Assembly (NCBI GenBank): GCA_003241815.1
Contig: QBLV01000001.1
Location: 1 to 47,510, forward strand
Source of the DNA: Hyphomicrobiales bacterium
GTDB taxonomy: Bacteria > Pseudomonadota > Alphaproteobacteria > Rhizobiales > Beijerinckiaceae
Reading direction: 5' to 3'
Length of the DNA: 47,510 bases
A program made the position numbers and the translations under genes. Below are positions 1-47,510 of this stretch, piece after piece. Numbering within the stretch: the stretch's first letter is position 1; each line of letters starts with the position of its first letter. Below the pieces are notes generated by a model. The model saw only the letters and a list, made by a program, of their open reading frames with translations. It was not told where the DNA came from and did not search any database.

Positions 1-663
1 GACGCCGGGTTCCAGCAGCCCCGATTCGCTGGCGACGGCACGGTGAAAGCGCACCAACCCATCGCCGCTGAGCAGCCCCTCGACCGTGACGCGCGGAAGC
101 CCCGCCGCCAGCAGCCCCGTCGCCAGGGCCGGCCAGATCTTCGCCTCGGTCGGGTCTTCCGGGCCGATGCCGATATGACCGCATTCGGTCGGCACCAGGA
201 CCCCGCGCGCGCCACGCTTGACCAGAGCCGCCGCACCAAAGCCGGTGCCAGGGCCGAGCACGAGGCGCACTCCGTCGGGCTCCGGCGCACCCGCGACCAT
301 GGTCGTCAGGTCGGTCTCGCGCAGCACGGCAAGCGACGCCGCCTGCGCCTCGAAATCATTGACGAGGAGCCCCTGTTCGAACCCGAGAGCGCGCCCGATC
401 TGCGGCCCGTCGAAATGCCAGTTGGCGTTGGTGAGTTGTGCGCTGCGCCCTTCCAGCGGGCCGGCGACGGCGAGCACTGCTGAGCGCGGCCGCTGCGTCA
501 ACGTCGTCAGCACCGCCTCGAACGCCGCCTCGGGCGTCGCGTGGCTGCCGGTGGCGATGCGCGTCAGCGCCCGAGGCTGCGAACCGGCGTCCTCGACCAG
601 CGAAAGACGGCAGTTCGTGCCGCCGATATCGGCGACGAGCACCGGGTAGGAGAATTCCGCCAT
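1..663 (-). CDS. glk: Glucokinase, 3' part missing at the left edge
   Basis: Phosphorylates glucose with ATP in the cytoplasm, feeding glycolysis or the Entner-Doudoroff route. Reading the minus strand from the ATG at 663 gives 221 codons open to the window edge, so the C-terminus is missing. Visible family signatures of proteobacterial Glk are the N-terminal phosphate-binding motif DIGGTNCR (residues 12-19), NDFEA near residue 103, the GPGTGFG loop and the ECGHIGIGP segment, which carries a conserved sugar-contacting glutamate and histidine of this family. The start codon overlaps the stop of the upstream hydroxypyruvate isomerase gene by one base (TGATG), so the two are probably co-translated. 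The family is certain. Glucose as substrate is inferred from the Glk-type motifs rather than the ROK type. Confidence 0.9.
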   Translation of the reverse strand, partial: MAEFSYPVLVADIGGTNCRLSLVEDAGSQPRALTRIATGSHATPEAAFEAVLTTLTQRPRSAVLAVAGPLEGRSAQLTNANWHFDGPQIGRALGFEQGLLVNDFEAQAASLAVLRETDLTTMVAGAPEPDGVRLVLGPGTGFGAAALVKRGARGVLVPTECGHIGIGPEDPTEAKIWPALATGLLAAGLPRVTVEGLLSGDGLVRFHRAVASESGLLEPGV

Positions 664-1472
664 CACGCAGCGTCCAGCGGATCGGGCTGATGCGGTGGGG
701 GCCTGCGGTAGTCCGAAAACCAGCCGAGCCCTTCGAGCGTACCCGCCTTCGGCCGGTACTCGCAGCCGACGAACCCGTCATAAGCGAGTTCGTCGAGCAG
801 TCCGAACAGGCTCGGATAATCGGGGCCCGTGCTGTCGGGTTCATGACGTCCATCGGCGCTGGCGATCTGGACATGGCCGACCAGCGGGAACAGCGCCTTC
901 AGCTTGCCCGCGACGTCGCCGTGGATCAGCTCGCAATGATACATGTCGAACTGCAGCTTGACGTTCGGCCGTCCGGCTTCGCGGACATAATCCGCCGCCC
1001 GGTCGAAATCGTTGAGGAAATAGCCCGGCATGTCTTTGCCGTTGATCGGCTCCAGCAGCAGGTCGATGCCATGCGGCGCCAGCGCGTCGGCTGCGTAGGC
1101 CAGCGAGGCGCGATAGGTCTCTTGTGCCGTCCTGTCCTCGGGATCGGCAAGGCCCGCCATCATGTGCAGGCGCTTCACGCCGGTCTGATGGGCATAGGTG
1201 AGCGCGGTCTCGATGCCGGCCCTGAACTCGTCCTCGCGCCCCGCCAGCGCGGCGATGCCACGCTCGCCCTTGGCAAAGTCGCCGGGCGGCAGGTTGAACA
1301 ATGCCTGCTCCAGCTCGCCGCCGGCCAGGGCCAGTCCGATCTGTTCGGCTGAGTGCTCATACGGAAACAGGAACTCGACCGCCTCGAAACCGGCATCGGA
1401 TGCCGCCTTGAAGCGGTCGAGAAACGCCCATTCGGTGAACATCATCGAAAGATTGGCGGCAAAACGCGGCAT
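663..1472 (-). CDS. hyi: Hydroxypyruvate isomerase, xylose-isomerase-like TIM barrel
   Basis: Predicted to interconvert hydroxypyruvate and tartronate semialdehyde, linking glyoxylate or C2-C3 metabolism to glycerate. The 269-residue length is usual for the Hyi/OtnI family. The N-terminus MPRFAANLSMMFTEW and the sequence ADAGFEAVEFLFPYE-like block are characteristic. LLLEPINGKDMPGYFL, LQFDMYHCE, HVQIASADGRHEP and the final GCEYRPK block carry the metal-binding Glu, Asp, His and Glu residues of the AP-endonuclease-2 barrel. It is the first gene of a two-gene unit with glucokinase, which it overlaps by one base. Related sugar isomerases or epimerases of the same fold are the main alternative, but the motifs fit Hyi closely. 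Confidence 0.87.
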   Translation of the reverse strand: MPRFAANLSMMFTEWAFLDRFKAASDAGFEAVEFLFPYEHSAEQIGLALAGGELEQALFNLPPGDFAKGERGIAALAGREDEFRAGIETALTYAHQTGVKRLHMMAGLADPEDRTAQETYRASLAYAADALAPHGIDLLLEPINGKDMPGYFLNDFDRAADYVREAGRPNVKLQFDMYHCELIHGDVAGKLKALFPLVGHVQIASADGRHEPDSTGPDYPSLFGLLDELAYDGFVGCEYRPKAGTLEGLGWFSDYRRPPPHQPDPLDAA

Positions 1473-1643
1473 GACGGTCTCGAGGCTGGTGACGGTTGAG
1501 CAAGGCTAGCGCGATGCGCGGCCTGCGTCATCGGGCAACGCGTCAGGTCGCGATTGCGTTCCGATCCGTCTCGCACTGGTCGTCACTCCCGACAAGCCGC
1601 AACGCAGCGCCGCTCCGGATTGACGTGGCGGGACGCAGGCCTT
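1473..1643. other. Intergenic region upstream of hyi-glk
   Basis: These 171 bases separate the start of hyi from the stop of the secreted unknown protein on the same strand. I see no convincing gene or hairpin terminator. A promoter for hyi-glk should lie here, but I cannot point to clear -35/-10 boxes. Confidence 0.4.
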
Positions 1644-2621
1644 TCACGGCTTCTTCGCCGGCGGGTTCGGATCCGCCGAGAAATGCCGGAAGACCATGTC
1701 GGGCGAGGAGGTGTTGTGACGCGAATGGGTGGTGCGGCCCATCCAGATGTCGGTCGCCTTGCCGCCCGTGAACGGCATCAACGGCTCCTCGCGCCAGCCC
1801 TTTGCACCAGGCTCGCGCACCGCGATCCGAGCGACGTCGTTGTTGCCCTCGGTGACATACATCGACCGCAGCGCCACAAAGGCCTTGCCGCCGGTTACCG
1901 GCTTGTCGAGCACCGCGTCCAGCACCATCCGGTTCTCGTCGACGCTGTCGAGCCTGAGCGTGCCGGCCGAACCATCCTTGAAATTCAGCTTGAACGAGAG
2001 CGTCTTCGGATCGAACTCGATCTCCCTGATGTTCACGACGGGACGCGCGCCATCCTGCTCGATCGGCCCGAACAGGAACGAGGAGCCATAGGCGGCTGCG
2101 GATAGCTGCGGCGGCGGCAACGGCCGGGTGCGCCAGTAACCGTCCTGCGGATAGACGACGAGAACTTCGTAGGAGCCTGTTTTGCCGAGCTTCCAGAGCT
2201 GGACCAGATGCAGCCCCTTCTCGACGCGGTCGCCGACCTTGAAGGTCGTGTCCGACGGACGCCAGAAGGTCGGAAAGGTGTAGCCGACGAGCCAATACTC
2301 GATGCTCTCGTAGAAGGTGACGCGCTGCGGCGGAACCGGTGCCTTGAACGCAGGGTCGCCGGTCATGTCGCAGGCCGTCCAGTCGGCCTCCCAATTGTCG
2401 CGCAGGAGGCCGGCGATATAGGCGGGATGGGCGGCCTCGATCTGGAAGCGGCGCACCTCCGGAGAGATCGCCTTGATCGTGACGTTGTCCTTCTCGGCAC
2501 AGAGCACCGGCTCGGATTCGTTCTTGACCTCTACGGCGATATCGCCAGCCGCGAAAGCAGGTGATGCGGCACAGGCCAAGGCCAGAAGGGCGATGCGGAG
2601 GCGGGTCTTGAGTGTCGTCAT
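1644..2621 (-). CDS. Secreted protein of unknown function
   Basis: I do not recognise a named family. The 325-residue product starts with a clear Sec signal peptide: a positively charged MTTLKTRLR, a hydrophobic stretch and a likely cleavage after AFAAG near residue 25. The mature part is soluble and beta-rich in appearance, with many aromatic residues, two cysteines (in VLCAEKD and TACDMTG) that could form a disulfide, and a Pro/Lys end. No transmembrane segment follows the signal, so a periplasmic location is likely. The start lies 6 bases after the FkbM methyltransferase stop, on the same strand, so it is probably the last gene of the mdoH-fkbM unit. A role in glucan or envelope metabolism is only an inference from this linkage. 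Confidence 0.75.
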   Translation of the reverse strand: MTTLKTRLRIALLALACAASPAFAAGDIAVEVKNESEPVLCAEKDNVTIKAISPEVRRFQIEAAHPAYIAGLLRDNWEADWTACDMTGDPAFKAPVPPQRVTFYESIEYWLVGYTFPTFWRPSDTTFKVGDRVEKGLHLVQLWKLGKTGSYEVLVVYPQDGYWRTRPLPPPQLSAAAYGSSFLFGPIEQDGARPVVNIREIEFDPKTLSFKLNFKDGSAGTLRLDSVDENRMVLDAVLDKPVTGGKAFVALRSMYVTEGNNDVARIAVREPGAKGWREEPLMPFTGGKATDIWMGRTTHSRHNTSSPDMVFRHFSADPNPPAKKP

Positions 2622-2627
2622 GAAGGC

Positions 2628-3386
2628 TCAGCTCTCGAGGGTCGCATAAACATCGCCCGAATTGGCGGCATGGGGAAGCTCGCGCAGATAGCCACCCATC
2701 GCCTCGGCGCTGGCAGGCTCGTCGAACTCCAGCCGCTGGCTTTCACCAAGCGCGAGATTGAAGCGATAGGGTCCGAGCGTCTCCAGGAGCGCGAGGCAGG
2801 CTTCGGCGACGTCGCGCTGGATTGTAGTGAACTCGAAGGAGATCACCGGGACCGGCCGGGTCAGCCCCGCCAGCACATGCGCCTCGAAGCCCTCGACATC
2901 GATTTTGAGCAGATTCGGCATGCCGTGCCGCGCGATCAGCGAGTCGAGCGTGGTGCAACGGACGGCGATCTCGTGATCCCAGACCTGATCGGCCCAGCCG
3001 TCGGCCTCGGCGGCCGCACCGATGAACGCGTCCGAGGCCGTCGAGACGGTTGGGTTGGCGCTGTTGATCCGCAGCGTGATTGAGCCGTCATGGTCGCCGC
3101 AGGCCGCCTCGACCAGGGTCACCTGTGCATCGCGGCCATGAATCAGTCGCAGCACCCGGGCCGGGCCGGGCTGCGGCTCGAGCGCGACGACGCGCGCGCC
3201 GAGACGGCGGAAGGACGAGACGCGGTCCCCGACATGGGAACCGATATCGAAGGCGAGATCTCCCGGCCGCAGGAAGCGGCCATAGAGCGTATCCATCGCA
3301 GCGTTGCGAACCGCATCGCCGTGATAGACGCGCAGCGAATGCGACAGCGCCTTGGCTGTGCCCTTGGGATAGATCGGAGCATTCAT
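2628..3386 (-). CDS. FkbM-family SAM-dependent methyltransferase
   Basis: A 252-residue class I methyltransferase of the FkbM type, which usually O-methylates sugars or small metabolites. The SAM-binding loop is LAFDIGSHVGDR (residues 45-54), followed by the acidic end of strand 2 at VVALEPQ. The family-typical KIDVEGFEAHVL motif appears near residues 161-172. Its ATG overlaps the stop of mdoH (ATGA), indicating translational coupling. Since MdoH makes periplasmic glucan backbones, this enzyme could modify the glucan or its precursor, but that is inference, as known glucan substituents are mainly phosphoglycerol and succinyl groups. The true substrate is not visible from sequence. Confidence 0.85.
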   Translation of the reverse strand: MNAPIYPKGTAKALSHSLRVYHGDAVRNAAMDTLYGRFLRPGDLAFDIGSHVGDRVSSFRRLGARVVALEPQPGPARVLRLIHGRDAQVTLVEAACGDHDGSITLRINSANPTVSTASDAFIGAAAEADGWADQVWDHEIAVRCTTLDSLIARHGMPNLLKIDVEGFEAHVLAGLTRPVPVISFEFTTIQRDVAEACLALLETLGPYRFNLALGESQRLEFDEPASAEAMGGYLRELPHAANSGDVYATLES

Positions 3387-5233
3387 GCGCGCTGCCTATC
3401 AGAGATCGCCACGAGCTCAGCCGGAGGCTCGAAATCCTCGGGGATGCCGCAGAGCCCCCGGCGCGCGAACCATGCGCCCAACGCCGGCAGCGCGGTCGCC
3501 ATCGCGAACGGGACTGCCAGCAGATAGCCCGCCGTCAGCGGGAGAGACCAGAGCAGAACGGCAGGCGACAGCACGATCAGCGCCCCGAACAGATAGGTTG
3601 CAAACAGCAGATGCGGCCACAGGCCGGCGAAGGCGGTGGCGAGCGACAGCGCATGGGCATCGCGCGCCTGCCCGTTCCAGCCGATCCGCGCGCGGCCGAA
3701 CAGCAGGCCGACCATGAACAACGTCGTCCGAAAACTCGAGACCGCGCCCTGCAGGAAGGCGAAGACAACCTCGATGACAGCCGAGACGACGAAGCGCGCA
3801 GCCCCGCCATAACGCTTCACGCCATCTCTGCGAAGGAGGATGTCAGCGAAACCCGCCAGCTTGGGCGAGAGATACATGGCCAGGAACAGCAGATAGACGC
3901 CGGCCGCGAGACCTGCGGGGTAGCCCTCGATGCCTCGATCCTCGACGACCTTGAGCGGCAGCAGTGCGATCATCAGTGTCCAGGCTGGCAGGCCAAGAAA
4001 CATCAGCACCGCCCAGAACAGTTGGAAACGGCTCATGGGCCGCAGGCCCGGAAGATCGAGCAGTTTGAGATATTGCAGATTCCCGAGGCACCAGCGCAGG
4101 TCGCGTTTGGCGAAATCGAGCATCGTCGGCGGGTTCTCCTCCCAGCTGCCCATTTCCTGCGGCAGCACCCGCACCTCGTAACCGGCGCGGCGCATCAGCG
4201 TCGCCTCGACCTGGTCGTGACTCATCACCGCGCCGCCGAGCGGCGGGCCGCCGGGCAGCACCGGCAGATGGCAACCCTCGCGGAACGGCGCGATCCGGAC
4301 CATCGCGTTGTGCCCCCAGAACGGGCCGCAATCGCCGATCCACCAGGCCGAACCCATCGTGTAGGGCCGCATGCCCTGGCGCATCCCGAACTGGAAGACG
4401 CGCGCGAAGGCGGACCGGCTCGGCATGCCGACGACCAGGCTCTGCAGGATGCCAAGCTTGGGATAGGCCTGCATCATCCGCGTCAGCTTCACGATCGCCT
4501 CGCCCGACATCACGCTGTCGGCGTCGAGCGGCAGCATCACCTCGTAAGCGTCGCCCCAGCGCTCGCAGAAATCGCGGACATTGCCGGCCTTGAAGCCGGC
4601 ATTGTCGCTCCGCCGGCGATAGGTGATGCGCCCATCCTCGCCGGTCTCGCGCTGCCATGCGGCGGCAAGGCGTTCTTCGGCCGCCACAACGGCGGGATCA
4701 TCGCTGTCCGACAGCACAAAAAAGTCGAACCTGTCGCCCTCGCCGGTGGCATCGAGGCTGTCTTTGACCACGCGCAGTCGCTGGAAAGCGCGGGCGGGAT
4801 CCTCGTTGCGCAGCGTCATCAGGATTGCGCTGCGGATCGCGAGCGGCGTCGGCTGATCGCCCGCCGTAGCGAAGGGCGCGACGCGCTCCATCCCGTCATC
4901 GACGCCATGCAGCAGCCAGAACCCGATCACCGCATTCCAGAAGCCGAGCACGGTCCAGGGCGCACCGAACAGGAAGGCGACGAAGATCGCGCCATCCGCC
5001 ACGGTCCAGCCGCCGGCGCCAAGCACACGCGACAGCCCATAAAGCAGCGCCGCCAGCGTCGCGAGGTTCACCGCGAGAACGAGACGGCGCCGCGTCGCCA
5101 GCACCGCTTCCGACTGCAGCCCGGCCGGCGTCAGCCCCGGCAGCGCAAGCGCCGCATCCGGCACGGCAAGCCCTTGCGCCGCCGGCTGGAACGTGGTCGG
5201 AGCGGGGCGCTGGTTCATGGCGGTCTCTGTCAT
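3383..5233 (-). CDS. mdoH: Glucans biosynthesis glucosyltransferase H
   Basis: Inner-membrane family-2 glycosyltransferase that elongates beta-1,2-linked osmoregulated periplasmic glucans from UDP-glucose. The 616-residue product has two N-terminal membrane spans near residues 50-110, a cytoplasmic catalytic domain and several C-terminal spans. Catalytic landmarks are FVLSDSDDP, LPLDADSVMSG, SHDQVEATLMRRAGYEV and RDLRWCLGN (the counterpart of the QxxRW motif). It is shorter than enterobacterial OpgH because the N-terminal cytoplasmic extension is reduced. No opgG, the usual partner, is in the window. The start at 5233 is uncertain: an in-frame ATG at 5218 is also possible. The gene diverges from the dehydrogenase gene at 5300, with only 66 bases between them. 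Confidence 0.92.
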   Translation of the reverse strand: MTETAMNQRPAPTTFQPAAQGLAVPDAALALPGLTPAGLQSEAVLATRRRLVLAVNLATLAALLYGLSRVLGAGGWTVADGAIFVAFLFGAPWTVLGFWNAVIGFWLLHGVDDGMERVAPFATAGDQPTPLAIRSAILMTLRNEDPARAFQRLRVVKDSLDATGEGDRFDFFVLSDSDDPAVVAAEERLAAAWQRETGEDGRITYRRRSDNAGFKAGNVRDFCERWGDAYEVMLPLDADSVMSGEAIVKLTRMMQAYPKLGILQSLVVGMPSRSAFARVFQFGMRQGMRPYTMGSAWWIGDCGPFWGHNAMVRIAPFREGCHLPVLPGGPPLGGAVMSHDQVEATLMRRAGYEVRVLPQEMGSWEENPPTMLDFAKRDLRWCLGNLQYLKLLDLPGLRPMSRFQLFWAVLMFLGLPAWTLMIALLPLKVVEDRGIEGYPAGLAAGVYLLFLAMYLSPKLAGFADILLRRDGVKRYGGAARFVVSAVIEVVFAFLQGAVSSFRTTLFMVGLLFGRARIGWNGQARDAHALSLATAFAGLWPHLLFATYLFGALIVLSPAVLLWSLPLTAGYLLAVPFAMATALPALGAWFARRGLCGIPEDFEPPAELVAISDRQRA

Positions 5234-5299
5234 GCGATCGATCTGGACAAGGCGCGATCTGGGCAGGCGAATTGGGCAGAGCGGACGGGAGACGGCGAC

Positions 5300-6322
5300 A
5301 TGGCGCGAACCGACACGGCGCAGGAGCTAGAGCCGGCATTTCCGTCCAACGCAAGCGCATCCGCGACGGCGCTTTGGTATGTCGCTCCGCGTGAATGCGC
5401 CCTGAACGCCGAAACCCTCCCCGCGCTCACCGCACAGGACTGCCTCGTCCGCACGCTTTGGAGCGGCATCAGCCGTGGCACCGAGCGCCTCGTCTTCGAG
5501 GGCCGCGTTCCGGTGGGCGAATATGAGCGCATGCGAGCTCCTTTCCAGCAGGGCGATTTCCCCTTCCCGGTGAAGTACGGCTACTGCGCCGTGGGCGTCG
5601 TGGAGGCAGGGCCTACAGCGCTGCTCGGCGAGACTGTGTTCTGCCTGCATCCCCATCAGGACCGCTTCATAGCGCCCACCAACAGACTGACGCGGGTCCC
5701 GTTATACGTCCCAGCCAGGCGCGCGGTTCTCGCCGCCAACATGGAAACCGCTCTCAACGCGCATTGGGACGCTGGCTCCGGCCCGGCCGATCGCATCGTC
5801 GTGATCGGCGGCGGCGTGCTCGGCCTGCTCGTTGCGTGGCTTGCGGCCAGGCTGCCGGGTGCCGAGGTGACGCTCGTCGATATCGAGCCCGCCCGCGCCG
5901 GGCTCGCGGAGGCACTGGGCTTCCGCTTCTCCCTGCCCGAAGATGCACCTCGGGAGGCCGATATCGTCTTTCATGCCAGCGCATCGGCTCCGGGCCTGGC
6001 CACTGCCATCGCCGCCGCAGGCTTCGAGGCCCGCATCGTCGAGCTGAGCTGGTATGGCGAGGGTACGGTCGCAGCCCCGCTCGGCGGCGCCTTCCATGCC
6101 AAGCGGCTGCAGCTGGTTTCCACCCAGGTCGGTGGCATATCGCCCTCGCGCCGGGCCCGCTGGGATTATGCCCGCCGCGCGGCTGCCGCCATGGCGCTGC
6201 TTGCCGACGAACGGCTCGATGCGCTGATCACGGAGGATATTCCGTTTGATGAGGCTGCCGCACGCCTGCCATCGGTGCTTGCCCCCTCATGGCATGGCCT
6301 GACGGCAGCGATCTGCTATTGA
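5300..6322 (+). CDS. MDR-superfamily (zinc-type) dehydrogenase lacking the usual zinc ligands, BchC-like
   Basis: A 340-residue medium-chain dehydrogenase/reductase. The Rossmann motif is IGGGVLGLL (residues 169-177), followed by the acidic TLVDIEP end that favours NAD(H). The catalytic-zinc region is altered. The position of the first cysteine reads SGISRGTE (residues 55-62), and the GHE motif is replaced by YGYCAVG (93-99), so the classical catalytic zinc site appears absent. This resembles the BchC branch and other GTE-containing members. The start was chosen at the ATG at 5300, preceded by GGGAGA; the reading frame is open much further upstream, but that part is antisense to mdoH. It is the first gene of a tight plus-strand run with the VOC, PTPS-like, glycosyltransferase and methyltransferase genes. 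Substrate unknown; a pterin- or pyrimidine-derived intermediate is inferred from the neighbours. Confidence 0.82.
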   Translation: MARTDTAQELEPAFPSNASASATALWYVAPRECALNAETLPALTAQDCLVRTLWSGISRGTERLVFEGRVPVGEYERMRAPFQQGDFPFPVKYGYCAVGVVEAGPTALLGETVFCLHPHQDRFIAPTNRLTRVPLYVPARRAVLAANMETALNAHWDAGSGPADRIVVIGGGVLGLLVAWLAARLPGAEVTLVDIEPARAGLAEALGFRFSLPEDAPREADIVFHASASAPGLATAIAAAGFEARIVELSWYGEGTVAAPLGGAFHAKRLQLVSTQVGGISPSRRARWDYARRAAAAMALLADERLDALITEDIPFDEAAARLPSVLAPSWHGLTAAICY

Positions 6323-6330
6323 GCGTCGAC

Positions 6331-6783
6331 ATGACCGTCTCCCGCACGCATCCCCGCCCGGCTCTGGTGCCGGAACTCAACATCACCGCGCTGCCCGCGA
6401 GCCTCGCCTTCTGGCGCGATCTGCTCGGCTTCCGCGTCCTCTACGACCGCCCCGAGCAGGGTTTCGCGGCGATCGAGTGCGACGGCGTCGAGTTCATGCT
6501 GGAGGAGTACGACACAGGACCGGCAGAACGGTGCTGGGAAACCGGCCCGCGCGAAAAACCCTATGGGCGCGGCATCAATTTCGAGATCATGGTCAAGGAT
6601 GTCGACGTTCTGCTCGCCGCGCTGAGCCAGGCCTCATGGCCGCTCTTCTTCGGACCGGAACAGCGCTGGTACCGGATCAGCGAGACCGAAGAGACCGGCG
6701 TGCATCAATGTCTCGTGCAGGATCCGGATGGCTATCTTTTGCGTTTATCGCAGCCGATCGGCCGCAGGCCGCGCGCGCTCTGA
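6331..6783 (+). CDS. VOC-fold protein (glyoxalase/bleomycin-resistance type)
   Basis: A 150-residue vicinal-oxygen-chelate protein of the bleomycin-resistance branch. Signs are the N-terminal LVPELNIT...FWRDLLGFRVLYDRPEQGF, the mid-domain INFEIMVKDVD and the closing QDPDGYLLRLSQPIG. These proteins either bind metal and catalyse small-molecule chemistry or sequester a drug. I start it at the ATG at 6331, 8 bases after the dehydrogenase stop. An in-frame ATG at 6289 would make it overlap that gene. The tight spacing makes it part of the same operon as the PTPS-like, glycosyltransferase and methyltransferase genes. It may be a pathway enzyme or a self-protection protein for the product, or a passenger. 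The family call is good; the function is not known. Confidence 0.78.
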   Translation: MTVSRTHPRPALVPELNITALPASLAFWRDLLGFRVLYDRPEQGFAAIECDGVEFMLEEYDTGPAERCWETGPREKPYGRGINFEIMVKDVDVLLAALSQASWPLFFGPEQRWYRISETEETGVHQCLVQDPDGYLLRLSQPIGRRPRAL

Positions 6784-6831
6784 GCCTGTTTTTCATCCAG
6801 ACCAAGTCTCCATCCAGAATCAGGAACGCCC

Positions 6832-7233
6832 ATGTTCTCCGTCGAAGTCCGCGACCGCATCATGATCGGCCACTCTTTGCCCGATCCCTTCTTCGGCCCC
6901 GCGCAGAACATGCATGGCGCCACCTTCGTCGTCGATGTCGCCTTCTTCCGGCCAACGCTGACGAAGCAGAACGTCGTGGTCGACATCGGCGCGGCGCTCG
7001 ATGTCCTGAACAAGACGCTGAAGCCCCTGAATTATCAGAACCTCGACGCGCTGCCGCAGTTCACCGGCGTGCTGACGACCACCGAATTCCTCTGCAAATA
7101 CATCTTCGACGCCATGGCCACTGCGGCAAAATCCGGCGCGCTCGGTGAAGACGGCGCCGGTCTGGCGCGCATCCGGGTGACGCTGCACGAGACCGATCTC
7201 GCCCGCGCGAGCTTTGAGGGCGCGCTCGCGTGA
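6832..7233 (+). CDS. 6-pyruvoyl-tetrahydropterin synthase/QueD homologue with degenerate active site
   Basis: A 133-residue member of the PTPS/QueD T-fold family, which in canonical members converts dihydroneopterin triphosphate. Zinc-ligand candidates are His14 (IGHSL) and His28 (MHGAT). The third ligand, the second His of the usual HGH motif, is Ala30. The catalytic cysteine upstream of HGH also seems absent (FGPAQNMHG). The downstream VVDIGAALDVLNKTLKPLNYQNL block, LTTTEFLCKYIF and the conserved glutamate in VTLHETD are kept, so the pterin-binding pocket probably remains. It is thus related to QueD but unlikely to do its standard reaction. The stop overlaps the glycosyltransferase GTG start by three bases. 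A divergent enzyme acting on a different pterin or pyrimidine is the simplest reading. Confidence 0.83.
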   Translation: MFSVEVRDRIMIGHSLPDPFFGPAQNMHGATFVVDVAFFRPTLTKQNVVVDIGAALDVLNKTLKPLNYQNLDALPQFTGVLTTTEFLCKYIFDAMATAAKSGALGEDGAGLARIRVTLHETDLARASFEGALA

Positions 7234-8294
7234 GCGCGATCGCCTTCGCCATCCCCGGCGACATCGACCTGCCGACCGGCGGCTACGCCTATGATCGCAG
7301 GCTGCTGGCGGAGTGGCGGGATATGGGCATCGAGGCCCGGCATGTCGCCTTGCCGGGCTCTTTTCCGTTTCCGACGGAAGCCGACCTGTCGCAGACCGGC
7401 CGCGCGATCCTGTCTCAGCCCTTCGACGACACACTGCTGATCGACGGGCTGGCTTACGGCGCATTTCCTGAAGGGATTGCGGCGGGGCTCGCCGGTCGCG
7501 TCGTCGCGCTCGTCCATCACCCGCTCGCGCTGGAAACCGGGCTTGACGAGCAGAAGGCGCAACAACTGCTGGCACGCGAAACAGCAGCCCTGCGTTACAC
7601 CCGTGCCGTCGTGACCACGAGCCCGGCGACGAAGCAACTCCTGGTGAGGGATTTCGGCGTCGAGGCAGCGCGCATCACCGTCGCCGTGCCTGGCGTGGAC
7701 CCCGCCCCGCGCGCAAAGGGCGGACCGGCCGATGGTCCGCTGCGGCTCCTTGCCGTCGGCTCGATCGTTCCGCGCAAGGGCTATCATGTGCTGGTCGAGG
7801 CGCTCGCCACCTTGCGCGACAGGAAATGGCATCTGACCATCGTCGGAGCCGACGACCGCGCGCCCCAGACCATGCGCGATCTGACCGACCAGATCGCCGC
7901 AGCCGGGCTCACGGACCGCATCTTGCTTGCGGGAGCGGTGAACGACACGACGCTTGCAGCGGCCTATGACCGCGCCGACCTCTTCGTCATGCCCTCGCTG
8001 TTCGAGGGCTACGGCATGGTGCTGACCGAGGCGCTGGCACGTGGTTTGCCGATCATCTGCACGACCGGAGGCGCCGCAGCCGAAACCGCCCCCGACGCCG
8101 CCGCGCTGAAAGTCGCTCCCGGCGAGGCCGGCGCGCTTGCCAAGGCCCTCGCAAGCCTGATTGATGCGCCTGCGCAACGACGCGAATTGGCCGATGCCGC
8201 CTGGGTGGCAGCGGAGGCCCTGCCGCGCTGGCGCGATACGGCGGCGATCGTCGCCGGAGTTTGTCTGCCCGATGCCGGGCGAAAGGTAGGCTGA
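7230..8294 (+). CDS. Family-4-type glycosyltransferase
   Basis: A 354-residue GT-B glycosyltransferase of the GT4 type, transferring a sugar from a nucleotide donor. The C-terminal donor domain starts around residue 170 with LRLLAVGSIVPRKGYHVLVEAL and contains the E-x7-E motif EGYGMVLTE (Glu259 and Glu267). The N-terminal acceptor domain has IPGDIDLPTGGYAYDRRL and VHHPLALE. No transmembrane segment is seen, so it is probably cytosolic. It starts at a GTG that overlaps the stop of the PTPS-like gene (GTGA), and its own stop overlaps the methyltransferase start (TGATG), so three genes are translationally coupled. This couples sugar transfer to a pterin-type enzyme, as in pterin glycosides of cyanobacteria, although homology to those glycosyltransferases is not claimed. 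Confidence 0.87.
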   Translation: MSAIAFAIPGDIDLPTGGYAYDRRLLAEWRDMGIEARHVALPGSFPFPTEADLSQTGRAILSQPFDDTLLIDGLAYGAFPEGIAAGLAGRVVALVHHPLALETGLDEQKAQQLLARETAALRYTRAVVTTSPATKQLLVRDFGVEAARITVAVPGVDPAPRAKGGPADGPLRLLAVGSIVPRKGYHVLVEALATLRDRKWHLTIVGADDRAPQTMRDLTDQIAAAGLTDRILLAGAVNDTTLAAAYDRADLFVMPSLFEGYGMVLTEALARGLPIICTTGGAAAETAPDAAALKVAPGEAGALAKALASLIDAPAQRRELADAAWVAAEALPRWRDTAAIVAGVCLPDAGRKVG

Positions 8295-9136
8295 TGGGTG
8301 GCTTCTCCCCCGAATGGCTGGCTCTGCGGGAGCCTGCGGATCATGCGTCCCGCAATCCGCAGGTGCTGGCGGCCGTCGGCGCGCATTTCGCGTCCAAAGC
8401 CTCACTCACCGTGGTCGATCTCGGCTGCGGCGCGGGCTCGAACCTGCGCGGCTCCTATGCCGCCCTGCCCATGCGCCAGCACTGGACGCTGGTCGATCTC
8501 GATCCAAACCTGCTCGTGGCCACCCGCGAAAGGCTGGCGGACTGGGCCGACGAGGCTCGCGAGCAGGGCGAGGAGCTGGTGCTGGCCAAGGGCGATCACA
8601 TGATCACCGTCGATACCCGCCAGGCCGACCTGACCAAGGACCTCGAATGGGTGCTCGGCTGGCAGCCCGACCTCGTCACCGCCGCGGCCCTGTTCGACCT
8701 GACCTCGAAGCGCTGGATCGAACGCTTCGTCGCGGCGCTGACGAGCCAGCGGCTGCCGCTCTACACCGTCCTGACCTATGACGGCCGCGAAATCTGGCAG
8801 CCGCCCCACCCGGCAGATGCGCGAGTTCTGGCAGCGTTCAAGAACCACCAGCACGGCGAAAAGGGTTTCGGCCCAGCGGCCGGCCCGGACGCCACGGATG
8901 TGATGGCGGAGGCCTTCCGGAAATCGGGTTTCGCCGTCTCGATCGGCGACAGCGCCTGGCGGATCGGCGAGCAGTATGGCGAGCTGGCACAGACCCTGGC
9001 AAAGGGGATCGCCGATGCCGTGCTGGAAACCGGACAGATCGATGGCGCGACCGTCGCCGATTGGCTCGCGGCGAGAACGCAGTCCGCCGCCTCAGCCCTG
9101 GTCGGCCATCACGACCTCTGGGCGCGGCCGGTCTGA
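8294..9136 (+). CDS. Class I SAM-dependent methyltransferase
   Basis: A 280-residue Rossmann methyltransferase. The SAM-binding motif I is VVDLGCGAGSN (residues 40-50), followed by LVDLDPNLL as the acidic strand-2 motif and a QPDLVTAAALFDL motif IV-like segment. It resembles small-molecule methyltransferases; the acceptor cannot be read from sequence. I use the ATG at 8294, which overlaps the glycosyltransferase stop by one base; a frame extension back to 8261 would lie inside that gene. It is the last gene of the coupled run starting at 5300, converging with the cytochrome b561 gene only 20 bases downstream. It is likely to methylate the product of this cluster. Confidence 0.85.
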   Translation: MGGFSPEWLALREPADHASRNPQVLAAVGAHFASKASLTVVDLGCGAGSNLRGSYAALPMRQHWTLVDLDPNLLVATRERLADWADEAREQGEELVLAKGDHMITVDTRQADLTKDLEWVLGWQPDLVTAAALFDLTSKRWIERFVAALTSQRLPLYTVLTYDGREIWQPPHPADARVLAAFKNHQHGEKGFGPAAGPDATDVMAEAFRKSGFAVSIGDSAWRIGEQYGELAQTLAKGIADAVLETGQIDGATVADWLAARTQSAASALVGHHDLWARPV

Positions 9137-9156
9137 GCGGGAGGCCGCGCGCTCTT

Positions 9157-9735
9157 CTACCTCAAACCCGGCAGCATGCGGCGCAGCACGCCATCCCTAC
9201 GGATGATATGGTGGTAGAGCGCGGCCCCGACATGGGCGCAGGCCAGCAGCGCCATGACGATGGCGAGCTTGCCATGGACCGTCAGGACCGAGTTGGCGAG
9301 ATCTTCGTTCGGGGTTGCGATAGCTGGCAGATCGATCAACCCGAACACTTTGAGCGAGGGATAGAGCGAGATTCCGATCCAGCCCAGCAGCGGCACGACC
9401 AGAAGCAGGCCGTAGAGCGCCCAGTGCAGCAGATGCGAGCCCGCCTTCTGCCACCACAGCAGAGTTGGCTCGTCGGGCGGCGCGCCCCTGATCAGGCGGT
9501 AGGCCAGCCGACCCGCGACGAGCCAGAGCACGAGGAAGCCGAGAACCTTGTGCGAGCTGTAGAGTGCGTCGGTTAGCCCGTCCCAGACGTTCAGCGTATT
9601 GCCGCGATAGGTCATGGCGAGGCCGAGCGGCACCATGAACAAGACGGCGCCCGCCGTCGCCCAGTGCATGTGGCGGGCGGCCGCGCTGTAGACGGGGCGT
9701 GCCTCAACTTTGGTCACGGTGTCATGATGCTGCAT
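9157..9735 (-). CDS. Cytochrome b561 family membrane protein
   Basis: A 192-residue four-helix di-heme b-type cytochrome of the bacterial CybB family, carrying electrons between quinol and other partners in the inner membrane. Four helices carry the expected histidines: RHMHWATAGAVLF, SSHKVLGFLVLWL, HLLHWALYGLLL and TVHGKLAIVMALLACAHVGAAL. I choose the ATG at 9735, which has AGGGGAG about eight bases upstream, over a longer open frame beginning at 9792. It sits on the opposite strand between the methyltransferase and the GTP cyclohydrolase II gene, breaking what otherwise looks like one functional cluster. It may be an unrelated insertion. Confidence 0.9.
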   Translation of the reverse strand: MQHHDTVTKVEARPVYSAAARHMHWATAGAVLFMVPLGLAMTYRGNTLNVWDGLTDALYSSHKVLGFLVLWLVAGRLAYRLIRGAPPDEPTLLWWQKAGSHLLHWALYGLLLVVPLLGWIGISLYPSLKVFGLIDLPAIATPNEDLANSVLTVHGKLAIVMALLACAHVGAALYHHIIRRDGVLRRMLPGLR

Positions 9736-9894
9736 CAACCCTGCTCCCCTGCCATGCGTCTTCCGGCTTGCCGTACCGGTGACCACATTCATCCCGCGTT
9801 CAAGGTCCCGAGCCTATCGAGATCTCAAGCCTATACGGCCTCTTCATAAAATTGGATGGCTGCGCTGAAAGGGCGGGCAGAATCTTTGCGCGAT

Positions 9895-9920
9895 GGAACT
9901 GCCTTCGCCTCCAGCACGTT
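9895..9920 (+). promoter_or_regulatory. Candidate EcfG (general stress sigma factor) promoter upstream of ribA-like gene
   Basis: GGAAC at 9895-9899 and CGTT at 9917-9920 are separated by 17 bases, matching the alphaproteobacterial EcfG pattern GGAAC-N16/17-CGTT. It lies in the 296-base gap between the divergent cytochrome b561 and GTP cyclohydrolase II genes, about 110 bases before the latter. A match of this size could occur about once per window by chance, so the call is modest. I see no FMN-riboswitch-like element in this gap. Confidence 0.4.
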
Positions 9921-10031
9921 TGATGGAAAATGATGCAGCGTTGATCTATATCGACGACGCACCCGTACAAGCATAACCTCCCGCCGGGCCCAGGCCTTCC
10001 TGAGCGCAAGCCCAATCTGACGGACACTTCC

Positions 10032-11159
10032 ATGCCTCAGTCGCGTACGCTGTTCGGACGGCCACTCGAGACGAGCCTCGTCGCGGTTGATCGGGCCATC
10101 GCCGAATTTCGGTCCGGCCGCCCGGTTCTGCTGCGGGCCGGCGAGAAGCTGGCGCTGGTGCTTTCGGCTGAACTGGCGGAAGGCGACCTTGTCGGCCGCC
10201 TCGACGGCCTCGCCGGCGGCAAGGCTCATCTCGCGCTGAGCGCGGCCCGGCTGCGCCGGCTCGGGGCCAAAAGCCGTGCCGAGACGGGTATTCTCGCTAT
10301 GCCTTCGCTCAATCTGGCGCGCGTCGAGATGCTGGCACTCAAGACCGACGGCAAGGTCGATGCCCCCGTCGCGCCGGCCTCCGTCATCGATGACGCCGCC
10401 CTCGAACTGGCCCGTCTCTCGCTCGTGCTGCCGGCAGCCATCGTCGTGCCGGTTACTGCCACAGCCATCGCCGGCGAACCGCTGGTCGAGGTCGAAATCG
10501 ATGCGCTGAACGGCTACCGCGCCGCCCAGGCTGCGACGCTGACCATCGTCGGCCGCGCTCCCGTGCCACTGGAAGGTGCTTCCGAGACCGAATTCGTCGT
10601 CTTCCGCGGCGGCGAGGGTCTGCGCGATCAGGTCGCGATCATCGTCGGCAAGCCCGATCTCAACGAGGCTGTTCCGGTCCGTCTGCATTCGGCCTGCCTG
10701 ACCGGCGACCTGTTCGGCTCGCTGAAATGCGATTGCGGCGACCAGCTCCGCGAGACGGTGCAGTGGATGGCCGAGAATGACGGCGGAATCCTGCTCTATC
10801 TCGACCAGGAAGGCCGCGGCAACGGCATCTCCAACAAGATGCGTGCCTACAAGCTGCAGAGTCAGGGCTGGGACACCTACGACGCCGACGAGGTCCTCGG
10901 CTTCGATCTCGACCAGCGCCATTTCGATTTCGCCGCGACGATGCTGAAGCAGCTCGGCGTGACCAGCATCATCGCGCTGACGAACAACCCGCTGAAGGTC
11001 GGAGCCATTAAGGCCTCAGGCGTCGAGGTCACGGCGACACAGCGCGTGCTCGGCCGGCCGAATGTCCACAATGTCCGTTATCTCGCCTCCAAACGCGATC
11101 GCGCGGGCCATTCCATCGACATGGACGCGCTGATGGCGCGGGCCGCGCCGAAGGATTGA
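10032..11159 (+). CDS. ribA: GTP cyclohydrolase II with degenerate N-terminal DHBP-synthase-like domain
   Basis: Opens GTP to the 2,5-diamino-6-ribosylamino-pyrimidinone phosphate used for riboflavin and other pyrimidine or pterin products. In the C-terminal half (about 186-375) the three zinc cysteines are Cys222, Cys233 and Cys235 in HSACLTGDLFGSLKCDCG, followed by DQEGRGNGISNKMRAY, GWDTYDAD, LDQRHFDFA and LTNNPLK. Two positions differ from classical RibA: Ala for Glu in HSxCLTG and Asp for Arg before QEGRG. The N-terminal 170 residues look like a RibB domain without its acidic catalytic loop, so only GTP cyclohydrolase activity is expected. The start is the ATG at 10032. It could serve ordinary riboflavin synthesis or be the entry enzyme for the adjacent PTPS-like, glycosyltransferase and methyltransferase genes. 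Confidence 0.88.
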   Translation: MPQSRTLFGRPLETSLVAVDRAIAEFRSGRPVLLRAGEKLALVLSAELAEGDLVGRLDGLAGGKAHLALSAARLRRLGAKSRAETGILAMPSLNLARVEMLALKTDGKVDAPVAPASVIDDAALELARLSLVLPAAIVVPVTATAIAGEPLVEVEIDALNGYRAAQAATLTIVGRAPVPLEGASETEFVVFRGGEGLRDQVAIIVGKPDLNEAVPVRLHSACLTGDLFGSLKCDCGDQLRETVQWMAENDGGILLYLDQEGRGNGISNKMRAYKLQSQGWDTYDADEVLGFDLDQRHFDFAATMLKQLGVTSIIALTNNPLKVGAIKASGVEVTATQRVLGRPNVHNVRYLASKRDRAGHSIDMDALMARAAPKD

Positions 11160-11229
11160 ACGGATTGGCCCGTCCCCTGGCTGACCAGGAGGGCTTGATC
11201 ATCATGATGACTTCGGGCACCGCAGCCTG

Positions 11230-13650
11230 ATGTCGAACGCCACTGGCCCCGGATCTGGATTGCCGCCGACGCGCTGGCCCCTCGCCAGCGTCGTCTGCAT
11301 CGTCACCCTGGCCTGGCTCACTCTGTCCTGGCCCTGGCTGTCGGGAATCGTGACCATCCCTTGGGACGCCAAGGCGCATTTTCAGCCGCAACTCCAGTTC
11401 CTGGCACAGGCCTGGCACAGCGGCCACTCTGCGTTCTGGACGCCTTATGTCTTCGCCGGTTCGCCGCAGATCGCCGATCCGCAATCCCTGATCTTCTCCC
11501 CACCCTTTGCGCTGATCGCGGCGCTCGAGCCGGCGCCCGGTTTCAGGCTGGGCGACTTCGCGAGGCTGGGCACGCTCCTGGCGGGCGCGCTCGCCTTCAT
11601 CGTGCTGTTCCGCGACCGCGACTGGCACCCGGCCGGCGCCGTCGTCGCGGCATTGGCCTTCGCCTTCGGCGCGGCCGCCGCCTGGCGCATCCAGCATGTC
11701 GGTCAGGTACTGAGCCTCGGCTATTTCGCGATCACCCTTTGTCTTGTTTCACGGGCATTGGAACGCGGTTCGATCGCGTATGGCTTTGCAGCAGGCCTCG
11801 TGGCGGGTTTCATGGTGCTCGGCCGCGACCAGGTCGCGCTGCTCGGCGTGTATGTCCTGGCGGGACTGGTCATCGCGGCGATTGCGATGGCGCGCCAGCC
11901 CTTGCAGGCGCTACGCGCGAGCCTCCTTCCCCTGCTCGCAGGTGGACTGGGCGCCATCCTCGTCGCGACGGTGCCGATCCTGCTGACGGCCTTGCTGGCG
12001 GAAGAGTCCAATCGCCCGGTGATCGACCTGATCGGCGCCGGCAAGGGCTCGCTGCACCCGGCCGCCCTGCTGACCGGCCTGTTCGCCAATCTTTACGGCG
12101 CGGCCGGCCCGCTGGAGAATTTCTGGGGCGCGCCGAGCCCGGCCTTCGAGGCGCGCTTCGGACCCCAGGACCTCTACCTCGCCCGCAATATGAGCCAGCT
12201 CTATCTCGGCCTGATCCCGATGGGGCTGGTGCTGACCATCGGCATTGTGCGCGGCGCGCTGCTGCAGCGCGAGATCGTCGCATTGAGCCTCGCGGCGCTG
12301 ATCGTGTTGATCTTCGCGCTCGGTCGCTTCACGCCGGGCTTCCAGCTGTTGTTCGAGCTGCCCGGCGTCTCCTTCTATCGCCGTCCGGCCGATGCGCTTT
12401 TCATCCTGGGCGCGCTGCTGGCGTTGCTGGGCGGCTACCTCACCCATCTCGTCATGACCGACACCGCCCCCCGCGCGCGGCCCTGGCAGCGCGCCGTCGA
12501 GATCGCGATATTCGTCGGCGCGCTGGGTCTCGCGCTCTGGCTCGCCTGGACGGTGGGGCGCCTGTCGGTCGCCGTCGTACCGCTGGTCACCGCGCTGCTC
12601 TGCGGCGTTTTGTGCATCGGTGCGCTGGTCGCCGCGCGCGGCTTTGCCCTGCGTGGCGCAAGGCTTGCCGCCGCGATCGTGCTCGCCGTCACGCTGACGG
12701 TGGATCTCTCGGTCAACAACGGGCCCAGCGAATCCACCGCTTTGCCCTCGCAGGATTACGACGTGTTGCGGGCCGACAGCGGCAACGAAACCATCGCCCT
12801 GCTCAAGCGCGAGACCGCCCGCACGGCAGGCCCCGACCGGCGCGACCGCATCGAACTCGCCGGCATTGGCTTCCACTGGCCCAATGCCAGCCTCGTCCAT
12901 CAGCTCGACAACACGCTGGGCTACAATCCGCTCAGGCTCGGCCTTTACAGCAAGGCGACCGGGGCGGGCGACCATGTCGCTTTGCCCGATCAGCGGACCT
13001 TCGCGGCCCTGATGCCGAGCTATCGCTCGCTGCTCGCCGACATGCTGGGCCTGCGCTTCATCGCCACCGGCGTGCCCGTCGAACAGATCGACAAGACCCT
13101 CAAGCCCGGCGACCTCCTCCCGATCGCGCGCACTGCGGACGCCTATGTCTACGAGAACCCGCGCGCCCTGCCGCGCGTGCTGCTGGTGACGAAGGCCGAG
13201 ACTGCCGATTTCGACGCGATCCTGGCGACCGGCCAGTGGCCGCAAGGCTTCGACCCGCGCCAGAGCGTGCTGCTCGACCGCGCTGTGGCGCCCCTGCCGC
13301 TGGGCCCGATCGCGACCGGCCGGCCCGCGAGTGGCCTGACCGCGCCGGGCACGAGCCCGCAAGGAACAGTGCGCATCGCCGACTACGGCACCACCGAGGT
13401 CACCCTGAAAGTCGACGCGCCGCAAGGCGGCTATGTCGTCCTCAACGACGTCTGGCACCATTGGTGGCAGGTCGAGATCGACGGCACGCCTGTGGAGATA
13501 TTGCGCGCCAACGTTCTGTTCCGCGCCGTTGCCGTGCCCCCCGGGCGCTCGACGGTTCGGTTCGTGTTCCAGCCGTTCCGGGGGCTGTTTCAAGATATCG
13601 GGACGCGCCTGCGGGCAGGGCGAAATCCTACCAGCCGCGTTGCGCCTTGA
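11230..13650 (+). CDS. YfhO-like polytopic membrane protein
   Basis: An 806-residue membrane protein with about a dozen hydrophobic helices in the first 480 residues and a C-terminal extracytoplasmic domain. The architecture and the end of the protein fit the YfhO/GT-C group: a YVVLNDVWHHWWQVEIDG segment followed by ANVLFRAVAVPPG and VRFVFQP is typical of these proteins. An early acidic-aromatic motif, PWDAKAHFQPQLQFL, lies in the first extracytoplasmic loop, where GT-C enzymes keep catalytic residues. YfhO members are linked to glycosylation of cell-wall polymers or to lipid-linked sugar transfer, but the substrate here is unknown. A very long second frame on the same strand (11361-13679) is a codon-bias shadow. 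The 3' end overlaps the small secreted protein gene on the other strand by 23 bases. Confidence 0.78.
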   Translation: MSNATGPGSGLPPTRWPLASVVCIVTLAWLTLSWPWLSGIVTIPWDAKAHFQPQLQFLAQAWHSGHSAFWTPYVFAGSPQIADPQSLIFSPPFALIAALEPAPGFRLGDFARLGTLLAGALAFIVLFRDRDWHPAGAVVAALAFAFGAAAAWRIQHVGQVLSLGYFAITLCLVSRALERGSIAYGFAAGLVAGFMVLGRDQVALLGVYVLAGLVIAAIAMARQPLQALRASLLPLLAGGLGAILVATVPILLTALLAEESNRPVIDLIGAGKGSLHPAALLTGLFANLYGAAGPLENFWGAPSPAFEARFGPQDLYLARNMSQLYLGLIPMGLVLTIGIVRGALLQREIVALSLAALIVLIFALGRFTPGFQLLFELPGVSFYRRPADALFILGALLALLGGYLTHLVMTDTAPRARPWQRAVEIAIFVGALGLALWLAWTVGRLSVAVVPLVTALLCGVLCIGALVAARGFALRGARLAAAIVLAVTLTVDLSVNNGPSESTALPSQDYDVLRADSGNETIALLKRETARTAGPDRRDRIELAGIGFHWPNASLVHQLDNTLGYNPLRLGLYSKATGAGDHVALPDQRTFAALMPSYRSLLADMLGLRFIATGVPVEQIDKTLKPGDLLPIARTADAYVYENPRALPRVLLVTKAETADFDAILATGQWPQGFDPRQSVLLDRAVAPLPLGPIATGRPASGLTAPGTSPQGTVRIADYGTTEVTLKVDAPQGGYVVLNDVWHHWWQVEIDGTPVEILRANVLFRAVAVPPGRSTVRFVFQPFRGLFQDIGTRLRAGRNPTSRVAP

Positions 13651-13972
13651 TCATCGCTTTCTGGGCGTCCTTCTGCTGACGCCAGGCGTCCTTCTGCATG
13701 TCGAGCTGCATCCGGTTATAGTCCCGGATCCGATCCTTCCGCGACGTGGCATTGCGATAAGCGTCCCAGTCGTAATGATCGTCATGGACATAATCGTCCT
13801 CGCCTAAACTCCTGAACAGGTCGCGCAGGATGGACCGGACGGGAACGACAGGCGCTGTTGCGGCAGGGTCGACGCGGCTCACCGCTGGCGCAACCGGCTT
13901 CGCCTGCGCGGCAAGGGGAGCGCCTGCTAAAGCAGCGATGGATATGGCAAAAATACCTTGGATGATCGTCAT
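13628..13972 (-). CDS. Small secreted protein, charged C-terminal half
   Basis: A 114-residue product starting with a signal peptide: MTIIQGIFAISIAALAGAP, then a likely cleavage near AAQAKP. The mature part begins with an Ala/Pro/Val-rich linker and ends in a highly charged, probably helical segment containing DDYVHDDHYDWD and repeated Asp-Arg-Lys-Gln residues. I do not recognise the family. I use the ATG at 13972, preceded by GGAGC at a suitable distance; an ATG at 14008 would overlap the serine hydrolase stop. It follows that gene by 32 bases on the same strand and may be co-transcribed. Its end overlaps the end of the YfhO-like gene. Confidence 0.62.
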   Translation of the reverse strand: MTIIQGIFAISIAALAGAPLAAQAKPVAPAVSRVDPAATAPVVPVRSILRDLFRSLGEDDYVHDDHYDWDAYRNATSRKDRIRDYNRMQLDMQKDAWRQQKDAQKAMIKAQRGW

Positions 13973-14004
13973 CGGGCCCGCTCCACTGACAAATGCAGAC
14001 TTCG

Positions 14005-15588
14005 TCACTCCGCTTGTCTGGCGAAGCTATGTGGCAATTCCGGATCGAGAAAGCGGAACCCAACGACGCGGTTTCCTATATTGCGCTCGAACTGGATGGT
14101 CCCGATCGGCGCGTTTCCGGTCATGGCGACGATCGGCACGAAGGCTCGCGTCTGGGCGAGCCGCACCTGGAACCGGTTGGGGTCGGCCTTCCCCGCCTCG
14201 AGCAGCAACAGAGCATCGGTCTTTTCGAGCAGCACCTGCAGCCGACCGTCTTTCACTGAAACGGTCGCGCTACCGAGAAGCGGCGAGGCATAACTGCCGG
14301 CGAGCGCATTGTCATCGACGGGCAGCGGGCCAGGAACGAAGGCCTTGAGTTCCGCCTGCTCGCGTTCGCGCTGCGTCGCGGCAACCGCAGCACCGATCGC
14401 GACATTATCGACCAACGGATTGCCCAGGACGCGATCGTAGAACCATTGCGCGACCGCATCGGCCATCCCGGAGCTGCCGATATTGGTCAAGATGACCAAC
14501 CCGACCCCGGCATCCGGCAAGAAGCCCACATGGGCGCCGAAACCCATCGTCCCGCCATTGTGCCAGATAACCCGCCCGCGGGGCGTCGCCATGATGACCC
14601 AGCCGAGCGCATAGCTCAGCCGCTCCGACATCGCCACCCGCGGCGTCCAGGTCACGTCGAGATTGGCCTCGGATATCAGGACCTTATCGCCGAAATGCCC
14701 CCGACCGAGCTGCAGACGCAGCCATTTCGACAGGTCGGGGACGTTGGAGTTCAGCGCCCCGGCCGGGCCCATGGCATAAGGGAACGCGGCATGGAAGGGA
14801 ATCGGCACGGGGCTCTCGTCCAGTCGATGACCGGAAGCGTGGTTCTCCGCCTTCTCGATCCCCTCCGGCGTTGCCGACGTCGCGGCCATGCCGAGCGGAT
14901 CGAGCAGCATGCGCTTCAGCGACGCGAACCAGCTCTTGTCGCCATTGACCGAAGCGACGATCTCTCCCCCGGCGATATGGGGAATATTGAGATAGCGGAA
15001 ATCGGAACGAAAGATGCCGACCTGCGGTGCGACGCGCAGCGAGCGGATCATCGTCTCCGTGTCGAAACCGAGGAAGGTCAATCCGTCGTTGACGTAAGGG
15101 GTCAGGCCGCTGCGCTGGGCGGCGAGATCAAGGATCCGGAAATCGCGGCTGACCCAGGGATCGGCCAGTTGAAAAACCGGCAGGTGATCGACCACCGGGT
15201 CGCTCCATTTCAGAGTGCCGGCATCGACAGCCTGGGCGAGCGTAGTCGCGAAGAAAGCCTTTGTCGTCGATCCGATCTGGAAGATTGTGTCAGCAGAGAC
15301 GGGCGCGGCATCCCCGGCCCGGCGCTGTCCGAAGCCCTTCGCATAGATCAGCTTGTCGTCGAAGACGATCCCGAGAGCGACGCCCGGGACCGAGAACGCC
15401 TTCATTCCGGCCTCGACCTGTTTTTCCAGCTCGGGCAGGAGTTTCTCGATGGCGGCGGCATCGAGGCCGGCCGCCCCTGCGGGCGCGACAGCCAATCCAG
15501 GACCAAACAGCAACGTTGCGACAATGCAGGCAAGGCGCCGCACCGCGAAACCAACGCGCGAACGCGCTGGTATGTCAGCGTCAGACAT
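14005..15588 (-). CDS. Secreted serine hydrolase, class C beta-lactamase-like
   Basis: A 527-residue exported hydrolase of the beta-lactamase/penicillin-binding-protein fold (PF00144 type). After a signal region ending near AGAAG (residues 37-41), the catalytic triad motifs are all visible: SxxK as Ser107-Thr-Thr-Lys110, YxN as Tyr199-Leu-Asn201, and HNG at 343-345 in place of KTG. The HNG variant is common in esterase and peptidase members rather than true AmpC. A C-terminal beta-rich domain of about 150 residues follows. The ATG at 15588 has a GGGGGGA ribosome-binding site; a longer frame to 15633 is less likely. Substrates may be peptides or esters in the periplasm. Antibiotic resistance should not be assumed. 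Confidence 0.87.
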   Translation of the reverse strand: MSDADIPARSRVGFAVRRLACIVATLLFGPGLAVAPAGAAGLDAAAIEKLLPELEKQVEAGMKAFSVPGVALGIVFDDKLIYAKGFGQRRAGDAAPVSADTIFQIGSTTKAFFATTLAQAVDAGTLKWSDPVVDHLPVFQLADPWVSRDFRILDLAAQRSGLTPYVNDGLTFLGFDTETMIRSLRVAPQVGIFRSDFRYLNIPHIAGGEIVASVNGDKSWFASLKRMLLDPLGMAATSATPEGIEKAENHASGHRLDESPVPIPFHAAFPYAMGPAGALNSNVPDLSKWLRLQLGRGHFGDKVLISEANLDVTWTPRVAMSERLSYALGWVIMATPRGRVIWHNGGTMGFGAHVGFLPDAGVGLVILTNIGSSGMADAVAQWFYDRVLGNPLVDNVAIGAAVAATQREREQAELKAFVPGPLPVDDNALAGSYASPLLGSATVSVKDGRLQVLLEKTDALLLLEAGKADPNRFQVRLAQTRAFVPIVAMTGNAPIGTIQFERNIGNRVVGFRFLDPELPHSFARQAE

Positions 15589-15743
15589 GGATTCCCCCCA
15601 TGCGGCAGCGGCATACACCGTCCGACGTGTCATTTTGAAAAGGGAATATGAGGATAGGCTCTACCGGTCCGCAGCAATTTTAGTTTTGCGTTCTTCGGTA
15701 CCTGTCACGGTCGCTTCGACAGCGATGTCCTGTGGGACGCTCC

Positions 15744-16604
15744 CTACCCCAGCGCCGCCATCGCCGCGACCGGCTTGACCGGGCTCCCCGCCAGCACGGC
15801 CTCCAGCCCCGCCGGATCGAGCACGCCATCGCGGATCGTCTCGTCGCGATGGATGCCGCCAGCGATGAACAGGCTGTCGAAACCCATCAACCGGGCGCCC
15901 GCCAGATCGGTGCGGACCGCGTCGCCGATCACCAGCACCTTCGCCGGATCGACCGGATGGCCGCCACGTGCACTGAGCGCCGCCTCCAGCGCCAAATCAT
16001 AGGCCGGACGGTACGGCTTGCCGGCCCAGGCGACGCTGCCGCCGAGCTCCTCATAGATCAGGGCCAGCGCCCCGGCACAGGGCAGGAGATCGTGCCCGAC
16101 ATGGACGACGAGATCGGGATTGCCGCAGATGAACGGCACGCCACGCGCCGCGAAACGCTCCAGCAGCGGGCGATACTGCTCAGGCGTCTCGGTGCGATAG
16201 TCGTTGAGCTCGGTGGCGACGACCAGATCGGCTTCGTCCTCTCCGACCAGCTGGATATCGGCGCTGTCGAAAACCGAACGATCGCTTTGCCAGCCGATAT
16301 GGAAGACCTTGCGGTGATGGCTCTCGGCGATCAGCGCACGCGTCACGTCGCCGGAGGTCACGAGCCCGTCCCAGGCGTCGCGTGGCACGCGCTTCTTGTC
16401 GAGGAGATCGGCGACCTGCTCGGACGGGCTCGGCGCGTTAGAGAGCAGGACCACCGCCCCGCCCTGCTCGCGAAACGCGCCCAGTGCTGCGCAGGCCGGC
16501 GGCAGCGCCCAGACGCCATCATGCACCACGCCCCAGACATCGCTGATCAGCACATCGTATCGGGCGAGCAGCTGGCCCGCCGTGTCGAGAACCGGAACGG
16601 CCAT
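15744..16604 (-). CDS. HAD-superfamily class IIA hydrolase (TIGR01459 type)
   Basis: A 286-residue phosphatase-like protein of the NagD/class IIA branch. Motif I is LISDVWGVVHDG with nucleophile Asp22; the usual second aspartate is Trp24, which is characteristic of this alphaproteobacterial subfamily. Further motifs are VLLSNAP (Ser/Thr motif II) and VLVIGDAVRTDLAGARLMGFDSLFI (acidic motif III-IV). The ATG overlaps the stop of the PfkB-family kinase (TGATG), so the two are co-translated, which suggests that it removes or proofreads a sugar phosphate made by that kinase. This pairing is an inference; the natural substrate of the subfamily is not known to me. Confidence 0.85.
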   Translation of the reverse strand: MAVPVLDTAGQLLARYDVLISDVWGVVHDGVWALPPACAALGAFREQGGAVVLLSNAPSPSEQVADLLDKKRVPRDAWDGLVTSGDVTRALIAESHHRKVFHIGWQSDRSVFDSADIQLVGEDEADLVVATELNDYRTETPEQYRPLLERFAARGVPFICGNPDLVVHVGHDLLPCAGALALIYEELGGSVAWAGKPYRPAYDLALEAALSARGGHPVDPAKVLVIGDAVRTDLAGARLMGFDSLFIAGGIHRDETIRDGVLDPAGLEAVLAGSPVKPVAAMAALG

Positions 16605-17548
16605 CAGTGGTCTTTCTTCGCTTCAAGAGCCATCCGCGCCTCGACATCGGCACGGCGTGGGAGGGGCGCGACCGCGCCGAAGCCCTGCGTCGAGAGGGCT
16701 GCTGCGACATTGGCATAGGCGCCGGCAGCGAAAGCATCGCCGGTGCGGATATATTCCGCCAGGAAGGCTCCGTCATAGCAATCGCCGGCGCCGGTGGCAT
16801 CGATCGCCTCGACGGTGATCGGCACCAGCCGCTCGCGTCGCTCCGGCGTCGCCACCAGCGAGCCCTCATGGCCGAGCGTCAGCGCCACGATCTTTGCGCC
16901 GAGCCCAAGATAGAAATCGGCGATGGCGTCGGGCTCGCTGAGGCCGGTGAGCTGCGTCGCGTCGTCATAGCCCGGCAGCACGATGTCGGCCATGCCGCAG
17001 GCCGCGTTGATGATCGCCCTCGCGCGTGTCAGCGGCCAGAGCTTGAGCCGCAGATTGGTGTCGTAGGCGGTCAGAACGCCGGCCTCGCGCGCCAACGCAA
17101 AAGCCCCAAACACCGCGTCACAGGCCGATGCCGAAATCGCCTGGCTGATGCCGGACGCCTGCACGATCCGGGCGGATGCGATCAGGTCGCGGTGCAGGTC
17201 GCGCGGGCTCATCAGGCTCGCGGCCGATCCCGCGCGCAGATAGGAAAACACATGGCCAGACGGGCCGTGATCGACGAAATACAAGCCCGTGGGAGCGCTT
17301 TGATGCGTCGGGACGTGAGAATCGTCGACCCCCTCCCGATGCCAGAGATCGCGGATCGAGCGACCGGCCATGTCGTCGCCGAGCGCGCCGAAATAAGCTG
17401 CCTTCGCGCCCTGCCGCGACGCCGCGATGGCGCAGTTCGATGTGTCGCCGCCATGCCCGAACTGGAAGGCGCCTGTCTCGGCACGGGTCGCGTTGAACTC
17501 GCCGAGCGGCTCGCCGATGCAGAGAAGGTCGAAGCGGGGTTCTGTCAC
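16604..17548 (-). CDS. PfkB-family sugar kinase, KDG-kinase-like
   Basis: A 314-residue ribokinase-fold kinase that phosphorylates a sugar or sugar acid with ATP. The N-terminal substrate-binding block GHGGDTSNCAIAASRQGAKAA (residues 31-51) is the PfkB signature 1 region, and the C-terminal signature DATGAGD (250-256) holds the catalytic Asp256 and anion hole. Length and the LCIGEPLGEFN start resemble 2-keto-3-deoxygluconate kinase, so a sugar acid is a plausible substrate, but ribokinase-type sugars cannot be excluded. It is the first gene of a two-gene unit with the HAD hydrolase. A repeat-like sequence lies just upstream at 17611-17656. Confidence 0.85.
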   Translation of the reverse strand: MTEPRFDLLCIGEPLGEFNATRAETGAFQFGHGGDTSNCAIAASRQGAKAAYFGALGDDMAGRSIRDLWHREGVDDSHVPTHQSAPTGLYFVDHGPSGHVFSYLRAGSAASLMSPRDLHRDLIASARIVQASGISQAISASACDAVFGAFALAREAGVLTAYDTNLRLKLWPLTRARAIINAACGMADIVLPGYDDATQLTGLSEPDAIADFYLGLGAKIVALTLGHEGSLVATPERRERLVPITVEAIDATGAGDCYDGAFLAEYIRTGDAFAAGAYANVAAALSTQGFGAVAPLPRRADVEARMALEAKKDH

Positions 17549-17610
17549 GGGGCGGAGACCATCTCTGGGAAAGACACGAGCGAGTTCGGAAGCACATTCT
17601 GCGCGTCTTC

Positions 17611-17656
17611 CTAGAGCATCACCGCGATCTGAGGAAAGTCGTTTCGACCGGAACCG
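17611..17656. repeat. Rhizobiales-type intergenic repeat remnant (candidate)
   Basis: The 110-base gap before the kinase holds CTAGAGCATCACCGCGATCT followed by GAGGAAAGTCGTTTCGACCG and GAACCGG. This layout (TAGAGCA, a central GGAAAGTCG-like core, then a CCGGAACCGG end) resembles the dispersed palindromic intergenic elements common in Rhizobiales genomes. I see only this copy in the window. The call rests on resemblance, not on a second copy. Confidence 0.4.
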
Positions 17657-17659
17657 GCG

Positions 17660-18934
17660 CTATTCGGCCGCTTCCTGCTTCGGCGGCATGGCCATCAGCC
17701 GCTCGGCCACCGCCATGATCTCCCGGCGCAAAGCGGCGTTCGCCTCCGGATCTGGCGCCACGGCGGCGGCCCCTGCCTTGCGCGCCTGCGCCGTCTCGCG
17801 CTTAAGTTTGGCCCTCTCGGTGCGCGACTGCTCCAGCGCGCCCTTCAACGTCTGCACCTCGGCATGCACCGCTTCGAGCTGCGCATCCCGCGCCCGCAGA
17901 TCCTCGCGCAAGCCCGACATCTCCCGCGATGCGCGCTCCCGCTCGACATCGAGCGCCGTCGTCGCCTGTGTCAGTTCCTGCTCCATCGCCTGCCTCGCCT
18001 CGTTGTCGCCAGCCCGGGCCTGGGTTTCCTGCGCCAGCAGCGTCCCGATCTTAAGAGCCTCGGAAGCAGCCGCGCCAGCGCGGGAATCGGCAGCAGCAAG
18101 CCCGGCCTCGGCCTGCTCGGCGCGCGCCGCCAGCGCATCGGCACGCAGCCGCTCACTGTCGCGGTCGATGGTCATCGCCTTGAGCGCAGTCTGACTTGCG
18201 TTCAACTCGGCTTCCCTGGCCGCGAGCCGAGCGGCAAGGTCGCGGCTGCTGCCTTCGAGCACCATGATCTTCGTGCGGTCCTCGACCTGTGCGACCCGCT
18301 GCTGATCGTAGTCCTGCCGGAGACTCGCCAGCGCCGTCTCGCGCTCGGTCAGGAGCGCTTGGGTCCGGCCAAGCGTGTCGCGCTCCTGCGAAAGCTCGCC
18401 ATCTCTCGCCGCAAGATCAGCACTGGTACCCGTCAGCGCCGCCCGCGTTTCCGTGAGGGTGTGCTCGACACTGGCGAGATCCGCAACACGCCTGTCGAGA
18501 GTGGCCGTGGTCTCGGCGAGCATGGCGGTCTCATGCGTCAGCGCGGCGCGGGTCCGCGACAGCTCGCCATGGGTCGTCTTGAGCTCAGCCTCCAGCGCGG
18601 CAATGCGTCCGTCGCGGTCGCGCACTGTGCCGTCGAGTTCGCCGATTTTCATGTCGCGGCGGCCGAGTTCCTGCATCGCGCCGGCCTTGGCCGCGAAACC
18701 ACGCGCCGCTTCCTGCTCCAGCGCGCGGGCCCGCAGCGCGAGTTCGGCGCGCAGATGATCCCGATCGGCAGCGATCTCGGCGAGCGACAGCGGAAACGCC
18801 GCTTCCGCACGTTTGCGCGCCAGTCTGTCGGCGCGACGAGACAAGGCCGGCACAACCGCCAGAGCCAGCAGGCTTGCGCACAGGAAGCCGAGCGCGACGA
18901 GCATGACAGCTTCGATCAAGACCTGCGGCTCCAC
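17660..18934 (-). CDS. Membrane-anchored long coiled-coil protein
   Basis: A 424-residue protein with one N-terminal membrane helix (about residues 8-30, ending LALAVVPALSRRADRLARKR) followed by a long alpha-helical region rich in Ala, Arg, Glu, Leu and Thr with heptad-like periodicity up to about residue 380. The sequence SLAEIAADRDHLRAELA just after the helix is, as I recall, a conserved block in hypothetical proteins of Methylobacterium, Bradyrhizobium and relatives. The C-terminus is a Pro/Ala linker and a short helix ending MPPKQEAAE. Location is probably the inner membrane with the coiled coil in the cytoplasm. No catalytic domain is seen. A structural or scaffolding role is possible but unproven. 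It is a single gene by context. Confidence 0.75.
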   Translation of the reverse strand: MEPQVLIEAVMLVALGFLCASLLALAVVPALSRRADRLARKRAEAAFPLSLAEIAADRDHLRAELALRARALEQEAARGFAAKAGAMQELGRRDMKIGELDGTVRDRDGRIAALEAELKTTHGELSRTRAALTHETAMLAETTATLDRRVADLASVEHTLTETRAALTGTSADLAARDGELSQERDTLGRTQALLTERETALASLRQDYDQQRVAQVEDRTKIMVLEGSSRDLAARLAAREAELNASQTALKAMTIDRDSERLRADALAARAEQAEAGLAAADSRAGAAASEALKIGTLLAQETQARAGDNEARQAMEQELTQATTALDVERERASREMSGLREDLRARDAQLEAVHAEVQTLKGALEQSRTERAKLKRETAQARKAGAAAVAPDPEANAALRREIMAVAERLMAMPPKQEAAE

Positions 18935-19086
18935 GTCGGGGGGCTGTCAGATTAGGACATTGCGCCTGAAAGCGGAAATCTGTTTCGGTGCGCCTGCCGT
19001 CTCTAGCTATTGTTGCACGCCGGCTTCCGCAATCAGGCGCCGCAGCATTGCGCTAGGGCATGCCGATGCGACTGCGGGCAGAGAGC

Positions 19087-19677
19087 TCAGAACGGGTTCC
19101 AGGTCGCCTGTGGCGTGAACTTCAGATAGCCGAGATTGACGCCGAGCCGCCAGCCGACGCCGGTGCGGATCGGCACCACCGTAACACCTTCGCCAGCCAG
19201 CGCGGTGAAGCCGAAACCGCCGATGAAGTAGGCCGAGCCATCGACGCCGACGAAACGCTGATAGAGCGCCTCGACGGCGGGCAGCCCATAGACCAGCATC
19301 ATCGTGCGGGCGCCCTCGCCGCCGAAATCGAAGCCGACGGAGGGCCCCTGCCAGAACACCTTTCGGTCGCCGGCATTGCGGGTGAACAGCGTGCCCTCGC
19401 CGTAGCGCAGGCCGCCGACGAAGGCACCGGCACCCTCCTGCCCCAGCACATAACCATTTGGCTCGCCCCAGCGCCTGACCGCCTCCTCGACTGCCAGCGC
19501 GAGCCCGCGCGAGACATTGCCGAAAAACTGGTGGCCCGAGCCGACGAGCTCGTTCTGGGAGAATGAACGGCTGTTGCCATAGGATTGCTGGGCCAGCACG
19601 GGCCCCGGCAGACTGGCCGTACCGGTGGCGGCGAGCGCGAGACCACCCTGGATGAGGCTGCGGCGTGTGTGTGTCAT
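19087..19677 (-). CDS. eipA: EipA-type envelope integrity protein (DUF1134)
   Basis: A 196-residue periplasmic beta-barrel protein of the DUF1134 family. The Brucella and Caulobacter members support envelope integrity and are linked genetically to surface polysaccharide. The N-terminus has a twin-arginine-like TRRSLIQGGLALAATG signal with likely cleavage after VLAQQ (residue 30). The mature part carries the family blocks GHQFFGNVSRGLA, GYVLGQEGAGAF, GLRYGEGTLF, VFWQGPSVGFDFGGEG, MMLVYGLP and FIGGFGFTA, and ends TWNPF. Length matches the family. The 281 bases upstream, shared with the divergent YHS gene, show no element I can name. Confidence 0.85.
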   Translation of the reverse strand: MTHTRRSLIQGGLALAATGTASLPGPVLAQQSYGNSRSFSQNELVGSGHQFFGNVSRGLALAVEEAVRRWGEPNGYVLGQEGAGAFVGGLRYGEGTLFTRNAGDRKVFWQGPSVGFDFGGEGARTMMLVYGLPAVEALYQRFVGVDGSAYFIGGFGFTALAGEGVTVVPIRTGVGWRLGVNLGYLKFTPQATWNPF

Positions 19678-19958
19678 CAGGTGGGATCTCCGAATGGGGC
19701 GCGCGTCGGCGCCGTCGATCCGCTCCGGCGCCTCGACCCGGGGGCTGCCCGCAGCCCGGCGAGGTCTCCGCCAAAACGGTGGAAGGGTGATGCCGGACCC
19801 GGGTGATCCGGCGAAATCCGAACTTCAGGCATGATGCCGCGCAAATGCGAACCTATTCCGTAACCAGTTTGATACCCTCGAAAGTGTATCCAAGCCGTGA
19901 AGATCGCAGGGCGGGCTCAGTGCTGCCAGGCACACCATAAAATGAGGATTTGCCTGCG
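19678..19958. other. Divergent intergenic region eipA / YHS gene
   Basis: This spacer of 281 bases separates two divergent genes for exported proteins and should hold both promoters. It contains a short GGACCCGGGTGATCC-type inverted repeat around 19795-19811, and a less GC-rich tract near 19855-19890, but I cannot identify defined promoter boxes or an operator with confidence. Confidence 0.35.
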
Positions 19959-20492
19959 ATGAAGGCTGGAACATGGCGGCGCCGGATTTCGGCTGACATG
20001 GGCGCCCTGGCGATGAGCGTTATGGTGACCGCCGCGCTCGTCGATCCTGTCTTCGCCTATACGGCCCGTCTGCCCTCGGGGCTGCCCGAACTGCCCTCAA
20101 TGGCAGAGACCATGCAGCTCGACCCTCAGGCGGGCTTCGCACTGCAGGGCTATGATCCCGTCGCCTACCGGCTCGAGAAGCGCGCCGTTGCCGGGAGTCC
20201 GGCCTATGAAACCGTTCATAACGGAGCTGCCTGGCGCTTTGTCTCGGCTGCCAACCGCGCGGCATTCCTCGACGCGCCGGAGGTCTACGAGCCCGCCTTC
20301 GCAGGCTTCGACGCTTCGGCCGTCGCTGACGGGCGCGCCGTAGACGCCGATCCACGCCAGTTCGCCATCATCGGCTCGCGTCTTTTCCTGTTCCGCACGC
20401 AAGTGAACCGCCGCCGTTTCGTCGACGACTCCGGTCTGTTGACGCTGGCGGACTCGCAATGGAACGACGTCTCGCGCAGCATCGCCCGCTGA
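19959..20492 (+). CDS. Exported YHS-domain protein
   Basis: A 177-residue protein with an N-terminal export signal (MKAGTWRRRISADMGALAMS, hydrophobic stretch to VFAYTA) and a YHS-like domain at about residues 55-115. The domain is recognisable by GYDPVAYRLEKRAVAGSP, AAWRFVSAANRAAFLDAP and YEPAFAGFDA. YHS domains are small, possibly metal-binding modules; here the cysteine often found in the final part is absent. I use the ATG at 19959 with AGGA upstream; an in-frame TTG at 19950 is possible. It converges with cysQ, leaving 23 bases between the stops. The function of secreted alphaproteobacterial YHS proteins is not known. Confidence 0.8.
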   Translation: MKAGTWRRRISADMGALAMSVMVTAALVDPVFAYTARLPSGLPELPSMAETMQLDPQAGFALQGYDPVAYRLEKRAVAGSPAYETVHNGAAWRFVSAANRAAFLDAPEVYEPAFAGFDASAVADGRAVDADPRQFAIIGSRLFLFRTQVNRRRFVDDSGLLTLADSQWNDVSRSIAR

Positions 20493-20515
20493 CTCAGGAC
20501 AAGACCGGCTCGCGA

Positions 20516-21367
20516 TCAGACGGCTCCGGCAGCAGCCACCGCACGCCTCGCCAGCGCCTCGCTCGATGCGGCGATGAAGGGCGGGTTGCGGAAGCCGCAC
20601 TCCGTTCGGCCATAGCGCGGCACCGTTCCGTCGAGTGTCAGGATGGTCCCGCCGGCCGCAGCCAGGATGATGTCACCGGCCGCGATGTCCCACTCCATGG
20701 TCTGCCCGCCGCGCACATGCAGATCGGCCTCGCCCGAGGCGATCAGCCCGAATTTCACCGCAGACGACACCGACACCGTCGTGGTCGAGCCCATCGCAGC
20801 CGCGACGCCATCGCTTAACCGGTCGCCATGGAAGCGACTGACCAGAGTCGCCGGTCCCTCCGCCGGCACGGGACGCACGGTGATGCGTACGGCCTCGCCG
20901 ACCGCGGAACCATCCGGCAGGAGCACCTGCGAGAAGGCATCGTCGCCCGCAAACCACAAGCGACCGCTGGCCGGGGCGGCGATGGCACCCGCCAGCGGCC
21001 GGTCGCCGCAGATCACGGCAATGGCCACGCAATAATTGTCGCCGCCCGCGAGGAACTCCCGCGTGCCGTCGAGCGGATCGAGCAGGATGAAGACGGGCGC
21101 GGGCGCGACCGCCTCGGCACTTTCCTCGCTCACCACCGGTATGCCCGGCAGAAGTCGCGCGAGTTCACGCTTGGCGATGTGATCGGCCGCCAAATCGGCC
21201 GAGCAAACCGGAGAACCGTCCGCCTTGATCTTCACGTCGCGCGCCGCGCGCATCGCGAGAAGCACCGCTCCACTGAGCCGTGCCGCCTCCGCGAGCCGCC
21301 GCGCAAGATCGTTGCGGTCGGCCAGACGCGGATCGTGAATGCCCAGATCGTCCTGGCCGGTCGTCAC
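20516..21367 (-). CDS. cysQ: 3'(2'),5'-bisphosphate nucleotidase CysQ
   Basis: Removes the 3' phosphate from PAP and PAPS, recycling the by-product of sulfate assimilation and sulfotransfer. The 283-residue inositol-monophosphatase-fold protein shows the metal-binding signature DPLDGTREFLAGGDNYCVA, an upstream VVSEESAE carrying the metal-binding glutamate, and the downstream MEWDIAAGDIIL motif. I choose the GTG at 21367, which has AAGGA eight bases upstream; an in-frame GTG at 21415 would add 16 residues without clear homology. The gene diverges from chpT. Confidence 0.88.
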   Translation of the reverse strand: MTTGQDDLGIHDPRLADRNDLARRLAEAARLSGAVLLAMRAARDVKIKADGSPVCSADLAADHIAKRELARLLPGIPVVSEESAEAVAPAPVFILLDPLDGTREFLAGGDNYCVAIAVICGDRPLAGAIAAPASGRLWFAGDDAFSQVLLPDGSAVGEAVRITVRPVPAEGPATLVSRFHGDRLSDGVAAAMGSTTTVSVSSAVKFGLIASGEADLHVRGGQTMEWDIAAGDIILAAAGGTILTLDGTVPRYGRTECGFRNPPFIAASSEALARRAVAAAGAV

Positions 21368-21502
21368 CGCTGTGCGTCCTTCGCTCGGCCCTGCTGGAGA
21401 TGGGGGCTTAACCACATGAAAACCAAGATACGACCATATCTCATGACAACGGCGTTCAGTCGCCCCCGAGCGCTACGCAGCAATGACCCCAGGACATGTC
21501 CC

Positions 21503-22144
21503 ATGACCGCCATCTCGCTTGAGCCGCTCGACCTGGCCGCGCTTCTCTGCAGCCGTGTCTGCCATGACGTGATCAGCCCGGTCGGGGCCATTGTCAACGC
21601 GCTGGAGGTGCTGGAGGAGGATGATCCGTCGATGCGCGATTTCGCGCTCGAACTCATCAAGAAGAGCGCCCGCAACGCGTCCTCACGGCTGCAATTCGCC
21701 CGGCTCGCCTTCGGCGCGGCTGGCTCGGCCGGCGCGATGATCGACCTCGGCGATGCCGGCAACGTCGCCAACGGCTTCCTCAACGACGAGAAGCTCTCGC
21801 TCGACTGGGAGGCACCCCGCGCCCTGCTGCCGAAGAATCAGGTCAAGCTGCTGCTGAACCTTCTGGTCCTCGCGGCCCAGGCCGTCCCGCGCGGCGGCAA
21901 GCTGGTCTCGCGCGCGACCGTCGAAGGCGAGCAGGGCAGCTTCACGATCACCGCGACGGGTTCGCATGCCCGCATCCCCGCCCATGTCGAAGAGCTTATC
22001 GCCGGGCGCTCCGAGACCGGGACGATCGATGCCCACGCAGTTCAGCCGCTCTATACCGGGATGGTCGCGCGTGCCGCCGGCATGACCATCACCTTCGCAA
22101 TCGAGGGCGATACGGTGACGATCACGGCCGACAAGGCGGCTTGA
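21503..22144 (+). CDS. chpT: Histidine phosphotransferase ChpT
   Basis: Transfers phosphate from the hybrid kinase CckA to CtrA and CpdR in the alphaproteobacterial cell-cycle phosphorelay. The 213-residue protein has the ChpT/DUF2328 organisation: a helical hairpin with the phospho-accepting His21 in VCHDVISPVGAIVNALEVL, then a degenerate ATPase-like domain without nucleotide-binding motifs. I start at the ATG at 21503, preceded by AGGA; the reading frame is open far upstream but that stretch is antisense to cysQ. It lies 112 bases before cheA on the same strand, so the cell-cycle phosphotransferase is next to the chemotaxis operon. Its downstream target ctrA is about 6 kb away on the opposite strand. 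Confidence 0.9.
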   Translation: MTAISLEPLDLAALLCSRVCHDVISPVGAIVNALEVLEEDDPSMRDFALELIKKSARNASSRLQFARLAFGAAGSAGAMIDLGDAGNVANGFLNDEKLSLDWEAPRALLPKNQVKLLLNLLVLAAQAVPRGGKLVSRATVEGEQGSFTITATGSHARIPAHVEELIAGRSETGTIDAHAVQPLYTGMVARAAGMTITFAIEGDTVTITADKAA

Positions 22145-22256
22145 TGCAGCGCTTCGCCGAAATATGGCGGCTTTCGCGATAATCGCAACCGATCATAAAC
22201 CCTTCTGCTGCTTAGTCTGTTGCAATGTGTTGTCGCGTTGAGTGGTGGTCCCCTGC

Positions 22257-24890
22257 ATGGACGACTTGCTGCAAGAGTTCCTGACCGAGACCGGCGAAAA
22301 TCTCGATACCGTCGATCGGGAACTCGTGCGCTTTGAGCAGGAGCCCAACAACCGCGACATCCTGCGCAACATTTTCCGGCTGGTTCACACCGTCAAGGGT
22401 ACCTGCGGCTTCATCGGCCTGCCCCGGCTGGAAGCGCTGACCCATGCGGCGGAGTCGCTGATCGGCCAGTTCCGCGATGGCGCGAGCGTCAGCGCCATCG
22501 CCGTCACCGCCACGCTCGAAACGATCGACCGCGTCAAGGATATCCTGTCCGAGCTGGCCGAGAAGGGCGAAGAACCGCCCGGCAATGACGAGAACCTGAT
22601 CCGCGAACTCGGCATTCTGACCGATCATGCCAAGGCCGAGCTGGACCGGAGAGCGCCGCAGGCCACCGATGGCGCCGATCCGGTAGCAGCCTATCTCGCC
22701 CGCCACGCAGGAACAGCCCCCGCGACGCCGGGCGAGGACGGGCTCGACCTGGTCTTCCGCAGCGCGCCCGGGCCACAGCGGGGCCCCGACGGGCGGATCG
22801 AACCGGCCGAGGCGGCCGAGCGCGGCGACGAAGCGGCCTCACGCGAGAGCCGTCAGGCCGGCCCCGCCACGCTGCGCGTGAATGTCGATACCATCGAACA
22901 CCTGATGACGATGGTCTCGGAACTGGTGCTCACACGCAATCAGCTCCTCGAAATCTCGCGCAAGCAGGACGACAATGGGCTGAAGGCGCCTTTGCAGCGC
23001 CTCTCCCTGATCACGGCCGAGTTGCAGGACGGCGTCATGAAGACGCGCATGCAGCCGATCGGCAACGCCTGGTCGAAGCTGCCCCGCATCATCCGCGATC
23101 TCGGATCGGAACTCGGCAAGCGCATCGAACTGGTCACGGAAGGCGCCGACACGGAGCTCGACCGGCAGATCCTCGATCTGATCAAGGACCCGCTGATGCA
23201 CATGGTGCGCAATTGCGCCGACCATGCGATCGAAGCGCCCGCCGAACGCCTGGCGGCCGGCAAGGCCGAACATGGCACGATCCGCGTCGCCGCCTATCAC
23301 GAGGGCGGCTCGGTCACCATCGCCGTCGCCGACGACGGACGTGGCCTGGACATCGAGCGCATCCGGCGCAAGGCGATCCAGCAGGGCCTCGCCACCGAGG
23401 CTGAACTCGGACGCATGAGCGACGCCCAGGCCAGCCGCTTCATCTTTCATCCGGGCTTCTCGACCGCCGACAGCATTACCGCCATCTCCGGACGCGGCGT
23501 CGGCATGGACGTGGTCAAGGTGAATGTCGATGCCATCGGCGGCCTGATCGACATCGTCAGCAAGCCCGGCCTGGGTACCACGATCACGATCAAGATCCCG
23601 CTGACGCTGGCTATCGTCGCCGCATTGATCGTCGTCGCAGGCGATCAGCGCTTCGCGATTCCGCAGATCGTGGTCCGGGAACTCGTGCGGGTGAAGGCGG
23701 GCGCCGATCATCGCATCGAGGAGATCAACGGGGCGCCGATCCTGCGGCTGCGTGGGCGCCTGCTGCCGATCATCGCGCTGTCGGGCCTGATGGGCGCGGA
23801 CGAACCGCCACCCGAGGACGGCTTCATCGTCGTCACCCAGATCGGCGAGCGGCAGTTTGGCATCCTGGTCGACGGCGTCTTTCACACCGAGGAAATCGTC
23901 GTCAAGCCGATGTCGAGCAAGCTTCGGCACATCCCGATCTTCTCGGGCAACACGATCCTGGGCGATGGCGCGGTGGTGTTGATCGTCGACCCCAACGGCG
24001 TGGCGGGGCTCGTCGGCGCAGCGTCCGCAGGCGAAGCGTTCCTCGGCGAGGTCGCGGCGGCGGGCGTCGCGCCGACTGCCGAGAAAACAACCGTACTGGT
24101 GTTCAAGGCAGGCCCCGAGGGTGTCAGGGCCGTGCCGCTTTCGCTGGTGACGCGCCTCGAGGAGGTCGATGCCGAAGAGTTCCAGAACGGCAGCGGCCGG
24201 GTCCTCCTGCATTATCGCAATCGCCTCGTCCCGGTCGTGCCCGTCGGCGAAACGCAGATTCGGGCGCAGGGGCTGCAGCCGCTCGTGATCATCTCCGAGG
24301 GCGAACTGACCGTCGCGCTCGCCGTCGATGCGATCGTCGATATCGTCGACGAGGTTCTCGACATCGAGATGGCGACCGCCCAGGACAAGGGGATCATCGG
24401 TTCGGCCATGATCCGGGGTCGGGCCACGGACATCATCGACCTCGCCTTCTACCTGCCGATGCAGGAGCGGGGCTGGCGCCATGCGGGCTCTGACAGCGCC
24501 GCCCCATCGGCACCGGCGCAGATCCTGCTGGTCGAACCCTCGGGCTTCCTGCGGGACATGCTCACGCCCGTCCTGAAGGCTTCCGGCCATCGAATCGTCG
24601 TCGCTTCCGGCTTCGAGCCAGCCCGCCAGCATCTGGCCGATGGCACGATCTCGACCGTCCTGATCGATATCGACGGCGATATCGACAGCGCCTTCGCCTT
24701 TGTCGCAGCGCTGCGCGCCGGCCCCGACGGCGACCGCCTGCGCCTGATCGGCATGACGACGCTGGTGACGCCGGACCTCCATATGCGTGCCAGCAGGGCC
24801 GGGCTGGACGAGGTCGTCGCCAAATTCGACCGGCGCGCCCTGCTTGGCGAACTCGCGGAGCGCCGGCCGGGCCTGAAGGAGGCGGCATGA
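22257..24890 (+). CDS. cheA: Hybrid chemotaxis histidine kinase CheA with two CheW-like domains and a C-terminal receiver-like domain
   Basis: Central kinase of a chemotaxis-type signalling array. Domains in order in 877 residues: HPt with His44 (RLVHTVKGTCGFIG), an unstructured Pro/Ala linker (about 105-200) in place of a CheY-binding P2 domain, dimerisation (about 205-265), HATPase with N-box Asn319, the VADDGRGL loop and SGRGVGMDVV, a first CheW-like domain (about 450-590), a second CheW-like domain (about 610-735) and a receiver-like domain (755-870). The last keeps Asp804, Thr834/835 and Lys856, but the usual acidic pair is Glu-Pro. I start at the ATG at 22257; a GTG at 22242 is in frame. 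The stop overlaps the cheW start (ATGA). Confidence 0.93.
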   Translation: MDDLLQEFLTETGENLDTVDRELVRFEQEPNNRDILRNIFRLVHTVKGTCGFIGLPRLEALTHAAESLIGQFRDGASVSAIAVTATLETIDRVKDILSELAEKGEEPPGNDENLIRELGILTDHAKAELDRRAPQATDGADPVAAYLARHAGTAPATPGEDGLDLVFRSAPGPQRGPDGRIEPAEAAERGDEAASRESRQAGPATLRVNVDTIEHLMTMVSELVLTRNQLLEISRKQDDNGLKAPLQRLSLITAELQDGVMKTRMQPIGNAWSKLPRIIRDLGSELGKRIELVTEGADTELDRQILDLIKDPLMHMVRNCADHAIEAPAERLAAGKAEHGTIRVAAYHEGGSVTIAVADDGRGLDIERIRRKAIQQGLATEAELGRMSDAQASRFIFHPGFSTADSITAISGRGVGMDVVKVNVDAIGGLIDIVSKPGLGTTITIKIPLTLAIVAALIVVAGDQRFAIPQIVVRELVRVKAGADHRIEEINGAPILRLRGRLLPIIALSGLMGADEPPPEDGFIVVTQIGERQFGILVDGVFHTEEIVVKPMSSKLRHIPIFSGNTILGDGAVVLIVDPNGVAGLVGAASAGEAFLGEVAAAGVAPTAEKTTVLVFKAGPEGVRAVPLSLVTRLEEVDAEEFQNGSGRVLLHYRNRLVPVVPVGETQIRAQGLQPLVIISEGELTVALAVDAIVDIVDEVLDIEMATAQDKGIIGSAMIRGRATDIIDLAFYLPMQERGWRHAGSDSAAPSAPAQILLVEPSGFLRDMLTPVLKASGHRIVVASGFEPARQHLADGTISTVLIDIDGDIDSAFAFVAALRAGPDGDRLRLIGMTTLVTPDLHMRASRAGLDEVVAKFDRRALLGELAERRPGLKEAA

Positions 24891-25396
24891 CGCTCCACCA
24901 GACAGATCGCGGCCTTGCCGCCGCCACGCCGGTCGGCGCCTTCGACTCGCTCGACTACGTCACCGTGATGATCGGCGACCAGATCCTCGGCCTGCCGATC
25001 GGGCGCGTGCACGACGTCTTCATCACAAACCGCATCACGCTCGTGCCGCGCGCGCCGAGCGAGATCGTAGGCCTTCTCAACCTGCGTGGCCGCATCGTGA
25101 CCGCGATCTGCCTGCGCAAGCGCCTCGGACAGCCGGTCGCCCCGAAGCAAGACCGCGATGGCAAGACCGAACTGGTGGCTGTCGGCATCGACCATGGGGG
25201 CGAGGCCTATGCGCTGATCGTGGATGCCGTCGGCGAAGTCATGCGACTGGATCAGTCCACCTTTGAATCGACCCCGGTCCATCTCGACCGCAACTGGGCG
25301 GCGCTCACGACCGGCGTTCACCGCCTCGAAGACCGTCTGCTCGTTGTTCTCGACGTCGATGCCATCCTGAGCCTCGACCCGCAGGCAGCAGCCTGA
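24887..25396 (+). CDS. cheW: Chemotaxis coupling protein CheW
   Basis: Adaptor that links chemoreceptors to CheA in the signalling array. The 169-residue product has the CheW fold: YVTVMIGDQILGLPIGRVHDVF, the NLRGRIVTAICLRKRLG block that forms the receptor and kinase interface, and a C-terminal LLVVLDVDAIL strand. The ATG overlaps the cheA stop by four bases, so translation is coupled. No chemoreceptor gene is in the window, so its receptors must be encoded elsewhere. Confidence 0.93.
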   Translation: MTLHQTDRGLAAATPVGAFDSLDYVTVMIGDQILGLPIGRVHDVFITNRITLVPRAPSEIVGLLNLRGRIVTAICLRKRLGQPVAPKQDRDGKTELVAVGIDHGGEAYALIVDAVGEVMRLDQSTFESTPVHLDRNWAALTTGVHRLEDRLLVVLDVDAILSLDPQAAA

Positions 25397-25426
25397 CGCG
25401 TCGCCCTACCGATTTGGAGATTGATT

Positions 25427-25792
25427 ATGAAATATTGTCTCGTCGTCGATGACTCAGCCGTGATCCGCAAGGTCGCCCGCCGCATCCTGGAAGGCCTCCA
25501 GTTCCGAATCACGGAAGCGGAGGACGGCGCGCGTGCCATCGACTCCTGCAAGGGCGAAATGCCCGATGCGGTGCTGCTCGACTGGAACATGCCGATCATG
25601 GACGGTTACGACTTCCTGCGCACGCTGCGCCAGATGCCCGGGGGCAAGCGTCCCAAGGTCGTCTTCTGCACCACCGAAAACGACATCGCCCACATCGCCC
25701 GGGCCATGCATGCCGGCGCCGACGAATACATCATGAAGCCGTTCGACAAGGAAATCGTCGCCTCGAAATTCCACCAGGTCGGGCTGCTTTGA
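25427..25792 (+). CDS. cheY: Single-domain response regulator CheY
   Basis: A 121-residue receiver protein, presumably phosphorylated by the adjacent CheA. All phosphorylation residues are present: Asp8 and Asp9 (VVDDS), phospho-accepting Asp52 (LLDWNMP), Thr82/Thr83 (CTTEND) and Lys104 (MKPF). I use the ATG at 25427, which has GGAGA at the right distance; the frame extends to a TTG at 25421. It sits 30 bases after cheW. Whether it controls the flagellar motor or another output is not visible from sequence. Confidence 0.93.
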   Translation: MKYCLVVDDSAVIRKVARRILEGLQFRITEAEDGARAIDSCKGEMPDAVLLDWNMPIMDGYDFLRTLRQMPGGKRPKVVFCTTENDIAHIARAMHAGADEYIMKPFDKEIVASKFHQVGLL

Positions 25793-25899
25793 ACCACGCC
25801 GCGAACCACGCCAAGACCACGTCTGACGTTGGGGCGCCTCCTCGGCGCGAACGGCGGCAGGGCTGATATGACAGCGCGGTGCAGTGGAATGAGTGACGC

Positions 25900-27009
25900 A
25901 TGAAACCCTTCCCGGCCAGCGCTGCGGGCGTTCAGAAATACAAGACGGTCGTGATCGCCGACGATTCGGTTGTCGTGCGCGGCCTCTTCGCGCGCTGGCT
26001 CGGTGAAAGCGGACAATTTCATGTCGTCGCCGTTGCCGGAGACGGCGAGACCGCGGTCGCCCATGCCGGCCGCTTCAAGCCCGACGTGATGGTGCTCGAT
26101 CTCGACATGCCGGGCGTCGATGGCGCGACCGCCCTGCCGCATATCCTGAAGGAAAGCCCTTATACTGGCGTGCTGCTGGCGACGACGCTGACCGAGCGCA
26201 ACACCCGCATTGCACTGGAATGCATGACGAAGGGCGCGCTGGACGTGGTTTCCAAGCCCGACAGCCGCAGTGGCCTGACGTTGTCCCTGGATTTCCGCAG
26301 CGAGTTCCTGCTCAAGCTCGGCAACATCGCGCAAACCCGCATTCGTCCCGGCGGGCTGCCACCGGAAACGGATCTCGATTTCGCATCGACCGGCCCCGCC
26401 AGCCTGCGCCAGCTTGTCTCGGTCGTGCCCCGCTATCTCGTCATCGGCGCCTCCACCGGCGGCCCCCGCGCCGTCGCCAAGGTGCTCTTCGACATCGGCG
26501 ACGGTCTGCAGGATCTGACGACGATCGTGGTGCAGCACATGCCGCCGCTTTTCACCGCCTCCTTCGCCGAGCAGATCGCGAGCTATATCGGCATCCCGGC
26601 GCGCGAGCCCTTCGACGGCGAACGCCTCAGCCGCGGGACCATCTATGTCGCGCCCGGAGGTCGGCATCTCGGCATCGACCGCCGGCTCGGCCATATCGTC
26701 GCAAACATCAGCGATGCCCCGCCCGTGCGGTTCTGCCGCCCGGCCGTCGATGTGCTGTTCAACGACGCCGCGCGCCATCTCGGCCCCGCCGCGCTCGGCC
26801 TGGTGCTGACCGGCATGGGCACGGACGGTACGGAAGGCGCTGGCGCGCTGCGCCGCGCCGGCGCAGCCGTGATCGCGCAGGACGAACAGACGAGCACCAT
26901 CTGGGGCATGCCCGGTTCGGTCGTGCGCGCGCAGCAGGCCAGCTCGGTCATCCCGCTCGACGATATCGGCGCCGCGATTCGCGGCCTTGTACGGGCGTGG
27001 CCGCAGTGA
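25900..27009 (+). CDS. cheB: Chemotaxis methylesterase/glutamine deamidase CheB
   Basis: Demethylates chemoreceptors to reset adaptation. The 369-residue protein has an N-terminal receiver (Asp67 in VLDLDMPGVDG as phosphoacceptor), a short linker and a C-terminal methylesterase domain (about 178-365) with the catalytic triad Ser185 (IGASTGGP), His213 (VQHMPP) and Asp309 (TGMGTDG). It lies 107 bases after cheY; that gap shows no terminator, so one transcript is likely. The stop overlaps the GTG start of cheR. Confidence 0.94.
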   Translation: MKPFPASAAGVQKYKTVVIADDSVVVRGLFARWLGESGQFHVVAVAGDGETAVAHAGRFKPDVMVLDLDMPGVDGATALPHILKESPYTGVLLATTLTERNTRIALECMTKGALDVVSKPDSRSGLTLSLDFRSEFLLKLGNIAQTRIRPGGLPPETDLDFASTGPASLRQLVSVVPRYLVIGASTGGPRAVAKVLFDIGDGLQDLTTIVVQHMPPLFTASFAEQIASYIGIPAREPFDGERLSRGTIYVAPGGRHLGIDRRLGHIVANISDAPPVRFCRPAVDVLFNDAARHLGPAALGLVLTGMGTDGTEGAGALRRAGAAVIAQDEQTSTIWGMPGSVVRAQQASSVIPLDDIGAAIRGLVRAWPQ

Positions 27010-27899
27010 TCTCGGACCTCGATTTCAACTTTCTGCGGCTGCTGCTGCATCTGCGCTCGGGCCTCTCGCTCAGCCTGGAGAAGCGCTATCTCGCCGAAAG
27101 CCGGCTCGGCATCCTGTGTCGCCGACGCGGCATCGACGGCATCGGCGTTCTGGTCCAGCGGCTGCGGCAGGGTGGCGAAGCCGAATTGGAGAACGCCGTC
27201 GTCGAAGCGATGACGACCAATGAGACGCTGTTTTTCCGCGACCAGAGCCCGTTCGAACTCTTCCGCACTGTGATCCTGCCCGAGAAGCTGGCATCGAATG
27301 CCGCGACCCGCTCGCTGCGCATCTGGTGCGCCGCGGTCTCCACCGGTCAGGAAGCCTATTCGCTGGCGATGGTGCTCGACGACATGGCCGGCCGGCTTTC
27401 CGGCTGGAAGGTCGAAATCATCGGCACCGACATCTCGGCCGAGGTGCTCGAGCGGGCGCGCACCGGCATCTACAACCAGTTCGAGATCCAGCGCGGCCTG
27501 CCGATCCAGATGCTGCTGCGGCACTTCCAGCAGAATGGCGACAAGTGGCAGGTTTCGGAGCGCCTGCGCGCCATGGTCGAGATGAAGCAGCACAATCTGC
27601 TCGACCCCAGCAGCCATCTCGGCCAGTTCGATGTGATCTTCTGCCGGAACGTTCTGATCTATTTCGATGTGCCGACCAAGGCCAAGGTGCTGGCCGGGCT
27701 CGCTCCGCGCCTTGCTCCGGAAGGCGCAGTCGTTCTGGGCGCGGCCGAGACGGTCGTCGGGATTTCCTCAGCCATCGTCCCCGACAGGCAGCATCGCGGG
27801 CTCTATCGCGATCACCGCTCCAGCCAAGCGCAGGCGACAAGCATGTCCCTGCCGATCGAGCCGCGACTGGTACAAGGCGGCTCCCGATTCCGGGTCTGA
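27006..27899 (+). CDS. cheR: Chemotaxis protein methyltransferase CheR
   Basis: Methylates receptor glutamates using SAM, opposing CheB. The 297-residue protein has the N-terminal helical domain (DLDFNFLRLLLHLRSGLSL) followed by the SAM-binding domain with TTNETLFFRD, LRIWCAAVSTGQEAYSLAM, IIGTDISAEVLERARTGIY and FDVIFCRNVLIYF. I place the start at the GTG at 27006 that overlaps the cheB stop (GTGA); a GTG at 26997 is also in frame. The frame is open far upstream, but that part is a shadow of cheB. It is the last gene of the che operon, which here ends without cheD. Confidence 0.92.
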   Translation: MISDLDFNFLRLLLHLRSGLSLSLEKRYLAESRLGILCRRRGIDGIGVLVQRLRQGGEAELENAVVEAMTTNETLFFRDQSPFELFRTVILPEKLASNAATRSLRIWCAAVSTGQEAYSLAMVLDDMAGRLSGWKVEIIGTDISAEVLERARTGIYNQFEIQRGLPIQMLLRHFQQNGDKWQVSERLRAMVEMKQHNLLDPSSHLGQFDVIFCRNVLIYFDVPTKAKVLAGLAPRLAPEGAVVLGAAETVVGISSAIVPDRQHRGLYRDHRSSQAQATSMSLPIEPRLVQGGSRFRV

Positions 27900-27943
27900 A
27901 GCCCGACCTCGCCGCTTGGTTTCTCCCGAACGTCCCGACAAAC

Positions 27944-27967
27944 AAAAACCCCGCCTCTCGGCGGGGT
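27944..27967 (-). terminator. Rho-independent terminator of ctrA
   Basis: An 8-base perfect stem (ACCCCGCC at 27948-27955 and GGCGGGGT at 27960-27967) with a four-base loop. On the minus strand it is followed by a run of T from the A tract at 27944-27948, so it terminates transcription coming from ctrA. On the plus strand it lacks a T tract but may still weaken read-through from cheR. Confidence 0.88.
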
Positions 27968-28060
27968 CCCCGTCAACCTGTCGTGTACATCCGACGATCA
28001 GGCCGCTAACTTTATCTCATCGGAACGTGACCGCCCTGTGACGACCTCCGAACCGGCCGT

Positions 28061-28762
28061 TCAGGCCGGAATGCGTTGCTCGACCTCGGACGGCTCGCGC
28101 AGCACATAGCCGCGCCCCCAGACCGTTTCGATGTAGTTCTTGCCGTCGGACGCATTCGCAAGCTTCTTGCGCAGCTTGCAGATGAACACGTCGATGATCT
28201 TGAGTTCGGGCTCGTCCATGCCGCCATAGAGGTGGTTGAGGAACATTTCCTTGGTGAGCGTGGTGCCCTTGCGGAGCGAGAGCAGCTCCAGCATCTGGTA
28301 TTCCTTGCCGGTGAGGTGGACGCGGGCGGCGTCGACTTCCACGGTCTTGGTGTCGAGATTGACCACGAGATCGCCGGTGGTGATGACCGACTGGGCATGG
28401 CCCTTCGAGCGGCGCACGATGGCGTGGATGCGGGCGACGAGCTCGTCTTTATGGAACGGCTTGGTCAGGTAGTCGTCGGCGCCGAAGCCCAGGCCCTTGA
28501 CCTTGTCCTCGATGCCGGCGAGGCCCGACAGGATCAGGATCGGCGTCTTGACCTTGGCGACCCGGAGCGAACGCAGAACCTCGTAGCCGGACATGTCGGG
28601 CAGGTTCAGGTCGAGCAGGATGATGTCGTAATCGTAGAGCTTGCCGAGATCGACGCCTTCTTCACCGAGATCGGTGGTGTAGACGTTGAAGCTTTCCGAT
28701 TTGAGCATCAGCTCGATGCTCTGAGCGGTCGCGCTATCGTCCTCGATCAGCAGAACCCGCAT
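28061..28762 (-). CDS. ctrA: Cell-cycle response regulator CtrA
   Basis: Essential or near-essential master transcription factor of alphaproteobacteria; it controls flagellar, chemotaxis and division genes and binds the origin in Caulobacter. The 233-residue OmpR-type protein has a receiver with Asp7-Asp9 acidic residues (LIEDDS), phosphoacceptor Asp51 (LLDLNLP) and Lys in [13 protein letters not shown]. The winged-helix DNA-binding domain contains [12 protein letters not shown] and [11 protein letters not shown] use the ATG at 28762, with GGGGA upstream, which gives the usual CtrA length. The C-terminus ends IPA rather than the Ala-Ala of Caulobacter CtrA. It diverges from fliI across a 343-base regulatory gap and ends at a strong terminator. 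Confidence 0.95.
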
Positions 28763-29105
28763 GTCCACGTCCCCAATTTCGCCCGCAGGCAAGCTGACCG
28801 TTCTTCTCGTCCGAACCCCCACGGCTCAGGACGACGACGTACTTGCCTGATGAAACGCCACGCGACACGCTACGGAGAAATGGTTAACAAACCCTGATTC
28901 CCCGACGCAAGCGCTTCCTGGGAGAAAGACGACGATCCTTGTCGAGGTGAGTCGAATTTGACACGGATCGTTGAACCATCGCCCGCGAAATTGCCTTTCG
29001 CGGAGGCTACGACGCGCAACCGGGTCGAATTGACCCCGAACCGCGACGCTGCCTCGAAACACAGTGTTAATCACTCGGGTAAACGAAAGGTTTACGGCCA
29101 CAGTT
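28763..29105. promoter_or_regulatory. ctrA-fliI divergent regulatory region
   Basis: This 343-base spacer has no gene. It contains a CtrA-type half-site TTAACCAT on the minus strand (28880-28887), two GANTC sites for the CcrM cell-cycle methylase (GATTC at 28896-28900 and GAGTC at 28949-28953), and a GTTAATCACTCGGGTAAAC stretch (29066-29084) that resembles a poor CtrA site. Arrangement of GANTC and CtrA sites before ctrA agrees with methylation-controlled autoregulation known in Caulobacter. The individual matches are short, so binding is inferred. Confidence 0.6.
29079..29095. repeat. Perfect inverted repeat before fliI start
   Basis: GTAAAC (29079-29084) and GTTTAC (29090-29095) are exact inverted copies around a GAAAG centre, ending 10 bases before the fliI ATG. 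The repeat spans the only purine-rich stretch (GAAAGG) that could act as its ribosome-binding site. It could be a protein operator or an RNA hairpin that limits ribosome access. Confidence 0.55.
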
Positions 29106-30446
29106 ATGAACAGCCCGGCGCTAGCCCAGGACAGCCTCTCCAAACTCGCCTCCACGATCGCCGGGCTTGACTCGGTGACTGTTTACGGTCGCGTGATTGC
29201 GGTGCGTGGGCTCCTGGTTGAGATCGCAGGCCCGATCGGCGCGATGAGCTTGGGCGGGCGCATCGAGATCGAGATCGCACCGGGAACCCGCGTTCCCTGC
29301 GAGGTCATCGGCTTTTCCGGGGAAAAAGCACTCGTCATGCCCTATGGCGGGCTCGATGGCGTGCGACGCGGCTGCCCCGCTTATGTCGATAAGGCTCAAC
29401 CCGGCATCCGGCCGACCTCGGCCTGGCTCGGCCGCGTCGTCGATGCGCTCGGCCGCCCCGTCGATGGCGGCCCTCCCTTGCCCCAGGGCGAAGCCCTCTT
29501 CACCTTTCGCAACGATCCGCCCCCCGCCCATTCGCGCCGCCGCGTCGGCAAGCCGCTCGATCTCGGCGTGCGGGCGCTGAACACCTTCCTGACCTGCTGC
29601 CTCGGCCAGCGCATGGGCATCTTTGCCGGTTCGGGCGTCGGCAAGTCGGTCCTGCTCTCGATGCTGGCGCGCTATGCCCGCGCCGACGTCAACGTGATCG
29701 GCCTCGTCGGCGAGCGCGGCCGCGAGGTGCAGGAGTTCCTGCAGGATGATCTCGGCCCCGAAGGCCTCGCCCGTTCCGTCGTCGTGGTCGCGACCTCCGA
29801 CGAGCCGGCGCTGATGCGCAAGCAGGCCGCCATGACCACGCTCACGATCGCCGAATATTTCCGTGACCAGGGTCTGCAGGTGATGTGCCTGATGGATTCA
29901 GTCACGCGCTTTGCCATGGCGATGCGCGAGATCGGCCTGGCCGCGGGCGAGCCTCCAACGACCAAAGGCTATACGCCGACCGTCTTCGCCGAACTGCCGC
30001 GCCTGCTCGAGCGCGCCGGCCCTGGGATCAGCGACGGCGCGATCACCGGCATCTTCACCGTCCTCGTTGATGGCGGCGACCATGACGAGCCCGTGGCCGA
30101 CGCGGTGCGCGGCATCCTCGACGGCCATATCGTGATGGAACGCTCGATCGCCGAACGTGGCCGCTTTCCGGCGATCAACGTGCTCAAATCGGTCTCGCGG
30201 ACCATGCCGCGCTCCTGTGACCCGAAGTTCTACCCGGTCGTACAGAAGGCGCGCGCCACGCTGGCGACCTATGCCGACATGGAGGAACTGATTCGGCTCG
30301 GCGCCTACCGCCAGGGTGCATCAGCAGAGGTCGACGAGGCGATCCGCCTCAACCCGGCGCTCGAAGGCTTCCTGAAACAGGCCAAGGACGATGCCACGCC
30401 CCTGGCGGAGTGCTACGCCCGGCTCGCTACCATCATGAACGGCTGA
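29106..30446 (+). CDS. fliI: Flagellum-specific ATPase FliI
   Basis: ATPase of the flagellar type III export apparatus. The 446-residue protein is F1-beta-like, with Walker A at AGSGVGKS (174-181), Walker B ending at Asp264 in [12 protein letters not shown], and the [10 protein letters not shown] and [14 protein letters not shown] blocks typical of FliI. I use the ATG at 29106; an upstream in-frame start at 29064 would cross the inverted repeat and has no family support. No standard Shine-Dalgarno sequence sits at the ideal distance. The partner gene fliJ is separated from it by an opposite-strand MFS gene. Confidence 0.94.
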
Positions 30447-30449
30447 GCC

Positions 30450-31658
30450 TCAGCGCCGCGCCAGCAGCCGCAGCAGCGCCAGCATGGCGATGACCGCCAG
30501 GAGCTGGATCGCGGCAGAGACGATCAGCGCCCAGTTGCGCCCGAGATGCGCGATCAACGCCGCAAACAGCAGCGGAGCGATGGCGAAAGCGAGATTCTGT
30601 GGCACGGTCAGCCGGCCCATCAGGGTGCCGAAACCGCCGCGTCCGAACAGGGCGAGCGGCAGTGTCGCCCGTGCGACCGAGATCACCCCCATCGCCGCGC
30701 TGAAGCTGATGACGAAGACGGTCGCCGCCAGCGCGGTCCCCGGCGCCAGCACGAGCACCAGACAGGCGAGCGGCCCGAGCACGAGCCCGGCCAGCGCGGT
30801 CCGCTCGACCGGCAGTCGCGAGCCGAGCGTCGCGTCGACGAGCCGCGCGAGCAGCGTCGCCGGCCCGCTCAGCGCCGCGATGCCGACGGCCTCGACCGGG
30901 CTGATGCCCGCATCGCGCAACAGGTCGATCAGATGCAGCGGCAGCCCCCAGGACACGAGCCCGCTCGCCGAGAACACCGCAGCCACCAGCCAGAACGCCG
31001 CCCGGCGTCGGCCGAGCGAAACCCGCCCGCCATCGGCCTGGCCCTCGGGCAGAGGCGTCGGGCGCGGCCCCGACAGGGACGCAGAATGACGCGGAACCAT
31101 GGCATAGATCGGCAAGACGATGACGATCTGCATCGCGGCGAAGACCAGCCAGGTCGCACGCCAGCCATAGGCCTGCGACAGCACCGCCGTCAGCGGCCAG
31201 AACACCGTCGAGGACAGGCCCGTCGCAAGCATCATCAGGCCGATGACCCGCCGCGTCCGATCGCCCATCAATTGCGAGACGGTGACGCTGCCGACATTGG
31301 CCAGCGAGAAGGCGTGCCCGATGCCGATGACGACCCAGCTCGCGAGATAGCTGACGGGGCCCTGCGCCAGGGCCAGGAAGACGAGCCCGATGGCGCAGGC
31401 GATCGCGCCGACGCACATGGCGCCGCGCGTGCCCTCGGCATCGAGCCTTTTGCCGATCGCCGGCGCCAACGCCGCCCCCGTCAGCAGCAGGAGTGTGATG
31501 CCGCCGAACACCACGGTGACGTCGAGCCCAAGATCGCGCTGGATGTCGCGCGCCAGAACCGACAGCGCATAGAATGTCGAGCCCCAGCCGATGATGCGCG
31601 TGACCACGAGGCCGCAGATCAGCAGTCCATGGTCCGGAAGGCGCGGAAAGGCTGGCAA
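30450..31658 (-). CDS. MFS transporter inserted between fliI and fliJ
   Basis: A 402-residue major-facilitator permease with twelve predicted helices. The N-half includes VVFGGITLLLLTGAALAPAIGKRLDAEGTRG, the loop 2-3 region with the usual basic motif, and a central loop near residues 190-215 rich in Pro and Arg. The substrate cannot be told. The start appears to be a TTG at 31658, because a stop codon precedes it in frame and no ATG or good alternative lies before the first helix. It ends only 3 bases from the fliI stop on the opposite strand. Its position splits the usual fliI-fliJ pair, so it is likely a lineage-specific insertion. Confidence 0.85.
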   Translation of the reverse strand: MPAFPRLPDHGLLICGLVVTRIIGWGSTFYALSVLARDIQRDLGLDVTVVFGGITLLLLTGAALAPAIGKRLDAEGTRGAMCVGAIACAIGLVFLALAQGPVSYLASWVVIGIGHAFSLANVGSVTVSQLMGDRTRRVIGLMMLATGLSSTVFWPLTAVLSQAYGWRATWLVFAAMQIVIVLPIYAMVPRHSASLSGPRPTPLPEGQADGGRVSLGRRRAAFWLVAAVFSASGLVSWGLPLHLIDLLRDAGISPVEAVGIAALSGPATLLARLVDATLGSRLPVERTALAGLVLGPLACLVLVLAPGTALAATVFVISFSAAMGVISVARATLPLALFGRGGFGTLMGRLTVPQNLAFAIAPLLFAALIAHLGRNWALIVSAAIQLLAVIAMLALLRLLARR

Positions 31659-31906
31659 GGCTCAAGACATCCAAGGATGGGCGCATCGGGGCGCAGGCGG
31701 CCCTCGCGAACACGCTAGTAGACCGCGCCGTCGTCATGCGTCAGCAGCGCCGGCGCGGTTGCGCCATGCAGCAAATGCGGCGCTTTTCGGTAAGGAACGG
31801 TCAACCTCCTTGCCCCATTGTGCTTTTTGTCTCGCGGGATGGAGTTGCGGGCGCGCACTGAGGGGTCGGTGCACGCCCGATGCGTAATCAGGAGTTGAAA
31901 AACGAC

Positions 31907-32311
31907 ATGAAGTCGCGAGACACGCTGCTGCGTCTCAAGCGCTTCCAGGTGGACGAAAAGCGTCGCCGGGTAAGCCAGATCGAGATGATGATCGCGGATT
32001 TTCACCGCATGGCGACCGATCTGGACCGTGAGATCCAGAGCGAGGAATCCCGGGCCGGCATTTCGGACCCCGCCCATTTCGCCTATCCGACTTATGCCAA
32101 GGCCGCGCTCGGCCGCCGCGACAATCTCCGCCAGTCGGCCGACAACCTGAAGGGCCAGCTCGACGACGCCAAGTCCGAGCTGCAGGAGGCCTTCGAGGAC
32201 ATGAAGAAGGTCGAGATCCTCGACGACCGCGAGAAAGCCAGCGAACGCGCCGCCGAAGCCGCCCGCGACCAGGCGATGATGGACTCGATCGGCCTGCGCC
32301 CAAGGGCGTGA
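31907..32311 (+). CDS. fliJ: Flagellar export protein FliJ
   Basis: Coiled-coil stalk of the flagellar export ATPase and chaperone escort. The 134-residue product is almost wholly helical and charged, starting MKSRDTLLRLKRFQVDEKRRRV, which is the typical FliJ N-terminus, with an AALGRRDNLRQSADNLKGQL middle. I use the ATG at 31907 with AGGAG upstream; an in-frame ATG at 31880 is less consistent with the family. A good terminator follows. As the MFS gene runs the other way between fliI and fliJ, fliJ must have its own promoter in the 31660-31900 gap, in which I cannot identify boxes. Confidence 0.85.
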   Translation: MKSRDTLLRLKRFQVDEKRRRVSQIEMMIADFHRMATDLDREIQSEESRAGISDPAHFAYPTYAKAALGRRDNLRQSADNLKGQLDDAKSELQEAFEDMKKVEILDDREKASERAAEAARDQAMMDSIGLRPRA

Positions 32312-32340
32312 GTAGCTGTTCAAGTCGTGACGTTTTGAAG

Positions 32341-32369
32341 AGCCCGCCGGTTCGTCCGGCGGGCTTTTT
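32341..32369 (+). terminator. Rho-independent terminator after fliJ
   Basis: A 10-base perfect stem (AGCCCGCCGG at 32341-32350 and CCGGCGGGCT at 32356-32365) with a five-base loop and a T5 tract, 29 bases beyond the fliJ stop. Confidence 0.92.
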
Positions 32370-32442
32370 GGCGGGTGGAAGGGCCCTGCAGCCTACGAGA
32401 CGAATGACGGATTTGGGGAGCTGACCCCTTGTCCCATTTCCG

Positions 32443-33255
32443 CTAGTCCCAATCGGTAGTCCAAGCCGCACTCCATTGGCCGACCGCGGCGTCAGCCTCC
32501 ACCACGGGATCGTTAAGGGTCCAGCGGGGAATGGCACGCATCCGATCGAGCCCGGCGAAAACTCCGGCAAAACCGCCATCCGGTGAAATCTCGCGGAGCG
32601 CCGCGTCAAATTCTTGTCCGAAACCTTCAAAGCCCTCGGCGGCCACTTCGCTCAGATGGATCTGGTTCCACCTGGCGCTCAGAGAGGGTGCTTGGAACAG
32701 AACGGCCACCGTCTCCATGGTTCTGAATGTCCCGAGCTTTCCCAAGGCGACGAGTTTTGACGCTGCTGGTCCGATGTAACGCCGCATGATCTCTCGATAA
32801 TCGCGGAGATAGGCTGGATCGACGTCGAGGTACTCGAGCGATGGTTTGCGATCCGGGCGGCCAGAGGATCCCGTCCAACCCTGTGGAAAGACAAAGGACG
32901 CGGGCGTCGTGACAAGGATTTCAGCCCGCAGCAAATCCACGCCCGATGGTTGCGGGGACCTGACAAGTTGATCGAGGACTTCGGCCGGAACAATGTCTCG
33001 AAAATAGATGAACTCGGCATGGCTCCAAATTGGCGCATCGGATTGGCTTTTGAAGATCGAGTGATGGCGATACAGGGCGCGGCCAAGGCACGTTTCTCCG
33101 AAGTGTCGCCATTCGCTTGCGGCCTGTTCCAGCACCTCTCTAGCTTCTGCCGACTTTGTATCCAAAGTCAGCGCCAGCACCACGAGGCGCTCGTCCTGCT
33201 CGATGGAGACGATTTGCGATTGATTATCGGCGCCCATTGCCCGCTTCGGCGTCAT
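32443..33255 (-). CDS. Unknown protein, less GC-rich than its neighbours
   Basis: A 270-residue soluble protein without signal or membrane helix. I do not recognise a named family. Two similar-sized halves each read like an alpha/beta domain with a Trp-rich segment: RLVVLALTLDTKSAEAREVL...HAEFIYFRDI in the first, and SLEYLDVDPAYLRDYREIMRRYIG...ARWNQIHLSEV in the second. This is reminiscent of tandem ferredoxin-like (dimeric alpha-beta barrel) domains, but only as a weak impression. The ATG at 33255 has AGGGAAG upstream; the frame also extends to 33306. Codon use is visibly more A/T-tolerant than in surrounding genes, which suggests recent transfer. It stands alone between the fliJ terminator and an acetyltransferase gene. 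Confidence 0.6.
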   Translation of the reverse strand: MTPKRAMGADNQSQIVSIEQDERLVVLALTLDTKSAEAREVLEQAASEWRHFGETCLGRALYRHHSIFKSQSDAPIWSHAEFIYFRDIVPAEVLDQLVRSPQPSGVDLLRAEILVTTPASFVFPQGWTGSSGRPDRKPSLEYLDVDPAYLRDYREIMRRYIGPAASKLVALGKLGTFRTMETVAVLFQAPSLSARWNQIHLSEVAAEGFEGFGQEFDAALREISPDGGFAGVFAGLDRMRAIPRWTLNDPVVEADAAVGQWSAAWTTDWD

Positions 33256-33343
33256 TATGCGCTTCCCTATTGCTTTGCGGGTCACTGAAAAGGCGCGCCC
33301 GTGCACCCAGCCATCCGTAGCACCCGCCAGCGCCCGCTCGTCC

Positions 33344-33958
33344 TTATCCGATCACCGGATGATGCGGCGCACAGTCCCTCCGCATGTGGCTCGTCAGCCT
33401 TGGATCGTCATCAACCTCGATGCCACGCTTGAACACCACGAAGCCGGAACGCTGGTAAAACTCAGGCGCGCTTTGGTGGTCTAGCGTGCAGGTGTGGACC
33501 CAGAAGCGCGCGATCGGCTTCGCCCAGGCCAGCGCCAGCGCCCGGTTCATCAGCCAGCGCCCCGCGCCCTTGCCGACAACGCTCTCGTCCAGACCGAAGA
33601 AGGCGAGTTCGGCCTCGTCGGCAACCCTGAAATCCAGTTCGAGCAGGCCGACATCCGCATCATCCCGGCGGACCAGGAAAGTCTCTACGCCGGGATCGGC
33701 CAGGATCGCCGCGACCTCAGCCCGCGGCTTCACCAGCCGGCTGAACCACATCCAGCGCTCGCCGATCCGGCGATAGATCGCGAGATAGCGGTCGAGTTGC
33801 GCCGCGCCGATGCGCTCCAGCGCGAACCCCTCCAGCCCCGGCGGATCGGGCCGCAGCAGAGGCCTCGCGACCATCTCCAGTGAGGTGACGATCGCCGCGA
33901 TCTTGCCGGGCGGCAGATCGGTGGTGCCGGTCAGGCTGATGCTCAGGGTCGAGGTCAT
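33344..33958 (-). CDS. GNAT-family N-acetyltransferase
   Basis: A 204-residue acetyltransferase with one GNAT domain at about residues 45-190. The acetyl-CoA-binding loop is ESVVGKGAGRWLMNRALALAWA, with the preceding strand LLELDFRVADEAELAFFGL and the following VHTCTLDHQSAPEFYQRSGFVVFKRG, which is typical of the family. The first 40 residues are a separate short lead-in of unclear role. The substrate is unknown. It diverges from the His/Cys-rich protein gene. Confidence 0.83.
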   Translation of the reverse strand: MTSTLSISLTGTTDLPPGKIAAIVTSLEMVARPLLRPDPPGLEGFALERIGAAQLDRYLAIYRRIGERWMWFSRLVKPRAEVAAILADPGVETFLVRRDDADVGLLELDFRVADEAELAFFGLDESVVGKGAGRWLMNRALALAWAKPIARFWVHTCTLDHQSAPEFYQRSGFVVFKRGIEVDDDPRLTSHMRRDCAPHHPVIG

Positions 33959-34070
33959 GGCGTCATATTCCGGAATCGGGTTGCCGCGATCATGACATGA
34001 TCGCGGTGGAAAAGATCAGGCCATGCCAAGGTGCCGCCCTTCTCCAACCTCTTCGTCGGCGCCAACCGGC

Positions 34071-34457
34071 ATGGGGTTGCTGCGCCTCGGTACGGCGCTG
34101 GTGGTGATGCTGCTCGCGGTCCTGCCCCATGCGACGCTGGCCGCCTCCACCTTTCACATGACCCCCGGCACGTCGCCGGCTCACGCCCATGGCGCCATGC
34201 CAGACCAACACGCCGCGCATGGAGCGCCGGCCGCTACGCCCTGCCATGACGAGGGGAGCGATGACGGCAGCGCCAGCCCCGCTATGCCTTCCTGCTGCAT
34301 CCTGGGTTGCGGATTGCTCGGCTCCGGCCCCTTCCCGGAAACCGTGGTGATGGCTGCGCGCTGGCAGCGGCTCGCCCCGAGCACGGCCCTGACGGTCACC
34401 GACGAGATGCCGGAGCCGGCCGAGAGACCGCCGCGCCGCGCCGGGCTTCGACCCTAG
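34071..34457 (+). CDS. Exported His/Cys-rich small protein, possible metal-response role
   Basis: A 128-residue product starting at MGLLRLGTALVVMLLAVLPHATLA, a good signal peptide. An ATG at 34023 is in frame but would place 16 polar residues before it; neither has a clear ribosome-binding site. The mature part is rich in His and Met (HMTPG, HAHGAMPDQHAAHG) and has a PCHDEG segment and a SCCILGCGLLG segment. This composition resembles small copper-associated exported proteins of proteobacteria. It precedes the DUF305 gene by 90 bases on the same strand, supporting a shared metal-related job, but no direct evidence is present. Confidence 0.6.
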   Translation: MGLLRLGTALVVMLLAVLPHATLAASTFHMTPGTSPAHAHGAMPDQHAAHGAPAATPCHDEGSDDGSASPAMPSCCILGCGLLGSGPFPETVVMAARWQRLAPSTALTVTDEMPEPAERPPRRAGLRP

Positions 34458-34547
34458 CCTTCAGACCATCGACCCCAACCCCGAGCGGCAACGCCCGGCG
34501 CCTGCGTCGCGCGGCTCACCGCTCTTTAGTATCAAGGACCCAAACCC

Positions 34548-34940
34548 ATGAACCTCATCGTTTCCACCGCGATGGCCTCAGCCCTCTTCGCCGCGCTTAC
34601 CTTCAGTGGCAGCGCCCTCGCCCAGCAGCACCAGGGCCACGGCTCCCATTCCCGCCATGGCGCGCCCGCCGCCAAAACCGCCGACAGCGCCGCGACAACG
34701 GCCTACAAGGCCGCCAACACGAAGATGCACAAGGACATGGACATCGCCTTTACCGGCGATGCCGATGCCGATTTCGTGCGCGGCATGATCCCGCATCACC
34801 AGGGCGCGATCGACATGGCCAGGGTCATGCTCGCCCATGGCAAGGACCCAGCCTTGAAGAAGCTCGCCACCGGCATCATTGCCGATCAAGAGAAGGAAAT
34901 CGCGATGATGCGTGACTGGCTGAAGGCCAACGGAAAATAG
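34548..34940 (+). CDS. DUF305 exported protein
   Basis: A 130-residue periplasmic protein of the DUF305 family (ferritin-like helices), whose cyanobacterial member CopM binds copper. A signal peptide ends near ALAQQ (residue 26), followed by a His-rich linker (HQGHGSHSRHG) and the family core: FVRGMIPHHQGAIDMARVML and EIAMMRDWL. The Met and His residues of the core would be the metal ligands. AAGGA lies nine bases before the ATG. It follows the His/Cys-rich gene and is followed by a hairpin. Confidence 0.88.
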   Translation: MNLIVSTAMASALFAALTFSGSALAQQHQGHGSHSRHGAPAAKTADSAATTAYKAANTKMHKDMDIAFTGDADADFVRGMIPHHQGAIDMARVMLAHGKDPALKKLATGIIADQEKEIAMMRDWLKANGK

Positions 34941-34953
34941 CAGCCTTCAATCC

Positions 34954-34979
34954 GGCAGGCGGCGGCAACGCCGCTTGCC
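34954..34979. terminator. Hairpin after DUF305 gene, GNRA loop
   Basis: An 11-base stem with one G-T pair (34954-34964 with 34969-34979) capped by a GCAA loop, 13 bases after the DUF305 stop. No T tract follows, so it may be a weak terminator or an mRNA 3'-end stabiliser. Confidence 0.5.
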
Positions 34980-35074
34980 CTTCGCTTGCCCCGCTGGCAC
35001 ACAAGCGCAAAGCCTCGGCCCTCCATCCGGTACCTCGCGTCCTGTCCCAAGCCTCCTCGCAGCCCGCGGGTCTC

Positions 35075-36112
35075 ATGAAACGCTATCTCGACTATCTCTG
35101 GCCGATCATCGGGCTCGTCGCAGTGGTGTGGTCGGTTGACCTGCTCTGGCACAAGCTCAAAGCCGAAGCGGGCACGGACGCCGCCATCGAGGCCCTGCTC
35201 GAACAGGGCGGCTTCTGGGACAATCTTCGGATCGTTGCCAGCCGCATCGGCGAGAAGATCGCCGTTATTCCCGGCGACGCCTTTTTCCATGCCGCGCTCG
35301 CGACCCTCGTCGCCTATGCGGCGCTCGCCTGGTACGACCGCATCGCGCTGATCCATATCGGCAAGGAGAAGGGCATCTCCTGGCTCTATATCTCGGTCTG
35401 CTCCTTCGTGACCTATGCGCTGTCGCACAATATCGGCGCCTCGGTCTTCTCGGGCGGCATGGTGCGCTATCGCGCCTATACGGCCAAGGGGCTGACGGCA
35501 GCCGAGGTCGCCGTGCTGGTGGCGCTCTGCTCCTTTACCTTCGCCTTCGGCACCATCCTGCTGATGGGGCTGGTGCTGCTCTACGAGCCCGAGATCCTGC
35601 GCCCGCTCGGGCGCCTGTCGAGCCATTTCACGATCGGCGACGGCGCGGCGCGGCTGATCGGGGTCGGCATGCTCGCCTTCGTGGCGCTCTACACCATCGG
35701 CTCCTGGCTGAAGTTCAAACCGTTCAAGATCGGCAAGTTCGAGGTCATCTATCCGCGTCTGCCGATCGTGGCGAGGCAGTATCTCGCTGCCCCCATCGAA
35801 CTCGCGGGCGCCGCCGGCATCATCTATTTCGCGCTCCCCGAGCAGGGCAATCCCGGCTTCATGATCGTGCTCGGCGCGTTTCTTTTGTCCTTCTCGGCCG
35901 GGCTGCTCAGCCAGGTGCCGGGCGGCGTCGGCGTCATGGAAGCCGTCTTCCTGGCCGTGATGCCGGGCATGCCGGCGCCGGCCGTCTTTGCCGCACTGCT
36001 GGTCTGGCGGATGTTCTACCTGATCCTGCCGCTGGTGATCTCGCTGCCGGTGGTGCTGGCCTTCGAGCGCGCCCAGCTCAAGCGCAACACCCGCATCGCG
36101 CCGCCGCCCTGA
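35075..36112 (+). CDS. UPF0104/LPG-synthase-type flippase-like membrane protein
   Basis: A 345-residue integral membrane protein of the lysylphosphatidylglycerol-synthase transmembrane family (PF03706 type, YbhN/AglD relatives). About eight helices are visible. Family blocks are SVCSFVTYALSHNIGASVFSGGMVRYRAY, LTAAEVAVLVALCSFTFAFG and the C-terminal LSFSAGLLSQVPGGVGVMEAVFLA, where the PGGxGxxE motif is diagnostic. The cytosolic catalytic domain of true LPG synthases is absent, so it is a membrane-only member whose substrate is likely a lipid but unknown. It converges with the EamA transporter, 9 bases apart. Confidence 0.83.
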   Translation: MKRYLDYLWPIIGLVAVVWSVDLLWHKLKAEAGTDAAIEALLEQGGFWDNLRIVASRIGEKIAVIPGDAFFHAALATLVAYAALAWYDRIALIHIGKEKGISWLYISVCSFVTYALSHNIGASVFSGGMVRYRAYTAKGLTAAEVAVLVALCSFTFAFGTILLMGLVLLYEPEILRPLGRLSSHFTIGDGAARLIGVGMLAFVALYTIGSWLKFKPFKIGKFEVIYPRLPIVARQYLAAPIELAGAAGIIYFALPEQGNPGFMIVLGAFLLSFSAGLLSQVPGGVGVMEAVFLAVMPGMPAPAVFAALLVWRMFYLILPLVISLPVVLAFERAQLKRNTRIAPPP

Positions 36113-36121
36113 GCCGCCGCC

Positions 36122-37009
36122 TCAGCGCCGCAGCGCGATCGCGGCAGCGCCGAACATCATCAGGGCGCCAAACCCTTCCGCCCAGCCGAACGGCTCGGCC
36201 AGAACGGCGACGCCGACGCCGACCGCGATCACCGGGCTGACGAAGGCATAAAGCCCGGCCCGGAAAGCACCCCAATCGCGCAGCAGCCGCAGATAGATCG
36301 TGAATCCGATCAGCGAGCCCGCCACGATGATGAAGACGAGCGCCGGTGCCGTCGGCCATGCCGCCAGTGCTGCCACATGGGCAAACGTCACAGGCTCGAT
36401 CAGAAGCGACAGCGCGACCAAGCCGACCGCTCCGATGGTCGACTGCCACCCCGCGAGCGTCAGCGTCGGGATGGTCGGCGCGATCGCACGGGTGAAAACC
36501 GCACCGGTGCAATAGGCCAGCGTGCCCAATGCCACTGAGGCCAGCCCCCAGAGTTCCAGTGGATCCCGCTGCCCGGCGTCCAGCCCGCCCGCAGCGCGCG
36601 TCCAGAACAGAAAACACAAGCCAAGCAGTCCGAGCCCGACCGCGGCGACTTGGCGGCCGGTGATGCGCGTGCCCTCGATCAGACGGCTCGCCAATAACGA
36701 CCAGATCGGGATCGAGGACAAATTGACGATCGCCGCAAGCCCCGTAGGCGCATGGGCCGTGCCCCAGAACACCAGGCTGTAGCAGGTGGTGTTCACCAGC
36801 AGCGCCGTGCCGACCAGTCGCCAGCGTGCCTGTGTTGGCACGAGCAAGGCGTCGCGGCCCGCCCAGGCCAGCAGCAGCGGTCCGGCGATGACGAAACGGG
36901 CGGCGGCGAAAAGGATCGGCGGCACATGCTCGGCCGCGATCTTCACCGGCAGGAAGGTCAGCCCCCAGACCAGGCACATCGCGGCGAAGAAGAGGGCGTT
37001 GCGGGACAT
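36122..37009 (-). CDS. EamA/DMT-family transporter
   Basis: A 295-residue drug/metabolite transporter with ten helices in two EamA repeats. The N-terminus FFAAMCLVWGLTFLPVKIAAEHVPP is typical, the second repeat begins near residue 155 (LASVALGTLAYCTGAVF), and the C-terminus ends with YAFVSPVIAVGVGVAVLAEPFG. Such proteins export amino acids or other small metabolites; the substrate cannot be assigned. It precedes flhA on the same strand of the map but is a separate gene, as flhA lies upstream of it in the same direction with 84 bases between. Confidence 0.87.
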   Translation of the reverse strand: MSRNALFFAAMCLVWGLTFLPVKIAAEHVPPILFAAARFVIAGPLLLAWAGRDALLVPTQARWRLVGTALLVNTTCYSLVFWGTAHAPTGLAAIVNLSSIPIWSLLASRLIEGTRITGRQVAAVGLGLLGLCFLFWTRAAGGLDAGQRDPLELWGLASVALGTLAYCTGAVFTRAIAPTIPTLTLAGWQSTIGAVGLVALSLLIEPVTFAHVAALAAWPTAPALVFIIVAGSLIGFTIYLRLLRDWGAFRAGLYAFVSPVIAVGVGVAVLAEPFGWAEGFGALMMFGAAAIALRR

Positions 37010-37093
37010 CGAGCCGGCTTAGCGGCGCCCTACCCCGCTGACCATTGCACCCCGCTCATTGCCCACCCGTGGAAAGAGGCGACTGAACGCCGC

Positions 37094-39211
37094 TCACACC
37101 GTCCCGACCGTCTTCAGCCGCACGCGCGGATGGATCTCGGATTGTGACAAAACCGGCGTCTCGCGCCGGAAGCGCTCGATGATCTGGCGGACGAAGGGCC
37201 TTGCCATGCCCGAGGTGACCAGCGACGGCATCTCGCCGATGCGGGCCGCGTCCTCGAACTTCTCGCGGACCTGGTGCACGAACTCCTGCAGGCGCGAGGG
37301 CTGCATGGCAAGATGGCGCTCCTCTCCCTGGCCGATGATCGACTCGGCGAAGACGCTCTCCCAGGCCGGCGACAGCGTGATGATCGGCAGGTTGCCCTGG
37401 GCATTGGAGAACTGGGCGCAGATCTGGCGGGCGAGCCGCATGCGCACATGCTCGGCGATGTCGCGGGGGTTCTTGATGCCGCCCGCGACCTCCGCGATGC
37501 CCTCGATGATGGTGGCGAGGTCGCGGATCGAGATGCGCTCGGAGAGCAGGAGTTGCAGCACGCGCTGGATGCCCGTGGTCGAGATCTGGCTCGGCACGAT
37601 CTCCTTGACCAGATCGGCGTGGTCCTTGGACAACTCGCGCAGCAGCTTCTGAACCTCGCCATGCGAGAGCAGCTCTGGCATATGCGACTTGAGCACCTCG
37701 GTCAGATGTGTCGAGATCACGGTCGCGGCATCGACCACGGTGAAGCCGCGCAACTGCGCCTCGTCCTGCAACGCGGCGTCGATCCAGGTGGCGGGCAGGC
37801 CGAAGGTCGGCTCCAGCACATTGTGGCCAGGCAGGTTGACGCTGCCTCCCATCGGATCCATCGCCATGTACTGGCCGGCATAGACGATGCCGTGACCCGC
37901 ATCGATCTCCTTGATCTTGATATAGTAGTGGTTCGCCTCGAGCTGGACGTTGTCGACGATGCGCACCGCCGGCATGACGAAGCCGAGTTCGGCCGCGAGC
38001 TGGCGCCGCAGCGCCCGGACCTGGTCGGTGAGCCGATCCTGCCCGCCGGCCGAATTGACAAGCGGCAATAGGCCGTAGCCGATCTCGATCTTGAGTTCGT
38101 CCAGCTTGAGCAGATCGTTGAGCGTCTCTTCCTTGGGCGAGCCGTCGGCCGCCAGCGGCGAGGACGCGAGCGCGGCATCGGCGACCTCGACCTCCTTGGC
38201 CTTGGCGATCTGGCCGAAATGCCGGGCCAGCCACGCCGCGCCACCCGCCAGCGCCAGGAACGGGACCATCGGAATGCCAGGCAGGATGGCAAGAAGCGCC
38301 ATCACCGCAGCCGACATGCCCAGTGCCTTGGGATAACCCGAGAGCTGCTTGCCCAGCGCCTTGTCGGCCGCGCCGCGCACGCCCGATTTCGAGACGAGCA
38401 GGCCCGCTGCGGTCGAGACGATCAGCGCCGGAACCTGGCTGACGAGGCCGTCGCCGACCGTGAGCTGCGTGTAGCTTCGCGCCGCGTCGCCGAAGCTCAT
38501 GCCCTGCTGGGCGACGCCGATGATGATGCCGCCGAGCACGTTGATGAAGGTGATCAGAAGGCCGGCAATGGCGTCGCCGCGCACGAATTTCGAGGCGCCA
38601 TCCATCGAGCCGAAGAAGTTCGCCTCGTCCTCGAGTGCCTTGCGCCTAACCTTGGCGACGTCCTGATCGATCAGGCCGGCGCCGAGATCGGCGTCGATCG
38701 CCATCTGCTTGCCGGGCATCGCGTCCAGCGCAAAGCGGGCCGCGACTTCGGCGATACGGCCCGAGCCCTTGGTGATGACGACGAAATTGACGATGATCAG
38801 GATGGTGAAAACGATCACCCCGATCACGAAATTGCCGCCCATGACGAAATGGCCGAAGGCCTCGATGACATGGCCGGCAGCGGCACTCCCCTCATGACCA
38901 TGAGCCAGGATCAGGCGCGTCGAGGCGAGATTGAGCGCCAGCCGCAGCATCGTGACGATCAGCAGCACGGTCGGAAAGGCCGAGAATTCGAGCGGTTCCT
39001 CGATGAACAGCGCCGTCATCAGCACGAGCACCGACAGGATGATCGAAAGGGCCAGCAGCAGATCGAGGATGATCGCCGGTAGCGGAAAGATGAGCACCAC
39101 GAGGATGCCCATGACGCCGATGGCGAGGAACAGATCGGGGCGGTTGAGGAGTTTCCCCAGCCCGCTGCGGCTCATGTCGAAGCCGCCGCCTCCTGCTGTC
39201 ACATCGGTCAT
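37094..39211 (-). CDS. flhA: Flagellar biosynthesis protein FlhA
   Basis: Export-gate protein of the flagellar type III secretion system. The 705-residue product has eight N-terminal helices (about 25-325), the strongly conserved FHIPEP-region equivalent with AEVAARFALDAMPGKQMAIDADL and AKVRRKALEDEANFFGSMDGASKFVRGDAIAG, and a cytoplasmic domain with LRELSKDHADLVKEIVPSQIS and TIIEGIAEV. I use the ATG at 39211, with AGGGAG about a dozen bases upstream; an in-frame start at 39256 is upstream but unneeded. A CtrA-type site lies in its leader. In Caulobacter flhA directly follows flbD; here a plus-strand cassette of three genes separates them. Confidence 0.95.
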   Translation of the reverse strand: MTDVTAGGGGFDMSRSGLGKLLNRPDLFLAIGVMGILVVLIFPLPAIILDLLLALSIILSVLVLMTALFIEEPLEFSAFPTVLLIVTMLRLALNLASTRLILAHGHEGSAAAGHVIEAFGHFVMGGNFVIGVIVFTILIIVNFVVITKGSGRIAEVAARFALDAMPGKQMAIDADLGAGLIDQDVAKVRRKALEDEANFFGSMDGASKFVRGDAIAGLLITFINVLGGIIIGVAQQGMSFGDAARSYTQLTVGDGLVSQVPALIVSTAAGLLVSKSGVRGAADKALGKQLSGYPKALGMSAAVMALLAILPGIPMVPFLALAGGAAWLARHFGQIAKAKEVEVADAALASSPLAADGSPKEETLNDLLKLDELKIEIGYGLLPLVNSAGGQDRLTDQVRALRRQLAAELGFVMPAVRIVDNVQLEANHYYIKIKEIDAGHGIVYAGQYMAMDPMGGSVNLPGHNVLEPTFGLPATWIDAALQDEAQLRGFTVVDAATVISTHLTEVLKSHMPELLSHGEVQKLLRELSKDHADLVKEIVPSQISTTGIQRVLQLLLSERISIRDLATIIEGIAEVAGGIKNPRDIAEHVRMRLARQICAQFSNAQGNLPIITLSPAWESVFAESIIGQGEERHLAMQPSRLQEFVHQVREKFEDAARIGEMPSLVTSGMARPFVRQIIERFRRETPVLSQSEIHPRVRLKTVGTV

Positions 39212-39273
39212 CGACCAGCCCGCTCCCTGCGCGAAGAACACTGCGCGACCCGGCAATTCTTGCCGGGTTCATG

Positions 39274-39289
39274 GTGAACGAGTGGTTAA
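39274..39289 (-). promoter_or_regulatory. Candidate CtrA site upstream of flhA
   Basis: On the minus strand it reads TTAA-CCACTCG-TTCAC, one base from the CtrA consensus TTAA-N7-TTAAC, about 63 bases before the flhA start codon. Position and match suit CtrA control of this flagellar gene. Confidence 0.62.
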
Positions 39290-39310
39290 TCAGAGCAAAA
39301 AATGCCTTTC

Positions 39311-39335
39311 GGAACCTTTCCCTGAACAGGCTGTT
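39311..39335 (+). promoter_or_regulatory. Candidate EcfG promoter before the Arg-rich small protein
   Basis: GGAAC at 39311-39315 and GTT at 39333-39335 are 17 bases apart, a partial match to GGAAC-N16/17-CGTT (the base before GTT is T). It would give a leader of about 85 bases before the GTG at 39429. A perfect inverted repeat GGTTTT-T-AAAACC lies at 39396-39408 in that leader. Confidence 0.3.
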
Positions 39336-39428
39336 ATCATATGGCCGCGTTGTGGCCGCATTCGGTCGCGCAAATCGCAGCGGTGCGACGATAATGGTTT
39401 TTAAAACCGCAGTTATTTGGAGGAAGAC

Positions 39429-39728
39429 GTGGATAGACGTTCTTTTGTGATGAGTCTTTTCGGTGGTCTTGCCGCGGCCAGCGTGGGTGGCACCGCTTTC
39501 GCGGCTGCTCGCAAGCCTGATGTCGCTACGGCGATGCCGGCTGGTGGACAAATCGACGCCGCCACCAAGGCAGCGCTCGATGAGGCGGATGCCGAATTCA
39601 GCCAGATCCGCGTTCAGGTCGGCCCTCGCCGTCGCCGCCGCCCCGTCGTCGTGCGCCGCCGCGTGATCGTGCGGCGTCCGCCGCGCCGTCGCCGTCGGGT
39701 CATCACCCGTCGCGTGATCGTGCGCTGA
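39429..39728 (+). CDS. Small Tat-signal protein with Arg/Val-rich tail
   Basis: A 99-residue protein starting at a GTG at 39429 with an excellent GGAGGAA ribosome-binding site. The N-terminus VDRRSFVMSLFGGLAAASVGG has the twin-arginine look, followed by a cleavage region near AFAAARKP. A short acidic block DEADAEFSQ (about residues 51-59) precedes a tail of runs of Arg and Val (PRRRRRP, RRRVIVRRP, RRRVI) to the end. It is a paralogue of the protein at 41432: the first 25 residues, the ribosome-binding site and the FSQ block match, while the tails differ. Function unknown. It may bind nucleic acid or polyanions, or act at the envelope; only the charge supports this. Confidence 0.7.
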   Translation: MDRRSFVMSLFGGLAAASVGGTAFAAARKPDVATAMPAGGQIDAATKAALDEADAEFSQIRVQVGPRRRRRPVVVRRRVIVRRPPRRRRRVITRRVIVR

Positions 39729-39745
39729 GACTGACGATAATCCGT

Positions 39746-39772
39746 AAGGCGGCGCTCAGGCGCCGCCTTTTT
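39746..39772 (+). terminator. Rho-independent terminator after Arg-rich small protein
   Basis: A 10-base stem (AAGGCGGCGC at 39746-39755 and GCGCCGCCTT at 39760-39769) with a TCAG loop and a T5 tract, ending the small gene before the MFS transporter. Confidence 0.92.
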
Positions 39773-39825
39773 CAATGTGACGAGACCGGCCAACGGTCCG
39801 CTTCGACAAAAGGGAGGGGCCCGGC

Positions 39826-41268
39826 ATGGCCGCGCCGGATTTGACGACCCGCGGCGTCATCACCACGGACATCCCGGCCAGGCTCGACCGCCTGCCCTGG
39901 TCGCGCTTTCACACGCTCGTGGTCGTGGCACTGGGCGTCACCTGGATCCTCGACGGGCTCGAAGTCACGCTTGCCGGCTCTGTTTCAGGGGCGTTGAAGG
40001 AAAGCCCGGCGCTGCGCTTCACCAACACCGAGATCGGCATGGCGGGCGCCGCCTATATCGCCGGTGCCGTCCTGGGCGCACTCTTCTTCGGCTGGCTGAC
40101 TGATCGGCTGGGCCGCAAGAAGCTCTTCACGATCACCGTACTGGTCTATCTCGCGGCGACCGCCGCCACCGCCTTCTCGTGGAACTTCTGGAGCTTCATC
40201 GCCTTCCGGTTTCTCACCGGCATGGGCATCGGCGGCGAATACACCGCAATCAATTCGACGATACAGGAACTGGTCCCCGCCCGCGTGCGCGGCTGGGTCG
40301 ATCTCGTCATCAATGGGTCGTTCTGGATCGGAGCGGCGTTCGGCGCGGTGGGTGCGATTGTCCTGTTGAACCCGGCTGTGATCGACCCGGAAATCGGCTG
40401 GCGCCTCGCCTTCTTCATCGGCTCCGGTTTGGGCCTCATCATCCTGTTTTTGCGGCGATGGATTCCCGAGAGCCCGCGCTGGTTGATCGGCCAGGGCCGC
40501 ACCGAAGAGGCCGAAGCCATTGTGGCGTCGATCGAGGCTCGATCCGGAGTGGCCTGGAACTCCGACGAGAAGCTGCCTTTGACGCGCCTGCGGCCGCGTG
40601 CCGTGACGCCGCTGCGCGAGGTGTTCAAGGTGCTCTTCGTGGTCCATCGACAGCGCGCACTGGTCGGACTCGCCCTGATGGTGTCGCAGGCCTTTTTCTA
40701 CAACGCGATCTTCTTCACCTACGCGCTGATATTGACCGATTTCTACAAGGTCCCGTCCCAGGCCATTGGCTGGTTCATCTTGCCCTTCGCGGCCGGCAAT
40801 TTCCTCGGCCCCCTGATCCTCGGGCGCCTGTTCGACACGGTCGGCCGTCGCACCATGATCGCGGCGACCTATGCGCTGTCGGGCCTGCTGCTGACGGGGA
40901 CCGGCTATCTCTTCTGGCGCGATGTGCTGACCGCCCAGCAGCTGACCTTGTGCTGGAGCGTCGTCTTCTTCTTCGCTTCGGCAGCGGCGAGTTCGGCCTA
41001 TCTCACAGTCGCCGAGACCTTTCCCGTCGAGATGCGGGCCATGGCGATCGCCGCCTTCTATGCCGTCGGAACGGGTGCGGGCGGAGTGGCGGGCCCCTGG
41101 CTTTTCGGCATCCTGATCGACACCGGGTCCCGCGGCAGCGTTTTCCTGGGCTATCTGTTTGGAGCAGCCCTGATGCTGGCAGCCGCGGTGATCGCGGCAC
41201 TCTACGCTGTCAAGGCCGAGCGAAAGCCGCTTGAAAGCGTCGCCCGACCGATGAATGCGGTCGATTAG
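39826..41268 (+). CDS. MFS transporter, sugar/metabolite:proton symporter type
   Basis: A 480-residue major-facilitator protein with twelve helices. Signature motifs are GWLTDRLGRKKLFTI (loop 2-3), RFLTGMGIGGEYTAINSTIQELVPARVRG (helix 4-5), WIPESPRWLIGQGR (end of helix 6) and LFDTVGRRTMIAATY (loop 8-9), all of the sugar porter/metabolite symporter branch. The substrate is not clear. It has its own GGGAGG ribosome-binding site and lies between the two paralogous small Tat-signal genes on the plus strand, in the gap between flbD and flhA. Confidence 0.87.
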   Translation: MAAPDLTTRGVITTDIPARLDRLPWSRFHTLVVVALGVTWILDGLEVTLAGSVSGALKESPALRFTNTEIGMAGAAYIAGAVLGALFFGWLTDRLGRKKLFTITVLVYLAATAATAFSWNFWSFIAFRFLTGMGIGGEYTAINSTIQELVPARVRGWVDLVINGSFWIGAAFGAVGAIVLLNPAVIDPEIGWRLAFFIGSGLGLIILFLRRWIPESPRWLIGQGRTEEAEAIVASIEARSGVAWNSDEKLPLTRLRPRAVTPLREVFKVLFVVHRQRALVGLALMVSQAFFYNAIFFTYALILTDFYKVPSQAIGWFILPFAAGNFLGPLILGRLFDTVGRRTMIAATYALSGLLLTGTGYLFWRDVLTAQQLTLCWSVVFFFASAAASSAYLTVAETFPVEMRAMAIAAFYAVGTGAGGVAGPWLFGILIDTGSRGSVFLGYLFGAALMLAAAVIAALYAVKAERKPLESVARPMNAVD

Positions 41269-41365
41269 CGGGCATCGAGGCGCATCTGCGGGAGTTCGGC
41301 GCTCATTGAGCATAAGGCTCGAAAAGCTGCCTAATGGAACAACGCATCATTTAAATGCACTACCC

Positions 41366-41392
41366 TTGACCCGCATTTTCGCCGTATATAGG
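41366..41392 (+). promoter_or_regulatory. Candidate housekeeping promoter before the Tyr/Arg-repeat small protein
   Basis: CTTGACC (from 41365) followed 15 bases later by TATAGG (41387-41392) resembles a Rhizobiales sigma-70 promoter with slightly short spacing. It lies about 40 bases before the start at 41432. A 10-base palindrome CATTTAAATG lies just upstream at 41348-41357. Confidence 0.4.
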
Positions 41393-41431
41393 CAGTGGAA
41401 GATGCGCAAAACAACAGCCTTGGAGGATGTC

Positions 41432-41749
41432 GTGGATAGACGCTCATTCATCATGACACTGATTGGCGGCATGGCTGCCGCCAGCATCGGCGGAGTTGCC
41501 GCTGTCGAAGCAGCCCAGCCCAAAATCGTTCCGGCGCCGACGCCTGAGCCGATGCCGGCAGGCGATGAGGAGGCGGTCACCGCCGCGGTCCAGGACGGGC
41601 TGGACAAGACCGACGCGGATTTCAGCCAGTACTATTATTATCGCCGGCCCCCGCGTTATTACGCGAGGCCCCGCTACTACGCCCGGCCGCGCTATTATGC
41701 CCGGCCGCGCTACTATGCCCGGCCGCGCTATTACCGCCGTCGCTGGTAA
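41432..41749 (+). CDS. Small Tat-signal protein with Tyr/Arg/Pro repeat tail
   Basis: A 105-residue paralogue of the protein at 39429. It starts at a GTG with a GGAGGAT ribosome-binding site, in the same sequence context TTGGAGGA-N5-GTGGATAGACG as the first. The N-terminus VDRRSFIMTLIGGMAAASIGG is a Tat-like signal, followed by a Pro-rich linker (PKIVPAPTPEPMPAG), the acidic block DKTDADFSQ, and a tail of four RYYARP-type repeats ending RYYRRRW. Aromatic-basic tails like this occur in many secreted proteins of Bosea and relatives, as I recall. Function unknown; surface or cell-wall association is conceivable. Confidence 0.7.
   Translation: MDRRSFIMTLIGGMAAASIGGVAAVEAAQPKIVPAPTPEPMPAGDEEAVTAAVQDGLDKTDADFSQYYYYRRPPRYYARPRYYARPRYYARPRYYARPRYYRRRW
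41651..41740 (+). repeat. Tandem 18-bp repeat in the tail of the small protein
   Basis: Four in-frame copies of an 18-base unit encoding Pro-Arg-Tyr-Tyr-Ala-Arg occupy 41651-41722, and a fifth, altered copy follows to 41740. Wobble positions vary between copies, which indicates selection at the protein level rather than a fresh duplication. Confidence 0.9.
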
Positions 41750-41757
41750 CCGTTGAC

Positions 41758-41796
41758 AGCCGGGTCAGAGCGCGTTGACGCGCGCCTGACCCGGCT
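41758..41796. terminator. Large convergent hairpin at the flbD 3' end
   Basis: AGCCGGGTCAG (41758-41768) pairs exactly with CTGACCCGGCT (41786-41796), with an inner GCGCG/CGCGC stem and a TTGA loop. It lies between the convergent small gene and flbD and includes the last codons and stop of flbD. No T tract follows on either side, so a bidirectional terminator is likely but not certain. Confidence 0.6.
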
Positions 41797-43129
41797 CCGC
41801 AACGACGATGCCGGCGGATGTGTATTCGCTGAGCTTGTTGCGGAGCGTGCGGATCGAGATGCCCAGAATCTTGGCCGCATGGGTGCGATTGCCCAGGCAA
41901 TGGTCGAGCGTGTCGAGGATCAGCTCCCGCTCGACATCTGCGACGGTGTGGCCGACGAGCGAGCGCGTCACTGCTTCCGCGGTCTGAACGGCCCGTGCCG
42001 CCGTATCGCGTGAACCGGCGGGCCCGAGCGTCTCGCCTTCGGGCGTCATGACCGCCTCAGAGCCGATTTCAACACCCTTTGCCAGCAGGACGGCACGATG
42101 GATCGTGTTTTCCAGCTCGCGGACATTGCCCCGCCAGGAGTTGGCCAGCAGCACCTTGCGCGCATCGGCAGCGACGGGGCGCAGCGGCATGCCGTTGATC
42201 TCCGCGTATTTGCGGGCGAAGTGATCGGCCAGGGCAAGGATATCGCCCGGCCGCTCGCGCAGCGCCGGCAGGCGCAAGTGAACGACGTTCAGCCGATAGA
42301 ACAGATCCTCCCGGAACGATCCCTCGCGCACGGCATCGCCGAGATTGCGGTTGGAGGTTGCGATGATGCGCAGATCGACCTTGACGGGCTGCGTGCCGCC
42401 GACGCGGTCGATCATCCGTTCCTGGAGCGCGCGGAGCAGCTTCGCCTGCAGCCGCACATCCATCTCGGAGATTTCATCGAGCAGCAACGTGCCGCCATTG
42501 GCCTCCTCGAACTTGCCGATACGGCGCGCGATAGCGCCGGTGAAAGCGCCCTTCTCGTGGCCGAACAGTTCGGATTCAAGCAGGTTGTCGGGGATGGCGG
42601 CGCAGTTGACCGCTACGAACGGCTTGTCCTTGCGCAGCGACTTCTGATGCAGGTGGCGCGCGATCACCTCCTTGCCGGTACCGCTTTCGCCGGTGACCAG
42701 CACGGGCGCGTCAGAGCGCGCGATCTGCGAGGCGAGCTGGACGACCCGCTCCATCGCGGGATCCTTCCAGATCAGGCTCGACTGGTCGGCGGCGACGGCC
42801 TCCAGCACCGCCGCGATCAGGTCTGGATCGGGCGGCAGGGGCACATATTCGCGCGCGCCGGCCTGGATCGCGGCGACAGCAGCCCGCGCATCGGTCGAGG
42901 TGCCGCAGGCGACGATGGGCGTGCGGATGCGCTCGGCCTCGAGCGCCGCGACGAACTGCCCGACCGGCAGCGTCACCTCGACCATCAGCAGGTCGGCGCC
43001 CTTGGCGCGCAGAACGGCCAGCGTCTGTTCGAGACTCTCGGTATGGGTCACGTTGGCGCCATGGGCGATCGCGATCTTGGCGGCCGCGATGAGCTGTCCT
43101 TTCAGACCGCCGGCAATGATGAGGCGCAT
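41765..43129 (-). CDS. flbD: Sigma-54-dependent flagellar regulator FlbD
   Basis: Activates late flagellar genes with sigma-54 RNA polymerase in Caulobacter-type hierarchies. The 454-residue protein has an N-terminal receiver-like domain (1-115) in which the phospho-accepting position reads Glu51 (LLMVEVTLP), an AAA+ domain with Walker A GESGTGKE (147-154), the sigma-54 contact loop GAFTGA (194-199) and Walker B LLLDE (to Glu219), and a Fis-type HTH near the end ([17 protein letters not shown]). The Asp-to-Glu change suggests control by a partner such as FliX rather than by phosphorylation. It is the last gene of the fliF-fliG-fliH-fliN-flbD run. Confidence 0.92.
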
Positions 43130-43173
43130 GGCTCAGGCCTTTCTGCGTAGATGCATGGCGGGGCGACCGGAAA

Positions 43174-43524
43174 TCACCGGTCGGCCTTGATGATTTCGGT
43201 CATGGTGACGCCGAGCCGGTCCTCGACCACGACGACCTCGCCGCGCGCCACCAGGCGCTCGTTGACGAAGATATCGATGGCCTCGCCGACGCGCCGGTCG
43301 AGTTCGAGCACGGCGCCGGGCACGATCTGGAGCAGATCGCCGATCGCGATTTTGGACGAGCCGAGCACCGCCGAGACGTTCACCGGAACATCGAAGACCT
43401 GCTCCAGATCCTCGGCCGTCTTGACCGGTATCGGCCCCGACCGCGCCACCGACGAATCGTTGTGATCGAAGGACAGGTCGGCCGGGTTCAGCGGCGGCAG
43501 ATTGAGGTCGTTGTCCGCGCTCAT
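43174..43524 (-). CDS. fliN: Flagellar motor switch protein FliN
   Basis: C-ring component of the rotor. The 116-residue protein has an acidic N-terminal arm (SADNDLNLPPLNPADLSFDHND) and the SpoA domain from about residue 35: VFDVPVNVSAVLGSSKIAIGDLLQIVPGAVLELDRRVGEAIDIFVNERLVARGEVVVVEDRLGVTMTEI-type order, of which VGEAIDIFVN and VARGEVVVVE are diagnostic. It starts 9 bases after the fliH stop. Length is usual for FliN. Confidence 0.93.
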   Translation of the reverse strand: MSADNDLNLPPLNPADLSFDHNDSSVARSGPIPVKTAEDLEQVFDVPVNVSAVLGSSKIAIGDLLQIVPGAVLELDRRVGEAIDIFVNERLVARGEVVVVEDRLGVTMTEIIKADR

Positions 43525-43533
43525 CGGTCGTCC

Positions 43534-44127
43534 TTATTCTGTCGGGACGCGGAAGCCGGGGAAGGCGGTCGCGACCGCCTGCTCCACCAGCCGCGAAAGG
43601 CGTTCGGATTCGATGACGAAACCACCATCGGCCCATTCGATTCGCCCATCGCCAGGCGCGATGTCGGGTTCGCCCAGCACGACGAGGCGCCCGGCAAAGC
43701 CGGTCTCCTGCGCCAGGCGCTTGACCAGGGTTTCCGCAGCGTCCACCGCACCGTCATTGACGCGCATGACAAGATGCGGCGCCAGGCGCGCATGGGTCAG
43801 GCATTCGCGTAAGCCCTGTTCCAGCGCGGCAAGCGGCCACTGCGCCAGCGCCACGCCCGCGAACGCCTTGGCCGCCACGATGGCGACATGGGCGGCCTGC
43901 GCCTCGACCTGTGCCGCATGGGTGGCTTCCTGCGCGACGAGGCGTTCGGCGGCGCGCGCCAGTTGCGCGACCAGACCGTTCAGTTGGCTCTCGGCCTCGC
44001 GACGGCCTTGCTCGCGGCCCGCAGCGATGCCCTCCGCCCGGGCGGCCGCGATATCGGCCTCCCCGGCGGCACGCCGCCCGCCTTCGCGGAAATCGGCTCC
44101 GAACGTGAATTTCGTGGCGTTCATCAT
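43534..44127 (-). CDS. fliH: Flagellar export regulator FliH (FlbE)
   Basis: Stator-like partner of the FliI ATPase in flagellar export; called FlbE in Caulobacter. The 197-residue product is weakly conserved as expected: an N-terminal MNATKFTFGADF block, a long Ala/Glu/Arg-rich coiled coil (about 20-90) and a C-terminal domain with LVVLGEPDIAPGDGRIEWADGGFVIE, the GDxRxEWxxG-type motif of this family. The first ATG at 44127 overlaps the fliG stop by one base; a second ATG follows directly. The identification rests on that motif and on position between fliG and fliN. Confidence 0.87.
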   Translation of the reverse strand: MMNATKFTFGADFREGGRRAAGEADIAAARAEGIAAGREQGRREAESQLNGLVAQLARAAERLVAQEATHAAQVEAQAAHVAIVAAKAFAGVALAQWPLAALEQGLRECLTHARLAPHLVMRVNDGAVDAAETLVKRLAQETGFAGRLVVLGEPDIAPGDGRIEWADGGFVIESERLSRLVEQAVATAFPGFRVPTE

Positions 44128-45206
44128 CAATAGACCAGTTCGTCTTCCGAATTGCCCTTGGACAGCACGATCTCGCCCTTGTCCGCCAGCTCCTTGGTCA
44201 GCGTGACCAGCTTGGTCTGCGCCTCGTCGACCTCCTTCAGACGCAGCGGCCCGAGGCCCTGCATGTCGTCCTGCATGTTCTTGGCGGCGCGCTGCGACAT
44301 GGCACTGAAGAAGAAGTCTCGCATCGTCTCGCTGGCGCCCTTGAGCGCGCGGGCGAGCGTATCCTTGTCGATCTGCCGCATCAGGGTCTGCAGGCCGGCG
44401 GGATCGAGCTTGGACAGGTCCTCGAAGGTGAACATCAAGGCGCGGATGCGCGATGCCGATTCCTGGTTGGACGCGTCGAGCGCCGAGAGGAAGCGAATCT
44501 CGGTCTGGCGGTCGAAGCCGTTGAAGATCTCGGCCATCATTTCGTGGGGATCGCGGCGCCGCGTCTGGGTCAGGGTCGCGACGAATTCGGTGCGCAGCGT
44601 GTTCTCGATATGGTCGAGGGCTTCCTTCTGCACCGATTCCAGCCGCAGCATCCGCCCGACGACCTCGATCGAGAGGTCGTTGGGGAGATGGCGCAGGACA
44701 TTCGCAGAATGCTCGGGCCGGATCTTGGACAGGATCACCGCGATCGTCTGCGGGTATTCGTTCTTCAGGAAGTTGGCGAGCACGACGGCATCGATATTGC
44801 CGAGCTTCTGCCACATATTGCGCCCGGCCGGGCCGCGGATTTCCTCCATGATCATGGCGACCTGATCGCCAGGCAGGATCTTCTCGAGCAGAGAGATCGT
44901 GCGGTCGAAGGAGCCGGTCACCGCGCCTGCGCTCGACAGCTTGCCGACGAAATCGAGCATCAGCCGCTCGACATCATCGGCGTCCACCGTCCCGAGTTCG
45001 GCCATGGCACGGGTGATGATGCGGATCTCTTCGTCGTCGAACTCCGCCCAGATCGCCTTGCCATGATCTTCGCCCAGGACAAGCAGAATAACCGCCGCCC
45101 GCTGCGGGCCGGTCATCTCATCGATGTCCGTAACGCCGATGCCGCCGCCTTCGACGGCTTCGCGGCCGCCCGAGTTTCGCGTGGCGATGGAACGTGCTTC
45201 AGCCAT
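44127..45206 (-). CDS. fliG: Flagellar motor switch protein FliG
   Basis: Rotor protein that takes torque from the stator. The 359-residue protein has the FliG N-domain (GPQRAAVILLVLGEDHGKAIW), the middle domain with NEYPQTIAVILSKIRPEHSANVLRHLP-type EHPQ-like segment, and the C-terminal domain with MFTFEDLSKLDPAGLQTLMRQID, the charged ridge that meets MotA. An extra 30 residues at the N-terminus are typical of alphaproteobacterial FliG or may reflect a later start at the Met in IDEMTGPQ. It follows fliF by 14 bases and overlaps fliH by one. Confidence 0.94.
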   Translation of the reverse strand: MAEARSIATRNSGGREAVEGGGIGVTDIDEMTGPQRAAVILLVLGEDHGKAIWAEFDDEEIRIITRAMAELGTVDADDVERLMLDFVGKLSSAGAVTGSFDRTISLLEKILPGDQVAMIMEEIRGPAGRNMWQKLGNIDAVVLANFLKNEYPQTIAVILSKIRPEHSANVLRHLPNDLSIEVVGRMLRLESVQKEALDHIENTLRTEFVATLTQTRRRDPHEMMAEIFNGFDRQTEIRFLSALDASNQESASRIRALMFTFEDLSKLDPAGLQTLMRQIDKDTLARALKGASETMRDFFFSAMSQRAAKNMQDDMQGLGPLRLKEVDEAQTKLVTLTKELADKGEIVLSKGNSEDELVY

Positions 45207-45220
45207 GGTTCAAGGTCCCG

Positions 45221-46888
45221 TCATGCCGGGGCCTTGTCGTGAATCCAGGTGCGCAGCACCGCGACGCTGTCAGCTGGATTCTGCGAGACCATCTGGCCGA
45301 TCTTCTCGACGGACTGGGCCTTGAGCTGCCCCTTGATCTGGGCGACCGCGAGCATGCGCTCAGACGGTGCATCGACATGGATCGGCGGTTCGTCAGAGGC
45401 CTGCGTCAGCGCGCGGGGCGAACCGGCCGGATCGCCCGTTCCGTCGGAGCCTGTCGACCGCATGAAGGCAGGCAGCTGCCGTAGGGCCCCTTGGTCGGGT
45501 GCCAGCACCTGCTTGAGCAGTGGCCGCACGACCACCATCAGTACGATCACCGTCAGCAGCGAGATGACGCCGAGTTCAGCGAAGCGGATGAGGTCCTCCC
45601 GGGTGAAGGAGAGGATCTGCTGCATCAGGGTCTGCTCAACGAGATCGGACACCGCCGGGGGCGCCTCGGCGAAACGCAGATTGACGACCTCGATCTTGTC
45701 GCCCCGACCGTCGTCGAAGCCGACGGCCGTGCGGACAAGCTGACCGATGCGCTCGAGATCCTCGTTGCTGCGCGGCTGGTAGCTGACATCGCCATTGGGG
45801 CTGCGCGTATAGGTGCCATCGACCAGCACCGCGACCGAGAGCTTCTTCACCCGGCCACCCTCCAGCACTTCGGTGCGGGTCGTGCGCGAGATCTCGTAGT
45901 TGACCACTTCCTCGTTCTTGGACGTTGCATCCTTGGGGGCGCCGGCGCCGGGCGGGCCAGGTTGCGCGCCAGGCAATTCGTTGCCGACCGTCACCGCGCC
46001 CCCACCCTCGGTGGTGGACGAGGCTTCGGTCCGGTTCTGGCTGGAGCGGACGACCCGGCTTTCAGGATCGAACGTCTCCGAGCGGCTCTCGATCCGGTTG
46101 CTGTCGAGCGCCGCCGACACCTGCACCCGCGCCCGACCATGGCCGACGATGCTGGCGACGATGTCCTCGATCTGGAGCTTGAGGCGCTTCTCGATGCCGA
46201 CCTGCCGCTCCTCGATGCCGAGCCCGGCGATGCCGTTGTCGTTTTGCGCGCCGTCGGCCAGAAGCCGCCCGCGCTCATCGACGATCGAAACCCGCTCCGG
46301 CTTGAGTCCGTCCACGGCCGACGAGGCCAGATGGCGCACGGCACGCACCTGGGAGGCATCGAGTTCTCCCGCCAGCTTGAGCGCGATCGAAGCGCGCGGC
46401 GGCTCGCGGTCGCGTTCGAACAGCCGCTTCTCCGGGATGACGAGATGCACCCGTGCCGCCTGGACGCGGCTGATCGACCGGATGGTCCGCGACAACTCGC
46501 CTTCCAGCGCGCGCAGATGGTTGATGTTCTGGACGAAGCTCGTCGACGAGAAGGCGTCGCCCTTGTCGAAGATCTCGTAACCGACGCCGCCGCCCGATGG
46601 GATGCCCTTGCCGGCGAGATCGAGCCGCAGGCGCGGCACGTCCGCCTTCGCGACCAAGACGGTCTGTCCGTCGCTGCGCAACTCGTACTTGATGCCGCGC
46701 GTGTCGAGATCCTTGAGGATCGCGCTGACATCCTGTTGAGACAGATCGGAGAACAGCACGCTCATGGCAGGCTGGGACATCTTCAGCATGACAAATCCGA
46801 AGAAGCCGACGAGCCCAAGCGTCACCGCGAGCATGGCCGCCAGGCGCGCCGCTCCGAATCTCGAGAACTGTTCGACGATGCCGCTCAC
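45221..46888 (-). CDS. fliF: Flagellar MS-ring protein FliF
   Basis: Forms the membrane ring on which the flagellum is built. The 555-residue protein has a first transmembrane helix at about 19-38, the periplasmic ring-building domains with RSDGQTVLVAKADVPRLRLDLAGKGIP and FVQNINHLRALEGELSRTI, a Pro/Gly-rich loop near 300-320, a second helix at about 445-465 and a C-terminal FliG-binding tail (SERMLAVAQIKGQLKAQSVEKIGQMV). It is the first gene of the flagellar unit and has a CtrA-type site about 75-90 bases upstream. Confidence 0.94.
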   Translation of the reverse strand: MSGIVEQFSRFGAARLAAMLAVTLGLVGFFGFVMLKMSQPAMSVLFSDLSQQDVSAILKDLDTRGIKYELRSDGQTVLVAKADVPRLRLDLAGKGIPSGGGVGYEIFDKGDAFSSTSFVQNINHLRALEGELSRTIRSISRVQAARVHLVIPEKRLFERDREPPRASIALKLAGELDASQVRAVRHLASSAVDGLKPERVSIVDERGRLLADGAQNDNGIAGLGIEERQVGIEKRLKLQIEDIVASIVGHGRARVQVSAALDSNRIESRSETFDPESRVVRSSQNRTEASSTTEGGGAVTVGNELPGAQPGPPGAGAPKDATSKNEEVVNYEISRTTRTEVLEGGRVKKLSVAVLVDGTYTRSPNGDVSYQPRSNEDLERIGQLVRTAVGFDDGRGDKIEVVNLRFAEAPPAVSDLVEQTLMQQILSFTREDLIRFAELGVISLLTVIVLMVVVRPLLKQVLAPDQGALRQLPAFMRSTGSDGTGDPAGSPRALTQASDEPPIHVDAPSERMLAVAQIKGQLKAQSVEKIGQMVSQNPADSVAVLRTWIHDKAPA

Positions 46889-46963
46889 GCCGCCATCCGT
46901 TCACAAAGCCATCGTGGCCGCGCCTGGATACGGGCTCACTAGGCAAGTTTTTCCCGGTCCGTG

Positions 46964-46979
46964 GTTAGCGCCCGGTTAA
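46964..46979 (-). promoter_or_regulatory. Candidate CtrA site upstream of fliF
   Basis: The minus strand reads TTAA-CCGGGCG-CTAAC, one base from the CtrA consensus TTAA-N7-TTAAC. It lies about 76 bases before the fliF ATG, consistent with the known direct CtrA control of the fliF operon in Caulobacter. Confidence 0.68.
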
Positions 46980-47167
46980 TTTTTGCCGGGTCGCCCGAAA
47001 GATTGTCGGTGCGTGCCATTGACCGTGAACGAGGCGCGCGACGCTGCAACGTCGCCGTCAAGGCCACAATTTCGCATTTGCGAGCGAAAAATCGTTCCTG
47101 ATGAGTGGTGGCCAAGGGGGATCATGTTGCGTGCGGCAATGCAACGATGCGCAACCGGGAGGACGGG

Positions 47168-47251
47168 ATGCTGATCCAGACTGCCATATCCCGGCTTGGC
47201 TGTGCGGCAATCTTTCTCGATCGGGTAGAGCGTACGCCGGCACCGGGCTGA
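47168..47251 (+). CDS. Possible small protein of 27 residues
   Basis: An ATG at 47168 is preceded by GGGAGG at 47157-47162, five bases away, the best-placed Shine-Dalgarno sequence in this spacer. It opens a 27-codon frame starting MLIQTAISRLGCAAIFLDRV and ending at TGA at 47251. The product would be a short amphipathic peptide. The frame is short enough to be chance; the ribosome-binding site and the downstream terminator at 47369 are what support it. Confidence 0.3.
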   Translation: MLIQTAISRLGCAAIFLDRVERTPAPG

Positions 47252-47368
47252 AAGCTTGTGACCGGCGCCCGACAGGCGTGAGGGCTGCGCGCCGATCCGG
47301 ATACAAGGGCATGTGTCAAACACGGAACCAAAAGTGTCGAGACTGATCTCGGTGGACCACCTGAACAG

Positions 47369-47390
47369 GCCCGCTTCGGCGGGCTCTTTT
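47369..47390 (+). terminator. Rho-independent terminator in the right-hand spacer
   Basis: GCCCGC (47369-47374) and GCGGGC (47379-47384) form a stem with a TTCG loop, followed by TCTTTT. It points in the plus direction, although no conventional plus-strand gene precedes it. Confidence 0.82.
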
Positions 47391-47438
47391 GTTTCGCCAG
47401 CCGGGCGTCGGCATCGCCAACAGCGGCGCTGAAACGAC

Positions 47439-47466
47439 AAAAGCGCCGGTCCCGACGGACCGGCGC
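47439..47466 (-). terminator. Rho-independent terminator of a gene beyond the right edge
   Basis: GCGCCGGTCC (47443-47452) and GGACCGGCGC (47457-47466) form a perfect 10-base stem with a CGAC loop; on the minus strand a T4 run follows (A tract at 47439-47442). It ends a minus-strand transcript that begins outside the window. Confidence 0.88.
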
Positions 47467-47510
47467 CTTAAATGCAGGCGAAGGGAGCCCGACCTATTGG
47501 CGGGAGTGCT

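What the first reader, a model, noticed from the sequence alone, without database searches (positions are those of the whole stretch)
5300..11159. Candidate undescribed pathway: PTPS-like, MDR dehydrogenase, glycosyltransferase, methyltransferase and GTP cyclohydrolase II
Five tightly packed plus-strand genes (dehydrogenase, VOC protein, PTPS/QueD homologue, GT4 glycosyltransferase, SAM methyltransferase), the last three coupled by overlapping stop and start codons, are followed after one opposite-strand gene by a GTP cyclohydrolase II. GTP cyclohydrolase II opens GTP, PTPS-fold enzymes act on pterins, and a glycosyltransferase plus a methyltransferase could decorate the product. Known relatives are cyanobacterial pterin glycosides and the toxoflavin route (which uses RibA and RibD homologues), but this combination matches neither. 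The inferred product is a glycosylated, methylated pterin or pyrimidine.
Basis: partly seen in the sequence, partly recalled or inferred. Interest (0 to 1): 0.85.

Follow-up and report, generated by a model that had tools for sequence, protein, structure and literature searches.

The report
Unknown pyrimidine or pterin conjugate pathway
A conserved but uncharacterised set of bacterial genes appears to turn GTP into a sugar-bearing, methylated pyrimidine- or pterin-like compound that is finished at the cell membrane, and what the compound is remains unknown.

Summary
The window is from a Bosea-like genome. ADH, PTPS, GT4 and MT form a conserved operon: 102 of 103 loci holding all four keep order and strand; GT4 and MT are fused in 4 loci. 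The PTPS is subtype PTPS-IV: one zinc His and the catalytic His are lost in 145 of 145, the pterin-anchoring Glu kept, so it is probably not a working QueD. In 150 order genomes PTPS-IV co-occurs with full-length RibA (23/39 vs 4/111), stand-alone RibD reductase (30/39 vs 1/111) and a distinct MdoH clade (32/39 vs 2/111), sometimes unlinked. The 7 PTPS-IV genomes without that MdoH are exactly those with a CDP-alcohol phosphotransferase. VOC is not part; divergent MdoH and cytochrome b561 are. Best reading: RibA and RibD_C make a ribitylaminopyrimidine; PTPS-IV, ADH, GT4, MT tailor it; MdoH or the CDP-alcohol enzyme finishes it at the membrane. Partly in print: PTPS-IV beside PF00925 and RibD_C (PMC5445326). 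Caveats: this assembly lacks stand-alone RibD_C; its RibA may also serve riboflavin. All chemistry is inferred.

The parts
3383..5233 (-). MdoH/OpgH-like membrane glucosyltransferase of a separate, PTPS-IV-linked clade
   Evidence: NCBIfam MdoH NF003963 910 bits, cut-off 884; cluster-type MdoH in 32/39 PTPS-IV genomes vs 2/111 others; separated 100/100 from MdoG-linked MdoH in a tree of 53 rows
5300..6322 (+). MDR dehydrogenase (relatives annotated zinc-binding alcohol dehydrogenase; BchC-like at low score), first gene of the operon
   Evidence: present in 38/38 non-self order loci
6832..7233 (+). PTPS-IV (FGPAQ) protein; T-fold homologue without one zinc His and the catalytic His, pterin-anchoring Glu kept
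   Evidence: (PDB 3d7j SCO6650, E 3.7e-38)
7230..8294 (+). GT4 glycosyltransferase
   Evidence: 37/38 non-self order loci; fused to MT in 4 loci
8294..9136 (+). class I SAM-dependent methyltransferase-like protein of a conserved, unnamed family
   Evidence: 36/38 non-self order loci
9157..9792 (-). cytochrome b561, frequent member of the cluster
   Evidence: Pfam PF01292 89 bits; 59 of 94 loci of at least 17 kb
10032..11159 (+). GTP cyclohydrolase II (RibA, PRK08815 type), zinc Cys and catalytic Tyr intact
   Evidence: full-length RibA in 23/39 PTPS-IV genomes vs 4/111 others
2628..3386 (-). FkbM-family methyltransferase, possible member
   Evidence: FkbM hit in 45 of 94 loci, also inside some CDP-alcohol-type clusters
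6331..6783 (+). VOC/glyoxalase-fold gene inside the operon, NOT a conserved member
   Evidence: 3 of 94 loci
11230..13650 (+). large membrane protein (weak PMT_2, below cut-off), doubtful member
   Evidence: 24 of 94 loci

Best explanation
The window holds the Bosea version of a widespread, uncharacterised biosynthetic pathway that starts from GTP. Inferred route: RibA opens GTP to 2,5-diamino-6-ribosylamino-4(3H)-pyrimidinone 5'-phosphate (in some lineages perhaps as the formyl compound, then deformylated by a creatininase-family formamidase); a stand-alone RibD_C reductase, where present, reduces the ribosyl to a ribityl chain without the deaminase step of bacterial riboflavin synthesis, keeping the 2-amino group; PTPS-IV, which keeps the Glu that grips a 2-amino-4-oxo ring but not the PTPS/QueD catalytic machinery, binds that ring for a different reaction; the MDR dehydrogenase oxidises or reduces the side chain, GT4 adds a sugar and MT a methyl group on the same molecule. 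The conjugate is then finished at the membrane by one of two interchangeable devices: a dedicated MdoH-type glucosyltransferase (as here), or a CDP-alcohol phosphotransferase with a sulfatase-like and sometimes a flippase-like protein. Cytochrome b561 suggests, but does not show, a redox role. Shown: gene content, order, co-occurrence, complementarity of the two devices in the sample, residue losses. Inferred: every chemical step, the product and its location.
For: Conserved operon, 102 of 103 loci in order; GT4-MT fusions in 4 of the 15 loci; whole-genome co-occurrence of PTPS-IV with RibA, stand-alone RibD_C and cluster-type MdoH (Fisher 5e-13, 2e-22, 2e-23, genomes treated as independent), including RibA-RibD_C pairs away from PTPS in G065, G070, G106; complementarity of cluster-type MdoH (32/39) and CDP-alcohol phosphotransferase (7/39), none both, none neither, with both kinds inside families f5 and f42; MdoH of the cluster is its own clade and 9 of 34 genomes with it have no MdoG; RibD_C resembles the archaeal diaminopyrimidine reductase TIGR01508 (109 bits, below its cut-off 186, and lower than its ribD_Cterm score of 135); PTPS-IV residues; Met for Tyr in the Streptomyces fungicidicus RibA next to a creatininase, and the creatininase-family AFRPP formamidase precedent (PMC9478397).
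Against: This assembly (90.3% complete) has no stand-alone RibD_C, and 9 of 39 PTPS-IV genomes lack it; 16 of 39 lack the full-length RibA, so other GTP cyclohydrolases must serve or RibA is not needed; one of the 23 RibA matches (G064) has a stop inside, as have RibD_C matches of G004 and G100 and CDP-alcohol matches of G055 and G037. RibA here may simply supply riboflavin (RibBA part degenerate). Three of the 13 plasmid regions read have PTPS-IV without the rest. Of the 15 loci, 9 have the CDP-alcohol enzyme, none the cluster-type MdoH, and 6 (L173, L174, L175, L184, L185, L187) neither within the stretch; nor have Palleronia, SC52 and Arthrobacter; their whole genomes were not searched. Two genomes without PTPS-IV carry the CDP-alcohol enzyme. 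The creatininase protein scores higher for MftE (141 bits) than for ArfB (37), neither reaching its cut-off. No product, substrate or assay.
Confidence: 0.5

Rival explanations
1. A soluble glycosylated, methylated pterin like the cyanobacterial pterin glycosides, made by the operon plus RibA; MdoH and the CDP-alcohol enzyme are only neighbours.
For: PTPS fold with pterin-binding Glu, GT4 and MT; cyanobacterial pterin glycosides exist (PMC13259868, passages read).
Against: PTPS-IV lacks the catalytic residues; the linked precursor enzymes are riboflavin-type; mere neighbours would not be expected to show whole-genome complementarity, three of the seven CDP-alcohol genes being unlinked to PTPS.
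Confidence: 0.2
2. RibA and RibD_C are extra riboflavin genes; ADH-PTPS-GT4-MT with MdoH act in another pathway, for example decorating periplasmic glucans.
For: RibBA of this genome has a degenerate GTP-cyclohydrolase part, so RibA is needed anyway; an mdoG-mdoH pair flanks the cluster in some loci from another class of the phylum.
Against: Stand-alone RibD_C is nearly confined to PTPS-IV genomes (30/39 vs 1/111), and the cluster's MdoH is not tied to MdoG (9 of 34 genomes lack MdoG).
Confidence: 0.15
3. An F420-like or other deazaflavin cofactor route, as PTPS-IV was once assigned in an unpublished remark.
For: PMC5041015 passage: PTPS-IV in F420 synthesis, unpublished; shared ribitylaminopyrimidine precursor; a gene annotated PPOX class F420-dependent oxidoreductase lies near the S. 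fungicidicus cluster.
Against: No F420 biosynthesis gene is named in the annotated stretches read (PLSDB gene tables are incomplete). Whole genomes were not searched for F420 genes.
Confidence: 0.05
4. Misread queuosine gene: the PTPS is QueD.
For: Only PTPS-family gene in the assembly; public annotation calls relatives 6-carboxytetrahydropterin synthase.
Against: QueD NCBIfam 30.2 bits against a cut-off of 89; HGA for HGH and no His of the Asp-His dyad in 145 of 145; no que gene named in the annotated stretches read. Que genes were not searched genome-wide.
Confidence: 0.02

Closest known systems
PTPS-IV (FGPAQ) neighbourhood, AGeNNT cluster-node 62 (PMC5445326, section 19 read)
   Same: Same PTPS subtype with PF00925 (GTP cyclohydrolase II family) and PF01872 (RibD_C) as neighbours, 561 sequences.
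   Different: In the section read the paper labels PF00925 as FolE2/GTP cyclohydrolase I, proposes no pathway and does not mention GT4, MT, MdoH or CDP-alcohol partners (its supplement was not read).
Streptomyces coelicolor SCO6650 (PDB 3d7j) and SCO6655 (Spoonamore, Bandarian and co-workers; recalled; the 2008 paper is not held)
   Same: SCO6650 is the nearest solved structure by sequence; recalled: no zinc, no triad, no PTPS activity; SCO6655 recalled as a GTP cyclohydrolase II that forms the formyl compound because Met replaces Tyr. The S. fungicidicus cluster read here has that Met.
   Different: Single proteins, not a pathway, as far as recalled; the Bosea RibA has the ordinary Tyr.
Bacterial formamidase BrbF and archaeal ArfA/B/C riboflavin front end (PMC9478397, abstract and passages read)
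   Same: Formyl intermediate, creatininase-family deformylase, stand-alone reductase logic.
   Different: Here the genes sit with glycosyltransferase, methyltransferase and membrane enzymes; no creatininase lies in the window's cluster.
Osmoregulated periplasmic glucan synthase MdoH/OpgH
   Same: Same enzyme family (NF003963).
   Different: Separate clade, no MdoG beside it in the window, present in 9 genomes without MdoG.
Toxoflavin route and cyanobacterial pterin glycosides
   Same: Use of a RibA-type enzyme, or a pterin plus a glycosyltransferase.
   Different: Not tested here beyond the gene families; the difference in gene sets rests on recall.

Membership tests
6-pyruvoyl tetrahydropterin synthase / QueD (working enzyme) | Zinc-binding second His of the HGH motif | tested here: not met
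   Ala at this place (A30) in 145 of 145 aligned relatives; invariant in 20
6-pyruvoyl tetrahydropterin synthase / QueD (working enzyme) | Catalytic Cys before HGH and Asp-His dyad | tested here: not met
   His of the dyad in 0 of 145, Asp at the neighbouring place in 2 of 145; CxxxHG/CxxxxxHG pattern in 1 of 145
6-pyruvoyl tetrahydropterin synthase / QueD (working enzyme) | Pterin-anchoring Glu (place recalled from rat PTPS/QueD) | tested here: met
   E120 in 145 of 145
PTPS-IV subfamily | FGPAQ signature | tested here: met
   window protein and 143 of 145 relatives; signature taken from PMC5445326
PTPS-IV subfamily | PF00925 and PF01872 in the neighbourhood | tested here: inconclusive
   RibA near in the window; stand-alone RibD_C absent from this assembly but in 54 of 94 loci
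GTP cyclohydrolase II (RibA) | Three zinc Cys, QEGRG and catalytic Tyr | tested here: met
   SACLTGDLFGSLKCDCGD, YLDQEGRGNGISNKMRAY; residue roles recalled; activity not tested
Osmoregulated periplasmic glucan (OPG) synthesis locus | MdoG partner beside MdoH | tested here: not met
   the four MdoG genes of this genome lie on other contigs; its other MdoH lies beside one of them on C193
BchC | NCBIfam TIGR01202 above cut-off | tested here: not met
   55.5 bits against a cut-off of 291
Cyanobacterial pterin glycoside pathway | A glucosyltransferase acting on a pterin | not testable with these tools
   no product or assay

The most novel reading that the evidence does not exclude
A new class of membrane-associated, GTP-derived redox or signalling molecule: a glycosylated, methylated ribitylamino-pyrimidine or pterin joined either to glucose by a dedicated MdoH or, in other lineages, to a phospholipid or phospho-alcohol by a CDP-alcohol phosphotransferase and flipped outward, where it works with cytochrome b561.
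Probability: 0.25. Interest if true: 0.92.

Novelty: new variant of a known kind. Interest (0 to 1): 0.72.

Why it matters
PTPS-IV proteins are numerous (561 sequences in PMC5445326; 39 of 150 genomes of the window's order) and are commonly annotated as the queuosine enzyme, which their residues contradict. Tying them to a defined gene set with two interchangeable membrane-finishing devices turns an orphan family into a testable pathway, and would give a home to an odd PTPS homologue and an odd GTP cyclohydrolase of Streptomyces coelicolor. If the product is membrane-linked it would be a new type of pyrimidine- or pterin-based lipid or glucan conjugate.

Tried and rejected
QueD role: rejected on residues and scores. 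VOC as a pathway enzyme: rejected (3 of 94 loci). First idea that creatininase goes only with the Met-type RibA: not upheld; creatininase also lies beside Tyr-type RibA (L070, L177, L180, L182), so the formyl route is only a possibility, seen in one Streptomyces locus. MdoH as an ordinary periplasmic glucan enzyme: not the default reading because of its clade and the genomes without MdoG, but some loci from another class of the phylum carry an MdoG-type MdoH beside the cluster (L181, L182, L183; MdoG confirmed by Pfam in L181 only), which I cannot explain. Riboswitches: no Rfam family at gathering score in six sources. Viral contigs: no relative. PDB sequence searches for MT and MdoH: nothing strong. 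Fold search with the MT model never ran, the machine being full, so no structural neighbour of the MT is known. Literature: searches listed no paper that, by title or abstract start, describes this pathway; one listed 10 of 251; the library lacks most subscription journals. Thresholds for co-occurrence (RibA 240 bits, MdoH 465, RibD_C 154, CDP-alcohol 113) were set after seeing gaps in the scores (246.8/201.2; 465.7/328.8; 154.6/99.8; 113.3/96); one search lists five weaker CDP-alcohol hits, all in PTPS-negative genomes. The MdoG list typed missed one genome (G065); corrected. The complementarity was first seen in loci; four of the seven CDP-alcohol genomes were already in that set, the three unlinked ones and the 32 negatives are new. 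Two pairs of loci are the same sequence (L037/L092, L039/L129); without them the core count is 101 of 102 and the 94 loci are 93. The dyad count used first pattern matches, some spurious; one search replaces it.

Full report
Observation. The window is G000:C111:1-47510; its nearest named relatives are Bosea genomes. The genome holds three GTP-cyclohydrolase-II-family domains: the window's RibA with intact zinc Cys and catalytic Tyr; a RibBA (C177) whose GTP-cyclohydrolase part lacks those Cys; and a third, more distant one on C114. It holds one PTPS-family gene and one RibD_C, in a 422-residue open frame as expected of ordinary RibD.

Conservation. PTPS-IV relatives occur in 39 of 150 genomes of the order, own included, and in 27 of 398 of the phylum. 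In GTDB contigs 592 stretches matched a pattern (limit reached), 587 encode a relative, and the best 80 were kept. In the 38 non-self order loci ADH is found in all, GT4 in 37, MT in 36. Over 126 loci (38 order, 80 named, 8 plasmid) 103 hold all four core genes and 102 of these keep order and strand; the exception is Palleronia, L163. In the 94 loci of at least 17 kb (32 shorter ones dropped): PTPS 94, MT 92, GT4 91, ADH 88, MdoH 76, b561 59, RibD_C 54, RibA 46, FkbM 45, large membrane protein 24, CDP-alcohol enzyme 7, flippase-like 4, sulfatase-like 4, creatininase 4, VOC 3. Two of the 126 are duplicates of others. In 4 of the 15 further loci GT4 and MT are one protein, a sign that they act together.

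Unlinked co-occurrence. On the same 150 genomes full-length RibA is in 23 of 39 PTPS-IV genomes and 4 of 111 others; stand-alone RibD_C in 30 of 39 and 1 of 111 (the exception, G123, is 56% complete and of the same genus as a carrier); cluster-type MdoH in 32 of 39 and 2 of 111. RibA and RibD_C sit together away from PTPS in G065 (megabases) and in G070 and G106 (about 57-60 kb), so this is not only close linkage. The p-values treat genomes as independent and are too small. One PTPS-negative genome, G111, keeps the MdoH and a full-length RibA, and beside the MdoH an ADH stump (read by eye) abutting a RibD_C remnant, as if the middle of the cluster had been lost.

Two membrane devices. Cluster-type MdoH is separated 100/100 from MdoG-linked MdoH in a tree, with a score gap of 466 to 329 bits; 9 of its 34 genomes have no MdoG. 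Of the 18 loci of at least 17 kb without MdoH, 7 carry a CDP-alcohol phosphotransferase, against 0 of 76 with MdoH; sulfatase-like and flippase-like genes accompany it in part. Its sequences show the CDP-alcohol active-site motif (sequences; motif recalled). Searched genome-wide, the CDP-alcohol enzyme (at least 113 bits) is in exactly the 7 PTPS-IV genomes that lack cluster-type MdoH and in none of the 32 that have it (6.5e-8 if seven were placed at random among 39); families f5 and f42 contain both kinds. In G055, G092 and G116 it is unlinked and lies with the sulfatase-like gene. Two PTPS-negative genomes (G099, G130) also have that pair. Against this, 6 of the 15 loci show neither device within the stretch; the genomes were not searched. 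Plasmid stretches (13 of 20 hits read) show most of the set in Streptomyces fungicidicus, Microbacterium, Agrobacterium, Peteryoungia, Neorhizobium, Methylosinus, Palleronia, SC52 and Thiodictyon, only ADH-PTPS-GT4 by similarity in the unannotated Arthrobacter record, and PTPS-IV without the rest in three other Streptomyces records.

PTPS-IV. The nearest solved structure is SCO6650, 3d7j. Aligned to the window protein, 145 of 145 relatives have Ala in place of the second His of HGH, none has the His of the catalytic Asp-His dyad, and all keep the Glu taken to anchor the pterin; 143 have FGPAQ. A working PTPS or QueD is therefore unlikely, while binding of a 2-amino-4-oxo ring remains likely. 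The subtype was linked to PF00925 and PF01872 before (PMC5445326, section 19 read); PMC5041015 (passages read) mentions an unpublished F420 link.

Mechanism. RibA gives a diaminopyrimidine; a RibD_C without deaminase domain fits the archaeal order of steps (its TIGR01508 score is 109 bits, below cut-off). In S. fungicidicus the cluster RibA has Met for the catalytic Tyr and a creatininase gene next door, fitting a formyl intermediate and a formamidase of the kind known from Sinorhizobium (PMC9478397, abstract and passages); elsewhere creatininase sits with Tyr-type RibA, and the S. fungicidicus creatininase scores better for MftE than for ArfB. Later steps are inferred from families only. That MdoH and the CDP-alcohol enzyme replace each other suggests that the last step happens at the membrane; b561 suggests a redox use. 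In S. coelicolor SCO6655 expression runs against the predicted flux (r -0.61), as does the other GTP cyclohydrolase II SCO2687 (r -0.52), so this is weak support for a non-riboflavin role (PMC2853524, passage read).

Limits. This assembly lacks stand-alone RibD_C and may use RibA for riboflavin; three creatininase-family genes in the genome leave a BrbF-type riboflavin route possible. A 2026 review of bacterial pterins (PMC13259868, passages read) has no match for GTP cyclohydrolase II, PTPS or lipid. Verdict: a real, conserved, largely undescribed pathway; product unknown; interest 0.72.

Noticed in passing
G000:C177 (L072), RibBA frame of 443 residues: The GTP cyclohydrolase II half of RibBA has lost the zinc cysteines, as if only the DHBP synthase half works.
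   Followed up: partly
L205 (G111:C12:182600-186000): Apparently decayed copy: cluster-type MdoH intact, an ADH stump abuts a RibD_C remnant, and the genome has no PTPS-IV match.
   Followed up: partly
L177, L181, L182, L183: These loci, from another class of the phylum, share a 518-residue-median family (MdoG by Pfam in L181), with MdoG-type MdoH in L181, L182 and L183, beside the CDP-alcohol-type cluster; reason unknown.
   Followed up: partly
L158, L164, L172: Three Streptomyces plasmids carry a PTPS-IV without the other pathway genes, near cupin and MBL-fold genes: possibly a second role.
   Followed up: no
L037 (= L092), L107-L110, L118: These loci carry a short GTP cyclohydrolase II (220-258 residue frames); the two aligned have CDCY and HEGRG in place of CDCG and QEGRG.
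   Followed up: no
L211 and L212 (G099, G130): The CDP-alcohol enzyme plus sulfatase-like pair occurs in two genomes without a PTPS-IV match.
   Followed up: no
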